From positions 1 to 64,000 of the forward strand of contig JAFIEP010000029.1 of the NCBI GenBank assembly GCA_020832495.1: a DNA stretch of 64,000 bases, written 5' to 3'. The position numbers and the translations under genes are program-made. Under the pieces are notes generated by a model that saw only the letters and a program-made list of their open reading frames with translations, did not search any database and was not told the DNA's origin. Each line of letters opens with the position of its first letter. Positions within the stretch are counted from its first letter, which is position 1. This DNA comes from Acidimicrobiia bacterium. GTDB lineage: Bacteria; Actinomycetota; Acidimicrobiia; Acidimicrobiales; Acidimicrobilacustridaceae. This document shows, one piece after another, positions 1 through 64,000 of the stretch.

Positions 1-510
1 GGTGCTGGGGTGGAGAACCGCCCCAGCGACCTGCCCGGTGCGGCCGAGTCCGCACCCGGGATCACGGGCGAGGCACCAGGACAGGGTGTGCGACCACCGG
101 TCGATCCGCCTCGCCCGGCGCCAGGTCCACCACAAGGTGTGCCGCAACCACCGGTCGAGACTCCGGCACCTGGCCCACCGGCGGCACCGCCGGGGCAGAG
201 TGTCGATCCGCCGGGACCTCCGCCGGCACCGCCTGCCCAAGGTGGTCAGGCCCCGCCCGGACCGGGCGGGGCGCCACCGCAACCGCCGGGTCCGCCGGGC
301 GACATCCCTGGTCAGGGCGGACAGCCGCCGGGCCAGGGATCCGGCGCGCCAGCGGCACCACCGGGGCAGGGCACCCCGGGCGCACCACCACAGGACTCAC
401 CGGGAGGGAACCCCGGCCAGGGCGGAGCATCGCCCGGGCAGGGGAATGTGCAGGGAGACGGGAACCCTGGTCAGGGCGGCGGGAACCCCCCTGGCCAGGG
501 TAGGAGCTGA
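1..510 (+). CDS. C-terminal part of a Pro/Gly/Gln-rich low-complexity protein (5' truncated by window edge)
   Basis: The frame is open from the left edge and stops at the TGA at 508-510, so only about 169 C-terminal codons are seen. The visible part is almost entirely Pro, Gly, Gln and Ala: first PP-rich blocks, then reiterated PPGQG and GNPGQGG units, with no Cys and hardly any hydrophobic residues. Such a chain should be extended and unstructured, as in cell-wall-spanning or surface-exposed tails. It lies 50 nt upstream of the first TadE-like gene on the same strand, so it may be the preceding gene of that pilus-type operon. The competing frames are Arg/His-rich and look like shadows. Its N-terminal domain is outside the window, and I do not assign a function. 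Confidence 0.55.
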   Translation, partial: GAGVENRPSDLPGAAESAPGITGEAPGQGVRPPVDPPRPAPGPPQGVPQPPVETPAPGPPAAPPGQSVDPPGPPPAPPAQGGQAPPGPGGAPPQPPGPPGDIPGQGGQPPGQGSGAPAAPPGQGTPGAPPQDSPGGNPGQGGASPGQGNVQGDGNPGQGGGNPPGQGRS

Positions 511-560
511 GAGCGCACCCGCCGCAGGCGAGTGCCACGAGGATCGGATGACGTGAACAC

Positions 561-1115
561 ATGAGCGACACAGCGCTGAGAGCCGGGGGGGATGACAGCG
601 TGACAGCACCATCGACTGCGCAGATCAACGGGTCATCCAGCCCTCGGGCACTTCGGTGGCGACGGCCGGTGGCCGACGACCGCGGAGCTGCGATGGTGGA
701 GTTCGCTTTGGTGTTGCCGGTGCTGCTGATCTTGTTGTTCGGCATCTTCGAGTTCGGCTATGCGTTCGGGCAGTACCTTGATGTTCGTCACGCTGCCAGG
801 GAGGGCACGCGGCTGGCGGTGGTCGACTTTGCAGGCAACGACGTGCAGGGCGGCGCCCAGTCATCGGCCATCGTCGCCGAGACCTGCTCTCGCATGGAGA
901 TGGCGACGGACGCCACGGTCACCATCAGCACTGCCGAGGGTTCGTCGTTCGAACAGGGTGGCTTCGTGGAGGTGACCGTTTCGGCGCCCGCCGAACAGGT
1001 CACCGGCTTCTTCTCGGCGGTGCTCGACTCGGTCAACCTGTCGAGCACCGTGCAGGGGCGCATTGAAGTGAACCCCCGCTTCGCGGTGCCACACACGGAG
1101 GCTTGTCCCTCATGA
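561..1115 (+). CDS. TadE-like pilus assembly protein, copy 1
   Basis: Small membrane-anchored pseudopilin-like protein of the Tad (tight adherence/Flp pilus) family, 184 aa. After a polar N-terminus of about 43 residues comes DDRGAAMVEFALVLPVLLILLFG-type sequence: the TadE prepilin-like signature, with Glu five residues into the hydrophobic helix and one transmembrane segment. The rest, roughly residues 75-184, is an extracellular domain that includes the DVRHAAREGTRLA stretch typical of the family. The stop overlaps the ATG of the TadG-like gene by 4 nt (ATGA), so the two are translationally coupled. A second pair follows at 3294-5458, clearly homologous. TadE/TadG-like proteins are minor pilins or pilus-associated surface proteins; the motor and secretin genes of a Tad system are not in this window. 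The start ATG lacks a strong ribosome site and an internal start is possible. Confidence 0.85.
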   Translation: MSDTALRAGGDDSVTAPSTAQINGSSSPRALRWRRPVADDRGAAMVEFALVLPVLLILLFGIFEFGYAFGQYLDVRHAAREGTRLAVVDFAGNDVQGGAQSSAIVAETCSRMEMATDATVTISTAEGSSFEQGGFVEVTVSAPAEQVTGFFSAVLDSVNLSSTVQGRIEVNPRFAVPHTEACPS

Positions 1116-2665
1116 GCACCGAAGCAACCAGTCGCACAGGCCGGGTTTCGCTGTGGGGGCGATCCTTCGGGCGTGCCCGGGATGACGGTGGTGCCGTCAT
1201 CCCGCTGACGGCCCTCGGGATCGTGGCGCTGGTGGCGTTCGTCGGGTTCGCCGTGGATGTCGGTTTGGCGTTCAACGAGCGTCGACAGGAGCAGGCTGCC
1301 GTCGACATGGCCACGCTGTCGGTGGTCCGCCTGGCGTTCGATGACACAGGTGTCACCACCGACGACCTGTTCGACGAGGCGATCAGGTTGAGCCTGGCCA
1401 ACATGGACGGTTCGGTATCCGAAGCAGAGTGGCGTGAGCGCTTCCTGGAGTGCACCGATCCCGGCCGGGTGGCCGCTGGCTACACGGTTCCGCTCACGAC
1501 GAGCGACGGGGTTGTGGATTGCATCAGCGTGACGCCGGATGTGAGTGCGTTGAGGATGCGACTCCCCGACACCGACGTGCAGACGGTCTTCGCATCGGTG
1601 GTCGGTTTCGACAACTGGACGGTCTCGGCGTTCGCCGAGGCGGGACTTGTCGAGCGCGCTGCTCCCAACATCATCCCGTTCGCCATGAGCGCCTCGGGCG
1701 AAGCGGCTGGCCGCTACTGCCTGCGGCAGCCCCAGGGCAACAACAACGCGAACACCCCGGCAGCCGAGGATTGCAGCGGGATGTTCCAAGGCAACACGGG
1801 TGTGATCCAGATCGTGCGTCCCTCGTGGGGTGCTCCACCGCACAACTGCAACGGTGGGTTCGCTGCGGTCATCGAACGCAACATCGCCCAGGGCATCGAT
1901 CACATGCTGTCGGCCTACCCCGAGACGAACGTGGTGACTCAGGAGACGTGTCCCAACGTCACGGCCGGACTGAGTCCGAACGAGATCAGCACCGACACCG
2001 GCCAGAACAACATGAACTCCGTCGAACAGGGCCTGATCCTGCGCGGCGACGGCTACTACGAAGACGGTGGGCCGGCCCGGCTGAAGCGGGGGCCGTTCCC
2101 AAAGACCCAGTTCATCAAGTCGCAGGCCCTCGATGACAAGCCGCTGTGGGAGTTCATCGACACCACGTTGAACTTCGGTGTCGACGTGCCTGCATCGTGC
2201 TCGCCGGCGTTCGTGGTCTCGCTGGCCCCAGCGGACTACCGCGTCGGTCTCGACAACTGTTTCGCCGAGTACTACAGCGGCAACTACGACCACCACCTCT
2301 TCACCGAGGAACTGATGGAGAGCCCGCGATTCACGTGGGTGCCAGAGTCGATGGGCGACCTGAGTACAGGCACCGGGTTCTTCTGGTTCCGTATTCAGCA
2401 GTTCCGGCCAGTTTTCATCCAGACGGTGTACTACAACACCGGCAACTGTTGGTGGGGCGTCAACCCGGGCATGGCCAATCAGATGCACAACGAGGGAACA
2501 TGTTGGCAGCTCCCGTCGGCCATCTCGACTGCCTCGGCCAACAGCAACATTTCGTTGCGTGGACTTGGCTCTTACTACTTCCAGTTCGAGATGCTCCCAG
2601 AGGAAATTCTCGAACGCGGCGTGACCGCTGGGGGTCAGGCCAGCGAGTTGGCATTGATTCGCTGA
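1112..2665 (+). CDS. TadG-like (Tad domain) surface protein, copy 1
   Basis: 517 aa. An N-terminal Tad/TadG-like segment (about residues 28-75) contains one hydrophobic helix, ALGIVALVAFVGFAVDVGLA, followed by FNERRQEQAAVD, where family members carry a prepilin-like helix that anchors a periplasmic or extracellular domain. The remaining 440 residues form a large ectodomain with about a dozen Cys. Most Cys motifs (CLRQP, CSGM, CNGG, RVGLDNCF) recur in copy 2, which suggests disulfides. The start is the ATG at 1112, overlapping the tadE-like stop, rather than a TTG nine bases earlier. The likely role is pilus-associated adhesion or surface display, inferred from the family and operon; the ectodomain itself matches nothing I recognise. 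Confidence 0.85.
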   Translation: MSTEATSRTGRVSLWGRSFGRARDDGGAVIPLTALGIVALVAFVGFAVDVGLAFNERRQEQAAVDMATLSVVRLAFDDTGVTTDDLFDEAIRLSLANMDGSVSEAEWRERFLECTDPGRVAAGYTVPLTTSDGVVDCISVTPDVSALRMRLPDTDVQTVFASVVGFDNWTVSAFAEAGLVERAAPNIIPFAMSASGEAAGRYCLRQPQGNNNANTPAAEDCSGMFQGNTGVIQIVRPSWGAPPHNCNGGFAAVIERNIAQGIDHMLSAYPETNVVTQETCPNVTAGLSPNEISTDTGQNNMNSVEQGLILRGDGYYEDGGPARLKRGPFPKTQFIKSQALDDKPLWEFIDTTLNFGVDVPASCSPAFVVSLAPADYRVGLDNCFAEYYSGNYDHHLFTEELMESPRFTWVPESMGDLSTGTGFFWFRIQQFRPVFIQTVYYNTGNCWWGVNPGMANQMHNEGTCWQLPSAISTASANSNISLRGLGSYYFQFEMLPEEILERGVTAGGQASELALIR

Positions 2666-3293
2666 TACGCTAAAGGTCTGGATCGTTCCGGCGGTTCGTA
2701 CTGCGCCGCTCGAGGGTGTTGCCAAGGATACGTGAGACGCTGCTGCTCCCCTGAGTGTGCGGGCAGCAATAGAGCGTAATTCTGAGCCCAAATTGAAGCG
2801 GGCCGATGCTCCTGACCGGCGCCCACTCGTTTCAGCGGCCTGTCAGTGATGCTGTTTGCCTGTCCGCACCAGCGTGGGCGTCGTGGCTACGGCCCTCGGT
2901 TGCGGTCGGTGGCGAACAATTGGGTGGGCTGCAAACGGGTGCGGATCGAGTGCCGGGGCGCGCCCCCCGCCGATCTCAACTGGTGGGAGACCACCCGTCC
3001 TCATCGTCGTCTTTCGGTTGGTCCTGTCCATGGTCATGTCGCGGTCGGATGCCCTGTGCAGCCGACGGTGTGGTGTGTCGGCCGCGGCGCTAATGGTCGA
3101 GCTGACACCGCTGACCTCGAGGTGCGTGATACCGGTCGGGCCAGGCACGCGCGGCGCGTGGGTCGACGACACACGCGAACGGTCACAATCAGGTAAGAAA
3201 GAACCGAATAGGGGTTCCAATCCCGGTCCGGCGTTGCTAAGGTGAACGCCAGTGGAGGGCGGCTCCACGATGTAATCCGGTGAAGGCGACACC
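2666..3293 (+). other. 628-nt intergenic region between the two tadE/tadG-like pairs
   Basis: I see no convincing gene here. Open frames exist on both strands, but they overlap one another, are Arg-, Pro- and Ser-rich, and show no recognisable domain, so I treat them as GC-rich shadows. The first 150 bases are less GC-rich than the coding flanks. The right end carries a possible promoter (see next entry) and the leader of the second pair, with a GAAGG ribosome-binding sequence about 10 nt before the ATG at 3294. No strong hairpin follows the stop at 2665, so readthrough from pair 1 into pair 2 is possible. Confidence 0.5.
3215..3243 (+). promoter_or_regulatory. possible promoter for the second tadE/tadG-like pair
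   Basis: TTCCAA at 3215-3220 and TAAGGT at 3238-3243 are spaced 17 nt apart, which fits a SigA-type -35/-10 pair with a poor -35. A start site near 3250 would give a leader of about 44 nt before the ATG at 3294, with GAAGG in the ribosome-binding position. This is a pattern match only. Confidence 0.35.
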
Positions 3294-3809
3294 ATGGAGC
3301 GAAGGCGGATGATAGGTGGCGGCGCGAGTAGTTCGGCGAGCCTGCGAACCCCGAGGTGCCGCTATCCTGCGGCCGACGACCGAGGTGCGGCCATGGTGGA
3401 GTTCGCCATCGTCATGCCGTTCTTGGTGATCCTGCTCTTCGGGATCTTCGAGTTCGGGTATGTGTTCGGCCAGCACCTCGACGTTCGTCACGGTGCCAGG
3501 GAAGGCTCCCGACTGGCCAGCGTGAACTTCGCTCCGACCTCGGAGCAGGGCGAGGCTCGGTCGGCGGCGTTGGTTGCCGAGATCTGCAATGGCATGTCGC
3601 TGGTGACCGAATCCACCGTGAGCCTGGCCTCCGACCAGGCACCTGCTGTGTCGCAGGGTGACTTCGTGGTGGTGACGGTGCAATCGGAGGCCGAACAGGT
3701 CACCGGATTCTTTTCACCCGTGCTGAGCGACCTGACCCTCCGGAGTGCGGTCGAGATGCGAGTCGAGGCGGCGCTCGAGTACTCGATTCCCTACGAAGGA
3801 ACCTGCTGA
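3294..3809 (+). CDS. TadE-like pilus assembly protein, copy 2
   Basis: 171 aa, homologous to the protein at 561-1115 over its whole length. It has the same DDRGAAMVEFA signature, the same hydrophobic helix running into LLFGIFEFGY, the same DVRHGAREGSRLA block, and the same EAEQVTGFFSPVL ending of the extracellular domain (SAPAEQVTGFFSAVL in copy 1). It therefore arose by duplication, but has diverged considerably outside those blocks. The TGA overlaps the ATG of the following TadG-like gene by 1 nt, so the pair organisation is duplicated as a unit. Anchoring is by one N-terminal transmembrane helix. The role is inferred from the family: minor pilin or pilus-associated protein. Confidence 0.85.
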   Translation: MERRRMIGGGASSSASLRTPRCRYPAADDRGAAMVEFAIVMPFLVILLFGIFEFGYVFGQHLDVRHGAREGSRLASVNFAPTSEQGEARSAALVAEICNGMSLVTESTVSLASDQAPAVSQGDFVVVTVQSEAEQVTGFFSPVLSDLTLRSAVEMRVEAALEYSIPYEGTC

Positions 3810-5458
3810 TGCAGCCGATGACGACGACCCCACAACGGCACGACTTGTCAGTGCGCACGGCCGAGCGGTCGAGTCGCAATCCCGTTCGACGCTTCCTGGC
3901 GCGCCAGTGCGGGTTGGGGAACCGAGTCTCTGACCGTGGCGCGGTGGCAGTCATCACCGCACTGGGCATCGTGGTCCTGGTTGGCTTCGTCGGCTTCGCC
4001 GTCGATGTCGGCCTCGCCTTCAATGAGCGTCGCCAGGAGCAGAGCGCCGTCGACGCGGCGGTCCTGTCGGCCGCCCATGCAGCGTTGCGGGACGGGCAGA
4101 CCCCCGAACAGGTCTTCGAAGAGGTCGTCCGCATGTCGCACACCAACATGCGCGACGCCGTGCCGATCGATGAGTGGCGCGAGATGTTCCGCAACTGCCA
4201 GGACCCCACCGGCGCAGGACAGGGGTACCTTCCGTTCGTGGTGAACGGCGATCCCGTGCCGTGCCTCAGTTTCGGCCCAGAGTTTGATCGTATCCGCGTG
4301 AAGCTTCCCGAGACCGAGCTCCCGACGGCCTTCGCCGGTGTGGTCGGTCACGACTCATGGACCATTACGGCGGCGGCGGAAGCTGGCCTGGTGCCGGGGA
4401 ACGCCTCTCCGAACGTGCTGCCGTTCGCCCTGCCGAGCGCACCGGACAACGGCTTCCGCGACTGTCTGCGGCAGCCGCCGGCAGGCCTGTCGATCCCTCC
4501 TGAGGAATGCACCGGCATGAGCACGAACGGGAGCCCGGGCAACTCCGGGGTGATCCACCTGACTCGACCGACCGACATCAATGCCGGCGGTGGGAACGCG
4601 TGCAACGGCAATGCGGCGCTGACCGTCGAGTACAACGCCGCGATGGGTGCCGACCACATGCTGTCGGTCTACGTGCCGCCCGGTCTGGGTGGGACCGCCC
4701 CCCCTGTCAATGAACTTGACTCCTGCCGTGACGGATTGATCCCCCCGGCCGAGCCGAACCAGTTCACCCCGGACACCGGTACGGCCAACATGGCAGCTCT
4801 GTTCAACGGACTGGTCCGGGGGGCCACGTTCCCCGACGGTGAGCCAGCCCGACTCCAGCGTGGGCCGTTCCCGAAGGACGTCGTCATCAACGGGGACAAC
4901 ATCGACAGCCACGGCCTGTGGAACTTCATCGATGACCGCCACTTCAACCCCGACAATGGGCGCCTACCGACGAGCTGTAACCCCGACTTCATCCTGACAC
5001 TCGCCCCCGAGGATCCAAGGGTCGGTCTCGACAACTGCTTCGTCGACTACTGGGTGATGGTTGAGAACGCCAAGGCGGCCGGGACGCAGATGCCTCCGCC
5101 GCTCTTCACCACCGAGGTGCTCGAGAGCCCGAGGTTCGGCTGGGTGCCTGAGATCTGGCAGTCGAACATGCAGGGGAACCAGCCCCGGACCATCAAGCGG
5201 TTCCGCCCCTTGTTCATCCAGACGCTCTACTTCCAACAGGGCAACAACCGCTACGCCTTCGACCCCGGCGTGCACAACTGTCGCTACCGCCGGTACCAGG
5301 GAGGGACCTTCCAGGGGTGCACCACAGGGAACGTGCAGCACTTCCGGCAGGCGTCGGCTTACTTCCTCGCCACCGAGGCCATGCTGCCCCTCGAGGTGTA
5401 CACCCAGGGCATCACCGCTGGTGGAGGGAACGAGAACGCCATCGCTCTCGTGCGCTGA
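3809..5458 (+). CDS. TadG-like (Tad domain) surface protein, copy 2
   Basis: 549 aa, paralogue of the protein at 1112-2665. The N-terminal block ALGIVVLVGFVGFAVDVGLA plus FNERRQEQSAVD is nearly identical to copy 1. The ectodomain then shares CLRQPP, ECTGM, HMLSVY, RGPFPK and RVGLDNCF landmarks with copy 1, in the same order and with conserved Cys, but carries different insertions. One is a Pro/Gly-rich loop near residues 285-315, another an extra region around residue 420. The shared QFRP/RFRP-F-IQT-YF block marks the C-terminal third. The pair is followed by a strong hairpin, so the transcription unit ends here. Function is inferred: a surface or pilus-tip component with a disulfide-stabilised ectodomain. 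Confidence 0.85.
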   Translation: MQPMTTTPQRHDLSVRTAERSSRNPVRRFLARQCGLGNRVSDRGAVAVITALGIVVLVGFVGFAVDVGLAFNERRQEQSAVDAAVLSAAHAALRDGQTPEQVFEEVVRMSHTNMRDAVPIDEWREMFRNCQDPTGAGQGYLPFVVNGDPVPCLSFGPEFDRIRVKLPETELPTAFAGVVGHDSWTITAAAEAGLVPGNASPNVLPFALPSAPDNGFRDCLRQPPAGLSIPPEECTGMSTNGSPGNSGVIHLTRPTDINAGGGNACNGNAALTVEYNAAMGADHMLSVYVPPGLGGTAPPVNELDSCRDGLIPPAEPNQFTPDTGTANMAALFNGLVRGATFPDGEPARLQRGPFPKDVVINGDNIDSHGLWNFIDDRHFNPDNGRLPTSCNPDFILTLAPEDPRVGLDNCFVDYWVMVENAKAAGTQMPPPLFTTEVLESPRFGWVPEIWQSNMQGNQPRTIKRFRPLFIQTLYFQQGNNRYAFDPGVHNCRYRRYQGGTFQGCTTGNVQHFRQASAYFLATEAMLPLEVYTQGITAGGGNENAIALVR

Positions 5459-5482
5459 GCAACGTTTGCAACGCGGAACCAA

Positions 5483-5524
5483 ACGAGGAGCCACGGCTGT
5501 CCAGCGACAGCCGTGGCTCCTCGT
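5483..5524 (+). terminator. 18-bp perfect hairpin after the Tad-like genes
   Basis: Positions 5483-5500 and 5507-5524 are perfect inverted repeats of 18 bp around the 6-nt loop CCAGCG. The hairpin starts 25 nt after the stop at 5458 and is not followed by a T-run. Its position and strength fit a terminator of the non-canonical (U-less) actinobacterial kind. It ends 30 nt before the -10-like box of the next gene. Confidence 0.75.
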
Positions 5525-5554
5525 GCATGCCGCCATTCTCCTCATGGCCTGCGG

Positions 5555-5560
5555 TAGCGT
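5555..5560 (+). promoter_or_regulatory. -10-like box for a leaderless start at 5567
   Basis: TAGCGT ends exactly 6 nt before the ATG at 5567, so transcription would begin at or next to the start codon. No Shine-Dalgarno match precedes that ATG, which fits a leaderless mRNA. Confidence 0.45.
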
Positions 5561-5566
5561 CGGTCG

Positions 5567-7000
5567 ATGGCCTCGATCAGCGACCGTGGCACCCGGCACG
5601 CTGAAGGGGTGTCCCAGCGGCCGATGGTGACGCACGACGCCACCTCACCCCCCGCCATGTGGGCGGTGGGCCGCGTGCTCATCGTGGCCTCCCTGCTGGC
5701 CTTCGGCGTGGCCACCTTCTTCGCCGCTCGGCCGGTCGTGAATCCCGGGGTGCAGGATTGCGGGGCACCGTTGGCGTACATCGTCACCAACACCGCCGAT
5801 GCCGAGGTGCCGCCGGCGGCCGCCGACCCCACGGTGGACGCCCCCAGGTTGCGATCCCAGCCGCCCTGCTCCCGCCGGGTGGCGGTGGAATTGACCCGAG
5901 CCGGCATGGCCACCGCCACTGGGGTGGCACTCGGGGTTGTCGGGGTGATGCTCGGGTTGCTCGACGACCGACTGGCCCGCAGACGGGCACCGCGGTTCGA
6001 GTCGCTGGTGCGGCCTCGACCGACCGATGCACCGACACGAGCGTTCGATCCGGTGCCCACCCGACCCGAGGACCTGGCCGGCGACCGGCTGCCGCCGGCG
6101 GAGCCGATCCAGGTCGTGGTGCTGGTGCTGGCCTTCCCGGCGACCTTGGCGGTGGCGCTGTGGCTGACCGCCGAGGGTGCCGCCCGACCGTCGGTGCCCT
6201 GGTGGGCCTGGTTGCTGGCCGCCCCACTGGCGGGGGGAACTCGTGCTGCTGCGGCGGGGGCACGACGACCGCTGCGCGACAGCGGGCCGTTCGAGGATCG
6301 TCTCCGTGTGGCCGTGAGTGCGGGATGGCTGGCCCGGGCCCGGCCCGAGCTGACCACGTTCGGCTGTCAGGTCCGCCGACAGATCCGCCGCGGTGCGTCG
6401 CTGGAGCGGGCCCTGGGTGAGGCGGGGGTGCTGGCCGCCGCTGCCCTGGTGGTGCACGGTACGGTGCTGGTGCTGGGCGGCGTTGCCGTGTGGCGGGCCG
6501 ATGACCTGGCGTGGTCCGTGCCCGAGGGGCGCTGGGCGGCGCTGGCGGCGGTGATGGCCGGCGTGGTGGTGGTGGGTGCGAGTCGGGCGCGCCGTCAGGT
6601 CCGAGCGCTGGCCATCAGCGTCGACCGGTCCTCGTGGGCGGCGCTGGCCGACCCGGCACGCCGACCGCTGGCGGTTCACGCCCTCGGCGGCGCAGTGGTC
6701 CAGTTCGTGGCGGAACTCGCCGTGCTGTGGTTGCTGGTCGAAGCCGCAGGTGGTGAGGTGCCGCTGGTGGTGCTGGCTTGGCTGTGGGCCGTCACCGTGG
6801 CGGTGGCGAACGTCGGTGACGTCACCCCTGGGGGTGCCGGCGTGGCCGAAGGTGCATTGGCGGTGCTGTTGGTGCTCGTCGGCGTGGCCGGCCCGGTGGC
6901 CGTGGTGGTGGCGGTGGCCACCCGGCTCGTCACGTTCTGGATCCCCTGCGCGGTGGGCGCCGTCGCCTCACGTTGGTGGCCGGTGGTCACCGAGCGGTGA
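5567..7000 (+). CDS. multi-pass membrane protein of the lysylphosphatidylglycerol synthase TM / flippase-like family
   Basis: 477 aa. One hydrophobic helix near residues 28-46 is followed by a soluble loop with two Cys. After it come a second helix, a charged loop, and a C-terminal block of several helices. Near residues 420-432 stands GDVTPGGAGVAEGAL, the PGGxGxxE signature of the UPF0104/LPG-synthase transmembrane family, whose members translocate or modify lipids or lipid-linked sugars. The extra N-terminal loop is unusual. The ATG at 5567 is preferred because of the TAGCGT box. Alternatives are GTG 5609 and ATG 5624, the latter with AAGGGG 14 nt upstream. It is alone on this strand between a terminator and a convergent gene. 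The substrate is unknown. Confidence 0.75.
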   Translation: MASISDRGTRHAEGVSQRPMVTHDATSPPAMWAVGRVLIVASLLAFGVATFFAARPVVNPGVQDCGAPLAYIVTNTADAEVPPAAADPTVDAPRLRSQPPCSRRVAVELTRAGMATATGVALGVVGVMLGLLDDRLARRRAPRFESLVRPRPTDAPTRAFDPVPTRPEDLAGDRLPPAEPIQVVVLVLAFPATLAVALWLTAEGAARPSVPWWAWLLAAPLAGGTRAAAAGARRPLRDSGPFEDRLRVAVSAGWLARARPELTTFGCQVRRQIRRGASLERALGEAGVLAAAALVVHGTVLVLGGVAVWRADDLAWSVPEGRWAALAAVMAGVVVVGASRARRQVRALAISVDRSSWAALADPARRPLAVHALGGAVVQFVAELAVLWLLVEAAGGEVPLVVLAWLWAVTVAVANVGDVTPGGAGVAEGALAVLLVLVGVAGPVAVVVAVATRLVTFWIPCAVGAVASRWWPVVTER

Positions 7001-7056
7001 CCCACGGCGGCGGGTTCCTCAACCTTTGATGGGGGGGTACCGGTCGTCGCCGCTGG

Positions 7057-8166
7057 TCAGCCCACGTCGTCGGGTCGGTGCCGGCGGCTGGCGGTGGCTT
7101 CGGGCGGCAGGTACACGGGCTGGCCGTCGGTCGGGGGCGGCGGGGTCCACACGGCGGAGGTGGTGTCCGGTGCATCGGCGTAGAACTGCGCGTACCACTT
7201 GCGGAACTTGAGGAAGGGCGGGTCGGTGTCGGCCAACGCTGGCCGCGTGAGATGCGCCTTGTTCTCCCAGATGGGCCGGTCCTCCTCGAGTTGCTTGCAC
7301 ACCTCCGAGATGAAGGCCTTGCCCACCCCCGAGGTGGCGTCGCCGTCGTCGAGTCGGCGTACCTTGAAGCTGAAGCGCACCTCGCAGCGGGTGGCGTCGA
7401 CGGGGATGGCGGCGCCGATGAGGAAGGTGTCGACGATCCCGCTGAAGCGGGTGATGCCCATGCCCGGACCGTGGTTGTCCACGTCGATGCGACCGTCCAC
7501 CACCCCACGTGGGGTGGGGAACCGCTGGATCGACCGCATGCTGGCCACGTGCCCCTCGGTGTCGTAGGACTGGATCTCGGGCACGATCTCGGTGTTGTGC
7601 ACGTAGCGGAAGTGGGGGCCGTCCACCGCGTTCTCGCCCAATTCCTGGGTGGCTGCGGCCACGCTGAAGTGGCGGGTGGACCAGTCGGTGAAGGCCGGGT
7701 CGTGGAGTTCTTCGGGTTCGTGCAGCGGCCAGTGTGGTTCGTCGCCGTGGGGATGGAACCAGGCATAGAGGAAGTGGTCACCCAGTTCGACGAGGGGGTA
7801 GCTGCCGATGGTGGCCCGGGCGTTGGTGCGCTCCGAGTAGGGGATGGCGGTGTTGGTGCCGTCGCCGCAGAACCGCCAGCCGTGGAACGGGCAGGCCAGG
7901 TCGGTGCCGATGACCGATCCACCGTGGCCCAGATGGGCCCCGAGGTGGGGACAGAAGGCGTCGTTGAGGTGGGCAACGCCCTCCTCGTCGCGCCACAGCA
8001 CCAGATGGCGGCCGAAGTAGTAGCGGGGGAGAACCTGGCCGCGCTCGAGTTCGTGCGACCAGGCCACCTGGAACCACCCGAACGGAATGCCGAAGGGGTA
8101 GCGGCCCTCGGGTTCGGTTGCCGGCGGCGCCGTGGCGGCCGCTCCGTTCGGGGTGGTGGTGGCCAT
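7057..8166 (-). CDS. Rieske [2Fe-2S] non-heme iron oxygenase, KshA/DAF-36-like
   Basis: 369 aa terminal oxygenase component. The Rieske cluster motif is complete: C72-x-H74 (FCPHLGAHLGHGG) and C92-x2-H95 (CPFHGW). The catalytic mononuclear iron site is recognisable at GENAVDGPHFRYVHN, with D182, H185 and H190. The sequence style (PYSERT, then FRYVHN) resembles the steroid-acting group that includes 3-ketosteroid 9-alpha-hydroxylase KshA and cholesterol 7-desaturase DAF-36. Substrate and redox partner are not shown; a ferredoxin/reductase pair lies 11 kb away. The ATG at 8166 follows a TAGACT box by 6 nt. A KstR-like operator sits just upstream, so sterol-linked regulation is likely. It follows the amidohydrolase gene, whose stop overlaps that operator. 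Confidence 0.85.
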   Translation of the reverse strand: MATTTPNGAAATAPPATEPEGRYPFGIPFGWFQVAWSHELERGQVLPRYYFGRHLVLWRDEEGVAHLNDAFCPHLGAHLGHGGSVIGTDLACPFHGWRFCGDGTNTAIPYSERTNARATIGSYPLVELGDHFLYAWFHPHGDEPHWPLHEPEELHDPAFTDWSTRHFSVAAATQELGENAVDGPHFRYVHNTEIVPEIQSYDTEGHVASMRSIQRFPTPRGVVDGRIDVDNHGPGMGITRFSGIVDTFLIGAAIPVDATRCEVRFSFKVRRLDDGDATSGVGKAFISEVCKQLEEDRPIWENKAHLTRPALADTDPPFLKFRKWYAQFYADAPDTTSAVWTPPPPTDGQPVYLPPEATASRRHRPDDVG

Positions 8167-8172
8167 GCCGCC

Positions 8173-8178
8173 AGTCTA
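8173..8178 (-). promoter_or_regulatory. -10-like box for the Rieske oxygenase gene (leaderless)
   Basis: On the minus strand TAGACT ends 6 nt before the ATG at 8166, which predicts transcription from the start codon. The KstR-like operator begins 10 bp upstream of the box, where a bound repressor would block polymerase. Confidence 0.55.
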
Positions 8179-8187
8179 GGGCAGGAC

Positions 8188-8201
8188 TAGAACGTGTTCT
8201 A
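8188..8201. promoter_or_regulatory. KstR-like operator TAGAACGTGTTCTA
   Basis: The 14-mer matches TnnAACnnGTTnnA, the published consensus for the TetR-family cholesterol regulator KstR of mycobacteria and rhodococci. Including flanks it is CTAGAAC-GT-GTTCTAG, a perfect 7-bp dyad. It lies 22 bp upstream of the Rieske start and overlaps the stop codon of the amidohydrolase gene. No kstR gene is in the window. Confidence 0.65.
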
Positions 8202-9083
8202 GCGCGAGGTCTGGTCCGTGGAGGTGAGTCCGAGCACGTGCTCGGCGTTGTGGCGGAGGAACTTGGGCCAGACCTCGTCGCGGAAGGGCACCTGGGGCAG
8301 TTCGGCGAAGATGCGTTCCAGTGAGAGGCCCATGGGGAAGTAGCCCCCGTAGAGCACCTTGTCGGCCCCGCGGGTGTTGGCGTAGTCGACGATGGCCTTC
8401 GGGTAGTAGCGAGGGGCGAACGCCGAGGTCGAGTAGTAGAGGTTCGGCCACTTGATCATGAGCTTCACCGCCAACTCCTCCCAGGGCTCGGCACCGTGGC
8501 GCATCACGAAGGTGAGTTCGGGGAAGAACCAGCAGACCTCGTCGATCAACTCCACGTGCTGGCAGGCCATCGGCACTCGCGGGCCGGGAACCCCGCAGCA
8601 CACGAAGATCGGGATCTCCAACTCACAGCAGGCGGCGTAGATGGGGTAGGCCCGTTTGTCATTGATGGGCACCTGAGGGTTGCCCCCGGCGGGGAACCAC
8701 TGAGCGGCCACGACGCCGTGCTGGGTGGCCGCCGCCTTCAGGTCGGCCACCGCCGCCATGCCCCGGTTGGGGTCCACCGAGGCGCAGGGCAGGAAGCGGT
8801 CGGGGAAGCGTGCGAGCGCCGCGGGTTCGGGGCCGTCGATGCGCCACCCGACGAGTGCCTGGGCGATGCCGTAGTGGTCCATCTCGGCCACGACCGCGTC
8901 GACCGGGTCGCCCTCGAAATCGCCGGGGACGTCGTTGAACATGTAGCCGGCCGGCATCTCCAGCTCGTCGAGGCTCTCCCGGTCCCGCAGTTGTGGTCGC
9001 AGGAACTTGTACCACGAGGTCCGATCCCCCGAGGGGATGCCCAACATGGTGTCGATGACGCCGAGGTCGGTGGGGAAGCTCAC
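8199..9083 (-). CDS. amidohydrolase-fold (Amidohydro_2/ACMSD-like) protein with degenerate metal site
   Basis: 294 aa, a TIM-barrel protein of the amidohydrolase 2 group, usually decarboxylases or hydrolases acting on carboxylated or ring-derived intermediates. Order of landmarks: strand 1 VIDTMLG (residues 9-15), central CGVPGPRVP, then VMRHGAEPWEE (H196), then VLYGGYFP (243-250). The usual N-terminal HxH is absent (D11-T-M-L). The Asp of the usual GSDFP strand-8 motif is replaced by Tyr248, and the strand-5 His by Cys. Only H196 remains, so metal-independent or altered chemistry is likely. GTG start at 9083 with TACACT 6 nt upstream. A KstR-like operator overlaps that box. It precedes the Rieske gene by 32 nt on the same strand, suggesting a shared pathway. 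Confidence 0.75.
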   Translation of the reverse strand: MSFPTDLGVIDTMLGIPSGDRTSWYKFLRPQLRDRESLDELEMPAGYMFNDVPGDFEGDPVDAVVAEMDHYGIAQALVGWRIDGPEPAALARFPDRFLPCASVDPNRGMAAVADLKAAATQHGVVAAQWFPAGGNPQVPINDKRAYPIYAACCELEIPIFVCCGVPGPRVPMACQHVELIDEVCWFFPELTFVMRHGAEPWEELAVKLMIKWPNLYYSTSAFAPRYYPKAIVDYANTRGADKVLYGGYFPMGLSLERIFAELPQVPFRDEVWPKFLRHNAEHVLGLTSTDQTSR

Positions 9084-9089
9084 GTCCGA

Positions 9090-9095
9090 AGTGTA
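9090..9095 (-). promoter_or_regulatory. -10-like box for the amidohydrolase-fold gene (leaderless)
   Basis: TACACT on the minus strand ends 6 nt before the GTG at 9083. The KstR-like site at 9094-9107 overlaps its upstream end, a classic repressor position. Confidence 0.5.
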
Positions 9096-9107
9096 GAACG
9101 TGTTGCA
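9094..9107. promoter_or_regulatory. second KstR-like operator TAGAACGTGTTGCA
   Basis: Matches TnnAACnnGTTnnA at every fixed position and shares the TAGAACGTGTT core with the site at 8188-8201. It overlaps the -10-like box of the amidohydrolase-fold gene, 10 bp upstream of its GTG. Confidence 0.6.
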
Positions 9108-9158
9108 GTTCTCACCGGACGGCGACGTGCCGGCCGCGGCGAGCGGCGCCGATGGTGC

Positions 9159-9341
9159 TCAGTTGGGGAGCGGTCCGCCGAGCTGTTCGAGGATCTCGCC
9201 GAGCTTCTCGTTGCGCCCGCGGAGGTCCCGCTTGTACGACGCGTTGTCCGTGTCGGAGATCTCGTAGCGAGCCTCGCGCCAGGCCCTGTTGAGGACCTCC
9301 CGCAGGATCTCGGCATGGTCGTCGTCGAGGTGAAGCTCCAT
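9159..9341 (-). CDS. small conserved hypothetical protein (60 aa)
   Basis: Sixty residues starting MELHLDDDHAEILREVLNRA, mostly helical and charged, with the recognisable stretch REARYEISDTDNASYKRDL. I recall similar short proteins, of unknown function, from actinobacterial genomes. The longer frame running upstream is not credible, because ATG 9341 has TACGAT 7 nt before it on the minus strand, the same leaderless pattern seen elsewhere in the window. It is transcribed toward the amidohydrolase gene and away from egtB. No signal peptide or Cys. No function assigned. Confidence 0.7.
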   Translation of the reverse strand: MELHLDDDHAEILREVLNRAWREARYEISDTDNASYKRDLRGRNEKLGEILEQLGGPLPN

Positions 9342-9348
9342 GGCGAGG

Positions 9349-9354
9349 ATCGTA
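9349..9354 (-). promoter_or_regulatory. -10-like box for the 60-aa gene (leaderless)
   Basis: TACGAT on the minus strand, 7 nt before the ATG at 9341. Confidence 0.4.
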
Positions 9355-9519
9355 TCCCGTCGCCCGTGGTCTCCGGACCGCTCGGCGATCACCGGTGCCG
9401 GCACCTCGACGTCCCCTTCGGCGGGCGAGTCGGTTGTGGGCTTGCCCGATAGCATGGTCGGGTCATCGCCCGCCGAGCCGATGTGCTGTAGCGGTGGCGG
9501 ACTGGGTAGGGAGGCTCCT

Positions 9520-10917
9520 GTGACGATCACGGCACGAGACACGACCGCCACCACACTGCCGTCCGCCGACCCGACGACCGCCACCGAGGTTCCGGTGGAT
9601 CTCCCATCGCTCGGCACACGACTCGAGGCCACTCGTCGACTCACCGAGCAGTTGGCCGAGCCCCTCTCACCCGAGGACCAGACGGCGCAGTCGATGGCCG
9701 ATGTCAGCCCGACCAAGTGGCACCGGGCGCACACGACGTGGTTCTTCGAGACCTTTGTCCTGGCGACATTCGTTGCCGACTATGTGCCGCATCATCCCGA
9801 GTTCGGCTACCTGTTCAACTCCTACTACGAGCAGGTCGGCCCGCGACACCCGCGCGCCGCTCGAGGTGTGATCACCCGGCCGGGTGCCGCCGAGGTCGGC
9901 GCCTACCGCCGACACGTCGATGCGGCCCTGGCGGAGGCCATCGACGATGGCCTGCCCCCCAGAGCGCTGGAGCTCGTCGAGTTGGGCATCCACCACGAGC
10001 AGCAGCACCAGGAGTTGTTGCTCATGGACATCAAGCATGTGTTGAGCTGCAACGCCCTCGATCCCTGTTACCTGGCACTGGACCACTCCCCGGCGGTCGA
10101 CATCAACGGGTCGGTGCCGGCGGGGCAGGCGGGCGGTTCGCCTGGTTGGGAGCCCTTCGCCGAGGGACTCGTCGAGATCGGCCAGCCGACCGATCCCGCC
10201 ACCGGCTTCTGCTTCGACAATGAGCGGCCGCGGCACCCGGTCCACCTCCGGGCCTACGAACTGGCCGACCGCCTGCTGAACGTGGACGAGGTGCTCGCCT
10301 TCATCGACGACGGCGGCTACCACCGACCCGAGCTGTGGTTGTCCGACGGCTGGGCCACGGTGTGTACCGAGGGCTGGCAGCACCCGCTCTACTGGCAGCA
10401 CGACGACAACGGCTGGGCCGTGTTCACGCTCGGTGGACGCCGCCCGCTGCGGGCCGACGAACCGGTGGTCCACCTCAGCTACTACGAGGCCGATGCCATC
10501 GCACGATGGGCCGGTGCGCGTCTTCCGACCGAAGCCGAGTGGGAACACGCAGCGGCGGCCGAGTCGTTCGACACGGGCCTGCTCGATCTCGAGGTGCTCC
10601 ATCCGCGCCCACCGACGCCCCGGCGGACCAACGGTGCGGCGGGCAGCGGTGCGGCGGGCAGCGGCGACGGTTGCCGCCAGCTCTCGGGGGAGGTGTGGGA
10701 GTGGACCGCCAGCCCGTACGTGTCCTACCCCGGCTTCGAGGTCGCTCCCGGAGCGGTGGGTGAGTACAACGGCAAGTTCATGGTGAACCAGCACGTGCTG
10801 CGCGGTGGATCCTGTGTGACGCCACCCGGGCACGTGCGGGCCACCTATCGGAACTTCTTCCCGCCGTCGGCGCGGTGGGCCTTCAGCGGCTGTCGCTTGG
10901 CGCGGGACCTGCGGTGA
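9520..10917 (+). CDS. egtB: ergothioneine sulfoxide synthase EgtB
   Basis: 465 aa non-heme iron enzyme that joins hercynine with a thiol donor (gamma-Glu-Cys or Cys, depending on clade) using O2, giving a hercynyl sulfoxide. The N-terminal DinB-like helical domain contains the iron ligands H68 (WHRAH) and H159-x3-H163-x-E165 (HHEQQHQE). The C-terminal formylglycine-generating-enzyme/C-type-lectin fold ends in GGSCVTPPGHVRATYRNFFPP and FSGCRLARD. The GTG at 9520 is preferred to upstream starts because TAGGGAGG (9507-9514) lies 5 nt before it. A TAGCAT box at 9450-9455 could give a 60-nt leader. The stop overlaps egtD by 4 nt (GTGA). egtA, egtC and egtE are not in the window, so the thiol donor cannot be told from context. 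Confidence 0.93.
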   Translation: MTITARDTTATTLPSADPTTATEVPVDLPSLGTRLEATRRLTEQLAEPLSPEDQTAQSMADVSPTKWHRAHTTWFFETFVLATFVADYVPHHPEFGYLFNSYYEQVGPRHPRAARGVITRPGAAEVGAYRRHVDAALAEAIDDGLPPRALELVELGIHHEQQHQELLLMDIKHVLSCNALDPCYLALDHSPAVDINGSVPAGQAGGSPGWEPFAEGLVEIGQPTDPATGFCFDNERPRHPVHLRAYELADRLLNVDEVLAFIDDGGYHRPELWLSDGWATVCTEGWQHPLYWQHDDNGWAVFTLGGRRPLRADEPVVHLSYYEADAIARWAGARLPTEAEWEHAAAAESFDTGLLDLEVLHPRPPTPRRTNGAAGSGAAGSGDGCRQLSGEVWEWTASPYVSYPGFEVAPGAVGEYNGKFMVNQHVLRGGSCVTPPGHVRATYRNFFPPSARWAFSGCRLARDLR

Positions 10918-11918
10918 GTTCCACCAACGGATCCTTGCCCGGTGGCGAGCGGTCCGAACCGCCCGTTGACGTGCACCTGGCCGCTGGCGACTGGCAGGCC
11001 ACCTTGGTCGACGACCTGCGGGTCAGCCTCCTCGAGAACCCTCGACGGGTGGCGCCCGTGTGGTTCTACGACGAGCGGGGCAGTGAACTGTTCGAGCAGA
11101 TCACCGAACTGGCGGAGTACTACCCGACGCGTGCCGAGCGGGAGCTATTGGAGCGCCACGCCCCCGATCTGCGCTCGTTGGGAGCCGACACACTCGTCGA
11201 GTTGGGGTCGGGCAGCTCGGAGAAGACCTCGTTCCTGCTCGACGCGCTCCACGGTGGCGGCGACCTCGGTCGGTACGTGCCGTTCGATGTGAGCGAGGAG
11301 ATGCTGCGGGGGGCGGCGACCAGCGTGGCGGCACGCTACCCGGCGCTCGACGTGCACGGCGTGGTCGGCGACTTCCACCGTCACCTCCACACGTTGCCGC
11401 TCGATGGCTCGACGATGGTGGCCTTCTTGGGGAGCACCATCGGCAACCTGCGTCCGGAGCAGCGGGCATCGTTCCTCACCGACCTGTACGCCACACTCGA
11501 ACCGGGCGACCATCTCCTCTTGGGGGTCGACCTGGTCAAGGATCCGGCGGTGCTGGTGGCAGCCTACGACGACGCCGACGACGTCACCGCCGAGTTCAAC
11601 CGGAACGCGCTGCGGGTGCTCAACGCCGAGGTCGGAGCGGATTTCGACCCCGACGGGTTCGACCACGTGGCCACCTGGAACGCTGACCAGGAGTGGATCG
11701 AGATGCGGCTGCGGGCCACCACTGCACAGCGGGTCTCGATCCCGCCGCTCGAAACGACCATTGGCTTCGATGTCGGCGACGATCTCCTCACCGAGATCAG
11801 CGCCAAGTTCCGACTGGCACCCCTGGCGGCAGAACTGCACTCGCTGGGGTGGGACACCATCCAGCACTGGACGACGGAGGGCGACACGTTCGCACTCGTG
11901 GTGGCAGGTCGTCGGTGA
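10914..11918 (+). CDS. egtD: L-histidine N-alpha-methyltransferase EgtD
   Basis: 334 aa, transfers three methyl groups from S-adenosylmethionine to histidine, giving hercynine, the substrate of EgtB. The start is the GTG that overlaps the egtB stop (GTGA). Conserved blocks: WFYDERGSELFEQITELAEYYPTR-type sequence (about residues 50-73), the SAM-binding LVELGSGSSEKT (94-105), FLGSTIGN, and a C-terminal segment containing EWIEMRLRA. Length and order match the family (Pfam Methyltransf_33). The pair is transcribed as one unit ending about 30 nt before a convergent small gene. Cytoplasmic. Confidence 0.93.
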   Translation: MSSTNGSLPGGERSEPPVDVHLAAGDWQATLVDDLRVSLLENPRRVAPVWFYDERGSELFEQITELAEYYPTRAERELLERHAPDLRSLGADTLVELGSGSSEKTSFLLDALHGGGDLGRYVPFDVSEEMLRGAATSVAARYPALDVHGVVGDFHRHLHTLPLDGSTMVAFLGSTIGNLRPEQRASFLTDLYATLEPGDHLLLGVDLVKDPAVLVAAYDDADDVTAEFNRNALRVLNAEVGADFDPDGFDHVATWNADQEWIEMRLRATTAQRVSIPPLETTIGFDVGDDLLTEISAKFRLAPLAAELHSLGWDTIQHWTTEGDTFALVVAGRR

Positions 11919-11950
11919 GTGAGGCCGACGGCGGTCCGTCGGCCCGAGGG

Positions 11951-12199
11951 TCAGGCGGCGATGTCGTCGATGGCCAGTTCGTGACCGCTGGCCACCTCGA
12001 GCGCCCAGGCAGTCAACTCGAGTTCGCTGGCCCGCCGCCGGTAGGCGACGGCCACGGGAGCGGGCACCTGATCGGCGGCCCGACGGAGGCCAGCGGCCCG
12101 CTGCAGCATGACCGCAGGCGATTGCGCCTCTGGGCCGGAACCGGGAACGACGGTCGTTGCGGCCGTCGGGGTGGGGGTGGAGATCGCTGTTGCGTTCAT
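11951..12199 (-). CDS. small hypothetical protein (82 aa)
   Basis: Eighty-two residues. The first 30 are Ala/Thr/Pro-rich and look disordered. The rest, MLQRAAGLRRAADQVPAPVA followed by AYRRRASELELTAWALEV, predicts two amphipathic helices. The start ATG at 12199 is preceded on the minus strand by a less GC-rich TTAGCACTAAT sequence. It converges with egtD and diverges from the MFS gene. No domain recognised, and no function proposed. A real gene is favoured by the coding-like ending and by the lack of another explanation for this gap. Confidence 0.55.
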   Translation of the reverse strand: MNATAISTPTPTAATTVVPGSGPEAQSPAVMLQRAAGLRRAADQVPAPVAVAYRRRASELELTAWALEVASGHELAIDDIAA

Positions 12200-12270
12200 A
12201 TTAGTGCTAACCCTCGCCGGCCCCGATTTTCTTCCCACGTTCGGGGAGAATCGACCGCCGTGACCACCCG

Positions 12271-13620
12271 GTGAGCGTCGGCCCCGAGACCGACGAGGTC
12301 CGTGCGGCGCGGGCGCGGACGATCCGTCTACTGGCCGTCGTGGCGGTGGCCACCACCTGCGGTGTCCTGCCGGGCTTCCTGATCGGGGCGCAGGCGGTGC
12401 AACTGGGTCGGGAGCTCGGGCTGGATGCCGCGTCGGTCGGTGCCGCCGTGGCGGCCACGTGGTTGTGTGGCTCGCTGACCTCACCGTTGATGGGCCGCGC
12501 CAGCGAGCGACTCGGTGGTCGGCTCGGCCTGCGGGTGGCGGCCGTGGTGGCGGCGGGGTCGATGCTCTACATCGCCGCCGGGGCGCGCTCGTGGGCCACC
12601 TTGGCCGTGGGTGCCGCCATCGGAGGTGTGGCCAACGCACTGGCGCAACCCTCGGCCAATGTGCTCATCGCCACCAACCTCCCGCCGTGGCGGCACGGGC
12701 TGGGCTTCGGGGTGAAGCAGTCGGCCATCCCCTTTGCCACCCTCGTTGGTGGGTTGGCGGTACCGGCGGTGGCGCTGACCGTCGGCTGGCGCTGGACGTT
12801 CGCCCTCGGCGCAGCGGCGGCGGCCACCGCAGCTGCGGCCCTGCGTCCTGCGTTGATGGGGGCCACGTCGATCACGGCCGCCACCGCCGCCACCGCCGCC
12901 TCCGCTCCCGCCGATCGCACCCCGGCGGGCACCGGTGTGGTGCCGGCACCCGGTGCGCCCCCGCCGACCGGTGTGGGGGCGGCCGTTGGCGACGGCGACG
13001 ATCGCTCCCGGGGTGGTGTCGGCCGACCCGGGGATCGGCCGGTGGGCGGTGTGGCCGGGCGTCGTCGGGTGCTGGTGGTGATGGGCGTGGCCGTCGGCTT
13101 CGGCGCTGCGGCAGCCGCCGGACTGGCGGCATTCCTGGTGGCCGGGGCGGTGGCCGCCGGCATCGCCGAAGGCGCCGCCGGACTGCTGTTGGCCCTCGGG
13201 AGCGCGCTGGTCGTCGGGGCCCGGCTGGCCCTCGGGTTCCGAGCCGACCGTGTGGGAGTCGACCAACTCGGCCTGGTGGCGCTGTTGATGGGCATCGGCG
13301 CCGTGGCGTTGGCGGTGTTGGGTCTGGGCACCTGGTGGGCCTACCTGGTGGCCGTGCCGTTCGCCTTCGGTGCGGGGTGGGCCTGGCCGGGGTTGTTCAA
13401 CCTGTCGGTGGTGCGGCGGTTCCCGGTGGCCCCGGGAGCGGCCACCGGCGTGACGCAGACCGGCACCTACCTCGGTGCCGCTGCCGGTCCCGTCCTGTTC
13501 GGCCTCGTGGTGGAGGCCCGCGGGTTCGAGGAGGCCTGGCTGGTGGCGGCGTTGTGTGCGGTGGCGGCCTGCAGCGTGGTGCTGATCCTCCGGCGGTGGC
13601 GGGTGGCTGCGATACCGTGA
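12271..13620 (+). CDS. MFS family transporter
   Basis: 449 aa, twelve predicted transmembrane helices in two six-helix halves. The first half runs from about residue 17 (LLAVVAVATTCGVLPGFLIG) to 190. An MFS-type loop is visible at LMGRASERLGGR between helices 2 and 3, with GLGFGVKQSAIPFATL in helix 5. A long hydrophilic linker of about 70 residues, rich in Ala, Pro and Gly (about 195-265), separates the halves and is longer than usual. The second half carries VTQTGTYLGAAAGPVLFGLV. The KQSAIP and TQTGT motifs recall MFS members of the cyanate/nitrate type, but the substrate cannot be named. GTG start, with a short gap from the divergent small gene. Confidence 0.8.
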   Translation: MSVGPETDEVRAARARTIRLLAVVAVATTCGVLPGFLIGAQAVQLGRELGLDAASVGAAVAATWLCGSLTSPLMGRASERLGGRLGLRVAAVVAAGSMLYIAAGARSWATLAVGAAIGGVANALAQPSANVLIATNLPPWRHGLGFGVKQSAIPFATLVGGLAVPAVALTVGWRWTFALGAAAAATAAAALRPALMGATSITAATAATAASAPADRTPAGTGVVPAPGAPPPTGVGAAVGDGDDRSRGGVGRPGDRPVGGVAGRRRVLVVMGVAVGFGAAAAAGLAAFLVAGAVAAGIAEGAAGLLLALGSALVVGARLALGFRADRVGVDQLGLVALLMGIGAVALAVLGLGTWWAYLVAVPFAFGAGWAWPGLFNLSVVRRFPVAPGAATGVTQTGTYLGAAAGPVLFGLVVEARGFEEAWLVAALCAVAACSVVLILRRWRVAAIP

Positions 13621-13652
13621 GCCGCTGACGACCCGTCGGGGGCACTCGCCGG

Positions 13653-14885
13653 TCAGCCCAGGGCGCCGGCGTCGCGCAGGCGGGCGATGTGCTCGTCGTC
13701 GTAGCCCAGCACGTCGGCCAGGACGTCGTCGGTGTGCTGGCCGACGGTCGGGGCATGGCTGGGCGGGGGAAGCTGTTCGTGTGCCAACTTGATGGGCGTT
13801 GGCACCAGGTCGGCGCCGTGGTTCTCGGCGGGGAGCCACGGGAGGCGCTCGCGGAACTGGGGGTCGTCGGCCAGGGTGCGGGGGGTGTTCACCGGGGCGA
13901 TCGGGGTGTTGTGCTCGTTGCCGAAGGCCACCCACTCGTCGGTGCTGCGGGAGGCGAAGATCCCGGCCAGCTCGGCGCGCAGCTCGTTGTCGCCGCGGGC
14001 GTGGTCGGCGTACTGCGATCCGGGATGGGCCTCGAACAACTCCCGCCGGCCGATGCCCACACAGAAGTTCTCCCAGAACTCCCGCTCGGAGGCCATGAAG
14101 AGGATGTGCCCGTCGGTGGTGGCGTAGAACTGGTAGCGCACCCCGTCGCGCATCCCGGCGGTGCCCGGTGCGCGGCGTTCGAAGTCGTCGGCCGCATTTC
14201 CCGTGACCTCGTCCTCGGGGCGCTCGTAGGCGCGCCAAGTCTCCGAACGCAGCCAGTCCATGGCCGCAGCGGCGTCGGACTGGGCGATCTCGAGACGTGT
14301 CGGCTCGCCGGTGGCGCGCGCCCGAGTGACGCCGGCCAGGATGCCGAGGGCGCCGTAGAGCGGCCCGGCGTGAATACCGACCGAGGGGTGTTCAGGGATG
14401 GCGCAGAAGCCGTCCTCGGTGGTATCCGGCTGCACGAGGCCGGCCCACACGTCGTAGGCGATGCCGTGGCTGGGCATGGTGGCGTACGGGCCGGTCATGC
14501 CGTAGCCGGAGATGGTGGCGAAGACGATCTTCGGATTCACCTCCACCAGCGCGTCGAACCCGAGGCCCCGGCGCTCGAGGGCGCCCGGCCGCATGGCCTC
14601 CACCACGACGTCGGAGGACCGCGCCAATTCCAAGAAGGTGGTGCGGCCCTCCTCGGTGCGCAGGTCGAGCACGATCGACCGCTTGCCGCGGTTGATGTGC
14701 AGGTGCATGAGGGAGACACCCTCGACGATGGGCCATGTCATGCGTCGGATGTAGTCACCCGAGGGCGGCTCCACCTTGATGACCTCGGCGCCGAGGTCGG
14801 CGAGGTGGGTGGTGATTGCAGCTGGTCCGAGCAGCGAGGCTTCGAGCACTCTGACGCTCTCGAGTGGGGGACCGGTGGGGGTCAT
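13653..14885 (-). CDS. class III CoA-transferase family protein (CaiB/BaiF), catalytic Asp apparently missing
   Basis: 410 aa, length typical of the formyl-CoA transferase/CaiB fold. The family N-terminus is clear (VRVLEASLLGPAAITTHLADLGAEVIKVEPP, residues 11-41, GDYIRR at 43-48), followed by HINRGKRSIVLDL, VVVEAMRPGALERRG and ISGYGMTGPYA. Members move CoA between carboxylic acids through an aspartyl-CoA intermediate. Where family members read VGD...G..ALG, this protein reads SVGIHAGPLYGALGI, with Ile171 in place of the Asp. ATG 14885 was chosen over the upstream GTG because GGAG lies in ribosome-binding position and a promoter with a palindrome lies upstream. Single gene, convergent with the MFS gene. 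The substrate is unknown. Confidence 0.85.
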   Translation of the reverse strand: MTPTGPPLESVRVLEASLLGPAAITTHLADLGAEVIKVEPPSGDYIRRMTWPIVEGVSLMHLHINRGKRSIVLDLRTEEGRTTFLELARSSDVVVEAMRPGALERRGLGFDALVEVNPKIVFATISGYGMTGPYATMPSHGIAYDVWAGLVQPDTTEDGFCAIPEHPSVGIHAGPLYGALGILAGVTRARATGEPTRLEIAQSDAAAAMDWLRSETWRAYERPEDEVTGNAADDFERRAPGTAGMRDGVRYQFYATTDGHILFMASEREFWENFCVGIGRRELFEAHPGSQYADHARGDNELRAELAGIFASRSTDEWVAFGNEHNTPIAPVNTPRTLADDPQFRERLPWLPAENHGADLVPTPIKLAHEQLPPPSHAPTVGQHTDDVLADVLGYDDEHIARLRDAGALG

Positions 14886-14919
14886 GGGCTGCTCCGTGCC
14901 GTGTGGATGCGACGGACTC

Positions 14920-14953
14920 ACTCTAGACGAATCTGACGGTGTGTCAGATTCGT
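14920..14953 (-). promoter_or_regulatory. promoter with 11-bp perfect palindromic operator upstream of the CoA-transferase gene
   Basis: Positions 14927-14937 and 14943-14953 are perfect inverted repeats (ACGAATCTGAC / GTCAGATTCGT) around GGTGT. Directly downstream on the minus strand lies the -10-like TAGAGT (14925-14920), giving a leader of about 28 nt to the ATG at 14885. The dyad covers the spacer/-35 region, as expected of a TetR- or GntR-type repressor site. The cognate regulator is not identifiable here. Confidence 0.6.
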
Positions 14954-15146
14954 GCACCGGATGCCCGTCCGCAACTGACCGATGGCCCCGCCGCCGGATG
15001 CGATCGTCCGTGGCACCGTCGACCGGCCCCGTTCGAGTCTGACTGCGCGCAGTGGGCCACCGATCTGGTGGTTGGCTGCGCGCGGTCGCTCGCAGCGCGG
15101 GGCGGGCGATGGCGGGGCGGGTGGCGGCTGCCAGTGGGCAGGGCCG

Positions 15147-17525
15147 CTACTGGATGAAGGGCGGCATCACGACCAGACCCGGATCCGGGGAAGGGGTCGA
15201 GCTCCCGCTGTTGCGACCGAGGGCGCCGCCGGTGTTGACCCCCCAGCAGAGGACGTTGAGGCCACCCCAGCCGAGTCCGTTGTCGGCCATCGCACAGCCG
15301 GTGCGTGCATCCGACCCGGCGGCGATGCCCACCAGGTACCGGTCGGTGGCGATCTGCGTGGGCGTGTGGCGATCTTCGGTGGTGCCGTCCCCGAGCTGGC
15401 CGACGTTGTTCCGCCCCCAGCACCAGCCCTGGCCTGTGGACGAGTCGACGGCACAGCTGAAGTCGCGGCCGGCGGCCAGGTGGGTGGCGCTGGTGAGTCC
15501 CACGACCGGCATGCCGCCGAAGGTCGAGGTGGTGGTGCCGTCGCCCAGTTGGCCGTGGCTGTTGTGTCCCCAGCAGGACACCTCACGGCTGACGAAGAAG
15601 TCGCCGAGGGCGCAGGTGTGCCGATCGCCGAGTGCCATCGTGAGGAAGTCGGCCTGGTCGGTGAAGGGGAAGGCGATGGGGGTGGGCGTGGTCCGATCGA
15701 CGTACGAGGCGTCGCCCAGCTGCCCGGAGCCGTTCGCGCCCCAGCAGTACATCGACGACCGGCCGGCGTCGATGGCGCAGGTGTGTTGGCCGCCGGCGAC
15801 GAGCTCGGCGACCCCACCCAGGCCGGTGGCGGTGCTCACCGGCACCGGGGTGGTGCGCATGGTGGTCGTGCCGTCGCCCAGCTGCCCGGAACTGTTCCCG
15901 CCCCAGCAGTGGGCCAGGCCCCCCGCCGCCACGCCACAGGTGTGGTCACGGCCGGCGGTGAGGATGAGGCGCTCGTCGAGCACGAAGCCGGGCACCTGTG
16001 TCAGGGCGCCGACCGAGGCGGTCGAACCGTTGCCCAACTGGCCCACGGTGTTCTCGCCCATGCACCACACCGTGCGGTTGTAGGCCGCCATGCAGGTGTG
16101 CTGGTAGCCCGCCACCACCCGCGCCGCGCTGGCGAGTCCGGGAGTGAGGAAACCGAGTGGCTGGGTGTGCTCGGCACTGGGAAGCCCGAGCTGGCTGCGG
16201 TTGTTGCTCCCCCAACAGAAGCCGCCCTCGTCCCACTCGCCGGCGATGACGACGCAGCTGTGGGCCGTTCCGCTGGAGATGGCGGGTTGGGGCGCCGTGC
16301 CGGTGGCGTCCCATTCGGTGGCGGCCTCGAGGTCGATGACCGCCCCCACCACGGACGGGGTGAGCGCACCCTGGTCGACCACGTGGCCGAGTTGTCCGGT
16401 GGTGTTGCCACCCCAGCAACCGACCCGCCCGTCCTCGTACCGACCGCAGGTGTGCTGGCGCCCACCCGAGCCGGGTCCGTTGGCCGACACCGCCGTGATG
16501 GGTGATCGGCTGGCCACGGTGACCGGCACGGGCGACAACGTGGTCGTGCCGTTGCCCAGGCCGCCGTCCACGTTCGACCCCCAACACCGGGTGTCGCTGT
16601 CGACGAGCACCGCGCAGGTGTGGAAGCGGCCGGCGCTGACGTCACTCGCCGGACCACCGAGACCCACGACCTGCACCGGTGACGTGCGGACCGTGGTCGT
16701 GCCGTCGCCCAGCTGGCCGCTGCTGTTCGCTCCCCAGCACCACACGGTCCCGTCGGCCAGCAACGCGCAGCTGTGCGTCTCGGCAGCGGTGACCTTGGTG
16801 GCGTTGGCGCCCGGCGGAAGGTTCACCGCCGCCGGCACCGGGGATCCGCTGGTGCTGCCGTGGCCCAGCCGGCCATTGCCGCCGTTGCCCCAGCACCGGG
16901 CGGAGCCGTCGAGCAGGGCAGCACAGGTGTGGGAGGCCCCGGCCTCGAGGTCGGTGACGCCCGCCAGTCCACTGACACCGACTGCGGTGGTGCGCAGCGC
17001 CGTGGTGCCGTCGCCGAGCTGCCCGCTGGCGTTCGCTCCCCAGCAGGCGGCCGTACCATCGGTTCGAACAGCGCACGAGTGGGCACCGCCGGCAGCGATC
17101 AACTGGCCCTCGGTGAGGTCGAGCACCGTTGCGGGCTCGGTGCGGTTCGACGTCGACCCGTCGCCGAGCTGACCGCTTCCGTTCAACCCCCAACACCGGG
17201 GGCGGCCGTCGGAGGCGATGGCGCAGCTGTGGTTCGTGCCGGCAGCGACCGCGGTGAAGCCCTTGCCCACGCGTGCCGGGCTCTTCCGGGTGGTGGTCGA
17301 CCCGTCGCCGATCTGTCCGAACGTGTTGGCTCCCCAGCACCACACGGTGCCGTCGGTCTGGATGGCGCAGGTGTGCGAGCCGCCACTCTGCACGTCGACC
17401 GCGTCGGTGAGCAGGCCCTTCTGGCAGCCGGCCAGCACCAGCACGGCGGCTGTGCCGAGGATCACCAGGCCGAGGAGTCGCAGGCGGGCTGCGGTCGATG
17501 GAGGGAGCGACAGTGGTGAGGCCAT
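15147..17525 (-). CDS. exported lipoprotein with 14 RCC1-like beta-propeller repeats
   Basis: 792 aa from the ATG at 17525 (a GTG at 17543 would add six residues). The N-terminal helix ends in the lipobox LVLAGC, so it is a lipoprotein exposed outside the membrane. The rest is 14 consecutive RCC1/alpha-tubulin-suppressor repeats of about 50 residues, each with the core HTCAI..DG..WCWG.N..GQLGDGT. Nearly every repeat has two Cys, one in HTCA and one in CWG, suggesting one disulfide per blade in an oxidising environment. Fourteen repeats correspond to two seven-bladed propellers. The gene stands alone; GACACT 6 nt before the ATG may be its -10. It probably binds a protein or surface polymer; the partner is unknown. 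Confidence 0.85.
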   Translation of the reverse strand: MASPLSLPPSTAARLRLLGLVILGTAAVLVLAGCQKGLLTDAVDVQSGGSHTCAIQTDGTVWCWGANTFGQIGDGSTTTRKSPARVGKGFTAVAAGTNHSCAIASDGRPRCWGLNGSGQLGDGSTSNRTEPATVLDLTEGQLIAAGGAHSCAVRTDGTAACWGANASGQLGDGTTALRTTAVGVSGLAGVTDLEAGASHTCAALLDGSARCWGNGGNGRLGHGSTSGSPVPAAVNLPPGANATKVTAAETHSCALLADGTVWCWGANSSGQLGDGTTTVRTSPVQVVGLGGPASDVSAGRFHTCAVLVDSDTRCWGSNVDGGLGNGTTTLSPVPVTVASRSPITAVSANGPGSGGRQHTCGRYEDGRVGCWGGNTTGQLGHVVDQGALTPSVVGAVIDLEAATEWDATGTAPQPAISSGTAHSCVVIAGEWDEGGFCWGSNNRSQLGLPSAEHTQPLGFLTPGLASAARVVAGYQHTCMAAYNRTVWCMGENTVGQLGNGSTASVGALTQVPGFVLDERLILTAGRDHTCGVAAGGLAHCWGGNSSGQLGDGTTTMRTTPVPVSTATGLGGVAELVAGGQHTCAIDAGRSSMYCWGANGSGQLGDASYVDRTTPTPIAFPFTDQADFLTMALGDRHTCALGDFFVSREVSCWGHNSHGQLGDGTTTSTFGGMPVVGLTSATHLAAGRDFSCAVDSSTGQGWCWGRNNVGQLGDGTTEDRHTPTQIATDRYLVGIAAGSDARTGCAMADNGLGWGGLNVLCWGVNTGGALGRNSGSSTPSPDPGLVVMPPFIQ

Positions 17526-17739
17526 GGGAGCAGTGTCGGGCACGGGCCCGTCGGTGGCATGAGTAGGCCGTTACTCACGGCACGAGCCTGCCGGGACCTG
17601 GGCCGGAGCGGGGTCCTCGATCGGGCGTCCCCGCGGCGCGGTGTCCGCCGGTACGGTACCGACACTGCCCGAGCGCACCGCAGAGGCCGCCCGGCACGGG
17701 CGGCGGGGCTCGGGCCGACGAGCAGGAGGCGCTCACACG

Positions 17740-18516
17740 ATGGTAGGAGACGCGACGACGGCGAAACCCTTGGCCGGCCGAACGGTGGTGGTCACTGGCG
17801 GCAACGGCGGCATCGGGCTGGGCATGGCGAAGGCCGTGGCGGATGCCGGGGCCGACGTCGCCGTCTGGGGCCGCAACGAGGCCAAGAACGACGCAGCGGT
17901 CGAGCAGCTGGCGGCCACCGGCCGAAGGGCGTTGGCGGTGGTGTGCGATGTCAGCGACGAGCAACAGGTGGCCGACGCCATGTCGATGACCCTGGCCGAG
18001 TTCGGGCGGGTGGACAGCCTCTTCGCCAACGCCGGCATCGGTGGCTTCGCGCCGTTCGACCAGATGACGCTCGAGGAGTGGCGTCGGGTCACGGCGGTGA
18101 ACCTCGATGGCGCCTTCCTCACGCTCCGTGAGGCCACCCGCCACTTCCTCGACCGTGGTGAGGGCGGCTCACTGGTGGCCGTGTCGTCGGTGTCCGCCAT
18201 CGACGGGGCGCCCGGCATGCAGCACTACGCCTCGGCCAAGGCCGGCCTGGTGGCCATGATCCGGGGGTTGGCGGTCGAACTGGCCCGGCACCGCGTGCGG
18301 TGCAACGCCATCCTCCCTGGCTGGACGCACACCGACATGCTGGACCCGATGTCCGCCAACCCGAAGTTCGTGGAGAACACCACGCGACGGACCCCGGTGC
18401 GTCGGTGGGGTCGTCCCGAGGACATGGGGCCGGCAGCGGTGTACCTTGCCGACCCAGCACACCTGTTCCACACCGGCGACTGCCTGGTGATCGACGGGGG
18501 CTACTCGATCTTCTAG
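17740..18516 (+). CDS. short-chain dehydrogenase/reductase (SDR)
   Basis: 258 aa classical SDR with Rossmann fold. The nucleotide-binding TGGNGGIG is at residues 19-26, the NAG motif at 97-99, and the catalytic Ser-Tyr-Lys is present as the SS stretch at 149-150 with Y163-x3-K167 (YASAK). The C-terminus IDGGYSIF is typical. The reaction is NAD(P)-dependent oxidation or reduction of an alcohol/ketone; the substrate is not deducible. ATG 17740 is chosen because AGGAGG lies about 10 nt upstream. The longer frame from 17641 is not supported. It is followed 10 nt later by a lipoprotein gene and may be cotranscribed with it. Confidence 0.88.
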   Translation: MVGDATTAKPLAGRTVVVTGGNGGIGLGMAKAVADAGADVAVWGRNEAKNDAAVEQLAATGRRALAVVCDVSDEQQVADAMSMTLAEFGRVDSLFANAGIGGFAPFDQMTLEEWRRVTAVNLDGAFLTLREATRHFLDRGEGGSLVAVSSVSAIDGAPGMQHYASAKAGLVAMIRGLAVELARHRVRCNAILPGWTHTDMLDPMSANPKFVENTTRRTPVRRWGRPEDMGPAAVYLADPAHLFHTGDCLVIDGGYSIF

Positions 18517-18526
18517 GGAGGGTGAG

Positions 18527-19459
18527 ATGGACAGACGGCGTGCCGGGATGGTTCGGCGACTGGTGGTGGTGGCCGTGCTGGCCGCCATGGCGTTGGCGGC
18601 GACGGCCTGCGGAGGTGATGACAGTGGTGACACCCCACAGGATGCCGTGCCGACCACCGACCCGACCCCCGAGGTGACGCCGACCGACGACGACTCCGGC
18701 GGCGACGACGTCGTGGGCGACGAGTTGCCCGACCCCGACGAGTTCGAGGGCGAGGTGCGGCTCCTGAACCTCTACGTCGATGACGAGGGCACCTCGATGG
18801 ACGTCGACCTGTGGGCCGTGCGGTCGTTCACCCATGGCCCGTCGCTCCTCGTTGCGGGCCTCGGCCCGGGAGAGGTATCGGAGTACGTGGCGGCGCCTGC
18901 GGGCCAGAGCCTCACCGTGGTCCCCTCGGGTCGGACCCCCGACGACGCCGACAGCGACCTCGGAGGGCTGTTCAATCCCTCGGACGGCGAACTCATCACC
19001 GGCATTCTCACCTGGTCCGACGGCACCTCGACGGTGGCCAGCATCTGGGATCGCTCGGTCGAGGATCGCAGCGGTGTCGAACCGCCACCGGCTGACGACC
19101 AGGCGCTGGTGATCATCCGGGCAGGACAGTTGTCGGCCCACGAGGACGCCCTGGCCGACACCTACGGCGGCCGGTCGTTCCATGTGGGCGACGGCAGTGG
19201 CGCCTGCCTGGCACAGCAGCGCATGGAGGCGGAAGGCTTCTCACCGGCCGTGCTCGGTGGCACCAACCCCACCGTGCACGAGGTGTCGCCCGGGACGGTG
19301 ACCATCAGCTTCCACGAATGGCCCGGCGACAGCGACTGCGAACAGGACCCCGTCCTTGGTCCGTTCGACGTGGACACCTCGGCGGGGGAGACGACACTCG
19401 TCGTGCTGTGGACCCCGGACCTCGAGACCATCGAGGTGCTCACCCTGCCGGTCGGCTGA
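18527..19459 (+). CDS. putative secreted lipoprotein of unknown function
   Basis: 310 aa. A signal peptide (RRLVVVAVLAAMALAATAC) ends in a lipobox with Cys at about residue 28. An acidic, Asp/Thr/Pro-rich linker (to about residue 65) leads to a globular domain of about 245 residues, with many beta-strand-like stretches and only two Cys (ACLAQQR and DSDCEQD), which may form a disulfide. No catalytic motif recognised. GGGAGG precedes the ATG at 18527 by about 6 nt. It starts 10 nt after the SDR stop on the same strand. Function unknown; presumably membrane-anchored outside the cell. Confidence 0.75.
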   Translation: MDRRRAGMVRRLVVVAVLAAMALAATACGGDDSGDTPQDAVPTTDPTPEVTPTDDDSGGDDVVGDELPDPDEFEGEVRLLNLYVDDEGTSMDVDLWAVRSFTHGPSLLVAGLGPGEVSEYVAAPAGQSLTVVPSGRTPDDADSDLGGLFNPSDGELITGILTWSDGTSTVASIWDRSVEDRSGVEPPPADDQALVIIRAGQLSAHEDALADTYGGRSFHVGDGSGACLAQQRMEAEGFSPAVLGGTNPTVHEVSPGTVTISFHEWPGDSDCEQDPVLGPFDVDTSAGETTLVVLWTPDLETIEVLTLPVG

Positions 19460-19484
19460 CGTCGTCGGTGCGCTCTCAGCCGGT
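19451..19484 (+). terminator. possible hairpin terminator after the lipoprotein gene
   Basis: CGGCTGA at 19453-19459 (containing the stop codon) pairs with TCAGCCG at 19476-19482, extended by two G-T pairs. A second small hairpin, CCGGGC-ACGAC-GCCCGG, lies at 19527-19543 in the leader of the ferredoxin gene. Neither has a T-run. Confidence 0.3.
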
Positions 19485-19572
19485 CGGCTGCGCAGAGGCC
19501 GTCGAGCATGGGCCACAATGGCGGTGCCGGGCACGACGCCCGGAACCTGACGAGACCTTGGGGGTCGTGCTG

Positions 19573-19767
19573 ATGCGAGTAGTGGTGGACTTCGACCTGT
19601 GCGAGAGCAACGCCATCTGCATGGCGGTGGCGCCCGAGATCTTCGAGGTGCGCGACGACGACTTCCTCTACATCCTCCAGGACGAGCCACCCGAGGAACT
19701 GCGGGGCAAGCTGGCCGAAGCGGTGCAGCGTTGCCCGAAGCAGGCCATCGCAATCGCCGAGGACTGA
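19573..19767 (+). CDS. small ferredoxin, 3Fe-4S type
   Basis: 64 aa. Only three Cys: C10 and C16 (LCESNAIC) and C54 followed by Pro (QRCPKQA). This is the arrangement of [3Fe-4S] (or [4Fe-4S] with a non-Cys ligand) ferredoxins that feed electrons to actinobacterial cytochromes P450 and other oxygenases. The ATG at 19573 has GGGG about 8 nt upstream; a GTG two codons earlier is possible. The gene ends 1 nt before the reductase gene, so the pair should be co-expressed. No P450 gene is in the window. The Rieske oxygenase at 7057 is a conceivable client, but nothing ties them together except proximity. Confidence 0.88.
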   Translation: MRVVVDFDLCESNAICMAVAPEIFEVRDDDFLYILQDEPPEELRGKLAEAVQRCPKQAIAIAED

Positions 19768-19768
19768 C

Positions 19769-21010
19769 GTGGCTACCGACGCTGCGGGCGTCGTGGTGGT
19801 CGGTGCCTCGCTCGCCGGGGTCCACGCCGTCCGCTCGCTGCGATCGGAGGGCTTCGGCGGCACGATCACCGTCATCGACGGGCAGCCGCACACTCCCTAC
19901 GACCGGCCGCCGCTGTCGAAGGGCTTCCTGGCCGGTGACGACGACGCAGCCGCCATCCGCCTCGGCGGGCTCGACGAGCTCGACGTCACCTGGCGCCTCG
20001 GTACCACCGCCGTCGGGCTCGACGTCGAACAGGCCACCGTCACCCTCGCGAACGGCACCCTGGTCCCGTTCGACGGTCTCGTGCTGGCGCCCGGGGCCGT
20101 GCCCCGTCGATTGCCCGGCACCGATGAGTTGCCCATGGTGCGTCCGCTGCGGGATCTCGACGACGCACTCGCCCTGCGTGCCGTGATCGACGGTGCCGGT
20201 GGCCAGGAGGCCTCCGCCGTGCGGGTGGTGGTGGTCGGCGCCGGCTTCATCGGCGCCGAGGTGGCGGCCACCTGCCGCGATCGTGGTGTCGAGGTCACCA
20301 TGGTCGAGATGGCCACGGTCCCGCTCGAAGCTGCGCTAGGCCGACACGTCGGGGGCGCGATCGCCGCTCTGCACCGCCAGCACGGGGTCGACCTACGGTT
20401 GGGAGCGAGTGTCGAGGGGATCGACCCCGTCGACGACCGGCGCTGTCTGGTGCGCTGCACCGACGGCGAGCCCGTGGTGGCCGACGCGGTGGTCGTGGGC
20501 ATCGGTGTTGAGCCGGCCACGGAGTGGTTGGCGTCCTCTGGGGTGCGTCTCGACAACGGCATCGTCACCGACGAGCGGCTGGCTGCAGCAGCGCGGATCG
20601 TGGTGGCTGGCGACGCGCTGCGCTGGCCGAGTGGTCGCACGGGCAGCCTCGAGCGCATCGAACACTGGGAGCACGCCGTCGCCACCGGCGAGGCTGCGGG
20701 CCGTCGCCTGGCCGTCGAGCTGGCCGGCGGCGACGTGGACGCCCTCCCGGTGTTCGACCCGGTGCCGTGGTTCTGGTCGGATCAGTATGACCGCAAGCTC
20801 CAGCTCGCCGGCCGGGCCGGCGTTGACCATGACATGGAGGTTGCCGTGGGAGGCCTGGACGAGGACCGTTTCGTTGCTGTCTACGGCCGGGGCGGACGCG
20901 CCACGGGAGTGTTCGGCATGAACCGGCCTCGTCACGTGGCGCTCCTCCGGCAACGTCTCGACGGCGACGTGTCGGTAGCCGACCTGGTGGAGGCCGCCGC
21001 AGCGTTGTGA
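19769..21010 (+). CDS. FAD-dependent ferredoxin reductase
   Basis: 413 aa flavoprotein of the putidaredoxin-reductase/BphA4 type. The FAD-binding VVVVGASLAGVHAV is at about residues 8-21. YDRPPLSKGFL follows, typical of this family. The NAD(P)H-binding VVVVGAGFIGAEVA lies near residue 154 and a VAGDALRW segment near residue 285 contacts FAD. The C-terminal domain has PWFWSDQYDRKLQLAG, also a family hallmark. It passes electrons from NAD(P)H to the ferredoxin encoded immediately upstream (gap 1 nt, GTG start). Cytoplasmic. The final oxygenase partner is not encoded next to it. Confidence 0.9.
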   Translation: MATDAAGVVVVGASLAGVHAVRSLRSEGFGGTITVIDGQPHTPYDRPPLSKGFLAGDDDAAAIRLGGLDELDVTWRLGTTAVGLDVEQATVTLANGTLVPFDGLVLAPGAVPRRLPGTDELPMVRPLRDLDDALALRAVIDGAGGQEASAVRVVVVGAGFIGAEVAATCRDRGVEVTMVEMATVPLEAALGRHVGGAIAALHRQHGVDLRLGASVEGIDPVDDRRCLVRCTDGEPVVADAVVVGIGVEPATEWLASSGVRLDNGIVTDERLAAAARIVVAGDALRWPSGRTGSLERIEHWEHAVATGEAAGRRLAVELAGGDVDALPVFDPVPWFWSDQYDRKLQLAGRAGVDHDMEVAVGGLDEDRFVAVYGRGGRATGVFGMNRPRHVALLRQRLDGDVSVADLVEAAAAL

Positions 21011-21087
21011 TCGGTGGCGCCGGTCAGCGGGTTGTCCACACACGCCGGCTCGGCAGGTGCTGGCGTCGGCGACGTTCGGCTCGGTGT

Positions 21088-22548
21088 TCAGGCCTCACCG
21101 TTGTGGAGTGCGTCGAGCCGTTGCTCGAGTTCGTCGCGGAGCGGACGGTGTTCGGGCTGGTGAGCCAGATTGTGGAGCTCGAGCGGGTCGTCCACGAGGT
21201 CGTACAGCTCGAAGTCGTCGGTGGGGTCGGCGAAGCCGCCCGGCGGCGGGTTGTACCGCACCAGCTTGTGGGTGGACGTGCAGACCAGCGAGCACGGCAG
21301 CCGTCCCTCGGCGGCAGGCAGGCGCCCGCCCATGCCGCCGAGGGTCGCCCGATCGGCGAAGGCCCCCGGATCGGCGACCACGTCGCGGAGATCGATCCCG
21401 TGCTGGGGCACTGTGGCCGTTGCCCCGGCGAGCGCCGTGACGGTGGCGGTGACGTCGGGAGCGGTGCAGGGCACGTCGACGGTCACCCCAGCGGGGAACC
21501 CGCCCCCGACCACGGTGAGGGGGGTGAGCATGGCCCAGTCGTAGGGCATGTGCTTGCCGAGGACGCGGGTGCGGTGGTCGAGGAGGCTGTTGCCGTTGTC
21601 GCTGTAGAACATGATGACCGTGTCCTCGAGCTGTCCCTGGCGGTCGAGCACCTCGACCATGGTGCCGATGAAGTCGTCGAGGTCAGCCAGCTCGTCGAGT
21701 CGCAGGCGCTGGTAGTCCTGCATGTCGGAGATCTCCTGCGTCGCGGGTTCCGGGCGACGTCGGATCCACGACGGGTGATCGGCGAGCGGTTGGGGCTCGT
21801 AGGGCCAGTCCACGTCGGCATGCCGACCAGTGTTCTGCGGTGACGGGTGCAGCGGCGTGTGTGGGCTGTTGGCGCAGTACCACAGGAACCACGGTTCGGT
21901 GGCCTCGGCCACGAACTCCTGCGCGGTGGCGAGGAACCAGTCGTCCTGGTGCGGTCGGGGATGGATGACCCTGGCGTTGGTGGCGATGCGGTAGTTGTAG
22001 GCCTCGGGGTCGAGTGCTGCTCGCCACCAGTGCCAGCCCGGCGCCGGTCGATCGGCGCCGATGGGAAGGAAGTACTTCCCCAGCAGCCCGTTGTGGTAGT
22101 CGGCGTCGCGCAGCCACAACGCCAACGACTCGTGCTGGAGGTCGCCGAACGTGGCTTGGCTGAGCAGGCCGTGGCCGTTGCTGCCGGTGGGGTTCTGGCC
22201 CCGAAGGAAGGTGGCCCGGGCGGGGCTGCACATCGGGGTCGGCTGGCGGAGCCGGGAGAAATGGGTTCCTTGCTCGAGCAACCGGTTCAGGTTCGGCATG
22301 TAGGGCAACTCGTCCCAGCGCATGTCGTCGGCGAAGATCACGAGCAGGTTCGGGCGGGTGGCAACCCGCCCGTCCTGGGCCTGGGCATCGGCCTGCTGGT
22401 CCCGACGGCGCAGGGCCCACGGCACGGTGGCGGCCACCGTGCCACCGGCCACGGCGAGACCACCGAGTTGCAGCGCTCGACGGCGACTGACGCGGCCAGT
22501 GGTCGGTTGGTCGGCGTTCGGTTCGCTGGTGTTGTCGTTCCCGCCCAT
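21088..22548 (-). CDS. Tat-exported sulfatase
   Basis: 486 aa. The N-terminus has the twin-arginine signal SRRRALQLGG followed by a hydrophobic stretch (to about residue 45), so it is exported folded. Metal-binding D74-D75 stand in NLLVIFADDMRWDE. The signature C107-S-P-A-R111 provides the Cys converted to formylglycine. Further sulfatase landmarks are GKYFLPIG, HTPLHP and FYSDNG. The reaction is hydrolysis of a sulfate ester of an unidentified extracellular substrate, perhaps a polysaccharide. AGGAG lies about 10 nt before the ATG at 22548. A formylglycine-generating enzyme is not adjacent. Convergent with the reductase gene. Confidence 0.9.
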   Translation of the reverse strand: MGGNDNTSEPNADQPTTGRVSRRRALQLGGLAVAGGTVAATVPWALRRRDQQADAQAQDGRVATRPNLLVIFADDMRWDELPYMPNLNRLLEQGTHFSRLRQPTPMCSPARATFLRGQNPTGSNGHGLLSQATFGDLQHESLALWLRDADYHNGLLGKYFLPIGADRPAPGWHWWRAALDPEAYNYRIATNARVIHPRPHQDDWFLATAQEFVAEATEPWFLWYCANSPHTPLHPSPQNTGRHADVDWPYEPQPLADHPSWIRRRPEPATQEISDMQDYQRLRLDELADLDDFIGTMVEVLDRQGQLEDTVIMFYSDNGNSLLDHRTRVLGKHMPYDWAMLTPLTVVGGGFPAGVTVDVPCTAPDVTATVTALAGATATVPQHGIDLRDVVADPGAFADRATLGGMGGRLPAAEGRLPCSLVCTSTHKLVRYNPPPGGFADPTDDFELYDLVDDPLELHNLAHQPEHRPLRDELEQRLDALHNGEA

Positions 22549-22694
22549 GGCGTATGGCTCCTGTGCTGTGGTCTACGACCGCCGACGTCACCCAAAGACA
22601 TGTTCAGGTACCTGAACAGTAGTACCGCGATCTGAACTGGTGCTCGCGGGGCTCGCAGTGGCTCTCGGCAGCAGCGGGCGGCGAGACTGGCGCC

Positions 22695-23333
22695 GTGACG
22701 TTCCTGGCCTGGACACTGCTCGCCTGTACGTCGGTGGTGGCCCTCGTCGACTGGTGGGCCGTGCGCGCCGATCGTCGACGGGTCGAGTACGTGGCGAAGC
22801 CCCTGACGATGGTGGCCCTGCTCGGCGTGGTGCTGGCCCTCGACACGTCGCACGCCGCTGCTCGATGGTGGTTCGTCGCCGCGGTGCTGTGGTCGCTGGC
22901 GGGCGACGTCGCACTGATGCTCCCCGATCGACGTCGCTTCTTCCCGGTCGGGCTGGGTGCCTTCCTGGTGGCGCACCTGGCCTACGTGGTCGGCCTGTGG
23001 TCGATCGGGGTGACGGCGGAGGCGCTGACGCTCGGGCTGGTGGTGGTCGGGCTGGTGGTGGCCACCGTGGGGCGGCGGATCGTGGCGGGTGTGGCAGCGG
23101 CCGAGCCGGCGCTGCGTTGGCCGGTGGTGGCCTACGTGGCGGTCATCTCGGCCATGGTCGTCTCCGCCGTGGGGACGGCCTCACCCCTGGCGGTGCTCGG
23201 GGCGGTGTCGTTCTACGGTTCCGATGCGTTGATCGCCTGGACGAACTTCATGGTCGAGCGGTCGTGGGGGCGCCTGGCGGTGATGGTCACGTACCACGTG
23301 GGTCAGATCCTGCTCGTGGTGTCGTTGGTCTGA
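22695..23333 (+). CDS. YhhN family membrane protein (lysoplasmalogenase-like)
   Basis: 212 aa, seven to eight predicted transmembrane helices filling the whole chain. Conserved YhhN landmarks are visible: VEYVAKPLTMVAL near residue 31, LWSLAGDVALMLP near 65, FFPVGLGAFLVAHLAYV near 82, and the C-terminal FYGSDALIAWTNF and TYHVGQILLV. Animal members (TMEM86) hydrolyse the vinyl-ether bond of lysoplasmalogens; bacterial function is less clear. GTG start at 22695, with GAGACT ending 6 nt upstream and no Shine-Dalgarno. It is followed by glgE on the same strand after about 40 nt. Confidence 0.85.
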   Translation: MTFLAWTLLACTSVVALVDWWAVRADRRRVEYVAKPLTMVALLGVVLALDTSHAAARWWFVAAVLWSLAGDVALMLPDRRRFFPVGLGAFLVAHLAYVVGLWSIGVTAEALTLGLVVVGLVVATVGRRIVAGVAAAEPALRWPVVAYVAVISAMVVSAVGTASPLAVLGAVSFYGSDALIAWTNFMVERSWGRLAVMVTYHVGQILLVVSLV

Positions 23334-23359
23334 CGCTCCGGCCGTCGCAGTCGGTTGTC

Positions 23360-23365
23360 TAGGGT
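23360..23365 (+). promoter_or_regulatory. -10-like box for glgE (leaderless)
   Basis: TAGGGT, 7 nt before the GTG at 23373. The same hexamer at the same distance precedes glgB (32715-32720), so the two glucan genes may share promoter type. Confidence 0.5.
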
Positions 23366-23372
23366 CGAGCAG

Positions 23373-25412
23373 GTGAGCGACCCGTCGAGCCCGCCGTCCG
23401 TCACCGACGATCCCGCCCAGCCACCTCCCCGGCTGGTGCTCCGGGAGGTACACCCCCAGGTGGCAGCGGGCCGCTATCCCCTCAAGCGGGTGGTCGGCGA
23501 GCCTGTCGATGTCGAGGTGGTCGCCGTGGCCGACGGGCACGTACACCTGGCGTTGGACCTGGTCTGGTCGCCGGAGAACTCGCCGACGACGTCGAACCGT
23601 CATCCGATGCAGCTGGTCGCACCCGGCCTGGATCGATGGGGTGGGCGATGGGTGCCACCGGCGCCCGGACGACACCACTTCCACGTCGAGGGGTGGGTCG
23701 ACCATTTCGCCACCTGGCTGGACGGGACCCGCCGCAAGGTGGACGACGGCCAGAGTGTGCGCAGCGAGCTGCTCGAGGGGGCGGCACTGCTCGAGAGTGC
23801 CGCCGAGGGCACTGCCAAGCGTCACGGCGACCGATTGCGGTCCTGGGCCGACGAGTTCCGCTCGGGTGGCGAACCGCACCTGCTGCTCGCCCGCGCCGAC
23901 GACGGCTCGATCCACTCGGCGGCTGCGCTGTATCGGCGTGCCCTCCGACCGATGCAGGCGGCCCGCTCCGTGGAGGTGGTGGTCGACGTCGAGCACGAGC
24001 TGGCGCTGTGTAGTTCGTGGTACGAGCTCTTCCCCCGGTCCTGGGGTCCCGAGCCCGGCGTGCACGGCACGCTGGCCGACGTCGCCGCCCAGATCGACTA
24101 CGTGGCCGACATGGGGTTCGACATCGTCTACCTGCCGCCGATCCACCCGATCGGCCACAGCCACCGCAAGGGCCCCGACAACACCACCGAGGCCGGGCCC
24201 GACGACCCCGGTAGTCCGTGGGCCATCGGCTCCGCCGACGGCGGGCACCTGTCCATCCACCCGTCACTGGGCACGTTCGAGGACTTCGATGCCCTCGTCG
24301 CCGCGGTCGACGACCGTGGGATGCGCCTGGCGCTCGACGTGGCCTTCCAGTGCTCGCCCGATCACCCGTGGGTGACCGAGCACCCGGAGTGGTTCCGTCA
24401 CCGGCCGGATGGCTCCATCCACTACGCCGAGAACCCGCCGAAGAAGTATCAGGACATCTACCCGCTCGACTTCGAGAGCACGGCGTGGCGTGCGCTGTGG
24501 GAGGCCTGTCGGGACGTGTTCGGTTTCTGGGCCGAACGAGGGGTCCGAGTGTTCCGGGTCGACAACCCCCACACCAAGCCGTTCGCCTTCTGGGAGTGGT
24601 GCCTGGCCGACATCCGTCGGCGTTGGCCGGACACGATCTTCCTCTCGGAAGCCTTCACCCGACCCGAGGTGATGCACCAGCTGGCCATGGTCGGATTCAC
24701 CCAGTCGTACAACTACTTCCCCTGGCGGGTCAGCGCGGATGAGCTGCGCGGGTACTTCACCGAGTTGGCCGGCCCGCCGAGTGTCGACCAGCTGCGCCCG
24801 TCGTCGTGGCCGACGACACCCGACATCCTGCCGTGGCACCTCCAGCGGGCTTCTCGCCGGCAGTTCGCCGTGCGGGCGGTGCTGGCCGCCACCCTCTCGC
24901 CGAGCTGGGGCGTCTACGGGCCGGCGTTCGAGTTGTCCGAGGCCACGCCGGCGGACAACGGCAAGGAAGAGTTCGGATCCAGCGAGAAGTACGAGCTGCG
25001 GTGGTGGGAACGGTCGAGCCCCGACAGCCTGCGCGGCCTGCTCACCATGCTGAACACGATCCGCCGAGACCATCGGGCCTTGCGCACCTTGCGGACGCTG
25101 CGCTTCCACGGAGCCACCGACGAGCAGCTCCTGGTGTTCTCGAAGACCACCTACGAAGGACCAGTGACCGACCCGTCCCGTCCGGTCGACAACCCTGTGG
25201 TGGTGGTGGTGAACCTCGACCCCGACCACATTCGACTCGGGGAGCTGCGCCTCGACCTCTCGGCGCTCGGCATCGACGATCGGCGGCCCTATCTGGCGCA
25301 CGACGCGCTCGGAGGCGAGACCTACGAATGGGCTGGCTCGACGCCGTACGTCGAGCTGCACCCGCAGCGGCTGTGTGCCCACGTCCTGCGGCTGGCGCAG
25401 CCCCCGGACTGA
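23373..25412 (+). CDS. glgE: alpha-1,4-glucan:maltose-1-phosphate maltosyltransferase GlgE
   Basis: 679 aa GH13_3 enzyme that adds maltosyl units from maltose-1-phosphate to the non-reducing end of alpha-1,4-glucan. The N-terminal beta domain and helical insert cover about residues 1-210. The barrel has DIVYLPPIHPIG, the nucleophile D397 in VFRVDNPHTKP, the acid/base E426 in LSEAFTRP, and KEEFGSSEKYELR near residue 530, all family-typical. The GTG at 23373 is preferred to a TTG six codons earlier because of the TAGGGT box. Its substrate would be made by the TreS-Mak fusion encoded 2.2 kb downstream on the opposite strand. Cytoplasmic; convergent with malQ. Confidence 0.95.
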   Translation: MSDPSSPPSVTDDPAQPPPRLVLREVHPQVAAGRYPLKRVVGEPVDVEVVAVADGHVHLALDLVWSPENSPTTSNRHPMQLVAPGLDRWGGRWVPPAPGRHHFHVEGWVDHFATWLDGTRRKVDDGQSVRSELLEGAALLESAAEGTAKRHGDRLRSWADEFRSGGEPHLLLARADDGSIHSAAALYRRALRPMQAARSVEVVVDVEHELALCSSWYELFPRSWGPEPGVHGTLADVAAQIDYVADMGFDIVYLPPIHPIGHSHRKGPDNTTEAGPDDPGSPWAIGSADGGHLSIHPSLGTFEDFDALVAAVDDRGMRLALDVAFQCSPDHPWVTEHPEWFRHRPDGSIHYAENPPKKYQDIYPLDFESTAWRALWEACRDVFGFWAERGVRVFRVDNPHTKPFAFWEWCLADIRRRWPDTIFLSEAFTRPEVMHQLAMVGFTQSYNYFPWRVSADELRGYFTELAGPPSVDQLRPSSWPTTPDILPWHLQRASRRQFAVRAVLAATLSPSWGVYGPAFELSEATPADNGKEEFGSSEKYELRWWERSSPDSLRGLLTMLNTIRRDHRALRTLRTLRFHGATDEQLLVFSKTTYEGPVTDPSRPVDNPVVVVVNLDPDHIRLGELRLDLSALGIDDRRPYLAHDALGGETYEWAGSTPYVELHPQRLCAHVLRLAQPPD

Positions 25413-25479
25413 TGCCGACAGGCGGCCCGACGGACCGGGACGGCGGCGAGAGCAGCATCCGGCGGCTGCCGGTCGACGC

Positions 25480-27579
25480 CTACCCCAGCGTGCCCAGGCT
25501 GTTCGCCCACGCCCCGAGCCGCGCCGCCTGCAGGCGTCCGAGGGCATCGGCCAACGCGCCGTCCGACTCCAGGGCCCCGAGCGATGCATCCGAGCGCAGC
25601 ACCCAGTTCGGCCGGTCGACCGGCGTACCGGGCACGTTCTGGGGTTCGACGCGACCGAGGAGGTCGTCGAGGGAGGCCAGCACCACGGCTGCATCGGTGC
25701 GACCCAGTGCTTCGAGGAGGGCGACCAGCAGGACCTGGTGATCGTCGTGCCGGTCGAGGCCGAGGCTGGTCGCGAGATTGCGGACCTGTTGGTTCCGTCG
25801 GGACTGTTCGTCGGCTGCTTCCTGCTCGTCGAGCAGGCCCATGTGGTGTCGGCGGTCGATGTCGTCGCCGGTCACCCACCCGGCGAGGGTCGGGGTGTCG
25901 TGGGTGTTCACGCTGGCCATGGTCCCCGGCTGGGGCAACACCAGCGGCGCGCCCGGCGCCGCGTCCTGGCAGAACTGGGCCACGTACATGCTGTAGATAC
26001 CGTGTCGCTCGATGCGGTGCCGGACCTCGTCGGGGACGGTGCCGAGATCCTCACCGACCACCGGACAGCCCGCCCGGTGGGACTCGATGGACAACACGGC
26101 GAACAGTTCGTCGGAGTGCGTCCGCACGTAGACGCCGCGATCGGCGGGCTCACCATCGGGCACCCAGTAGAGACGGTGGAACGCCATCACGTGGTCGAGG
26201 CGCAACAGGCCACACACCGCCATGTGGGCTCGCAGACAGGTGGCCAGGTGGGCGTGGCCGTCGGCGCGGGAGGCGTCAGGGAGGAGCGGTGGGAACCCCC
26301 AGTTCTGGCCGGCGGTGAAGAACTCGTCCGGCGGCGCCCCCGCCGCCATCCCCCAAGCGAACAGCTCGGGCTCCGCCCAGGTGTCGTAGCCGTCGCCGTT
26401 CACCCCCACGGGCAGGTCGAGGTACAGCCGCTGGTCCCGGGCAGACAGCTGTCGGTCCAATCCGGTCAGCTGGCGGATCATTGCCCACTGGGCGTAGCGG
26501 TGCAGCAGTGCCCCCTCGTCGTTGTCGGTCACCGCAGCGACGTCGTCGGCCTCCCAGGTGTGCCACGAGCACCGTCGCCGGTCGAGGACGGCCCGGAACC
26601 GGGCGTAGCGCCCGAGGTCGGGGTGGTCGGCGGCGAAGCGGTCGACGTCCTGGCGGAGCCGGCCGCCCGGCGCCAACTCGTGGGTCACCAGTGCCTCGAG
26701 GACGGCGCGGGTCTGTCGCGCCTGGGTCCGGGCGTCGAAGGGTTCCGTCGGGTCGACCGAGGAGGCAGAGGTGGCGTCGACGAGGGCCATGGCCTCGGGA
26801 CAGTTGCGGATCTCGGGTCGGGCGGCCACGTCGAGGTAGGCCTCGTTCCACCAGCGTCGGGTCAGCGGCGAGTAGGGGCTGGGGTCGCAGGGCTCGTCCC
26901 AGGTGCCCGCCAGGAGCGGGAGGGTCCCGACCACCTTGCCGCCGAGTCCGTCGAGCCATTCGGCCAACCGTTCGAGGTGACCCAGCACTGCTTGTGGGCG
27001 CGCCGGGGTCCACAACGCATAGAGGGGAGTGAAGAGTCCCCAGAGGCGGTCGTGAGGGTCCAGCCGGGCGACTCGGCTGGGAGCAGCCAGCACCACTGCC
27101 GTGGCGCGCTCGTCACCCCATTGCACCTCGAGGTGGTGGCGTCCGACGCCGAGGCCGTCGAGCAACGGGCCGAGCGGGACCTCCCACTGCTGTCGACCTC
27201 CCGTACGGCTGCGGTTCACTGCCTGGTGGCGCAGCTCGACCCTCATGGGTGCGACACGTGCCGTCCCGTCCTCGTCCCGCAACGTGAGCTCCACGGCGGT
27301 GACGTCGACGGCCAGCGACAGCACCACCGACAGTGGCTGGTCGTCCCAGCGCACGAGCGTCGGTGCGCAGACTCGCTCCTGTCGGCCTGCCCGATGCTCG
27401 GCCACGGCGGCGTCGAGCGTGGTGCCGGTGGCTCCTCGGGCTCCGACCAGCACACCGATGACGGCGCGCAGTTGGTCGACGTCGGCCTGGTGACGCTGCC
27501 CACCGACATCCCAATAGGTGGTCTCCACGCCCAGCTCCTCGGCCAGGCGGACCAGGTCATCGGCTTCAGGGTCGGCCAT
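25480..27579 (-). CDS. malQ: 4-alpha-glucanotransferase MalQ (GH77)
   Basis: 699 aa, amylomaltase that disproportionates alpha-1,4-glucans by moving maltodextrin segments. An N-terminal region of about 165 residues, as in actinobacterial and enterobacterial MalQ, precedes the GH77 barrel. Catalytic residues in context: nucleophile D462 in LLRLDHVMAFHRLYWVP, acid/base E510 in VVGEDLGTVP, and the Asp of VNTHDTPTLAGW. The ATG at 27579 has no clear ribosome site. It lies between convergent glgE and the TreS-Mak gene, which runs in the same direction with a 77-nt gap, so the two minus-strand genes may be cotranscribed. It would recycle short malto-oligosaccharides from glucan breakdown. Confidence 0.93.
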   Translation of the reverse strand: MADPEADDLVRLAEELGVETTYWDVGGQRHQADVDQLRAVIGVLVGARGATGTTLDAAVAEHRAGRQERVCAPTLVRWDDQPLSVVLSLAVDVTAVELTLRDEDGTARVAPMRVELRHQAVNRSRTGGRQQWEVPLGPLLDGLGVGRHHLEVQWGDERATAVVLAAPSRVARLDPHDRLWGLFTPLYALWTPARPQAVLGHLERLAEWLDGLGGKVVGTLPLLAGTWDEPCDPSPYSPLTRRWWNEAYLDVAARPEIRNCPEAMALVDATSASSVDPTEPFDARTQARQTRAVLEALVTHELAPGGRLRQDVDRFAADHPDLGRYARFRAVLDRRRCSWHTWEADDVAAVTDNDEGALLHRYAQWAMIRQLTGLDRQLSARDQRLYLDLPVGVNGDGYDTWAEPELFAWGMAAGAPPDEFFTAGQNWGFPPLLPDASRADGHAHLATCLRAHMAVCGLLRLDHVMAFHRLYWVPDGEPADRGVYVRTHSDELFAVLSIESHRAGCPVVGEDLGTVPDEVRHRIERHGIYSMYVAQFCQDAAPGAPLVLPQPGTMASVNTHDTPTLAGWVTGDDIDRRHHMGLLDEQEAADEQSRRNQQVRNLATSLGLDRHDDHQVLLVALLEALGRTDAAVVLASLDDLLGRVEPQNVPGTPVDRPNWVLRSDASLGALESDGALADALGRLQAARLGAWANSLGTLG

Positions 27580-27656
27580 GGTCGCAGCGGGGTCGGGGAC
27601 GGGGACGGTTGCACGGCCCGATGGCGCACCAGTGGGGGGCTGCGGTCACGGTCATC

Positions 27657-31001
<3,345 letters not shown>

Positions 31002-31268
31002 GGCCCCAGCATGGCAGGTCGGGCTGGCTGGACCGGACGATGTCCCCGCGAGACCGATGCGGAGGCCGACAGCGGTGCGGGGATCGTTCGTCGCGGCCGT
31101 TGCACGGCTGGTCCGTGGATGGCCCCCGGCCTTCGGGCAGGTGACACGAACGTGAACTACGGTGGTCGACGCGCGTTTCGGTCGGTCGGGAAATAGTGGA
31201 AGCTCGCGCGCGCGCCGCGCCCAGCGGGCGGGCTCAGCGATGCCTTGGCGGCTGTCGAGGAGCGCCCG

Positions 31269-32669
31269 ATGAACGGCCTCGACTTGTTGCACTCGCCGGT
31301 GCGACCCACCGAGCCCACCGGCGCAGAGCAATGGTCGACGACTCGACCGAGCGAGCAGACGCTGGCTGCCGTGGCCACCAGCGTCGCCCCCGGTGGCCAT
31401 CTGCAGTGGCGAGAGACCATTCGTCGTTCGCCGTCGAGCACCATCGTGGGTCGCTCGACGCTGCACTCCGATCGGGCGGCCGAGGAGGTCGCCGTCAAAC
31501 TCTTCGGCTCGTCCGCCGCCTCGATGTTCGGGGTCCGCGAGGTCGAGCTGTACACCACCCTTGCTGGCGAGGCGGTGCCGGGGCTGCCCCGGCTGCACTT
31601 CGGTGGACGGATCGACCTCGGGGATCCTGCGTGGTCGGGCATGGTGCTCGTCACCGAGTGGCTGGGGGGCTCGGATCGAACTGCACGACCGGTCGGTCGG
31701 CTCGGCGTCGTCGATGCAGAGGGTTCGGGTGTTCGCTCCGACCGTGGTGGCCTCTCGGAGTTCGACATCGAATGTGTGGCCTCGATGGTGGCGGGTCTCC
31801 CGGTGTTCGAAGCCCACCCGGAGGCCCGTGCCCGGCTCGTCGCCCTGGGGCGTCGGGACGTGTGCCTCCCGGGGACGCTGCGCCGGCTCCGGGCGCTGCC
31901 CGGTGCGATCGACGAGGTGGTCGCCGAGCCGGGCCTGCCGAGGCTGAGCCGAACGATCCGACGCTGTTGCGAGGCGCTGGCCCACCCTCCCGCCCTCCGG
32001 TCGAGAACGGTCTGCCACGGCGACTATCGCCTGGGCAACGCGGTGTTCGACGGCACGAACGTCGTCGGTCTCATCGACTGGGAGATGTGGCACACCGGCG
32101 ATGCCCGCCTGGACCTCGGCTATCTCCTGGGTCGGATCGAACACCGCCTCGTGGCCAGCGGCGATCTGGAGGGGCGACCGGAGGCGATCGATCGACTCAC
32201 CGCTGGGTGGATCGAGGCGGTGCCGCCCGAGAGTGGTCTCGACGAGCAGTGGGAGTGGTTCGCGGCGGCCGGCGTCGCTGCCCAGCTGTGGTCGGCGACG
32301 CAGATGCTCTATCGCCGGCAGGCCGGCGTGGACGAGCAGGTGCTGACCCTGCTGCACGGCCAGGTCGAACGGCTCCGGTCGTGCACACTCGACGAGGTGC
32401 GTGCCGCGATGGAGGCTGCGCAGCGCGGCGCGGCGACCTTCGGCTACTCCTACGAGCAGTTGGGCATGGGTTCCGACCCCGAAGACCTGCCGGATCCGGG
32501 GCCACCGCTGAGCCAGCGGCGGACGCAGTTCTGCGACCGACTGGACGCGGCAGTGCACGACATGCGCCTGCCGGCGCCGCTCCCGGCGACCGACCTCGGA
32601 CTCGAGCGGCTGCACATCGTCGTCGAGCACATGGCCAGGCGACTGCGGGCGGCGGGTCACGCCATCTGA
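31269..32669 (+). CDS. APH-like phosphotransferase family protein
   Basis: 466 aa. A protein-kinase-like/aminoglycoside-phosphotransferase fold: VAVKLFG nucleotide-binding strand in the first third, catalytic CHGDYRLGN, then the metal-binding [21 protein letters not shown]. The family phosphorylates small molecules or, in acyl-CoA dehydrogenase-linked members, hydroxyacyl substrates; the substrate here is not evident. The ATG at 31269 has GAGGAG about 8 nt upstream. It lies between the divergent TreS-Mak gene and glgB, 58 nt before glgB in the same direction. A C-terminal extension of about 110 residues beyond the usual fold is predicted helical. Context suggests a role near glucan or trehalose metabolism, but this is weak. 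Confidence 0.75.
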
Positions 32670-32714
32670 GCCCTGTCCCCGGGCCAAGCAGTGTGCAGAC
32701 CGAGACGACCCCGC

Positions 32715-32720
32715 TAGGGT
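32715..32720 (+). promoter_or_regulatory. -10-like box for glgB (leaderless)
   Basis: TAGGGT, 7 nt before the GTG at 32728, with no Shine-Dalgarno. Identical in sequence and spacing to the glgE box. Confidence 0.5.
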
Positions 32721-32727
32721 CGCACAC

Positions 32728-34662
32728 GTGCCCGAGCCCGAGGTCCCCCGTGCACCGTGGCTGACCGATGAGGACGCCTGGTTGTTCAACGAGGGCGTCC
32801 ACGACCGCCTCTACGAAGTCCTCGGGGCGCATCCGCAGCCTGACGGGGTGGTCTTCGGCGTGTGGGCTCCGAACGCCCGCTCGGTGTCGGTCGTCGGCGA
32901 CTGGAACGGCTGGACCCCGGCGGTCGACGAGTTGGAACCGTTCGGCGCGTCGGGTCTGTGGCAGGGCGGCGTGGCCGCTGCAGCGCCCGGTGACCGCTAC
33001 AAGTACCGCATCGTGTCGCGCGTCGGCGGGGCCGAGTTCGACCGGGCCGATCCCTTCGCCTTCCACACCGAGATGCCGCCGGCTACCGCCTCGGTCGTGC
33101 ACCGGCCCGTGCATCGTTGGGCTGACGACGAGTGGTTGGCGACGCGGGGCACCCGGTGCTCGCACCGATCGCCGATGAGTATCTACGAGATGCACCTGGG
33201 CTCGTGGCGCCACGCTCCGGGAGAACTCCGCTCACTGCACTACGCCGAGCTGGCCGAACCGCTCATCGAGCACGTCACGGGCACCGGCTTCACCCACGTC
33301 GAGTTGTTGCCGGTGATGGAACACCCCTACTACGCCTCGTGGGGGTACCAGTCGCTCGGGTACTTCGCCCCCACCACTCGCCTCGGCCCGCCCGAGGAAC
33401 TGATGGCGCTCATCGACGCCCTGCACGGGGCGGGCATCGGTGTCATCTTGGACTGGGTGCCCTCGCATTTCCCCGACGACGAGCACGGCCTCGCCCGTTT
33501 CGACGGCACGCACCTCTACGAGCACGCCGACCCCCGCAAGGGTCGTCACCCCGACTGGGGCAGTCTCATCTTCAACTACGACCGTCACGAGGTGCGCAGC
33601 TTCCTGCTGTCCTCGGCCCAGTTCTGGTTGGACCGGTACCACGCCGATGGACTGAGGGTGGATGCGGTGGCATCGATGCTCTACCTCGACTACTCGCGAG
33701 CCGACGGCGAATGGGAGCCGAACGAGCACGGGGGCAACGAGAACCTCGGTGCGCTCCGCTTCCTCAAGCAACTCAATGAGCGTGTCTATGCCCGTTTCCC
33801 CGACGTGCACACCATCGCCGAAGAGTCCACCGCATGGCCGATGGTGTCGCGTCCGGTCGATACGGGCGGGTTGGGGTTCGGCTTCAAGTGGGACATGGGG
33901 TGGATGCACGACACGCTCGAGTGCTTCGGACGCGAGCCGGTGTACCGCCGTTGGCACCAGGATGACCTCACCTTCCGAGCGGTGTACGCCTTCAGTGAGA
34001 ACTATGTACTGCCGTTGTCCCACGACGAGGTGGTACACGGCAAGGCCTCACTGCTGGGACGCATGCCTGGTGACGACTGGCAGCGCTTCGCCAACCTCCG
34101 GGCGCTCTACGGCTGGATGTTCGCCACCCCCGGCAAGAAACTGCTGTTCATGGGCGCCGAGCTGGCACAGCCCACCGAGTGGAACCACGACCAGGCACTA
34201 CCGTGGGAGTTGCTGGACCATCCCGAGCACGCAGGGATGATGCGGTGGGTCGGCGCCCTCAACCGGCTGTATCGCGACGAGCCGGCACTGCACCGACTCG
34301 ATTGCGAGCCCGACGGCTTCGCCTGGATCGATGCAAGCGACAGCGCCAACAGCGTGCTGGCCGTGCTGCGCAGTGCGGGGGACGACCCGGCGCCCGCCCG
34401 TCCGGTTGTGGCGGTGGCCAACCTCACCCCGACGGTGCAGCGCGACTATCGCATCGGTGTGCCCGTTGCTGGCGGCTGGTCGGAGTTGGCCAGCAGCGAC
34501 GACCTTTCCTTCGGGGGCTCGGGGGTCACCAACGGCCGGCGCGAGGCCGAGGAGCACCCATGGCAGGGCCGCTCGTGGTCGCTCAGCTTGTCCCTGCCGC
34601 CGCTGGGGGTGGTGTTCCTCGCTCCGGAGAAGTCCGCCGCAGCACCAGCACCGACCGGCTGA
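32728..34662 (+). CDS. glgB: 1,4-alpha-glucan branching enzyme GlgB
   Basis: 644 aa GH13_9 enzyme that cuts alpha-1,4-glucan and reattaches the piece as an alpha-1,6 branch. A CBM48 module ([20 protein letters not shown], residues 43-62) precedes the barrel. It includes [18 protein letters not shown], the nucleophile D312 in [16 protein letters not shown], the acid/base E365 in TIAEEST, and [11 protein letters not shown]. Length is that of GlgB without the extra N-terminal domain. Its last 80 nt overlap the 3' end of glgX on the other strand. With GlgE it builds the branched alpha-glucan. Confidence 0.95.
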
Positions 34663-36751
34663 CCACGGTCAGCTCCGTGCCTGCGCCCCACGACGGCTGG
34701 TCCACCTCGACGTTGGGCACGGCGTCCTCGGCGGCGTCCGCAGCGGTGTCGAGAGCCAGCGACCACTCGAGCCCGTACGTCGGTCCGGGGAGGCGGAACA
34801 CGAGGTCCTCGTCGGAGGCGTTGAACACAGCAAAGAACGAGTCGTCGTCGATGCGTTCACCGCGGGGACCCAACGAGGGAATGGCCTCGCCGTTGAGGAA
34901 CACGGCCAGCGAGCGGGCGTAGCTCACCTGCCAGTTCTCGGCGATCATGAGCGTTCCCTCGGGGGTGAACCAGCCGATGTCGGTGGCGGCCTCTCCCATG
35001 ATGGGGCGACCCTGGAACCACTTGCGGCGGCGGAACACCGGGTGGCGGTGGCGGAAGTTGGCCAGGCGGCGGACGAACTCGCACAGCTGGTGGTCGGCGG
35101 TCTCCCAGTCGTACCAGGACAGCTCGGCGTCGTGGCAGTAGGCGTTGTTGTTACCCTGCTGGGTGCGTCCCAGCTCGTCGCCCCCCGTCAGCATGGGCAC
35201 GCCTTGTGACAACAGCAAGGTGGCCAGCAGGTTCCGTCGCTGTCGCCGGCGGAGGGCCAGGATCTGGGGGTCGTCGGTCCAGCCCTCGGCGCCGCAGTTC
35301 CACGAGCGGTTGTCGTCGCTGCCGTCGCGGTTGTCCTCGCCGTTCGCCTCGTTGTGCTTGTGGTCGTAGGAGACGAGGTCGGTGAGCGTGAAGCCGTCGT
35401 GGGCGGTGACGAAGTTGATCGATGCCGCTGGTGTTCGGCCATTCGATTCGTAGAGGTCCGATGAGCCGGTGAAGCGGTACCCGAACTCGGCCACCGTGTG
35501 ATCCGCACCCCGCCAGAAGTCGCGCACCTCGTCGCGGTAGCGACCGTTCCACTCCGACCACAGTGGCGGGAAGTTACCCACCTGGTAGCCGCCTTCGCCC
35601 ACGTCCCACGGCTCGGCGATGAGCTTCACCTGGCTGATGACCGGATCCTGCTGGATGAGGTCGAAGAAGGCCGACAGCTTGTCGACATCGTGCAGCTCAC
35701 GGGCCAGGGTGGAGGCCAGGTCGAAACGAAAGCCGTCCACGTGCATGTCGCACACCCAGTAGCGCAGGCTGTCCATGATCAGCTGCAGCACGTGGGGGTG
35801 GCGCATGTTGAGGCTGTTCCCGGTGCCGGTGTAGTCGACGTAGCGACGGGGATCTGCCGGGTCGAGCCGGTAGTAGGCGGGGTTGTCCGCCCCGCGCAGC
35901 GACAGCGACGGACCACGGTGGTCGCCTTCGGCGGTGTGGTTGTACACCACGTCCAAGATGACCTCGATGCCGTGGTGGTGCAGCACCTTCACCATTTGCT
36001 TGAACTCCTGCACCTGTTCACCACGCTCGCCGTAACTGGAGTACTCGTTGTGCGGTGCCAGGTAGGCGATCGAGTTGTAACCCCAGTAGTTCCGCAGCCC
36101 CATCTCCACCAGGCGGCCGTCGTGGATGAACTGGTGCACCGGCATCAGCTCGACGGCGGTGACCCCCAGCTGTTGGAGGTGCTCGATGATCGCAGGGTGG
36201 GTGAGGCCCAGGTACGTGCCTCGCTGCTCGGGGGGGACCTCCGGGTGGCGGGCGGTGAGGCCCTTCACATGGGTCTCGTAGACCACCGTCTCGTGCCACG
36301 GGGTGCGCGGGTGGCGATCGTCGCCCCAGTCGAAGTAGGGGTTGCCCACCACCGAGCGAGGCACGAACGCAGCGGAGTCGAGCGCCGACGGTGCCCCGTC
36401 GGGGTCACCGGGTTCGTGGTCGAACACTGCAGGATCCCACCGCACCTGACCTTCGACCGCCTTTGCATACGGGTCGAGCAGGAGCTTGGCCGGGTTGGCC
36501 CGCACCCCCGCGTCGGGATCCCACGGTCCGTGCACCCGGAAGCCGTAGCGGGCGCCGGGCTGCAGGCCGGGTACGTAGCCGTGATGCACGAACGCCGTCG
36601 TCTCTGGCAGCGGTACACAGGTCTCGTCGTCGTTGTCGTCGAACAGGCACAACGTCACCTGTTCGGCCACCTCGGAGAAGATGGAGAAGTTGACGCCGTT
36701 GCCGTCGTAGGTCGCGCCCAGCGGGAACGGTTGGCCGGGCCACAGATGCAT
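34583..36751 (-). CDS. glgX: glycogen debranching enzyme GlgX (isoamylase type)
   Basis: 722 aa GH13_11 enzyme that hydrolyses alpha-1,6 branches of glycogen-like glucan. CBM48 N-terminus ([18 protein letters not shown], residues 10-27), then [28 protein letters not shown] and [10 protein letters not shown]. The catalytic nucleophile is D344 in DGFRFDLAS, the acid/base E380 in LIAEPWDVG, and the third acid sits in [10 protein letters not shown]. The stop lies inside the end of glgB, an 80-nt convergent overlap; the conserved part ends near RSVLVLRR, so the overlapping tail is short and Pro/Ala-rich. The ATG at 36751 has TACACT 8 nt upstream. Confidence 0.95.
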
Positions 36752-36759
36752 CGGGAGGC

Positions 36760-36765
36760 AGTGTA
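36760..36765 (-). promoter_or_regulatory. -10-like box for glgX
   Basis: TACACT on the minus strand, 8 nt before the ATG at 36751, so the leader would be absent or 1-2 nt. Confidence 0.4.
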
Positions 36766-36846
36766 GGCGTGGCTCGGGTCCGATCGGCGCCGGCAGGACG
36801 TGTGGCGGGGTAGCGTGCAGTGCTCGCTCCGGTCCGGGAGGTCACC

Positions 36847-37278
36847 ATGTCCACACGCTGCTTCGTCCTCGCCACCGATGGCTCCGCCGGCGCCCTCGGC
36901 GCGGCAGCGTGGTTGGCGCCGCTGGCCGTGGCGGTCGACGCCGAGGTGGTGGCAGTCCACGCCTACGACCGACTGGCGGAGGTCGTGGAGTCCGATCAGC
37001 GGCTCGATTTCCCCGAGTTGCAGGCGGCGGCCGAGGAGCGTCTGGCCGGCCCCTGGGTCGAACCGCTGCGGGCCGCCGGCGTGACGGTGCGGACAGTGCT
37101 CACCGAGGGGCGTGCGACGCAGGTGGTGTCCGACGCGGTGGCAGCCCACTCCGCCGAGCTGGTGGTGGTGGGAAGCTACGGGGCCAGTGGATGGAAGGCG
37201 CGCTTCGTCGGCTCCACCGCTCGCGCCCTGGTGGACCTGGCGGCCTTCCCGGTCCTGGTCGTGCCCCGACCGTCCTAG
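36847..37278 (+). CDS. universal stress protein (UspA family)
   Basis: 143 aa, a single Usp domain. VLATDGSAGALGA at the N-terminus and the ATP-binding signature G-x2-G-x9-G-S/T near the C-terminus (VVVGSYGASGWKARFVGSTA) are complete, so nucleotide binding is likely; AFPVLVVPRP closes the fold. The ATG at 36847 has GGGAGGT 6-7 nt upstream, one of the few strong Shine-Dalgarno sites here. The target process is unknown. It diverges from glgX and ends in a strong hairpin shared with the convergent metallophosphoesterase gene. Confidence 0.9.
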   Translation: MSTRCFVLATDGSAGALGAAAWLAPLAVAVDAEVVAVHAYDRLAEVVESDQRLDFPELQAAAEERLAGPWVEPLRAAGVTVRTVLTEGRATQVVSDAVAAHSAELVVVGSYGASGWKARFVGSTARALVDLAAFPVLVVPRPS

Positions 37279-37287
37279 CCACACCCA

Positions 37288-37312
37288 GGGCGCGCCGACG
37301 GTCGGCGCGCCC
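37288..37312. terminator. bidirectional hairpin terminator between convergent genes
   Basis: Two 12-bp perfect arms (37288-37299 GGGCGCGCCGAC and 37301-37312) around a single central base, placed in the 42-nt gap between the stops at 37278 (plus) and 37321 (minus). It is all GC-rich with no T-run on either side. Confidence 0.7.
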
Positions 37313-37320
37313 GAACTGTC

Positions 37321-38523
37321 TCACGAGGCGATGGCCCGCTCGATCACGAAGCAGCGGTCCGACAACGCACCTGCTGACCAGCGGCACCATTGACCGAAGG
37401 CGGCGCGCGCCGTGCTGTCGATCCGAGCCTGCAGCGACGGCGCCGAGACGCGGCGGACCACTTGGCGGAGGCCGCCTTCGTGCACGACGTAGCCGGCCCA
37501 CACACCCGGGAAGTCGCGCGGGCTCCCCACTTCGGTGACGACGACCGGCCCGGCTTGGCGGCGACGGTTGCGGTGGGTGTGCCCCGAGGTCACCAGCGCA
37601 CCCGGGGCGGCGTGGCCCAGCGCTGCCAGGAAGTGATCGGCCTCGCCCGAGGCGATACCGGGCGGCCAGTAGGTGGGCACGGGCGTTCGCTGGAATTGGT
37701 GGTGCAGGGCCACGAACACCTGGCCTCCGGCGTCCGAGGCGGCGCTCGTCACGGCCGCACTGACCGGTCGAATGCGGCCGGGGTCGACCAGTGGAGCGGT
37801 GGTGTCGGCCACGATGATCCGCGCTCCGGGCACGTCACGCGTCTCGACCGCTGCACCGGTGGCCAGCCCGAGTTCCACCACCGCCCCGTGTCCGTCCACC
37901 CTGCCGGGGTGGGGGGACACGTCATGATTGCCGCAGCAGGCGATCACCGGCACCGGACAGCGCGCCACCAGGGTGGCGAGCGCATCCCACTCGTCGGGTT
38001 GGGCCCGGTTGGTCAGGTCACCCTTGAGCACCACCAGTTGTGCTCCCCAGGCCACTGCATCGTCCAGCGCGGCGTGGGCCAGGCGGACGGTGTCGGCCAC
38101 CGCCGGTGCGGGATCCTCCACCACCGTCGAGAGGAACCCCAGGTGTCGACTCCCGAGATGGAGGTCACTGAGCGTGGCGAAGCGGAACGTCTCGGCTCCC
38201 GGCGGCGCCCGTAGCGTCGTCACCTGCACCGTGGCTCGAGCACCCGCGTCGTGGTCGAGCGAGATCGTGACCGGTTGGTCGACCGGCAGGCCACCGACGT
38301 CGACGGCGCCGCCGCCGGGGGGGAGGTCCAGCGCATGGTGCGCCTCGCCGTCGGGCCACCGGGCGGTGATCTGAGCTCGACCGGCGCTGTCGACCCGCCA
38401 CACGAGTTGCACGTTGTGTGGCTCGACGGCCGCCACCCAGGGATTGGGTGGGCGCTGGTAGCGGCGATGCCCGGGTGGGTCGGGGGCGGCGTGCACCGAC
38501 ATCGGCGGCGACGGAGCGGTCAC
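37321..38523 (-). CDS. calcineurin-like metallophosphoesterase
   Basis: 400 aa. An N-terminal beta-rich region of about 110 residues, reminiscent of an Ig-like/fibronectin-type domain, precedes the phosphoesterase core. Dimetal motifs appear in order: FATLSDLHLGSRH (D-x-H), LVVLKGDLTNRA (GD), ACCGNHD (GNHD), VALHHQF and TSGHTHRNR (GHTH). The reaction is hydrolysis of a phosphomonoester or diester; the substrate is unknown. The GTG at 38523 overlaps the pepN stop as GTGA, so the two are coupled, though ATG 38502 is also possible. No signal peptide is seen. Confidence 0.85.
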   Translation of the reverse strand: MTAPSPPMSVHAAPDPPGHRRYQRPPNPWVAAVEPHNVQLVWRVDSAGRAQITARWPDGEAHHALDLPPGGGAVDVGGLPVDQPVTISLDHDAGARATVQVTTLRAPPGAETFRFATLSDLHLGSRHLGFLSTVVEDPAPAVADTVRLAHAALDDAVAWGAQLVVLKGDLTNRAQPDEWDALATLVARCPVPVIACCGNHDVSPHPGRVDGHGAVVELGLATGAAVETRDVPGARIIVADTTAPLVDPGRIRPVSAAVTSAASDAGGQVFVALHHQFQRTPVPTYWPPGIASGEADHFLAALGHAAPGALVTSGHTHRNRRRQAGPVVVTEVGSPRDFPGVWAGYVVHEGGLRQVVRRVSAPSLQARIDSTARAAFGQWCRWSAGALSDRCFVIERAIAS

Positions 38524-41147
38524 TCCCGCCGCAGGTGGTCGGTGAGCGCCTCGGCGTCGCGGGCGGCCAACGCCAGGTTCACCTCGAGCTTTTCGAGGTG
38601 CTGGGCCACCAGACGGTCGCCCTGGGGCACCTCGTGGGTCTCGAAGAAGGCGAACACCAGGTTGGCCACGTCGGGCCAGGCCAGCCAGCGGATCCCCTCG
38701 AGCATCCGGGCGATCGAGTTCGACGGGTACCTCTCGGTGATCTGCGCCCACTGCGACTGCACGAACGCCCATGCTCGACGACCCTGCGTGCGGTTGGTCA
38801 GTGCCCGGCGAATGACGTAGGGGGCGTCCTGGCTGCGAATGCTCCCGTCGAGACACGCCGCCAGCGTCTGGTCCATGAGTTCGGGATCGTCGAACTCGCA
38901 CAACGCGAACAGGTAGCGGCGCTCCTCTTGTGGTGTGCGGGCGTCGGCGCGCCGCCGGAGGAACTGCTCGTAGTCCTCGCTGCCACCCGAGTGGGCCACG
39001 ACCTCCACCGCGGCGGCGGCGAGTGCGGCATCGGCTCCGGGGCGCTGGAGGAGGTCGCGGGCCCGGGCCTGCACCGCCGGTTCGGCCCCCAGGGTGCCGG
39101 CCGTCGAGAACAGCAGGCCGCGCAGGGCGCTGGTCCGGTCGGCTTCGCCCACCACCGGGGCGTTGCCCAGGTCGTCGCGTGCGCCTTGGATGAGGCGGCT
39201 GACCATGGCGGCGAAGGCTTGGCGGGCATCGGCGGCCTCGATCATGCGGTCGAGGTCGCGCAGCACGGCGACGATGCGTTGCCATACGGCCAGGTCGCGC
39301 TCGGGCCCGAAGCGCATGACCAGTTCCAACGCCTCGAGGGCGGTCGAGCGGCCGGCGAGGACCGAGGCCCACGCGTCGTCGACCAGCGTGTAGCGCTCGA
39401 CAGCGGAGAGTTCCTCGTGTGCCCTGGCCACCAGCGCCTCACGCAGCGCCGGGGCATAGGCCGCCCGGTAGAAACCCGTGGCCTCGGTGTTCACCAGCAC
39501 CCATTCGAGCGGCTCGTCGAGCAGTGGCACGTCGACGCCGTCACCTTCCACCAGCGCTTTCTCGAAGGTGGTGGCGCCCCCACCGGACTGGGTGAAGATG
39601 ACGGGGATCACCCAGCGGGCGTCGTCGCGGGCATCCTCCGCGGCGGCGTCTCCGTCACCGAGGTCCCCGGCATAGGTGGCCCGTCGCTGCCCGAGCCGGA
39701 GGGTGGCGCCGTCGTCGACCACGTCCACGGTGACCACCGGGTGGCCGCCCTGGTAGATCCACGACTCGGCGATGCGTCGCACCGGCGCGCCGGTGGTGGC
39801 CTCGAGGGCCTCCCACAGATCGGCGGTCTCGGTGTTCGACCAGGCATGCGTGCGCAGGTAGTGGCGGATGCCGTCGCGGAACTCGTCCGGGCCGAGGTAC
39901 TGCTCGAGCATGCGCACCACAGCTGCGCCCTTCTCGTAGGTCAGCACGTCGAACATGCCCTCGGCATCGTCGGGGGACACCACCGGGTACTCGATGGGGC
40001 GGGTGGCGCTGAGGGCATCGGTGTCGAAGGCAGCCGAGCGGGACGTCCCGAACGCTGCCCACCGGTCCCAGTCGGGGCGGAAGGCGTCGGTGGCCTTCAT
40101 CTCCATGAAGGTGGCGAACGCCTCGTTCAGCCAGATCCCGTTCCACCAGCGCATGGTGACCAGGTCGCCGAACCACATGTGGGCCAGTTCGTGGGCGATG
40201 ACGTCGGTGACGTTGGCCAACTCCTGTTGGGTGACCTCGTCGGGATCCACCAGGATCAGCACCTCGCGGAAGGTGATGCACCCCAGGTTCTCCATGGCGC
40301 CGAAGGCGAAGTCCGGCACCGCCACCAGGTCGAGCTTGTCGCCGGGGTAGGGAAGGTCGTAGTACTCGCTGAAGTAGTCGAGGCAGAAGCGAGCCACCCC
40401 CAGCGCATAGGTGGCCAGGTGACCCTGACCCGGCGGGTGCACCACCCGCAACGGCACCTCGCCGCCGTCGTCCGCCTCGGTGATCTCGAGTGGACCCACG
40501 ACGAAGGCCACCAGGTAGGTGGACATGACCATGGTGTCGGCGAAGCTGACCGCCACCGACCCGTCGGGGCGTTCCTCCCGTCCGATCTCGGCGGCATTGG
40601 AGATGGCCACGTGGCTCGGGTCCACCACCAGCGTCACGGCGAACGTCGCCTTGAAGTCGGGCTCGTCCCAGCAGGGAAAGGCCCGTCGCGCGTCGGTGGC
40701 CTCGAACTGGGTGGTGGCAATGGTGTGCGCGGTGCCGTCAGGTCCGCGGAAGGTCGAGCGGTAGAAGCCAGCCAGCCGTTCGTTCAGGATGCCGTCGAAG
40801 GCGAGGTGCAACGTCCAGTGCCCGGGGTCGAGCACGGCGGCCGCCTCGACGGTGAGGCGCTCGGTCGCGGGGTCGAGCGCCACCAGTTCGGGTTCGATGT
40901 GGCCGCCGTCGGATCCCTCGATCCACACCCGGTGGATCTCGAGGTCGGCCGCGTTGCACACCAGCGTGTTGGTGGCCTCGAGCACCTCCACCTCGATGGC
41001 TGCGGTACCCGAGAACGTGGCCTGTCCCAGGTCGGGGCGGAGCTCGAGGTCGTAGCGAACTGGCCGGCTGTGGCGAGGGAGGCGATAGCGCTCCCACTCC
41101 TCGGTGCTGGTCGGCTCGTGGGTGGGACGGGCAGCGTCGGGGCTCAC
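38520..41147 (-). CDS. pepN: aminopeptidase N (M1 metallopeptidase)
   Basis: 875 aa zinc aminopeptidase that removes N-terminal residues from peptides. The exopeptidase motif GAMEN is at 283-287 and the zinc site H319-E-x2-H323 in VIAHELAHMWFGD is completed by E342 in WLNEAFATFMEM. The C-terminal helical ERAP1-like domain fills residues 530-875. No signal peptide, so it is cytoplasmic like other actinobacterial PepN. The GTG at 41147 has TACGCT 6 nt upstream and the gene diverges from the acyltransferase-fusion gene. The metallophosphoesterase gene is coupled behind it by a 4-nt overlap. A very long open frame on the opposite strand is a codon-bias artefact. Confidence 0.95.
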   Translation of the reverse strand: MSPDAARPTHEPTSTEEWERYRLPRHSRPVRYDLELRPDLGQATFSGTAAIEVEVLEATNTLVCNAADLEIHRVWIEGSDGGHIEPELVALDPATERLTVEAAAVLDPGHWTLHLAFDGILNERLAGFYRSTFRGPDGTAHTIATTQFEATDARRAFPCWDEPDFKATFAVTLVVDPSHVAISNAAEIGREERPDGSVAVSFADTMVMSTYLVAFVVGPLEITEADDGGEVPLRVVHPPGQGHLATYALGVARFCLDYFSEYYDLPYPGDKLDLVAVPDFAFGAMENLGCITFREVLILVDPDEVTQQELANVTDVIAHELAHMWFGDLVTMRWWNGIWLNEAFATFMEMKATDAFRPDWDRWAAFGTSRSAAFDTDALSATRPIEYPVVSPDDAEGMFDVLTYEKGAAVVRMLEQYLGPDEFRDGIRHYLRTHAWSNTETADLWEALEATTGAPVRRIAESWIYQGGHPVVTVDVVDDGATLRLGQRRATYAGDLGDGDAAAEDARDDARWVIPVIFTQSGGGATTFEKALVEGDGVDVPLLDEPLEWVLVNTEATGFYRAAYAPALREALVARAHEELSAVERYTLVDDAWASVLAGRSTALEALELVMRFGPERDLAVWQRIVAVLRDLDRMIEAADARQAFAAMVSRLIQGARDDLGNAPVVGEADRTSALRGLLFSTAGTLGAEPAVQARARDLLQRPGADAALAAAAVEVVAHSGGSEDYEQFLRRRADARTPQEERRYLFALCEFDDPELMDQTLAACLDGSIRSQDAPYVIRRALTNRTQGRRAWAFVQSQWAQITERYPSNSIARMLEGIRWLAWPDVANLVFAFFETHEVPQGDRLVAQHLEKLEVNLALAARDAEALTDHLRRE

Positions 41148-41153
41148 CGGGCC

Positions 41154-41159
41154 AGCGTA
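41154..41159 (-). promoter_or_regulatory. -10-like box for pepN (leaderless)
   Basis: TACGCT on the minus strand, 6 nt before the GTG at 41147. On the other strand, CAGACT at 41243-41248 stands 6 nt before the divergent GTG at 41255. Confidence 0.45.
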
Positions 41160-41254
41160 GGTCGCCGATCGAGGGTGTCGCGCCGCCCTGGCGGTGGTCG
41201 GATGCTCGTCGACGATGGACGACGCAGCGACGCCGACGCTGCCAGACTGCGCAG

Positions 41255-42955
41255 GTGGACGACTTCGACGACGTGCGGTGCGGCGTGGAGCCGTGGCGGG
41301 CGGTGTGGTCCGACGACGGCACTTGGCCCGGGCAGGAGGAACGGCAGGCCGAGCTGCGTCGCCGGCTCGGTGCCACGTTCGGTGATCGTACGTTCGTGGC
41401 CCCCGACGCTGCGGTGGTGTGTGAGCACCTGGTGCTGGGTGACCGCAGTTACGTCGCCTCGGGTTGCGTCCTGCGGGGTCGACTCGAGGTGGGATCGGAC
41501 TGCACGCTCAACCCGGGCGTGGTCACCGCCGGGACGGTGCAGGTGGGCGACGACGTGCGCATCGCCGCCTACGCCGCCTTCTTCGGCGAGAACCACCGCT
41601 TCGACGATCTCGACCGGCCCATCTGGCACCAGGGCGAGGAGTCGAAGGGCATCGTGGTGGGCAACGACGTGTGGGTGGGTACCCACGTCGTCGTCTGTGA
41701 CGGGGTGCGCATCGGGGACCACAGCGTGATCGGGGCCGGTGCCGTGGTCACCCGGGATGTGCCGCCCTACAGCGTGGTGGGCGGCGTGCCGGCCCGGGTG
41801 CTGCGGGACCGGCGCGAGCCTCGCCCCGACGACGCCTCCGACACGGCCGCCGACCACAGGCCGGCGCCGGGCGGTTCGGCCGTCGTCGGCGGCGACCCTC
41901 TGGCGACGCTCGACGAGGCCGTCTGCTCGCAGTGGCGTGACGTGCTGGAACGATGCCGGCTGTCCGCCGACGGCGACCCCGACGGCGAGTGGTGGTTCGG
42001 TGACCATCCCGGCGCCGAGCCGAGTGCGCGACCCCTGTGCGATGCGGTGGAGTTGGCTGCCGCCTGTGGCGACGTCACGGCCGTGGGCGACCCGGCCGAG
42101 GTGGTGGCGCTGCTCCAGGCCCGCCAGGACGAGAGCACCGGGCTGTTCCCCGAGCCCCGTGTCGGGCTCGGTGCCGACCCGCTGGCCTGCGACGTGGGCA
42201 ACGAGTGGCAGCAGTACGGGGTGCTCTCGGTCGGCTACGCCCTCGAGGTGTTGGGTGCCGGGCCCCGCCGAGCGGTCGAGGTGGTGGCGGCGCTCGACGA
42301 CTCGGCGCTCGTCGAGCGGCTCGATGCCCTGCCTTGGTCGAGCCTCGGGTGGCCGGCCGGTGCCTGGGTCGACTTCTGGGGCACGGCCATCCACCTGAAC
42401 CGGCGCCACCACGGGGACCGCCGTGGTCCCGAGGCCCTGCTCGGCTGGTTGGTGTCCCGGGTCGACCCGACGACCGGCATGTGGTCGCCGCCCGACCGCA
42501 CGTGGGGATGGTTGATGGCGGTGAACGGGTGGTACCGGCTGGTGCGGGGCACCTTCTGTCAGTTCGGGGTACCCGTCCCGCAACCGGAGGCGGCGCTCGA
42601 CACCGTCATGGCTCATGGTCGGAGCCGGACCTGGTTCGACGACGTCGACCGTGACGCCTGCAACGTGCTCGACGTGGTCCATCCGCTGTGGTTGCTCAGT
42701 GGGTCGACCGGGCACCGCCGCGCCGAAGTGCGCGACACCGTGGCCGGGCTGTTGCGCCGGGCGGTGGACGACTGGCAGGACGGTCGTGGCTTCGGTTTCG
42801 GGTCGGGCGACCCTGCCGGCCTGCAGGGGACCGAGATGTGGCTGTCCATCTGCTGGCTGGCCGCTGATCACCTCGGCGAGAGTGACGGCCTGTCGTGGCG
42901 TCCACGCGGTGTCCACCGCCCCGAGCCGGCCGAGCGGCTCGGCGCCGCGCAGTAG
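41255..42955 (+). CDS. hexapeptide-repeat acyltransferase fused to a large uncharacterised domain
   Basis: 566 aa. Residues about 40-190 are a left-handed beta-helix O-acetyltransferase of the maltose/galactoside-acetyltransferase type, with hexapeptide repeats (VAPDAAVVCEHLVLGDRSYV onward), the catalytic-His region ENHRFDD, then VVGNDVWVGTHVVVCDGVRIG and VGGVPARVLRDR. After a linker (190-215) follow about 350 residues rich in Trp, Leu and Arg with repeated helix pairs such as EVVALLQARQDESTGLF and GPEALLGWLVSRVDPTTGMW, suggestive of an alpha/alpha toroid. I do not recognise this domain. GTG start at 41255. It ends 11 nt before the PfkB kinase gene. Probably acetylates a sugar; the fused domain may bind or process it. 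Confidence 0.8.
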   Translation: MDDFDDVRCGVEPWRAVWSDDGTWPGQEERQAELRRRLGATFGDRTFVAPDAAVVCEHLVLGDRSYVASGCVLRGRLEVGSDCTLNPGVVTAGTVQVGDDVRIAAYAAFFGENHRFDDLDRPIWHQGEESKGIVVGNDVWVGTHVVVCDGVRIGDHSVIGAGAVVTRDVPPYSVVGGVPARVLRDRREPRPDDASDTAADHRPAPGGSAVVGGDPLATLDEAVCSQWRDVLERCRLSADGDPDGEWWFGDHPGAEPSARPLCDAVELAAACGDVTAVGDPAEVVALLQARQDESTGLFPEPRVGLGADPLACDVGNEWQQYGVLSVGYALEVLGAGPRRAVEVVAALDDSALVERLDALPWSSLGWPAGAWVDFWGTAIHLNRRHHGDRRGPEALLGWLVSRVDPTTGMWSPPDRTWGWLMAVNGWYRLVRGTFCQFGVPVPQPEAALDTVMAHGRSRTWFDDVDRDACNVLDVVHPLWLLSGSTGHRRAEVRDTVAGLLRRAVDDWQDGRGFGFGSGDPAGLQGTEMWLSICWLAADHLGESDGLSWRPRGVHRPEPAERLGAAQ

Positions 42956-42958
42956 CCT
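42953..42958 (+). promoter_or_regulatory. -10-like box for the PfkB-family kinase
   Basis: TAGCCT, beginning on the stop codon of the preceding gene and ending 8 nt before the ATG at 42967; no Shine-Dalgarno is present. Confidence 0.4.
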
Positions 42959-42966
42959 CCCCGCCC

Positions 42967-43965
42967 ATGTCACCGCAGCAGAACGATCCGTCCTTCGACG
43001 TCCTGGCCATCGGCAACGCCATCGTGGACGTGCTGGCCCAGGTCGACGACGCCTTCTTGGCCGACCACGACCTCACCAAGGGTGCCATGGCGCTCATCGA
43101 CGACGATCGGGCCCATGCCCTGTACGCCGACATGGGGCCGGCCATCGAGGTGTCGGGAGGGTCGGCGGCCAACACGGTGGCCGGTCTGGCGTCCCTCGGA
43201 GCCCGGGTGTCGTTCATCGGCAAGGTGGCGGCGGACCAACTCGGTGAGGTGTTCGCTCACGACCTGCGCGCCGCAGGTGTCGACTACGAGCCGCCGTCGT
43301 CGGGTGGCGAGCTGGCCACGGCGCGCAGTTTCGTGCTGGTCACCCCCGATGCACAGCGCACGCTGAACACCTACCTCGGCATCTCGGCCCACCTGTCGCC
43401 CGACGACGTCGACCTCGACCGGGTGCGCGCTGCGGCCGTGCTCTATTGCGAGGGCTACCTGTGGGATCAGCCGGTGGCCAAGGAGGCCATCGGGCTGGCC
43501 ATGCGTACCGCAGCCGACGCCGGTCGATCGGTGGCGTTCACCTTGTCGGACTCCTTCTGTGTCGATCGGCACCGTCGTGAGTTCCTCGAACTGCTCGACG
43601 GCCACGTTGACATCCTCTTCGCCAACGAGGCGGAGATCTGTTCGTTGTTCGAGACCTCGTCACTCGACGACGCCGTCGAGGCCGTGCGCGGTCGGGCGGC
43701 CACGGTGTGCGTGACCCGCAGCGAGGCCGGCTCGGTGGTGCTCACCGAGGGGGAGCCGGACGTGGCCGTGCCCGCCGCATCGGTGGCGCAGGTGATCGAC
43801 ACCACCGGAGCCGGCGACCTCTACGCCGCTGGGTTCCTGTTCGGGCGCACCCGCGGGGCGGACCCGGCGACGTGCGCTCGCTACGGCTCGATCGCCGCCG
43901 CCGAGGTGATCTCCCATCTCGGGGCCCGTCCGCAGCAGTCACTGGCCGCGCTCATCGGCGACTGA
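42967..43965 (+). CDS. PfkB-family carbohydrate kinase, adenosine kinase-like
   Basis: 332 aa ribokinase-fold enzyme. The N-terminal VLAIGNAIVDVLAQVDD and VSGGSAANTVAGLASLGARVSFIGKV are the first PfkB signature. DTTGAGDLYAAGFLFG near residue 280 is the second, with the catalytic Asp in GAGD. The overall style (GNAIVD, SGGSAANT) is that of the adenosine kinase/inosine-guanosine kinase branch, so ATP-dependent phosphorylation of a nucleoside is the best guess; a sugar is possible. Cytoplasmic. Start chosen at the ATG 8 nt after TAGCCT. Followed by a 161-nt gap before the TetR gene. Confidence 0.9.
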   Translation: MSPQQNDPSFDVLAIGNAIVDVLAQVDDAFLADHDLTKGAMALIDDDRAHALYADMGPAIEVSGGSAANTVAGLASLGARVSFIGKVAADQLGEVFAHDLRAAGVDYEPPSSGGELATARSFVLVTPDAQRTLNTYLGISAHLSPDDVDLDRVRAAAVLYCEGYLWDQPVAKEAIGLAMRTAADAGRSVAFTLSDSFCVDRHRREFLELLDGHVDILFANEAEICSLFETSSLDDAVEAVRGRAATVCVTRSEAGSVVLTEGEPDVAVPAASVAQVIDTTGAGDLYAAGFLFGRTRGADPATCARYGSIAAAEVISHLGARPQQSLAALIGD

Positions 43966-44092
43966 CGTCACGGGCACGCCCGGGTTCCTACTGGGTTCCC
44001 GGCGCGCGCCCGGGTTGGCCTCCGCACCCTCGATTGTCGTGCGTGCGTGTCGCTGGTCCAACCACGCGATCTGCAGGCGGGCAGCCTGGGCG

Positions 44093-44120
44093 TTGACAGC
44101 AGGATAATGACCATTATTAT
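44093..44120 (+). promoter_or_regulatory. promoter with internal palindromic operator for the TetR operon
   Basis: TTGACA (44093-44098) and TATTAT (44115-44120) are spaced 16 nt, close to the SigA consensus. Between them lies ATAATG-AC-CATTAT (44104-44117), a perfect 6-bp dyad that overlaps the -10. The TATTAT ends 6 nt before the GTG at 44127, so the mRNA is leaderless. The layout predicts autorepression by the TetR protein encoded next. Confidence 0.75.
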
Positions 44121-44126
44121 GGCCGT

Positions 44127-44903
44127 GTGGAACAGATCACGCCGCCCTCGGGCGGCGCGGGGGACCGGACCGCACCAGGGGAGCCGAGCGACGACACCCG
44201 CGCCCGACTCGTCGCCGCCGCGGCCGACGTCTTCGCCGAGCGGGGCTACGACAAGGCCGGGGTGGCCGAGATCGCTCGCCGTGCCGGGCTGACCACCGGC
44301 GCCATCTACTCGCGGTTCTCGGGCAAGGCCGAACTCCTGGCCGAGACCATCCGCACCTACTGCAGCGACGAGTTCGACCGATTGTTCGCCCAGCACCAGT
44401 TCCAGGGCCGGGCCACCGATCTCCTCGTCACCGTGGGTGCCCACCTCGTCGACCGCGAACCGATGCCGGGACGCTCGATCCTGCTCGAGGCCTTCGTGGC
44501 CGCTCGACGTGACCCCGACGTGGCGCTCGTGCTGCGCCGTCACCTCGTCGAGCGCGCTGAGCGCCTGCAGGCGATGGTCGAGGAGTCCAAGGAGGCCGGC
44601 GTCATCACCGCCGAGGTGGACACCGCCGCCACCGTCCACTTCGCCCACGCCGTCGGCCTCGGGTTCCTCCTCTTCGATGCCGTGGGCGCCGATCACCCTG
44701 GTTCCGCCGACTGGCAGGACGTGGTCGATCGAGTGGTCCGGGCGTTCATCCCACCTGGTGCCCCGGCCCCGGAGGTGGCACTCGACCTCGTCGGCGTCGA
44801 GCAGCAGGATCGCCGACCGCCAGCGACGTGCGAGGCCTCCGCTTCCGACCTGGCCGACCAGAACGAAAACCACGCCAGCCCACAGCAAGGAGTACTCCCA
44901 TGA
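44127..44903 (+). CDS. TetR-family transcriptional regulator
   Basis: 258 aa. After a 20-residue polar N-terminus comes the TetR DNA-binding domain: TRARLVAAAADVFAERGYDK, then the recognition helix region IARRAGLTTGAIYSRFSGKAELL (to about residue 75). The ligand-binding domain runs to about 215; the last 40 residues are hydrophilic and probably disordered. GTG start 6 nt after the -10, hence leaderless. The stop overlaps the ATG of the diiron gene by 4 nt (ATGA). An AT-rich dyad inside the promoter is the likely operator. The inducer may be an acyl-CoA or lipid, given the third gene, but this is inference. Confidence 0.9.
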   Translation: MEQITPPSGGAGDRTAPGEPSDDTRARLVAAAADVFAERGYDKAGVAEIARRAGLTTGAIYSRFSGKAELLAETIRTYCSDEFDRLFAQHQFQGRATDLLVTVGAHLVDREPMPGRSILLEAFVAARRDPDVALVLRRHLVERAERLQAMVEESKEAGVITAEVDTAATVHFAHAVGLGFLLFDAVGADHPGSADWQDVVDRVVRAFIPPGAPAPEVALDLVGVEQQDRRPPATCEASASDLADQNENHASPQQGVLP

Positions 44904-46048
44904 GCACCGAGTTCCGCAGCGACTCCGACATCCTCGGCCGAGCCAGCCTCGACGACCTCGACGCCATTATGGACATCAGTAACCACGATGTCGACGAAGT
45001 CATCCACACGGTGAAGGACAACGCCGATGCCATCTTCACCTGGGACTACGAAAAGGGCGCCCGTCCGGCGCTCAACAAACTCTACGAGAAGGCCAAGGGG
45101 GCCCAGTGGAACGGCGAGACCGACCTCGACTGGTCCATCGAGGTGGACCCGTCCCAGGTGCTGAGCGCCTTGTCGGGGAGCAACGCGGCGGGGCCGTTCG
45201 CGGTGCTGGCCGAGCACCCGGACTCGCCGTTCAAGCACTTCGGTGACAAGGAGTGGGACGAACTGGCCGTCGAGTCGCTCAAGTGGCGCATGAGCCAGTT
45301 CATGCACGGTGAGCAGGGTGCGCTCATCTGTACGGCCAAGATCGTCGAGACGGTGCCGTGGATCGACGCCAAGTACTACGCCGCCACGCAGGTGATGGAC
45401 GAGGCCCGCCACGTCGAGGTCTTCGCCAAGTACCTCGACGAGAAGCTGCCGGGCACCTATCCCATCAACGCCCACCTCAAGATGCTGCTCGACGACATCA
45501 TCGAGGACTCCCGCTGGGACATGACCTACCTGGGCATGCAGATCATGGTGGAAGGCCTGGCCCTGGCGGCGTTCGGCTTCATGTACCAGCTCACCGAGGA
45601 GCCGCTGCTCAAGCAGTTGCTGCGCTACGTCATGAGCGACGAGGCCCGTCACGTGGCCTTCGGGGTGCTGAGCCTCAAGGAGTACTACGCCGAGCTGAGC
45701 GACGCCGAGATGCGCGAGCGTCAGGAGTTCGCCTTCGAGGCGGCCGTGCGCATGCGTGATCGCTTCCTGCAGCAGGAGGTGTGGGATCGCATGGGCGTCG
45801 ACAAGCGCAAGGTCACCGAACTGCTCCTGCAGGTGCCCAAGGAAGAGATGATCTTCCAGCAGTTGCTGTTCTCCAAGATCGTGCCCAACTGCAAGAAGCT
45901 CGGCCTGCTCGACGCCGCCGACGGCTGGCTGCGCACCCGCTTCGAGGAGATCGGCGTCATCGAGTTCGAGGACTGGGCCGACACCTCCGACGAGTACCTG
46001 GCCTTCGATGCGGTCAGCGCCGATCGGGCGGCGGCGGCGGGCGCCTGA
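44900..46048 (+). CDS. ferritin-like diiron protein (putative oxygenase/oxidase)
   Basis: 382 aa, essentially all helical. Diiron ligands can be assigned from two repeats: E138 (GEQGALICTAKI) with E168-x2-H171 (MDEARHVEVF), and E218 (VEGLALAAF) with E248-x2-H251 (SDEARHVAFG). The E...ExxH pattern twice is that of ribonucleotide-reductase-R2/AurF/fatty-acyl-desaturase-like carboxylate-bridged diiron proteins. No Tyr-radical or Rieske motif. No signal peptide. AAGGAG lies 7 nt before the ATG, which also overlaps the TetR stop. It ends 1 nt before the crotonase gene. I infer an O2-dependent desaturation, hydroxylation or N-oxidation of an acyl or amine substrate; the exact reaction is unknown. 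Confidence 0.82.
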   Translation: MSTEFRSDSDILGRASLDDLDAIMDISNHDVDEVIHTVKDNADAIFTWDYEKGARPALNKLYEKAKGAQWNGETDLDWSIEVDPSQVLSALSGSNAAGPFAVLAEHPDSPFKHFGDKEWDELAVESLKWRMSQFMHGEQGALICTAKIVETVPWIDAKYYAATQVMDEARHVEVFAKYLDEKLPGTYPINAHLKMLLDDIIEDSRWDMTYLGMQIMVEGLALAAFGFMYQLTEEPLLKQLLRYVMSDEARHVAFGVLSLKEYYAELSDAEMRERQEFAFEAAVRMRDRFLQQEVWDRMGVDKRKVTELLLQVPKEEMIFQQLLFSKIVPNCKKLGLLDAADGWLRTRFEEIGVIEFEDWADTSDEYLAFDAVSADRAAAAGA

Positions 46049-46049
46049 G

Positions 46050-46904
46050 GTGGCCGACACCACCTGTTTCGAGCTCGAGACGGTCGGCCGGGTCGCGCAC
46101 CTGCGGCTCTGCCGGCCCGACGCCTACAACACGATGACCCGCGAGTTCTGGTCGGAGCTGCCGGCCCTCGTGCGCCAGCTCGACGACGCCGGCGAGGTAC
46201 GGGCCATCGTCATCTCGTCGACCGGCAAGCACTTCTCCGCCGGCATGGACCTCGGCGTGTTCACCGGGGACAGCCTGGGCGACGGCGCCGGGTCCGGTGG
46301 GAGCACCGAAGCTGGCCGCCAGCGAGCGCGCGTGCGCCAGATGGTGTTGGCGCTGCAGGACTCGTTCACGGCCCTCGAACGGGCGCGGATACCGGTACTC
46401 GCCGCAGTGCAGGGCGGGTGCATCGGGGGCGCTGTCGACATGATCTCGGCCTGTGACCTGCGCTACGCCTCGGCCGACGCCTTCTTCGTGGTGCAGGAGA
46501 TCAACATCGGCATGACCGCCGATGTCGGCACCCTGCAACGCCTGCCGAAGATCATCCCCGACGGCATCGCCCGGGAGATGGCCTACCTCGGTCGGCGCCT
46601 ACCGGCGCAGCGGGCCTACGAGGTGGGCCTGGTGAACGAGGTGTTCGAGGACCACGAGGCACTGGTGGACGGCGTGCTGGGCATCGCCACGGAGATCGCC
46701 GAGAAGAGCCCCTTGGCCATCTGGGGGACGAAGGTGGCGGTCACCTACGCCCGTGACCACTCGGTGTCCGACAGCTTGGAGCACATCGCCAACTGGCAGG
46801 CCGGCATGTTCCAGCCGGCCGACATGCTGGAGTGCTTCACCGCCAAGGGCGAGGGTCGTGCCCCCGAATTCGACGACCTGCTGCCCAACGTCAAGGGCCT
46901 CTGA
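46050..46904 (+). CDS. crotonase-family protein, delta3,5-delta2,4-dienoyl-CoA isomerase-like
   Basis: 284 aa enoyl-CoA hydratase/isomerase fold. Oxyanion-hole segments are KHFSAGMDLGVF and VQGGCIGGAVDMISACDLRYAS. The three acidic residues of dienoyl-CoA isomerases are all in place: Asp in GGAVDMI, Glu in VVQEINIG and Asp in MTADVGTLQRLPKII. This points to shifting conjugated double bonds during breakdown of unsaturated fatty acids rather than to hydration. The GTG at 46050 follows the diiron stop by 1 nt, so the operon is tightly packed. Cytoplasmic. Confidence 0.88.
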   Translation: MADTTCFELETVGRVAHLRLCRPDAYNTMTREFWSELPALVRQLDDAGEVRAIVISSTGKHFSAGMDLGVFTGDSLGDGAGSGGSTEAGRQRARVRQMVLALQDSFTALERARIPVLAAVQGGCIGGAVDMISACDLRYASADAFFVVQEINIGMTADVGTLQRLPKIIPDGIAREMAYLGRRLPAQRAYEVGLVNEVFEDHEALVDGVLGIATEIAEKSPLAIWGTKVAVTYARDHSVSDSLEHIANWQAGMFQPADMLECFTAKGEGRAPEFDDLLPNVKGL

Positions 46905-46937
46905 CCCGCCGAGCCGCCCGGCCGTCCGTGGGTGCGC

Positions 46938-47624
46938 TCAGCTCTCCCGGCCGAAGTGGGACTCGTCGATGGGTGGCAGGAAGTTCCAGGTGAGATCCCC
47001 GATGCGCACCAGCGTGGAGGAGATCCACCCGCCCATGGCGGCGAAGTGGTCGTCGAGGCTGGAGCCGTCGGCCAGGGTGTCCTCGTCGAGTTCGTAGGCC
47101 CCCTCGTAGGACACCTCGATGGCGTGCTCGGGGTCGTCGAGGGCGTCGGGGTAGCTGGTCTCCACGGTCGGACCCGACCGGTCGAGGCGTTGGCGCCCGA
47201 CCAGGGGGCTGTGCTCGGGGAGCGAGCCCAACAACAGCGCCGGGTCGGGGGCGGCGGCCAGGCGCTGGACCCGCAGGACGACCTCCACCTCGATGCGGGG
47301 CGGTTCGTCGAAGGACTCGCCGATGTACCAGGTCCGGTAGGCCGTCTGCGCCCAGGTGGGCCACACCAGGGTGAGGTCGGCCTGGACCCGAGGCGGCATG
47401 CCTTCGCCAGGGAGCCCGTAGCTGGTCTCCCAGGTCAGGTCACCGAGCAACACGTCGGCGTGGAACCGCTCCTCGAACGCCTGTCGCTCGAGCAGTGCCC
47501 CTTCGAGGGCGTCTCGGAGCGCTCCGATGGCATCGGTGAAGACGTGGTCCAGCATCTGCGCAGCAGGGTAGTGGTCGCTGCCACTGGGTCGGTACCTCGC
47601 CGGTTCTCGTGGTGCGCTCCTCAC
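46938..47624 (-). CDS. hypothetical protein
   Basis: 228 aa. Soluble, acidic, no Cys, no signal peptide. Beta-strand-like stretches (ADVLLGDLTWETSYGLP; PRIEVEVVLRVQRLA; IEVSYEGAYELDED; LVRIGDLTWNFLPP) suggest a two-sheet fold, and the phrase LGDLTW/IGDLTW occurs twice, so there may be an internal repeat. The GTG at 47624 overlaps the stop of the VOC gene as GTGA, which argues for coupling; ATG 47555 (MLDHVFTDAIG) is the alternative. I do not recognise a family and assign no function. Confidence 0.65.
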   Translation of the reverse strand: MRSAPREPARYRPSGSDHYPAAQMLDHVFTDAIGALRDALEGALLERQAFEERFHADVLLGDLTWETSYGLPGEGMPPRVQADLTLVWPTWAQTAYRTWYIGESFDEPPRIEVEVVLRVQRLAAAPDPALLLGSLPEHSPLVGRQRLDRSGPTVETSYPDALDDPEHAIEVSYEGAYELDEDTLADGSSLDDHFAAMGGWISSTLVRIGDLTWNFLPPIDESHFGRES

Positions 47625-48316
47625 CCCTCCCGTGGAGGCTCGGGGTCCATGAACGCGATGGCCACCGACATGCCGAGCGCCTTGTGGCGGAGCGTGGTGA
47701 TGCGCCGCCCGGGTTGGACGGCGTCCTTCACCCGGCCGAGGTGCTCACCGAGCCCCTCGACCGTGTGGTCGAGGTCGGCCACGGTGAGGGCCAACCCGAA
47801 GAACCCACAGGGCCCGTCGCCCAGCGGCGTCGGTGGTGCCACCAACTCGATGATGGTCGGGCCGGCCCGGAAGAACGTCTGCAGCATGGGACCGCCGTAG
47901 ATGTCGGTGGAGCGGGTGCGGCGAGGTGGAAGACCCACCGCCTCGAACGCAGCCACGGTTCGGTCGTGGTCGGGCGACAGGATCACTACGTGGTCGATCA
48001 GCTGTGCCCCGTTGGGATGCACCACGCCCGCCGGCGGCGCGCCGCCTTTGGTCACGGCGCGGGTCGGCAGGCCGTCGAGCGCCGTGCCGTCCTCGCTGTC
48101 GTCCAGGCCGTCGGCGTCGATGCCCGCCAGCTCCCAGGACAGGATCCGCCGCGGCCCGTCGGACCCCACCAGGGTCACGGCCGTGTGGCCCAGCCAGCAG
48201 GTGCTGTCCTGCATGGCGAAGCCTGCTGCTGCCCAGGCCTCGGGTGCGTCGCCCACGTCGATCTGCGTGATCCGAACGCCGACGAGCGGTGGGTCGGGGA
48301 GCGCCTCGTCATCCAT
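47621..48316 (-). CDS. VOC-superfamily (glyoxalase/dioxygenase fold) protein
   Basis: 231 aa with two vicinal-oxygen-chelate-like halves. The first (ITQIDVGDAPEAWAAAGFAMQDSTCWLGHTAVTLVG) and second (QLIDHVVILSPDHDRTVAAFEAVGLPPRRTRS, then IIELVAPPTP) show the beta-alpha-beta-beta pattern. The metal ligands H (IDHVV) and E (IELVAP) are present in the second half, though activity cannot be asserted. Similar proteins are annotated as glyoxalase-like. The ATG at 48316 has TAGGGT 7 nt upstream. It diverges from the phosphomutase gene and is coupled to the hypothetical gene behind it. Confidence 0.78.
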   Translation of the reverse strand: MDDEALPDPPLVGVRITQIDVGDAPEAWAAAGFAMQDSTCWLGHTAVTLVGSDGPRRILSWELAGIDADGLDDSEDGTALDGLPTRAVTKGGAPPAGVVHPNGAQLIDHVVILSPDHDRTVAAFEAVGLPPRRTRSTDIYGGPMLQTFFRAGPTIIELVAPPTPLGDGPCGFFGLALTVADLDHTVEGLGEHLGRVKDAVQPGRRITTLRHKALGMSVAIAFMDPEPPREG

Positions 48317-48323
48317 GCGGCGC

Positions 48324-48329
48324 ACCCTA
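48324..48329 (-). promoter_or_regulatory. -10-like box for the VOC gene (leaderless)
   Basis: TAGGGT on the minus strand, 7 nt before the ATG at 48316. The divergent phosphomutase gene has GAGACT at 48407-48412, 6 nt before its ATG. Confidence 0.45.
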
Positions 48330-48418
48330 CCGGGGACCTGTGGCCAGAGTCCTCGGTCCCGGCCGCGCGGCAACCGACGATGTCCGAGGTGGTCCGGCCG
48401 AGCCGCGAGACTGCACTC

Positions 48419-50122
48419 ATGAACCTCCCCGAACCGTTGGCTGGTCGCGTGGCGGCGTGGCTGGCCGCGGATCCCGATCCGAGGACGCGGGCCGAGCTCC
48501 AGGGTCTGCTCGACGCCGGGGATGTGGACGGGGTGACCGAGCGATTCGGCAGCGACCTGAGCTTCGGGACGTCGGGCCTGCGGGCGCCGATCGGGGCGGG
48601 CCCCACCCGCATCAACCGCCTGGTGGCCCGACAGGTTGCTGCCGGGCTGGCCGAGCACCTCCGTCGGGAGTGCGAGACACCGCAGCCGATGGTGATCGTC
48701 GGCCACGACGCCCGTCACGGCTCTGCCGACTTCGCTGCCGAGGTAGCGGGTGTCCTGCGCTCCCACGGGGCCCACGTCGTGTGCTCCGAGCCGGACGTTC
48801 CCACGCCGGTCGTCGTCTGGACGCACGCCACGTCCGGAGCAGACGCCTCGGTGGTGTGCACCGCAAGTCACAACCCGCCGTCGGACAACGGGATGAAGAT
48901 CTACCTGGCCGACGCCTTGCAACCGGTGCCGCCCGAGGACGAACGTCTGGCGGCACGAATCGCATCCGCACCGCTGGCTGCGGGACGCGACGGCCCCCAC
49001 GGCCCCGCCGGCCCGTACCGGGCGAGCGACGCCGCGCCGGGGTTCGTCGATGCCTACGTCGAGCACGTGGCGGCCCTGGTGCCCGAGGGCCCGCGTGGGT
49101 TGCGGTGCGTCTACACGCCGCTGCACGGTGTGGCCTGGCCGGTGTTGTGTCGCTGCTTCGAGGCGGCTGGCTTCCCCGTCCCCGACGTCGTGGCGACCCA
49201 GCGCGACCCACACCCTGGCTTCCCGACCGTCGTCAGCCCGAACCCGGAGGAGCCGGGGGTTCTCGCCGCTGCTGTGCAGCAGGCCGCTCGCAGCGACGCC
49301 GAGGTGGTCCTGGCCAACGACCCCGATGGCGACCGGCTCGCCCTCGTGGCGCCCATCGACGGGGCGGACCCCGGCGACCCGACCTCGTGGCGCCAGATGA
49401 GTGGCAACGAGTTGGGGTTGTTGCTGGCCGACCACCTGCTTCGCCGGTCACCACCGGACGCGGACCGGCTGGTGGTCACGGCGTTCGAGACGTCGCGGGC
49501 GGTGGCCCGGCTGGCAACGGCGTCCGGTGCCCGCCACGTGGACGTGCCGACGGGCTTCAAGTGGATCATGCGGCGCGCCGTGGCCGAACCGGGTGCCTTC
49601 GTGTTCGGCTGCGAGGAGGCGATCGGCTACGCCGTGGATGCCGCAGTGCCGGACAAGGACGGCATTGCTGCTGCTGTGGTTGTGGCCGCCCTGGTGGCAG
49701 AGCTGTCGGCGACGGGCCACACCGTGTGGGATCGGCTGGCGGCCGTCGACGACCGCATCGGCTGCCACCGCAGCGCCACGCGGTGGACCGTGCTCACCGG
49801 CGTCGGGGCACGCACCCGCCTGGCGGGAATGGTCGACGCCCTGCGTCGCTCGCCGCCGACGGCGATCGGCGGACGCCGGGTCGAGCACATGACCGACCTC
49901 ACCGACGGCTCGCTGGGTTCGCCGGTGGATGCGCTGGTGTTCGACCTGGCGGACGGGGCCCGGCTCGTGGTGCGTCCCAGCGGCACCGAGCCCAAGGTGA
50001 AGGTCTACGCCGAGGTGGTGGCACCCGCGACCGACGGAGGCCAGGAGGCTGCGGCCGCGGCCGACGAGTTGGCTGCCGCCGCCCTCCGGCGCATCACCGA
50101 CGGCTCGACGGACCAGCACTAG
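48419..50122 (+). CDS. phosphoglucomutase/phosphomannomutase family protein
   Basis: 567 aa alpha-D-phosphohexomutase that interconverts hexose-1- and hexose-6-phosphates. The phosphoserine loop is CTASHNPPSDNG, the metal loop is NDPDGDRLALV, the sugar-binding loop is CEEAIGYAVD, and the phosphate-binding RPSGTEPKVKVYAE lies near the C-terminus. Length and order match the PgcA/PMM-type group. The ATG at 48419 follows GAGACT by 6 nt. It could supply glucose-1-phosphate or mannose-1-phosphate for the polysaccharide locus that follows, or connect with glycogen metabolism. Transcribed with the MBOAT gene 29 nt downstream. Confidence 0.9.
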   Translation: MNLPEPLAGRVAAWLAADPDPRTRAELQGLLDAGDVDGVTERFGSDLSFGTSGLRAPIGAGPTRINRLVARQVAAGLAEHLRRECETPQPMVIVGHDARHGSADFAAEVAGVLRSHGAHVVCSEPDVPTPVVVWTHATSGADASVVCTASHNPPSDNGMKIYLADALQPVPPEDERLAARIASAPLAAGRDGPHGPAGPYRASDAAPGFVDAYVEHVAALVPEGPRGLRCVYTPLHGVAWPVLCRCFEAAGFPVPDVVATQRDPHPGFPTVVSPNPEEPGVLAAAVQQAARSDAEVVLANDPDGDRLALVAPIDGADPGDPTSWRQMSGNELGLLLADHLLRRSPPDADRLVVTAFETSRAVARLATASGARHVDVPTGFKWIMRRAVAEPGAFVFGCEEAIGYAVDAAVPDKDGIAAAVVVAALVAELSATGHTVWDRLAAVDDRIGCHRSATRWTVLTGVGARTRLAGMVDALRRSPPTAIGGRRVEHMTDLTDGSLGSPVDALVFDLADGARLVVRPSGTEPKVKVYAEVVAPATDGGQEAAAAADELAAAALRRITDGSTDQH

Positions 50123-50151
50123 GGTTCGCTGGTCCGAATCGGGCACCCCCC

Positions 50152-51600
50152 ATGCTCTTTCCTTCCGTCGACTTCGCCGTGTTCTTCCTGGTGGTGTTCA
50201 CCGGGAACTGGATCCTGCGGCCGAACCGGACGCTGTGGCTGGGCTTCCTCCTGGGTTCGTCGTTCGTGTTCTACGGATGGTGGGACTGGCGCTTCTGCTT
50301 CCTGCTCGGTGGTTCCATCCTCTTCAACTGGTGGATGGGAGGAGCGGTCGCCCGGGCCCTGGGCGACGATCGCCGTCGGACCGACCAGTCCCGCTGGTTG
50401 GTGCGCGCTGCGGTGGCCACCAACCTCGGGGTCCTCGCCTACTTCAAGTACGCCGAGTGGGGAGTGCGATCGGTCGCCGACGGGCTGGCCTCGCTGGGTG
50501 TGGCGGTCGACCCGCCGTTGCTCGAGATCATCCTGCCCCTGGGGATCAGCTTCTTCACCTTCCAGGCGTTGAGCTACGTCATCGACATCGGTCGGGGGAC
50601 GTCGTCGCCGCTCCCGTTGCTGCCGTTCGCCACCTACCTGTCGTTCTTCCCCCAGCTCGTGGCCGGCCCCATCGTGCGAGCGAACGAGCTGGCGCCGCAG
50701 TTCGACGAACGCGCCGACCCTCGCTACGTCGAGGCCACCCGAGCCTTCCTGCTCATCTTCAGAGGCCTGTTCAAGAAGGTGGTCATCGCCGACTTCCTGG
50801 CCACCGAGATCGTGAACCCGGTGTTCGCCAATCCCTCGAGCTACTCGGGGCTCGAGAACCTGGTGGCGGTCTATGCCTTCGCCATTCAGATCTACGCTGA
50901 CTTCAGCGCCTACACCGACATCGCCATCGGCGTGGCGCTGCTGCTGGGCTTCCGTCTGCCGGAGAACTTCAACGCCCCCTACATCGCGTCGTCGTTGCAG
51001 GACTTCTGGCGCCGGTGGCACATGACGCTCTCCCGCTGGCTGCGCGACTACCTCTACATCCCGCTCGGTGGGAACCGTCTCGGGGTGCGGCGGATGTACG
51101 TCAACTTGGGGCTGACCATGGTGCTCGGCGGTCTGTGGCACGGCGCCGAGTGGACGATGGTCATCTGGGGCGCCATCCACGGCGGCTTCCTGGCAGCCGA
51201 GCGTGCGACCAAGGCAGCCTGGCACCGCCGCGGGGTCATTGGACTGCCACCGGGGTTCGTGCGGGTGGCCCAATGGCTGCTCACCATCCACGTGGTCTGT
51301 CTGGCGTGGATCTTCTTCCGAGCGGAGAGCTTCGGGCAGGCCATGGAGATGCTCGGTCGCATCCTCTCGCTGGCACCGGCGAACGTCCTGGTCGAGGATC
51401 CGATCACCACCGTGGTGCTGGCGGCCATCTTCGTCAGCCTGGCGCTGCAGTTCGTACCCCAGCGCTGGGTCGACGAGGTGGGACAGCGGGCGTCGGTGGC
51501 CTGGCCCGCCGCCATGATGGTGGCCATCACGGTGCTGCTCACGGTGACCGACGCCCTGGGGCCCGAAGGTGTGGCCGAGTTCATCTACTTCCAGTTCTGA
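50152..51600 (+). CDS. MBOAT-family membrane O-acyltransferase (AlgI-like)
   Basis: 482 aa with about eleven predicted transmembrane helices. Family landmarks: LFPSVDFAVFFLVVF at the N-terminus, YFKYAEW, LPLGISFFTFQALSYVIDI, SFFPQLVAGPIVR, and the catalytic-His segment LGGLWHGAEWTMVIWG, preceded by FWRRWHMTLSRWLRDYLYIPLGG. Such proteins move acetyl groups across the membrane for O-acetylation of extracellular polysaccharide, usually with a periplasmic SGNH partner. The following gene at 51710 is one. The last codons begin a run of four 10-bp repeats. The pair forms the front of the polysaccharide region. Confidence 0.92.
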   Translation: MLFPSVDFAVFFLVVFTGNWILRPNRTLWLGFLLGSSFVFYGWWDWRFCFLLGGSILFNWWMGGAVARALGDDRRRTDQSRWLVRAAVATNLGVLAYFKYAEWGVRSVADGLASLGVAVDPPLLEIILPLGISFFTFQALSYVIDIGRGTSSPLPLLPFATYLSFFPQLVAGPIVRANELAPQFDERADPRYVEATRAFLLIFRGLFKKVVIADFLATEIVNPVFANPSSYSGLENLVAVYAFAIQIYADFSAYTDIAIGVALLLGFRLPENFNAPYIASSLQDFWRRWHMTLSRWLRDYLYIPLGGNRLGVRRMYVNLGLTMVLGGLWHGAEWTMVIWGAIHGGFLAAERATKAAWHRRGVIGLPPGFVRVAQWLLTIHVVCLAWIFFRAESFGQAMEMLGRILSLAPANVLVEDPITTVVLAAIFVSLALQFVPQRWVDEVGQRASVAWPAAMMVAITVLLTVTDALGPEGVAEFIYFQF

Positions 51601-51630
51601 CCAGTTCCGACCAGTTCTGACCAGTTCTGA
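51591..51630 (+). repeat. four tandem 10-bp repeats CCAGTTCTGA
   Basis: Units at 51591-51600, 51601-51610 (one change, CCAGTTCCGA), 51611-51620 and 51621-51630. The first unit includes the stop codon of the MBOAT gene. The run is followed by a partial unit. It could be slippage-prone or a regulatory array; its meaning is unknown. Confidence 0.85.
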
Positions 51631-51695
51631 ACAGGTCGGCCGGTGCACCGGCGAGCGCGTCGAGGAGGGTCGTCGGGGCGTCGCCACCTGCACGG

Positions 51696-51701
51696 TAGCG
51701 T
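51696..51701 (+). promoter_or_regulatory. -10-like box for the SGNH gene
   Basis: TAGCGT, 8 nt before the ATG at 51710, with no ribosome site. It supports this start rather than the longer open frame upstream. Confidence 0.45.
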
Positions 51702-51709
51702 TGCCGGAC

Positions 51710-52957
51710 ATGTCCCCGGCAGTGTCGACTCCGAACGAGAAGCGGCGTGTGGCTGCCTCCCGTGCACCGCGGTCGACGACAGCGGGACCGGGTCGCCCCG
51801 CCCCCGACGTCCGTGAGGGTCCAGCGGTGCTCGTCCGACCGATCCGCTCGCCTCGTCCGGGCACGATGCCCGCCGGGCTGGCGCTCATGATCATGGCCGT
51901 GGGCCTGTTCGGCGCCCTCCTCGTGAACGCCGAGGCGATGGCACGCACCTCCCGCGGCCAGCCGGACAACCCGGAGTGGCGTACCTCGGTCATCGACGGC
52001 ATTGCCGCGGTCAGCGGCTTCTTCCACCTCACCGCGCCCCGCTCCGCGCTCGATGACCGCTTGGGCAAGAACCAGACCGACGACGCCGACATCGATGCCG
52101 TGCTCGCCGAGCGGGCCAGTCGGGCCGAGGCGGCCGAGGAAGCGGCCCGTCGGGCCGAGGAGGCCGCTGCTGCTGCTGCGCTGGCGCCGCCCGAGCTGCG
52201 GGTCCCGACACCTGAGGCCCCGCTGCGGGTGTACGTGGCGGGCGATTCGATGGCGGGAGGTCTGGGTCCGGCCTTCCAGCGGGTGGGTGCCGAGACCGGG
52301 CTCGTGTCGGTGCAGGTCGACTACCGCGTCTCGTCGGGTCTGGTCCGACCGGATTTCTTCAACTGGCCACAGCACCTGGCTCGACAGGTGGTGGATGTGG
52401 AGGATCCCGATGTCGTCGTGGTGCAGTTCGGCGCCAACGACATGCAGAACATCGCGCTCGACGGGGCGGCGTTGCCACTGGGCAGCGAGGAGTGGTTGGC
52501 CGAGTACCGGCGTCGGGTGGCGGGCACCATGGACCTGCTGCAGGCCCCGTCCTCCCGAGACAGCGGGCCACGGTTGGTGCTGTGGATGGGTCTGCCACCG
52601 GTCGGGCCGAACTCGGGCATCGACCCGGCGATGGTGGATCACGTCAACCACATCTACGCGTCAGAAGCGGCGTCTCGCCCGTGGGTCGTCTACGTCGACA
52701 CGTGGGCCTACCTGGCGGGCGAGGACGGCTATGCCAAACGGCTGGTGAACGCCGACGGTCAGGACCGGGAGATGCGCGCCGGTGACGACGTGCACCTCAG
52801 CGTGCCCGGTGCTCAGCGCCTGGCCTGGGCGCTCCTCGACCGTCTCGGTGGCCTGGTCGATCTCAGCGCCTCGGAAGCTGTGCCCCCCGAGTCCGAGACG
52901 GCCCCGCCGGGGCTCGAGGAGCGCGTGGAGCTTCCTGTCCCGTCGCCGCTGAGCTGA
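51710..52957 (+). CDS. membrane-anchored SGNH/GDSL hydrolase (DUF459-like)
   Basis: 415 aa. A basic, Pro-rich cytoplasmic N-terminus (1-53), one transmembrane helix (about 54-73), and an Ala/Glu/Arg-rich coiled-coil-like stalk (about 128-165) lead to the catalytic domain. That domain has block I GDSMAGG with the nucleophilic Ser, block III VQFGANDMQN, and block V DDVHLSVPGAQR with the catalytic Asp and His. It most likely transfers or removes acetyl groups on extracellular polysaccharide with the MBOAT protein upstream, like AlgX/PatB-type partners (family inference). Leaderless start at 51710. Confidence 0.85.
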   Translation: MSPAVSTPNEKRRVAASRAPRSTTAGPGRPAPDVREGPAVLVRPIRSPRPGTMPAGLALMIMAVGLFGALLVNAEAMARTSRGQPDNPEWRTSVIDGIAAVSGFFHLTAPRSALDDRLGKNQTDDADIDAVLAERASRAEAAEEAARRAEEAAAAAALAPPELRVPTPEAPLRVYVAGDSMAGGLGPAFQRVGAETGLVSVQVDYRVSSGLVRPDFFNWPQHLARQVVDVEDPDVVVVQFGANDMQNIALDGAALPLGSEEWLAEYRRRVAGTMDLLQAPSSRDSGPRLVLWMGLPPVGPNSGIDPAMVDHVNHIYASEAASRPWVVYVDTWAYLAGEDGYAKRLVNADGQDREMRAGDDVHLSVPGAQRLAWALLDRLGGLVDLSASEAVPPESETAPPGLEERVELPVPSPLS

Positions 52958-53006
52958 CGTCGCCCTCGTGCACAGGTGCGGGGGGCGGACGGACGTCGGT
53001 GGGGCA

Positions 53007-53399
53007 TCACCCCACGTCGGTGCGTTCGGGATGGCTGGCGGTCACCACGGTGTGGATCCCCCCGCGCACGTTCCAGTCGGTGACGACCGTCATCGACCGT
53101 GGGTGCAGCGCCGCCACCAGGTCATCCAGGATCTGGTTGGTCAGGGCCTCGTGGAACTGGGCCTCGGACCGGAAGCTCCACAGGTACTGCTTCAGCGACT
53201 TCAACTCGACGAGGTGAGCGTCGGGTACGTAGCTGATGGTGACGGTGGCGAAGTCCGGCTGTCCGGTGACCGGGCACACACAGGTGAGCTCTGGCGAGCT
53301 GCAGCGGACCTCGTAGGAGCGCTCGGGGGACGGGTTGTCGATGGCGACCAGGTCGCGACCTGGTCGGGTCGGTCGGTGACCGAGCGGTTCGGACGACAT
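53007..53399 (-). CDS. queF: NADPH-dependent 7-cyano-7-deazaguanine reductase QueF
   Basis: 130 aa, the short (YkvM-type) QueF that reduces preQ0 to preQ1 in queuosine biosynthesis. TCVCPVTGQPDFATV carries the catalytic Cys, ELKSLKQYLWSFR the substrate-binding Glu and the QueF motif, and FHEALTNQIL and WNVRGGIHT complete the T-fold. It stands alone on the minus strand between plus-strand polysaccharide genes. The ATG at 53399 follows TAGCGT by 6 nt, so it is probably leaderless. No other queuosine gene or preQ1 riboswitch is visible in the window. Confidence 0.93.
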   Translation of the reverse strand: MSSEPLGHRPTRPGRDLVAIDNPSPERSYEVRCSSPELTCVCPVTGQPDFATVTISYVPDAHLVELKSLKQYLWSFRSEAQFHEALTNQILDDLVAALHPRSMTVVTDWNVRGGIHTVVTASHPERTDVG

Positions 53400-53405
53400 G
53401 CGAGC

Positions 53406-53411
53406 ACGCTA
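53406..53411 (-). promoter_or_regulatory. -10-like box for queF (leaderless)
   Basis: TAGCGT on the minus strand, 6 nt before the ATG at 53399. The 287-nt gap between queF and the Wzz/BY-kinase gene otherwise holds only a less GC-rich stretch near 53590-53630 and no obvious gene. Confidence 0.5.
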
Positions 53412-53686
53412 CCGCCGCCGACGGCGGCCGGGCAGTTCGAGGGTCCACCGTGACGCACCAGTGGTGTGCCCGACCGCCTCGCCTGGGTGACGGTGCGGTG
53501 CATGTCGGATGAACTGCCGCTCAGGTGCGCAGAGGCGCCGGTCGAAGAATGCTCCGGAGCGGTCGTGTTCGGCGTGACCGAAGTAGTACGCTCCGTGTTC
53601 TGATCAGCCAACTGAATCTCTTCAACCTGGCGCTGCCGAGACGGCGCCGTGCGCCGCGGTCGCGGATCGAAGCCACAAGGTGATGC

Positions 53687-55483
53687 ATGAACTCTGAGCG
53701 ATATCCGGAACTGGATCCGCGGCATGTGCTGTACGTGTTGTCACGGCGAGTCTGGCTCATCGCCGGGCTGGTGCTCGTCGGGTTCGCGTCCGTGTTCCTC
53801 GTCTCGAATGCGCAGACCGAGCGGTACGAGGCGACCGCAGAGGTGCAGGTCGTGCAGTCCACCGGGTTGGGTGGAACGAGCGGCTCGAGGGCCGACGCGG
53901 ACCGGAACCTCTCGAACGAGATGTACCTCATGCGATCTGGTGTCGTCCGCGGTGAGGTGGCGTCGCGACTCGGCTCGGACGTCGCGTTCGACCGGGTCCA
54001 GGTCCGCGAGGTGCCCGAGACCGACGTGGTGCGACTCACCGTCACCAGCCCGTCGCCCGAGCAGGCACGCGACGCGGCCAACACCTTCGCCACCGTTTAC
54101 ATCGAGCAGCGGCAACTCCAGGTCGCCGAGGTCTTCAACCAGCGAGCGGCCGACCTCGAGGCGTTCGCCGACCGCCTCACCCAGCGTGTGGCCGAGATCG
54201 ACACGCTCCTGGCGCTCGGTCCGCCGGCCGCAGAGGTCGATGCCCTGACCGCAGAACGAACCGGCCTCATCCAACAGCAGACCCAGTTCCTCCTGCGGGC
54301 TGCCGAGTTCCGTGCCGACGCCGACCTTCGGCGTGACGGCGTGGAGGTCATCGAGGTGGCATCGCTGCCCACCGACCCGGTGTCCCCGAAGCCGCTGCGC
54401 GATGGCCTCGTCGGCGGTCTCATCGGCCTCGTGTTGGGCATCGGGCTGGCCTTCCTGCTCGAGTGGCTCGACAACCGCCTCCGCATCCCCGAGCAGCTCG
54501 AGGCGGTGCCCGGAGCCGTGCCGGTGATCGGCACCATCCCGATGTACGACGTCGGTGGCGGACGCTTCAGCCTGGGACGAGGACAACGGACCGAGCGGGC
54601 ACTCGTCCCGCTCGACTCCCCGGCGGCGGAGGCCTATCGCACGCTGCAGACCAGCCTGCGCTTCTCCAGCCTGGGCAAGACCAAGCAGCGCATCGCCGTC
54701 ACCAGTTCCTCCGGTGGTGAAGGCAAGACGACGGTGACGGCCAACCTGGCCATGGTGCTGGCCGAGAGTGGCCTGCGCGTGGTTGTCATCTCGTGCGACT
54801 TGCGGCGTCCGACCATCGGCAGCATTTTCGGCGTGGACGAGACCGAGAAGGGCTTGACCTCGATCCTGCTCGGCGACGCCTCGCCCGCCGACTGCCTGGT
54901 GCCCATCACCTTCGACAGCGGACGCTCGCTGTATCTGCTGCCGGCCGGACCCCTGCCGCACAACCCGGCAGAACTGCTCGGCTCACCGGCGTTCGGGCCC
55001 CTCCTCGAGCGCATCGAAGCCGCCGGCGTGGACTTCATCCTGCTCGACTGTGCACCGGTGCTCCCGGTCAGCGACCCGCTGGCCGTGGCCCAGAACGTCG
55101 ACGGCGTGATCATGCTGGCCATGGCGGAGCGGACGAAGCAGGGAAGCTATGTCCAGGCGTTGGACCGCCTCCACCAGGTGCAGGCGCAGATCATCGGCAC
55201 GGTGCTCAACGGCATGCCCACCAAGCGGGGCTACTACGGCTACTACGGCTACTACGGCTACGGACGCTACGGCGGGTACGCCAGTCGTCAGCCGTCGAGG
55301 CCTGCGTCACCCGCAGGCGGCTCGAAGGACAGCCCCAACGGCCACAAGGGTGAGGCCCCCAACGGTGAGGCGACCGCTGCTCCCGCTCCTCCGGCGGCTA
55401 CGCCCAGCAAGGCGAGAGCGATGTTCCAGCGCGGCGTGACCTCCGGCCGGGCGACCGGTCGACCCCAGGCAGGCAACGCCTGA
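53687..55483 (+). CDS. polysaccharide co-polymerase / bacterial tyrosine kinase (Wzz-Wze fusion)
   Basis: 598 aa. An N-terminal Wzz domain is bounded by transmembrane helices at about 23-41 and 239-258, with a coiled-coil periplasmic part between. The cytoplasmic BY-kinase domain has Walker A TSSSGGEGKTTV (339-350), Walker A' VVVISCDLRRP and Walker B FILLDCAP. The C-terminus has a cluster of nine Tyr (516-531, YYGYYGYYGYGRYGGY), the usual autophosphorylation site, then a disordered Pro/Ala tail. Such proteins control polymerisation and export of capsule or exopolysaccharide. First gene of the Wzz-Wzy-type block; the ligase/polymerase-like gene follows. Confidence 0.93.
   Translation: MNSERYPELDPRHVLYVLSRRVWLIAGLVLVGFASVFLVSNAQTERYEATAEVQVVQSTGLGGTSGSRADADRNLSNEMYLMRSGVVRGEVASRLGSDVAFDRVQVREVPETDVVRLTVTSPSPEQARDAANTFATVYIEQRQLQVAEVFNQRAADLEAFADRLTQRVAEIDTLLALGPPAAEVDALTAERTGLIQQQTQFLLRAAEFRADADLRRDGVEVIEVASLPTDPVSPKPLRDGLVGGLIGLVLGIGLAFLLEWLDNRLRIPEQLEAVPGAVPVIGTIPMYDVGGGRFSLGRGQRTERALVPLDSPAAEAYRTLQTSLRFSSLGKTKQRIAVTSSSGGEGKTTVTANLAMVLAESGLRVVVISCDLRRPTIGSIFGVDETEKGLTSILLGDASPADCLVPITFDSGRSLYLLPAGPLPHNPAELLGSPAFGPLLERIEAAGVDFILLDCAPVLPVSDPLAVAQNVDGVIMLAMAERTKQGSYVQALDRLHQVQAQIIGTVLNGMPTKRGYYGYYGYYGYGRYGGYASRQPSRPASPAGGSKDSPNGHKGEAPNGEATAAPAPPAATPSKARAMFQRGVTSGRATGRPQAGNA
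55229..55258 (+). repeat. 9-bp tandem repeat encoding the Tyr cluster
   Basis: GGCTACTAC is repeated three times (55229-55255), followed by a partial unit. It encodes Gly-Tyr-Tyr units of the BY-kinase C-terminal tail. Perfect codon identity between units suggests recent expansion by slippage. Confidence 0.75.
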
Positions 55484-55532
55484 TGCCCCAGGCACGGTCG
55501 CCGCGACCGTGGGCCTCGACAAAGGATCGTCG

Positions 55533-56903
55533 GTGACCATCGCCGAACCCACCGAACAGGAGCGGTCGCCGAGGCACCTGAAGAAGGTGGCGCTCTCGGG
55601 CCTGTCGCCCGAGCGCTCCCTCTGGCGTCACCCCGAGGGTCCGATCTGGCTCGGTGTGCTGATGTTCCTCGCCTACGCGGGCACTGCGGTGCTGGTGCCG
55701 ACACTGCCATTGAACCTGGCCATGGTGGACGGCGTCATCTTCCTGCTCATCGTCATCGGCGTGGTCAACATGAGCCGGCGAGGTTCAGCGGCGCTCGCTC
55801 TCTGGCGCCGGTGCATGCCGTGGATCTTCCTCATCGTCGTGGCCACGTTCATCCCCCTCATCGGGGTCGGCCTGCCGGCATGGGCGCTGAGTAGCACCGC
55901 TCGGCTGTTCGGAGCCATCCTGGCGTTCTTCACGGTGCTGCACCTGCTCATCAACGCCCCTCGGCTCGTGCGATTCGCCACGGCGGGCGTCGCCGTGGGT
56001 TGGCTGGTCACCGTGGCCACCGCAGGCTTCATCCAGGCCGGTGGCGAGCGGGCGACCGGGTTGTTCGCCAACCCCAACTACACGGGCCACTTCACGGTGC
56101 TGGCCACCTTGGTGCTCGTCTGGCAGGCGCGACGCCGCTGGTTGCAGGCGGTGGTGCTCCTGCTCGGCGGCTACGTGGTCTACCGCTCCGGATCGTTCGG
56201 TGCGCTCGCACAGGTTGCTGGCGTGCTCGGGCTGCTCGCCGTCCGCCGTCTGGGTCGAACCGGGGTCGTCACCCTGATGATCGTCGGCAGCATGGGGGCC
56301 CTCGTGTTCCTGCTCGTTGCCACCACGGCGTCGGAGCCCGAAGACGTCGACGAGCTGACGGCTCAGGAGGAGACGCAGATCGATCTCGGGGTCGGGTTCA
56401 ACCAGGAGCGATTCGACCGCAGCCGCGGCTCGCGAATGCACCTGTGGGCGGAGAACCTGGAGTTGCTGGCGGCCTACCCCATGGGGGTCGGCCCGAACGG
56501 TGTGGCTCACCGCGACCTCTTCGACGATCCGCGCGAGGAGATCCGGCACTGGGCCCACGCCGACCTGATCAACTTCATGGTGCACCGGGGACCACTCGGC
56601 CTCATCGGTCTCGTGGGCCTGTGGGTGGCACTGTGGAAGTTCACGCTGCCCTACGGCTTGGCGCGTCTCATGTTCGCAGCCATCGTGGTGGCCGGGCTGT
56701 TCCGCGACACGGTGCACTTCCGTCACGTCTGGCTGTTCTTCGCCTTGGCGATCGCCATTGACTACCAGCAGCAGCGGCGCCGAGGGCCGCCCGGTGACGA
56801 CACCTCCGCCGAGGGCGGTGGGGGACAGCCGTCCTCGCGGGCCGGGGTTGCGTTCGATCCTGTTGCGCCGAGTGTCGGTACGGGCTCGACGCCGCAGCGA
56901 TGA
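55533..56903 (+). CDS. O-antigen ligase / Wzy-like polymerase membrane protein
   Basis: 456 aa, about ten transmembrane helices. GLFANPNYTGHFTVLATL in the first half and a large extracytoplasmic loop (EDVDELTAQ to MHLWAENLELLAAYPMGVGPNG, about residues 270-325) are hallmarks of the O-antigen ligase/Wzy_C family. The GVGPNG motif lies in that loop. It polymerises or ligates glycan repeat units at the outer face of the membrane. The GTG at 55533 is chosen because AAAGGA stands about 7 nt upstream; GTG 55509 would add eight residues. It follows the Wzz/BY-kinase gene by 49 nt and probably shares its transcript. Confidence 0.88.
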   Translation: MTIAEPTEQERSPRHLKKVALSGLSPERSLWRHPEGPIWLGVLMFLAYAGTAVLVPTLPLNLAMVDGVIFLLIVIGVVNMSRRGSAALALWRRCMPWIFLIVVATFIPLIGVGLPAWALSSTARLFGAILAFFTVLHLLINAPRLVRFATAGVAVGWLVTVATAGFIQAGGERATGLFANPNYTGHFTVLATLVLVWQARRRWLQAVVLLLGGYVVYRSGSFGALAQVAGVLGLLAVRRLGRTGVVTLMIVGSMGALVFLLVATTASEPEDVDELTAQEETQIDLGVGFNQERFDRSRGSRMHLWAENLELLAAYPMGVGPNGVAHRDLFDDPREEIRHWAHADLINFMVHRGPLGLIGLVGLWVALWKFTLPYGLARLMFAAIVVAGLFRDTVHFRHVWLFFALAIAIDYQQQRRRGPPGDDTSAEGGGGQPSSRAGVAFDPVAPSVGTGSTPQR

Positions 56904-56932
56904 CCCCCTAGTCGCGGCTTCCCGGGGCCGGC

Positions 56933-57730
56933 TCAGAACCGTCCGAAGAACGCCGTGCGATAGCCCGCCTCGGTCAGGATCTGCTCGGCTTCGGCGGAGG
57001 TCTGCAACCACCGCATGAAGTCCTGAGCGGCCAACTTGGTGCCGAACTGCACGGCATCGATGTCGGTTCGCTGATCGACGACGCCTGGTAGCAGCACGCT
57101 CGAGTAGCTCGCCGTGTCGCGGCCGGCCAGGCTGGTCTGAAGGACGAGGGCGCCGTCGAGCTCGCCGTCGGTCACCGCTCCGAACAGCCGACCCTGGCTG
57201 GGGAGGAGGACCATGTTGGTGGGGTCCACATCGGCCGCGTCGAGGGCGTCCCGGGCGGCGTTGCCACACATCGAGTCGTCCTCGCAGCGACCGAGTCGCA
57301 GGGCGCTCTCGGCGGCGAAGTCCTCGAGGCTGGTCACCTGCGCAGGGTTCCCGGCCGGGACGATGAGCACGAGTTGGTCGCTCCCGAGCGGGATGGGCGG
57401 CCGAACGACACGCTCGTCGTCCTCTGCTTGGCGCGTGCGCGTCCTCACATCGATGTAGATGTCCGGCGCCGGGCCGTCGAGGAGATCGTCGAGCAGGTCC
57501 GTGCCCTGACGAGCCTCGACCTCGAAGGTGACCTCGGGATGTTCGAGAGAATAGGCGTCGACGAGGGTCTCGAGTTCGGCCTCGAACCGACTGAAGACGT
57601 GGATCTCGACCGTCTCCGGCAAGGCCTCACCGGAGCCCAACCACGTGGAGGTCAGTTGGTCGTCACTCGAGCAACCAACGGTGACGAGCGCGAGCGCCAG
57701 CACTGCGCTGAGGAATGCTCTTCGGTGCAT
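56933..57730 (-). CDS. substrate-binding lipoprotein, molybdate-binding ModA-like (orphan)
   Basis: 265 aa. Signal peptide with lipobox (LALVTVGC) followed by a type II periplasmic-binding fold: VEIHVFSRFEAELETLVDAY, TFEVEARQGTD, PDIYIDVRT, LVLIVPAGNP, and the C-terminal AAQDFMRWLQTSAEAEQILTEAGY, all reminiscent of ModA/extracellular solute-binding proteins. No permease or ATPase of a molybdate transporter is adjacent; the ABC genes next door are of the polysaccharide-export type. GGAG lies 5 nt upstream of the ATG at 57730. It runs opposite to the polysaccharide genes. The ligand cannot be named. Confidence 0.75.
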   Translation of the reverse strand: MHRRAFLSAVLALALVTVGCSSDDQLTSTWLGSGEALPETVEIHVFSRFEAELETLVDAYSLEHPEVTFEVEARQGTDLLDDLLDGPAPDIYIDVRTRTRQAEDDERVVRPPIPLGSDQLVLIVPAGNPAQVTSLEDFAAESALRLGRCEDDSMCGNAARDALDAADVDPTNMVLLPSQGRLFGAVTDGELDGALVLQTSLAGRDTASYSSVLLPGVVDQRTDIDAVQFGTKLAAQDFMRWLQTSAEAEQILTEAGYRTAFFGRF

Positions 57731-57968
57731 CTGTACTCCAACGTCGGACGGCGGGGCGACAGGCGGGTCGCGAGCGCAACGGTACCCGCCGGTGGCGGTC
57801 CGTCGACAGCGGGTGGCCCACCGGGCCCGCCCGTGATCCACGCATGGCACGGCCGAGCCTCGTGCGGCTGCTGGCGTCGGCGGGGCCGGGCGTCGCCCGG
57901 ACGGGCCGATGGGTGTTGGCGCTGGGCCGTCGTCTATGCTCGCGGATCGCACGACGTGCCCCGTTCCG

Positions 57969-58868
57969 ATGACGTTCACCGCACCCCCCTCCTCCGATCC
58001 GTCCCCCCCGCCGTCGGCAAGTGGATCGGCGCGCAAGCCGGTTGCGGTCTTCGAGCGATCGACCCTTGCCTTGCCGGCACTGCGGATCTACATGCGCCAA
58101 CTGTGGGGGCGACGCTCGCTGGTGGCCAACTTGGCGCGCAGCCAACTCAAGGCGGAGAACTACGACACGGTCCTCGGGCAGATCTGGCTGATCCTCAACC
58201 CGTTGCTGCTCGCTGGGGTCTACGTCCTGGTTCGTGGGGTGTTCCGTCAGGTGGGCTCCACGCCGATGGAGCGGAACGCCATCATCGCCAATCTCATCAT
58301 GGGTGTGTTCTTCTACCGGTTCGCCAACAGCATCATCGCAGGATCGGCAGGGTCGATCCTGCGCAACAAGTCGATGGTGCTCAACACGAACTTCCCTCGG
58401 GCAGTGTTCCCGCTCATCGGGGTGGTCAAGGCCGTCATCGAGTTCGTGCCGATCCTGATGGTGCTCGTGGCCATGCACGCCGTGCTGGGTCAGCCGTTCG
58501 GGCTGTCCCTGGTGACGGTGCCGGTCCTGTGGCTGATGATCCTGATCTTCTCGCTCGGCGCCGGCATGTTCTTCGCCACGCTCACCGTCTACCTGCGTGA
58601 CACGACGAACATCCTGACCTTCGTGATGCGCTTGCTCTTCTTCATGACGCCCATCATCTACACGGTGGACGAGATCCCGGCCGGTCTCCTCCCGTACCTG
58701 CAGTTCAACCCGTTGTTCCCCGTGTTCTGGGCGCTCGAGGCGGCGTGGGACGGCCGGTGGCCACCGGCCGTCACCTACCTGTGGTTCGGTGCGTGGATGA
58801 TCGGCGCGTTCCTCGTTGGTGTTGCGTGGTTCATCTCGAAGGAGCGCAGCTTTGCCAGTCGTCTCTGA
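57969..58868 (+). CDS. ABC-2 type polysaccharide exporter permease (Wzm-like)
   Basis: 299 aa, six predicted transmembrane helices. The cytoplasmic start contains RRSLVANLARSQLKAENYDTVLGQIWLILNPLL, the typical entry of TagG/Wzm/KpsM permeases; LFFMTPIIYTVDEIPAG and FNPLFPVFWALEA near the C-terminus are also family blocks. It exports a lipid-linked polysaccharide or a surface glycan with the ATPase encoded by the overlapping next gene. Start uncertain: ATG 57969 (MTFTAPP) is used, with a TATGCT box at 57935-57940, while ATG 57936 and 57909 are in frame. Confidence 0.9.
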   Translation: MTFTAPPSSDPSPPPSASGSARKPVAVFERSTLALPALRIYMRQLWGRRSLVANLARSQLKAENYDTVLGQIWLILNPLLLAGVYVLVRGVFRQVGSTPMERNAIIANLIMGVFFYRFANSIIAGSAGSILRNKSMVLNTNFPRAVFPLIGVVKAVIEFVPILMVLVAMHAVLGQPFGLSLVTVPVLWLMILIFSLGAGMFFATLTVYLRDTTNILTFVMRLLFFMTPIIYTVDEIPAGLLPYLQFNPLFPVFWALEAAWDGRWPPAVTYLWFGAWMIGAFLVGVAWFISKERSFASRL

Positions 58869-59637
58869 CCACGCTCCGGCCATCGAGGTCGAGAACCTGT
58901 CGGTCTACTACCGCACGTCCTTCGAGGGCGCGGACACGCGTAACCCGTTCAAGCTCCTGCTCCGCCACGAGCGCGAGCACCGTATGGTCGCTGCGCTCGA
59001 GGACGTGTCCTGCACGATTCCGTCGGGCAGCGTCTACAGCGTCGTCGGTAAGAACGGCGCCGGGAAGTCGACCCTGCTGCGGGTGCTCGGCGGCATCTTG
59101 GCGCCCTCGGCCGGCCGGGTGACGCTCTACCATCGTGTGAGCCCGTTGCTGGCCACCGGTATCGGGTTCGACCGCCGCCTGTCGGGACGCGAGAACATCA
59201 TGCTCGGTGGACTGGCGAACGGCCTCAAGCCTGCGCAGGTGCGAGAGCACACCGCCGAGATCCTGGATTTCGCCGCCCTCGGACCAGCGATCGACTCTCC
59301 GGTGCGCACCTACTCCTCGGGGATGAACGCACGGTTGGCGTTCGCCGTGGCGGTGCACATGGAGCCGGAGATCCTGCTCATCGACGAGGCGCTCGCTGCG
59401 GGCGACGCCCGTTTCAAGAAGCGCTGCCGACGCAAGATCGACGAGTTGTGCGCCGCCGACGTGACGGTCGTCCTCGTGTCGCACGGCATGAAGTTCATCC
59501 AAGCGATCGCCGACCACTGCCTGTGGCTGGACGAAGGGCGTGTCCGAGCCGAAGGTTCGGCGGAGGACGTCATCCCGGCCTACCTCGAGGAGCTCGAGGT
59601 CAGCGCCGGTGACGAATCGGCCATGGAGGATGCCTGA
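58852..59637 (+). CDS. ABC transporter ATP-binding protein for polysaccharide export (Wzt-like)
   Basis: 261 aa nucleotide-binding domain. Walker A GKNGAGKSTLL, a signature of the YSSGM type (TYSSGMNARLAFAVA) rather than LSGGQ, Walker B ILLIDEALAAGD and the switch-His segment VLVSHGM identify the TagH/KpsT/Wzt group. The short C-terminal tail lacks the extra carbohydrate-binding domain of Wzt. The TTG at 58852 is chosen because AAGGAG ends 7 nt upstream; it overlaps the permease gene by 17 nt, so the subunits are coupled. It energises glycan export at the inner membrane. Confidence 0.92.
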   Translation: MPVVSDHAPAIEVENLSVYYRTSFEGADTRNPFKLLLRHEREHRMVAALEDVSCTIPSGSVYSVVGKNGAGKSTLLRVLGGILAPSAGRVTLYHRVSPLLATGIGFDRRLSGRENIMLGGLANGLKPAQVREHTAEILDFAALGPAIDSPVRTYSSGMNARLAFAVAVHMEPEILLIDEALAAGDARFKKRCRRKIDELCAADVTVVLVSHGMKFIQAIADHCLWLDEGRVRAEGSAEDVIPAYLEELEVSAGDESAMEDA

Positions 59638-59670
59638 GCGATCGCTGCGCCGGTCGTCGCTCGCCGCGCG

Positions 59671-60399
59671 TCACGTCCCGATGCGGGTCCACTTCTCCCA
59701 CATCCAGGGGTAGTTCCACACCTGTCGATGGTGCCGTGAGAGGGCCCGGCGGATACGGAAGCGGCGCCGGTAGGCACCCGGGTGCCACTCGTGGAACTGC
59801 ACCAGCACCGTGCGGATCCGCGGGAGCCAGCCGGTCTCGATCAGCCGGTCGAAGAGGTCGTACTCGCCCCCTTCGATGTTGACCTTGAGCAGATCCACGC
59901 GGTCGACGTCGAGCGAGTCGAGGACCGCGGCCACGTCCCGCAGTTGGATCTCGACGACGTCGCCCTCGCCGGTGGTGCTGTACACGTTGGACCCGGGACC
60001 GTGGATCTCCATGGTCGCAGTGGTGTCGCGATCGGACAGCCCGACCGGGTGCGTCACGATGCGGGGATCTGCGGCCGAACGGCGTCGTAGGGCAGCCACC
60101 GCTTGGGGCGCGGGCTCGAAGGCGTGGACGGTGGCGCCGTAGCGCTCGACCACCTTCTCGCACCACTGCCCGACGAAGGCACCGACGTCGAGCACCACGC
60201 TGTGCTCGTCGAGGTCGGCGTCGACGAGGATGTCGGGGTTGCGGATCGTGGCCTCGAGGAAGCCGAAGGTGGCGTCGGAGTAGTAGCTCAGCTCGAAGAT
60301 CTGCTGCGTGGTGGCGGCCATCTCACCCGCCTTGCGTCGGCGATGGGCGGTGCGGGGGGAGAGCAACGCCTTCTTTGCTGCGTACAGCGAGAGTTCCAT
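59671..60399 (-). CDS. FkbM-family methyltransferase
   Basis: 242 aa SAM-dependent methyltransferase. The SAM loop is SVVLDVGAFVGQWCEKV, followed by VHAFEPAPQAVAALRRR and LLKVNIEGGEYDLFDRLI, all FkbM-type. The family O-methylates hydroxyls of sugars, polyketides or glycopeptides; with this neighbourhood a glycan is the likely acceptor. AGGTGA lies 5 nt before the ATG at 60399; a GTG two codons earlier is in frame. It runs with the TylF-type methyltransferase gene, opposite to the ABC exporter genes, converging with the ATPase gene. Confidence 0.88.
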   Translation of the reverse strand: MELSLYAAKKALLSPRTAHRRRKAGEMAATTQQIFELSYYSDATFGFLEATIRNPDILVDADLDEHSVVLDVGAFVGQWCEKVVERYGATVHAFEPAPQAVAALRRRSAADPRIVTHPVGLSDRDTTATMEIHGPGSNVYSTTGEGDVVEIQLRDVAAVLDSLDVDRVDLLKVNIEGGEYDLFDRLIETGWLPRIRTVLVQFHEWHPGAYRRRFRIRRALSRHHRQVWNYPWMWEKWTRIGT

Positions 60400-60437
60400 G
60401 GTCACCTGCGGTCAGCGTCCAGTGAGGAGTGGTTCGT

Positions 60438-61370
60438 TCATCGAGCCCTCTTGCGCCACCAGACGCCCGTCCAGTCGATCTCGTGGATGGGGTCGACGAT
60501 GCCGTTGTCCGCCCGGTAGTCGGTGACTGCCGCCTCGCAGGCCTCGATCGAGTTGTAGTCGTCGATGACCACGAAACCACCGGGGGACACCTTCGGCTCG
60601 AGGTGGACGAGGGCGTCGATGGTGGACTCGTAGAGGTCGCCGTCGAGACGCAGCAGCGCGATCTCCTCGATCGGCGCGGTGGGCAACGTGTCGCTGAACC
60701 AGCCCTCCACCAGGCGGACGCGGTCGTCGTCGTAGCCGTAGCGGGCCAAGTTGGCCCGGACCTTCTCGGCCGGCACGGCCAGCAACTCACGCATGAGGAA
60801 CTGTTGGCCGGGCGCCATCGACTCGTTCCCCTCGATGCGCAAGGCGGCGTCGACCGGGTACCGCTCCTCGTCGGGCACGGGAAGCCCCTCGAAGGAGTCG
60901 CACGCCCACACGGTGCGTTCGCTGTCGCCGTAGGCCTCGAGCACGGCCCGCATGAAGATGACCGTGCCGCCCCGCCAGATGCCGGTCTCCACGAGGTCGC
61001 CGGGGATGTCGTCGGCCAGGACGTGTTGGATGAGTTCCTCGACGTTGTCGAGGCGACTGCGTCCGACCATCGTCTCGGCGCGCGGTGGATAGTCACGCCC
61101 CTCGGTGCGCTCACCGGGGGCCGTGGTCGGACGGACGAGGAGCCATCCACGTGACTCGAGGATGTCCCACACGGCCTTCGGTTCACCGAGGCCCACGTTC
61201 GCCGGCCACCAGACGACCTCACGGACCTCCTCGTCGATGAAGAGTTCCCGTGTGAGGCACCCCTTGAGGAGATCGAGGTAGCGGCGCGCCGCTGCGGGTG
61301 CCGAGGGGAGTTCGACCGGGTCGAGGGTTCCGTGGTCGATGGTGGTGGGGTCGTCAGGCCGCTCCGTCAC
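60438..61370 (-). CDS. TylF/MycF-family macrocin O-methyltransferase-like protein
   Basis: 310 aa from the GTG at 61370 (VTERPDD); a GTG at 61415 with GGGAGGGG upstream would add 15 residues. Landmarks: LDLLKGCLTREL, PGDLVETGIWRGGTVIFMRAVL (SAM site), WACDSFEGLPVPD, VEGWFSDTLPTAPIEEIALLRLDGDLYESTIDAL and GFVVIDDYNSI, whose acidic pair binds metal. The family methylates sugar hydroxyls in macrolide antibiotics. A sugar-methylating role in surface polysaccharide or glycolipid is inferred from context. The start lies 39 nt before the FkbM gene, so the two are likely cotranscribed. Confidence 0.88.
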   Translation of the reverse strand: MTERPDDPTTIDHGTLDPVELPSAPAAARRYLDLLKGCLTRELFIDEEVREVVWWPANVGLGEPKAVWDILESRGWLLVRPTTAPGERTEGRDYPPRAETMVGRSRLDNVEELIQHVLADDIPGDLVETGIWRGGTVIFMRAVLEAYGDSERTVWACDSFEGLPVPDEERYPVDAALRIEGNESMAPGQQFLMRELLAVPAEKVRANLARYGYDDDRVRLVEGWFSDTLPTAPIEEIALLRLDGDLYESTIDALVHLEPKVSPGGFVVIDDYNSIEACEAAVTDYRADNGIVDPIHEIDWTGVWWRKRAR

Positions 61371-61464
61371 CTGACCACGCTTGCACAGCAGTCGTGGACT
61401 GCGCCACAGCGACACCGCTCGGCACCCCTCCCTGTCCGGCGCGTGGAGCGCGGCCCGCGGGCGC

Positions 61465-61470
61465 TACGAT
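61465..61470 (+). promoter_or_regulatory. -10-like box for the serine-acetyltransferase-like gene (leaderless)
   Basis: TACGAT ending 6 nt before the ATG at 61477; no Shine-Dalgarno is present. Confidence 0.45.
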
Positions 61471-61476
61471 CCGCCG

Positions 61477-62082
61477 ATGGCTCGATCTCGCCGATCTCCC
61501 GAAGCCGAGGCACTGCGGCGATCGGTCCGGGCACGACACCCGGGCTTCGTCGAAGCCGTCCTGGCCGACGCCAGGGTCACTGCTGCGTTTCGGGCCGAGC
61601 GCTTCGAGTTCCGCTCCCGGCGTGATGCCGTCACGCAGGCGCTGCGGCTGGCGTGGGCGAGCGACGCCTTCCTGGCGCAGGTGTTCTACCGGGCCAAGGC
61701 GAGCGCCCAGGCCAGGAACATCCCCGTGCTGCCCCGCCTGGCCCATCGTCTGGCCATGGCTACTGCACAAGTGTGCATCGGCGACCCGGTGGTCGTGCAG
61801 CCAGGCTTCTACCTGGCGCACGGTCAGGTGGTGATCGACGGACTCGTGGAGGTGGGTTCGGGGACCGCCATCTTCCCGTGGGTGACCATCGGCCTGCGCG
61901 CCGGCGACTTCACGGGACCCACCATCGGCCCGAACGTCAAGATCGGCACCGGAGCGAAGGTGATCGGGCCGGTGACCATCGGCCCCGGCGCGGAGGTGGG
62001 GGCCAACGCCGTGGTGGTGCACGACGTGCCCGCCCATGCCACCGCTGTCGGGATCCCGGCGGCGGTTCGGGTCCAGGGGTGA
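61477..62082 (+). CDS. hexapeptide-repeat serine O-acetyltransferase-like protein
   Basis: 201 aa. An N-terminal helical region (about 1-80, with RRDAVTQALRLAWASDAFLAQVFYRAKA) resembles the cap of serine acetyltransferases. It is followed by left-handed beta-helix repeats (IGDPVVVQPGFYLAHGQVVIDGLVEVGSGTAIF, IGPNVKIGTGAKVIGPVTIGPGAEVGANAVVV) ending in VGIPAAV. The His in FYLAHGQ is the likely catalytic one. It could make O-acetylserine, but its position in a glycan locus suggests an acetyltransferase for sugar or lipid-linked intermediates. ATG 61477, leaderless pattern. It diverges from the methyltransferase pair. Confidence 0.82.
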   Translation: MARSRRSPEAEALRRSVRARHPGFVEAVLADARVTAAFRAERFEFRSRRDAVTQALRLAWASDAFLAQVFYRAKASAQARNIPVLPRLAHRLAMATAQVCIGDPVVVQPGFYLAHGQVVIDGLVEVGSGTAIFPWVTIGLRAGDFTGPTIGPNVKIGTGAKVIGPVTIGPGAEVGANAVVVHDVPAHATAVGIPAAVRVQG

Positions 62083-62164
62083 CCTTCGGCCCTGTGCGCG
62101 CCACCAGGCCCCCCGGTAGTGTCGGTAGCATCAGGTCCCGTTGCCGAGATGGGGACGTCACCGC

Positions 62165-63253
62165 ATGACTCCGCACCCACCGACCACGACCACCGCCACG
62201 CAGGCTGATCCGATCCCTGACACAGCGGCGCAGCGTCGTGACCAGCGACTGATGGCCGAGGCCGATGCCCTCGTGGCCGAAGGGCGCGCTGGCGATGCCG
62301 TGCGGCTACTCACCGAGGAGAACCGCCGGCGTGCGCACCCCCGCCTCGAGCAGCGCCTGGTCCGGCTGCGCCACGATGCGTTCGAGGAGCTCGAACCGTC
62401 CGCCGGTCGGGCCAGTTGGCCACCCGAGGTGCCCGACTGTTTCGAAGGTGTCGACGGCTTGGTGTCGGTGGACGCCGCAGACCTCGACGCAGCCACCCTC
62501 GGTGCCGGCATTCAGCACCATGGTGCGTTGTGGGTCCGCGGGCTGTTCACCTCCGAACGGGTCGAGCAGCTCGTCGAGGACATCGACCGGGCCTTCGAGG
62601 CCCACGAATCGCACCGCAACGGTACGCCGACGGCCAAGACCATCCCGTGGTTCGCCCCGTTCCGCTCGAGCGAGGCCTACTCGGTGGGCTTCGGGCGTCA
62701 GTGGGTGGTCGACGGTGGCGGTCTGTGGACCGTCGACTCTCCGCGGGCCATGTGGGACCTGCTGGAGGCCTTCGACGAGATCGGTCTGGACGAGGTGTTG
62801 ACCGAGTACCTCGGTGAGCGTCCGGCGTTGTCGGTGAAGAAGTGCACCTTGCGGCGGGTGCCAGTGGCCCTCGGTGGGGCGGACTGGCACCAGGACGGGT
62901 CCTTCCTGGGTGAGGGCATCCGCACGGTGAACGTGTGGCTGGCGCTGTCGGACTGCGGTGTGGATGCGCCAGGTCTCGACGTGGTGCCCAAGCGTTTCGA
63001 CGAGGTGCTGCCCACCGGCACCGACGGCGCCAACTTCGACTGGTCGGTCGGACCCGGCATGGTCGAGCAGGTGTCGGCGGACGCCCCGGTCGTGCGGCCC
63101 TCCTTCGCGGCGGGCGACGCCGTGTTGTTCGATGAGCTCTTCCTGCATCGCACGGGGATCAGCCCCGACATGAGCCGGGACCGCTACGCCATCGAGTCGT
63201 GGTTCTTCGCTCCCTCCACCTATCCACTCCACCAGGTGCCGGTGATGTTCTGA
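62165..63253 (+). CDS. Fe(II)/2-oxoglutarate dioxygenase-like (phytanoyl-CoA dioxygenase fold) protein, copy 1
   Basis: 362 aa. A disordered start (1-25) is followed by a helical pair (about 25-80) of TPR-like character, then the jelly-roll domain. The iron facial triad is visible: H242-x-D244 in GGADWHQDGSFLG and H328 in ELFLHRTG; R340 in RDRYAIESWFF would hold 2-oxoglutarate. WASHED-type PhyH proteins hydroxylate C-H bonds next to activated positions. GGGGA precedes the ATG at 62165 by about 9 nt. The stop overlaps the ATG of a homologous gene by 1 nt. Its location behind sugar-modifying enzymes suggests a glycan or lipid substrate; this is inference. Confidence 0.85.
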   Translation: MTPHPPTTTTATQADPIPDTAAQRRDQRLMAEADALVAEGRAGDAVRLLTEENRRRAHPRLEQRLVRLRHDAFEELEPSAGRASWPPEVPDCFEGVDGLVSVDAADLDAATLGAGIQHHGALWVRGLFTSERVEQLVEDIDRAFEAHESHRNGTPTAKTIPWFAPFRSSEAYSVGFGRQWVVDGGGLWTVDSPRAMWDLLEAFDEIGLDEVLTEYLGERPALSVKKCTLRRVPVALGGADWHQDGSFLGEGIRTVNVWLALSDCGVDAPGLDVVPKRFDEVLPTGTDGANFDWSVGPGMVEQVSADAPVVRPSFAAGDAVLFDELFLHRTGISPDMSRDRYAIESWFFAPSTYPLHQVPVMF

Positions 63254-64000
63254 TGGCCACGACGACCGATTCCGCTGCCCATCAGGCCCACAGTGAGCCG
63301 TCGGTGCCCGACGTGCCGTTGGGCAAGGAGGCGCTGGCAGCGGCCAGCGCGCTGGTGGAGCAGGGCCGGGTGTTCGAGGCCGTGGACCTGCTCACCGAGG
63401 CAAATCGACGCAAGCCTGCAGGGGGGATCGAACGCCGCCTGGTCCAGCTCCGCCACCAGGCGTTCGCGCACCTCACACCGCGCCCTGGACGTGAGGTGTG
63501 GCCGCCCCGCTTCGACGACGTCTTCGGCCACCTCGACGCACCACCTGAGGTCGACGCCGGCGACCTCACCACCACCACGCTGGGCGCGGGGATCCAGAAC
63601 CACGGGTGCCTCCTCGTCCGCAACTTCGTTCCGCCAGCGGTGGCCACCGAGTTGCGTGAGGGCGCCGAGCAGGCCTTCGAGGCGCAGGCCGCTCGCCACG
63701 ACGGTGTCCCGGTCACCGAGACGGCGCCGTGGTATGCACCCATCAATCCGGGGCCCGAGTACCCGCTCACGTTCGGTGAGCGCTGGTGGATCAAGGACGG
63801 GGGTGGGGTCTGGACGGCCGACTCCCCGCGGATGTTCTTCCGACTGCTCGAGGTCTTCCGCACCGTCGGTCTGGGAGATGTGTTGGCCGGCTACATGGGT
63901 GAGCGTCCGGCGCTGTCGGTGAAGAAGTGCACGTTGCGGCGGGTGCCGGTCGACACCGGTACCGACTGGCACCAGGACGGGTCCTTTCTGGGTCAGGGCA
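63253..64000 (+). CDS. Fe(II)/2-oxoglutarate dioxygenase-like protein, copy 2 (3' end beyond window)
   Basis: 249 codons are visible, and the frame is open to the right edge. It is a paralogue of the preceding gene in the same order: a disordered start, a helical pair (EALAAASALVEQGRVFEAVD), then TTLGAGIQNHG and WYAPINPGPEYPL in the domain. Next comes the shared block GERPALSVKKCTLRRVPV, and the HxD of the iron site in DWHQDGSFLG, identical between copies. The distal His and Arg lie outside the window. The stop of copy 1 (TGA 63251-63253) overlaps this ATG, so the genes are coupled. Divergence outside the core suggests distinct substrates or a heterodimer. Confidence 0.85.
   Translation, partial: MATTTDSAAHQAHSEPSVPDVPLGKEALAAASALVEQGRVFEAVDLLTEANRRKPAGGIERRLVQLRHQAFAHLTPRPGREVWPPRFDDVFGHLDAPPEVDAGDLTTTTLGAGIQNHGCLLVRNFVPPAVATELREGAEQAFEAQAARHDGVPVTETAPWYAPINPGPEYPLTFGERWWIKDGGGVWTADSPRMFFRLLEVFRTVGLGDVLAGYMGERPALSVKKCTLRRVPVDTGTDWHQDGSFLGQG

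Follow-up and report, generated by a model that had tools for sequence, protein, structure and literature searches.

The pair of genes examined here, which encode an amidohydrolase-fold protein and a Rieske oxygenase and lie next to each other on the minus strand of a 64,000-nucleotide stretch of Acidimicrobiia DNA (the window), raises the question of whether an enzyme foreign to the known pathways of steroid-ring degradation can belong, together with a hydroxylase that resembles a steroid-acting type, to a regulon of the KstR kind, and at which point of steroid breakdown the two proteins would act. Using a combination of motif counts, profile searches, phylogeny and structural comparison, we approach this question first from the operators and promoters of the pair, then from the Rieske enzyme, the regulator and the amidohydrolase-fold protein, and lastly from the clusters in which relatives of both genes occur in other phyla.

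Operators and predicted promoters of the gene pair

The preliminary description had placed a KstR-type operator before each of the two genes, and both 14-mers are present: TAGAACGTGTTCTA at 8188-8201 and TAGAACGTGTTGCA at 9094-9107 satisfy the consensus TNNAACNNGTTNNA and are its only matches in the window, as compared with a mean of 0.15 matches in shuffled windows and with two or more matches in 3 of 100 shuffles. Each overlaps or adjoins a -10-like hexamer, as had also been described, and upstream of both genes a hexamer of the form TANNNT lies exactly 6 nt from the start codon, a spacing that would place the start of the transcript on the start codon itself and leads us to predict that both promoters are leaderless (Table 1). 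The operator at 8188-8201 overlaps the stop codon of the amidohydrolase gene (8199-8201) and would therefore also serve as an operator inside a unit of the two genes. The putative operator at 9094-9107 departs from the full palindrome at two positions. Sites of this class show no enrichment in this genome (see below), so that this one needs positional support, which is provided by orthologues that carry perfect operators at the matching place. Outside the pair, window positions 9520-11918 hold two putative ergothioneine biosynthesis genes, one EgtB-like and one EgtD-like, recognized by reading their translations.

Table 1. Positions of the pair, of its putative control elements and of related features on contig C106 of the same genome
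Feature	Position	Strand	Description
Rieske oxygenase, KshA_C family	7057..8166	minus	369 aa, ATG start; Pfam KshA_C 118 bits, Rieske 61 bits
-10-like TAGACT	8173-8178	minus	6 nt before Rieske ATG (8166); TAGACT-GGCGGC-ATG; direct reading
Perfect KstR-type operator (putative)	8188-8201	minus	TAGAACACGTTCTA on gene strand, perfect palindrome; upstream of Rieske gene
Amidohydrolase-fold protein	8199..9083	minus	294 aa, GTG start; Amidohydro_2
-10-like TACACT	9090-9095	minus	6 nt before amidohydrolase GTG (9083); TACACT-TCGGAC-GTG; overlaps operator end; direct reading
Degenerate KstR-type operator (putative)	9094-9107	minus	TGCAACACGTTCTA on gene strand; upstream of amidohydrolase gene
KstR-like TetR repressor gene	C106:4626-5282		same genome as the window
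Operator before acyl-CoA dehydrogenase (FadE) gene	C106:14031		
Operator before gene with ChsH2 C-terminal OB-fold	C106:18325		next come a second protein of this kind and an Ltp2-like gene

The arrangement recurs in related bacteria. With amidohydrolase orthologues taken from 80 loci of the genome collection and Rieske orthologues from the window's own family, the two genes were found adjacent in 17 Acidimicrobiia loci, 12 of which carry an operator (zero or one mismatch) at most 160 bp upstream of the amidohydrolase gene, and several of these orthologue operators end 10 nt before the start, which is the place of the degenerate site at 9094-9107. In Aquihabitans sp. G128, both genes of the pair are accompanied by an operator and lie about 14 kb from KstR, in a stretch that also holds Ltp-like, Ltp2-like, ChsH2-like, FadE and CoA-ligase genes. 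Tandem amidohydrolase paralogues that stand without a Rieske gene mostly have no operator.

Several further arrangements were observed in the collection. At G033:C3:210710-220600 (L253), two amidohydrolase-Rieske pairs lie within 10 kb, each with its own perfect operator, and the loci L110, L113, L117, L107 and similar ones from other Actinomycetota hold two to four paralogous amidohydrolases in tandem, without an operator, some of these arrays also with a CoA-transferase gene. In relatives, genes resembling wax ester synthase/DGAT and a gene for a beta-lactamase-family esterase turn up repeatedly in the neighbourhood of the pair (L253:17180-18592, L252:5813-8611, L249:7877-9385) and are perhaps related to sterol esters.

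The Rieske enzyme in relation to KshA

The Rieske protein shares with KshA, the oxygenase of 3-ketosteroid 9-alpha-hydroxylase, its Rieske and KshA_C domains and, in the alignment, the D-H-H iron-site pattern; it is the sole KshA_C match in the window's genome, and its best PDB matches are KshA oxygenases. These likenesses, and the place of kshA3 in the KstR regulon of Rhodococcus ruber (PMC8228715), would fit a true KshA, in which case the pair would serve the breakdown of the rings under KstR, like kshA of rhodococci and mycobacteria. The phylogeny, however, argues otherwise. The window's protein falls within a separate, well supported clade of Acidimicrobiia (98/96), whereas the characterised KshA cluster with Myxococcota Rieske proteins (100/99), and a topology that unites the window's protein with characterised KshA in one clade was rejected by the AU test (p=0.003); one clade with the alphaproteobacterial partner Rieske proteins was not rejected (p=0.08). 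In addition, searches of the draft genome for HsaA (E 1e-60) and for HsaC and HsaD (E 1e-30) gave no match. Taken together, the rejected KshA clade and the lack of HsaA, HsaC and HsaD matches make it unlikely that the enzyme is a 9-alpha-hydroxylase. The resemblance to steroid-acting types noted earlier is thus borne out as far as the likeness to KshA goes, but not as membership in the characterised KshA clade.

The KstR-like regulator and its candidate sites

A regulator that could recognize the operators is encoded elsewhere in the same genome, a 4.46-Mb draft MAG of 147 contigs that is 96.9% complete. A search with the KstR profile NF033703, an NCBIfam equivalog, returned 24 TetR-type matches, most of them weak, and one strong match at C106:4719-5267 (144.9 bits, E 4.8e-42; next best TetR, E 4e-13), so that the KstR orthologue for which the preliminary description had advised a search has one clear candidate. 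Its best PDB matches are the KstR structures 5ua2 and 3mnl, and in the printed alignment its helix-turn-helix segment, GGYEAVQMRDVAARADVALGTIYRYFSSKDHLL, shares 27 of 33 residues with M. tuberculosis KstR. Because its score lies under the curated cut-off of 280 bits, we name this regulator KstR-like rather than KstR.

The loose consensus alone is weakly informative, being found at 25 places genome-wide versus 11 for the reversed control, and sites with up to two mismatches show no enrichment (46 forward versus 129 control places). We therefore rejected the loose consensus as proof and place weight only on the full palindrome and on conservation. The full palindrome, TAGAACNNGTTCTA, occurs twice in the genome, at the window site and at C106:14031, and not once in the control, and sites with one mismatch occur at six places; the chance expectation, estimated from base composition, is about 0.02 for exact and about 1 for one-mismatch sites. 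The genome-wide scan for the 14-mer that had been proposed earlier was hence instructive for the palindrome, which is enriched over the control, and much less so for the consensus. In both promoters on C106 and at C77:2410, operator and -10-like hexamer share a TA, which closes the former and opens the latter, as at 9094. Operators precede steroid-type genes both in this genome, where these are ChsH2-like and FadE genes, and in Myxococcota, where they are hsaA and hsaD. The genome accordingly holds a kstR-like gene together with motif enrichment before steroid genes, the two features whose joint absence the preliminary description had set out as evidence against it.

Two further proposals were considered and rejected: autoregulation of KstR in the window's genome, as no site within three mismatches was found near its own kstR, and the identity of a thiolase on C145 as FadA5, as this protein is matched best in the PDB by thiolases and acetyl-CoA acetyltransferases of the general kind. 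Two more operator-like sequences were observed near genes of the Amidohydro_2 family. At G000:C121:104491 (L044:5492), TAGAACGTGTTCTC lies about 180 bp upstream of the gene L044:4114-5313; in the PDB, the product of this gene is matched best by DitZ (201 bits) and by PtmU3 (123 bits), a diiron oxygenase. At G000:C77:2410 (L042), GAGAACACGTTCTA overlaps a TACACT with 6 nt between it and the ATG of a third gene of the Amidohydro_2 family (2434 to 3648), for which 4dzi is the best PDB match (269 bits) and which is followed by an old-yellow-enzyme family gene.

Across 32 related genomes, whose counts are not independent of one another, 26 with a KstR homologue hold 128 exact operators versus 10 reversed, and five without a homologue hold none; G049 has 15 exact operators and no KstR homologue that we could find, and G051 and G053 have a homologue and no exact site. 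Two of the 15 sites in G049, the genome of L151, stand before the amidohydrolase gene, and this draft may be incomplete or may use another regulator. This co-occurrence and the conserved recognition segment are what suggests a link between KstR homologue and operator. Were the sites instead those of a different TetR that shares the palindrome, the pair might degrade a polycyclic compound other than a steroid, for instance a terpenoid. The 24 TetR-type matches and the case of G049 would be in keeping with a different TetR, as would, for the substrate, the operator-linked gene that resembles DitZ and PtmU3, both enzymes of diterpenoid metabolism. We nevertheless consider this reading clearly improbable, given that a single TetR of the genome is clearly KstR-like, that site enrichment tracks the KstR homologue across genomes and that the Myxococcota sites lie before hsaA and hsaD.

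Like the KstR regulon of Mycobacterium and Rhodococcus, the putative regulon described here couples a TetR repressor homologue with a 14-bp TNNAACNNGTTNNA operator over the promoter, and its putative targets include steroid-pathway genes, a KshA-like gene among them. Unlike that regulon, it is found in Acidimicrobiia and Myxococcota, has a repressor that scores under the curated KstR cut-off, includes no HsaA, HsaC or HsaD detected in the window's genome and counts an amidohydrolase-fold gene among its conserved targets.

The amidohydrolase-fold protein and the possible role of the pair

The second protein of the pair matches Amidohydro_2 (PF04909) at 83.4 bits, against a gathering score of 26.4, and belongs to a family whose members in different phyla are 56-73% identical to it. 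Its AlphaFold model (mean pLDDT 87.5) has the TIM-barrel fold of BB4693 (PDB 3irs; function unknown), which is its best fold match (Z 26.3, rmsd 2.9, 261 residues, 24% identity), and of the Amidohydro_2 decarboxylase/hydratase group; the next matches are decarboxylases, hydratases and LigY (Z 19-22). Unlike the metal-dependent relatives of this family, however, the protein has neither the HxH motif nor the strand-8 Asp. In an alignment of 38 homologous sequences, the HxH after strand 1 is replaced by Asp11-x-Met13 in nearly all, the strand-8 Asp gives way to (A/G)GY(F/W)P in 38 of 38, and His196 alone is invariant among the metal-site positions, so that the canonical metal ligands appear to be largely missing. 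Given this apparent loss of ligands and the fold matches, amide hydrolysis is less likely than a lyase or hydratase-like reaction that needs no metal. A role as replacement for HsaD, by analogy with LigY among the enzymes of lignin degradation, was rejected on the ground that, of the Myxococcota genomes that encode the amidohydrolase, most encode an HsaD homologue as well, several of them beside HsaC. That the protein is a hydrolase that releases bile acids from their conjugates, a role suggested for the Caenibius tardaugens amidohydrolase (EGO55_16305, so named by annotation), whose gene in the side-chain cluster is induced about 21-fold on cholate (PMC12882949), is highly improbable in view of the replacement of most hydrolytic metal ligands in the 38 aligned homologues, of the separate amidase gene that adjoins the pair in Novosphingobium and of the distinct bile salt amidase in Chol11.

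Relatives of both genes occur together in sphingomonads. On pNL2 of Novosphingobium aromaticivorans and p1 of Novosphingobium sp. ES2-1, an adenylate-forming enzyme is followed, in this order, by the amidohydrolase, an SDR (in pNL2), the Rieske protein, an amidase, two Lrp/AsnC regulators and an acyl-CoA dehydrogenase, which is the layout of the bile-salt side-chain clusters described for Sphingobium sp. Chol11 (sclA-scd4AB) and, in part, for C. tardaugens (bsd I) (PMC12882949, PMC8399759). As in the window, an amidohydrolase gene adjoins a KshA-like Rieske gene in these clusters, with CoA ligase and acyl-CoA dehydrogenase alongside; family membership was tested on pNL2 and ES2-1 p1. In the Chol11 cluster, SclA is Nov2c230 and the bile salt amidase Bsa is Nov2c227, so that by gene order Nov2c229 would be the amidohydrolase, and the monooxygenase Nov2c228 was proposed in 2025 to introduce a hydroxyl group at a position of possible use in side-chain degradation (PMC12175502). 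Unlike the window's genome, the sphingomonad genomes tested have no KstR homologue and no such operator, and other regulators are found there.

The amidohydrolase gene also occurs in eight Myxococcota loci, where it is transcribed away from an operon made up of hsaA, hsaE, hsaG, hsaF and two fadE genes, with the operator between hsaA and the amidohydrolase gene; farther out lie genes for a KstR-like TetR (125 bits), a KshA-like Rieske protein, FadD, and Ltp-like and ChsH2-like proteins. A second operator lies 40-65 bp before hsaD in at least four Myxococcota genomes (G038, G039, G042, G046). A literature search on KstR in Myxococcota gave nothing relevant. The preliminary description was right that the second gene is not among the known enzymes of steroid-ring degradation, and the comparison adds that this amidohydrolase recurs in steroid clusters of three phyla.

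We suggest that the pair probably belongs to a KstR-type regulon, in which putative repression by the KstR-like protein, hydroxylation by the Rieske enzyme and a follow-up step by the amidohydrolase-fold protein are joined, with the side chain as the likeliest place of action. In the scheme that we infer for the binding of the operators, the ligand, the substrate, the reaction and the sequence of steps, the KstR-like TetR repressor of C106 would bind both 14-bp palindromes over the -35/-10 region of the predicted leaderless promoters and block transcription until a steroid metabolite releases it; for mycobacterial KstR, the releasing metabolite is a CoA thioester. The Rieske oxygenase would then most likely hydroxylate a steroid substrate, perhaps a sterol, a bile acid or some other steroid-like terpenoid, and the amidohydrolase-fold enzyme, apparently devoid of a metal site, would carry out a follow-up step of the lyase, hydratase or C-C cleavage type. 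Most likely the pair would act in side-chain degradation rather than in the opening of ring B. Counter to this placement, Ltp2-like and ChsH2-like genes are already present in the window's genome and would make a second side-chain cleavage enzyme partly redundant, and the Myxococcota amidohydrolase stands with ring genes, so that a side-chain role is not forced.

A more far-reaching proposal, which we put forward as speculative and rather doubtful, is that of a conserved two-enzyme steroid module in Actinomycetota and Alphaproteobacteria, its amidohydrolase also in Myxococcota. Here the KshA-like hydroxylase would add a hydroxyl and the metal-free amidohydrolase-fold enzyme would break the adjacent C-C bond; this would supply the cleavage step that the bile-salt side-chain pathway of sphingomonads still lacks, with KstR-type control in Acidimicrobiia and Myxococcota.

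The occurrence of relatives of both genes, often with an operator of this type, in steroid clusters of very different bacteria points to an unassigned step in bacterial steroid breakdown. The literature consulted describes side-chain removal in sphingomonads as largely unknown, with an amidohydrolase of guessed role beside a KshA-like monooxygenase. The presence of the same amidohydrolase family under cholesterol-type operators in two other groups of bacteria connects the family with steroid catabolism without recourse to bile salts, carries putative KstR-type regulation outside the mycobacterial group and singles out an enzyme that can be put to the test.
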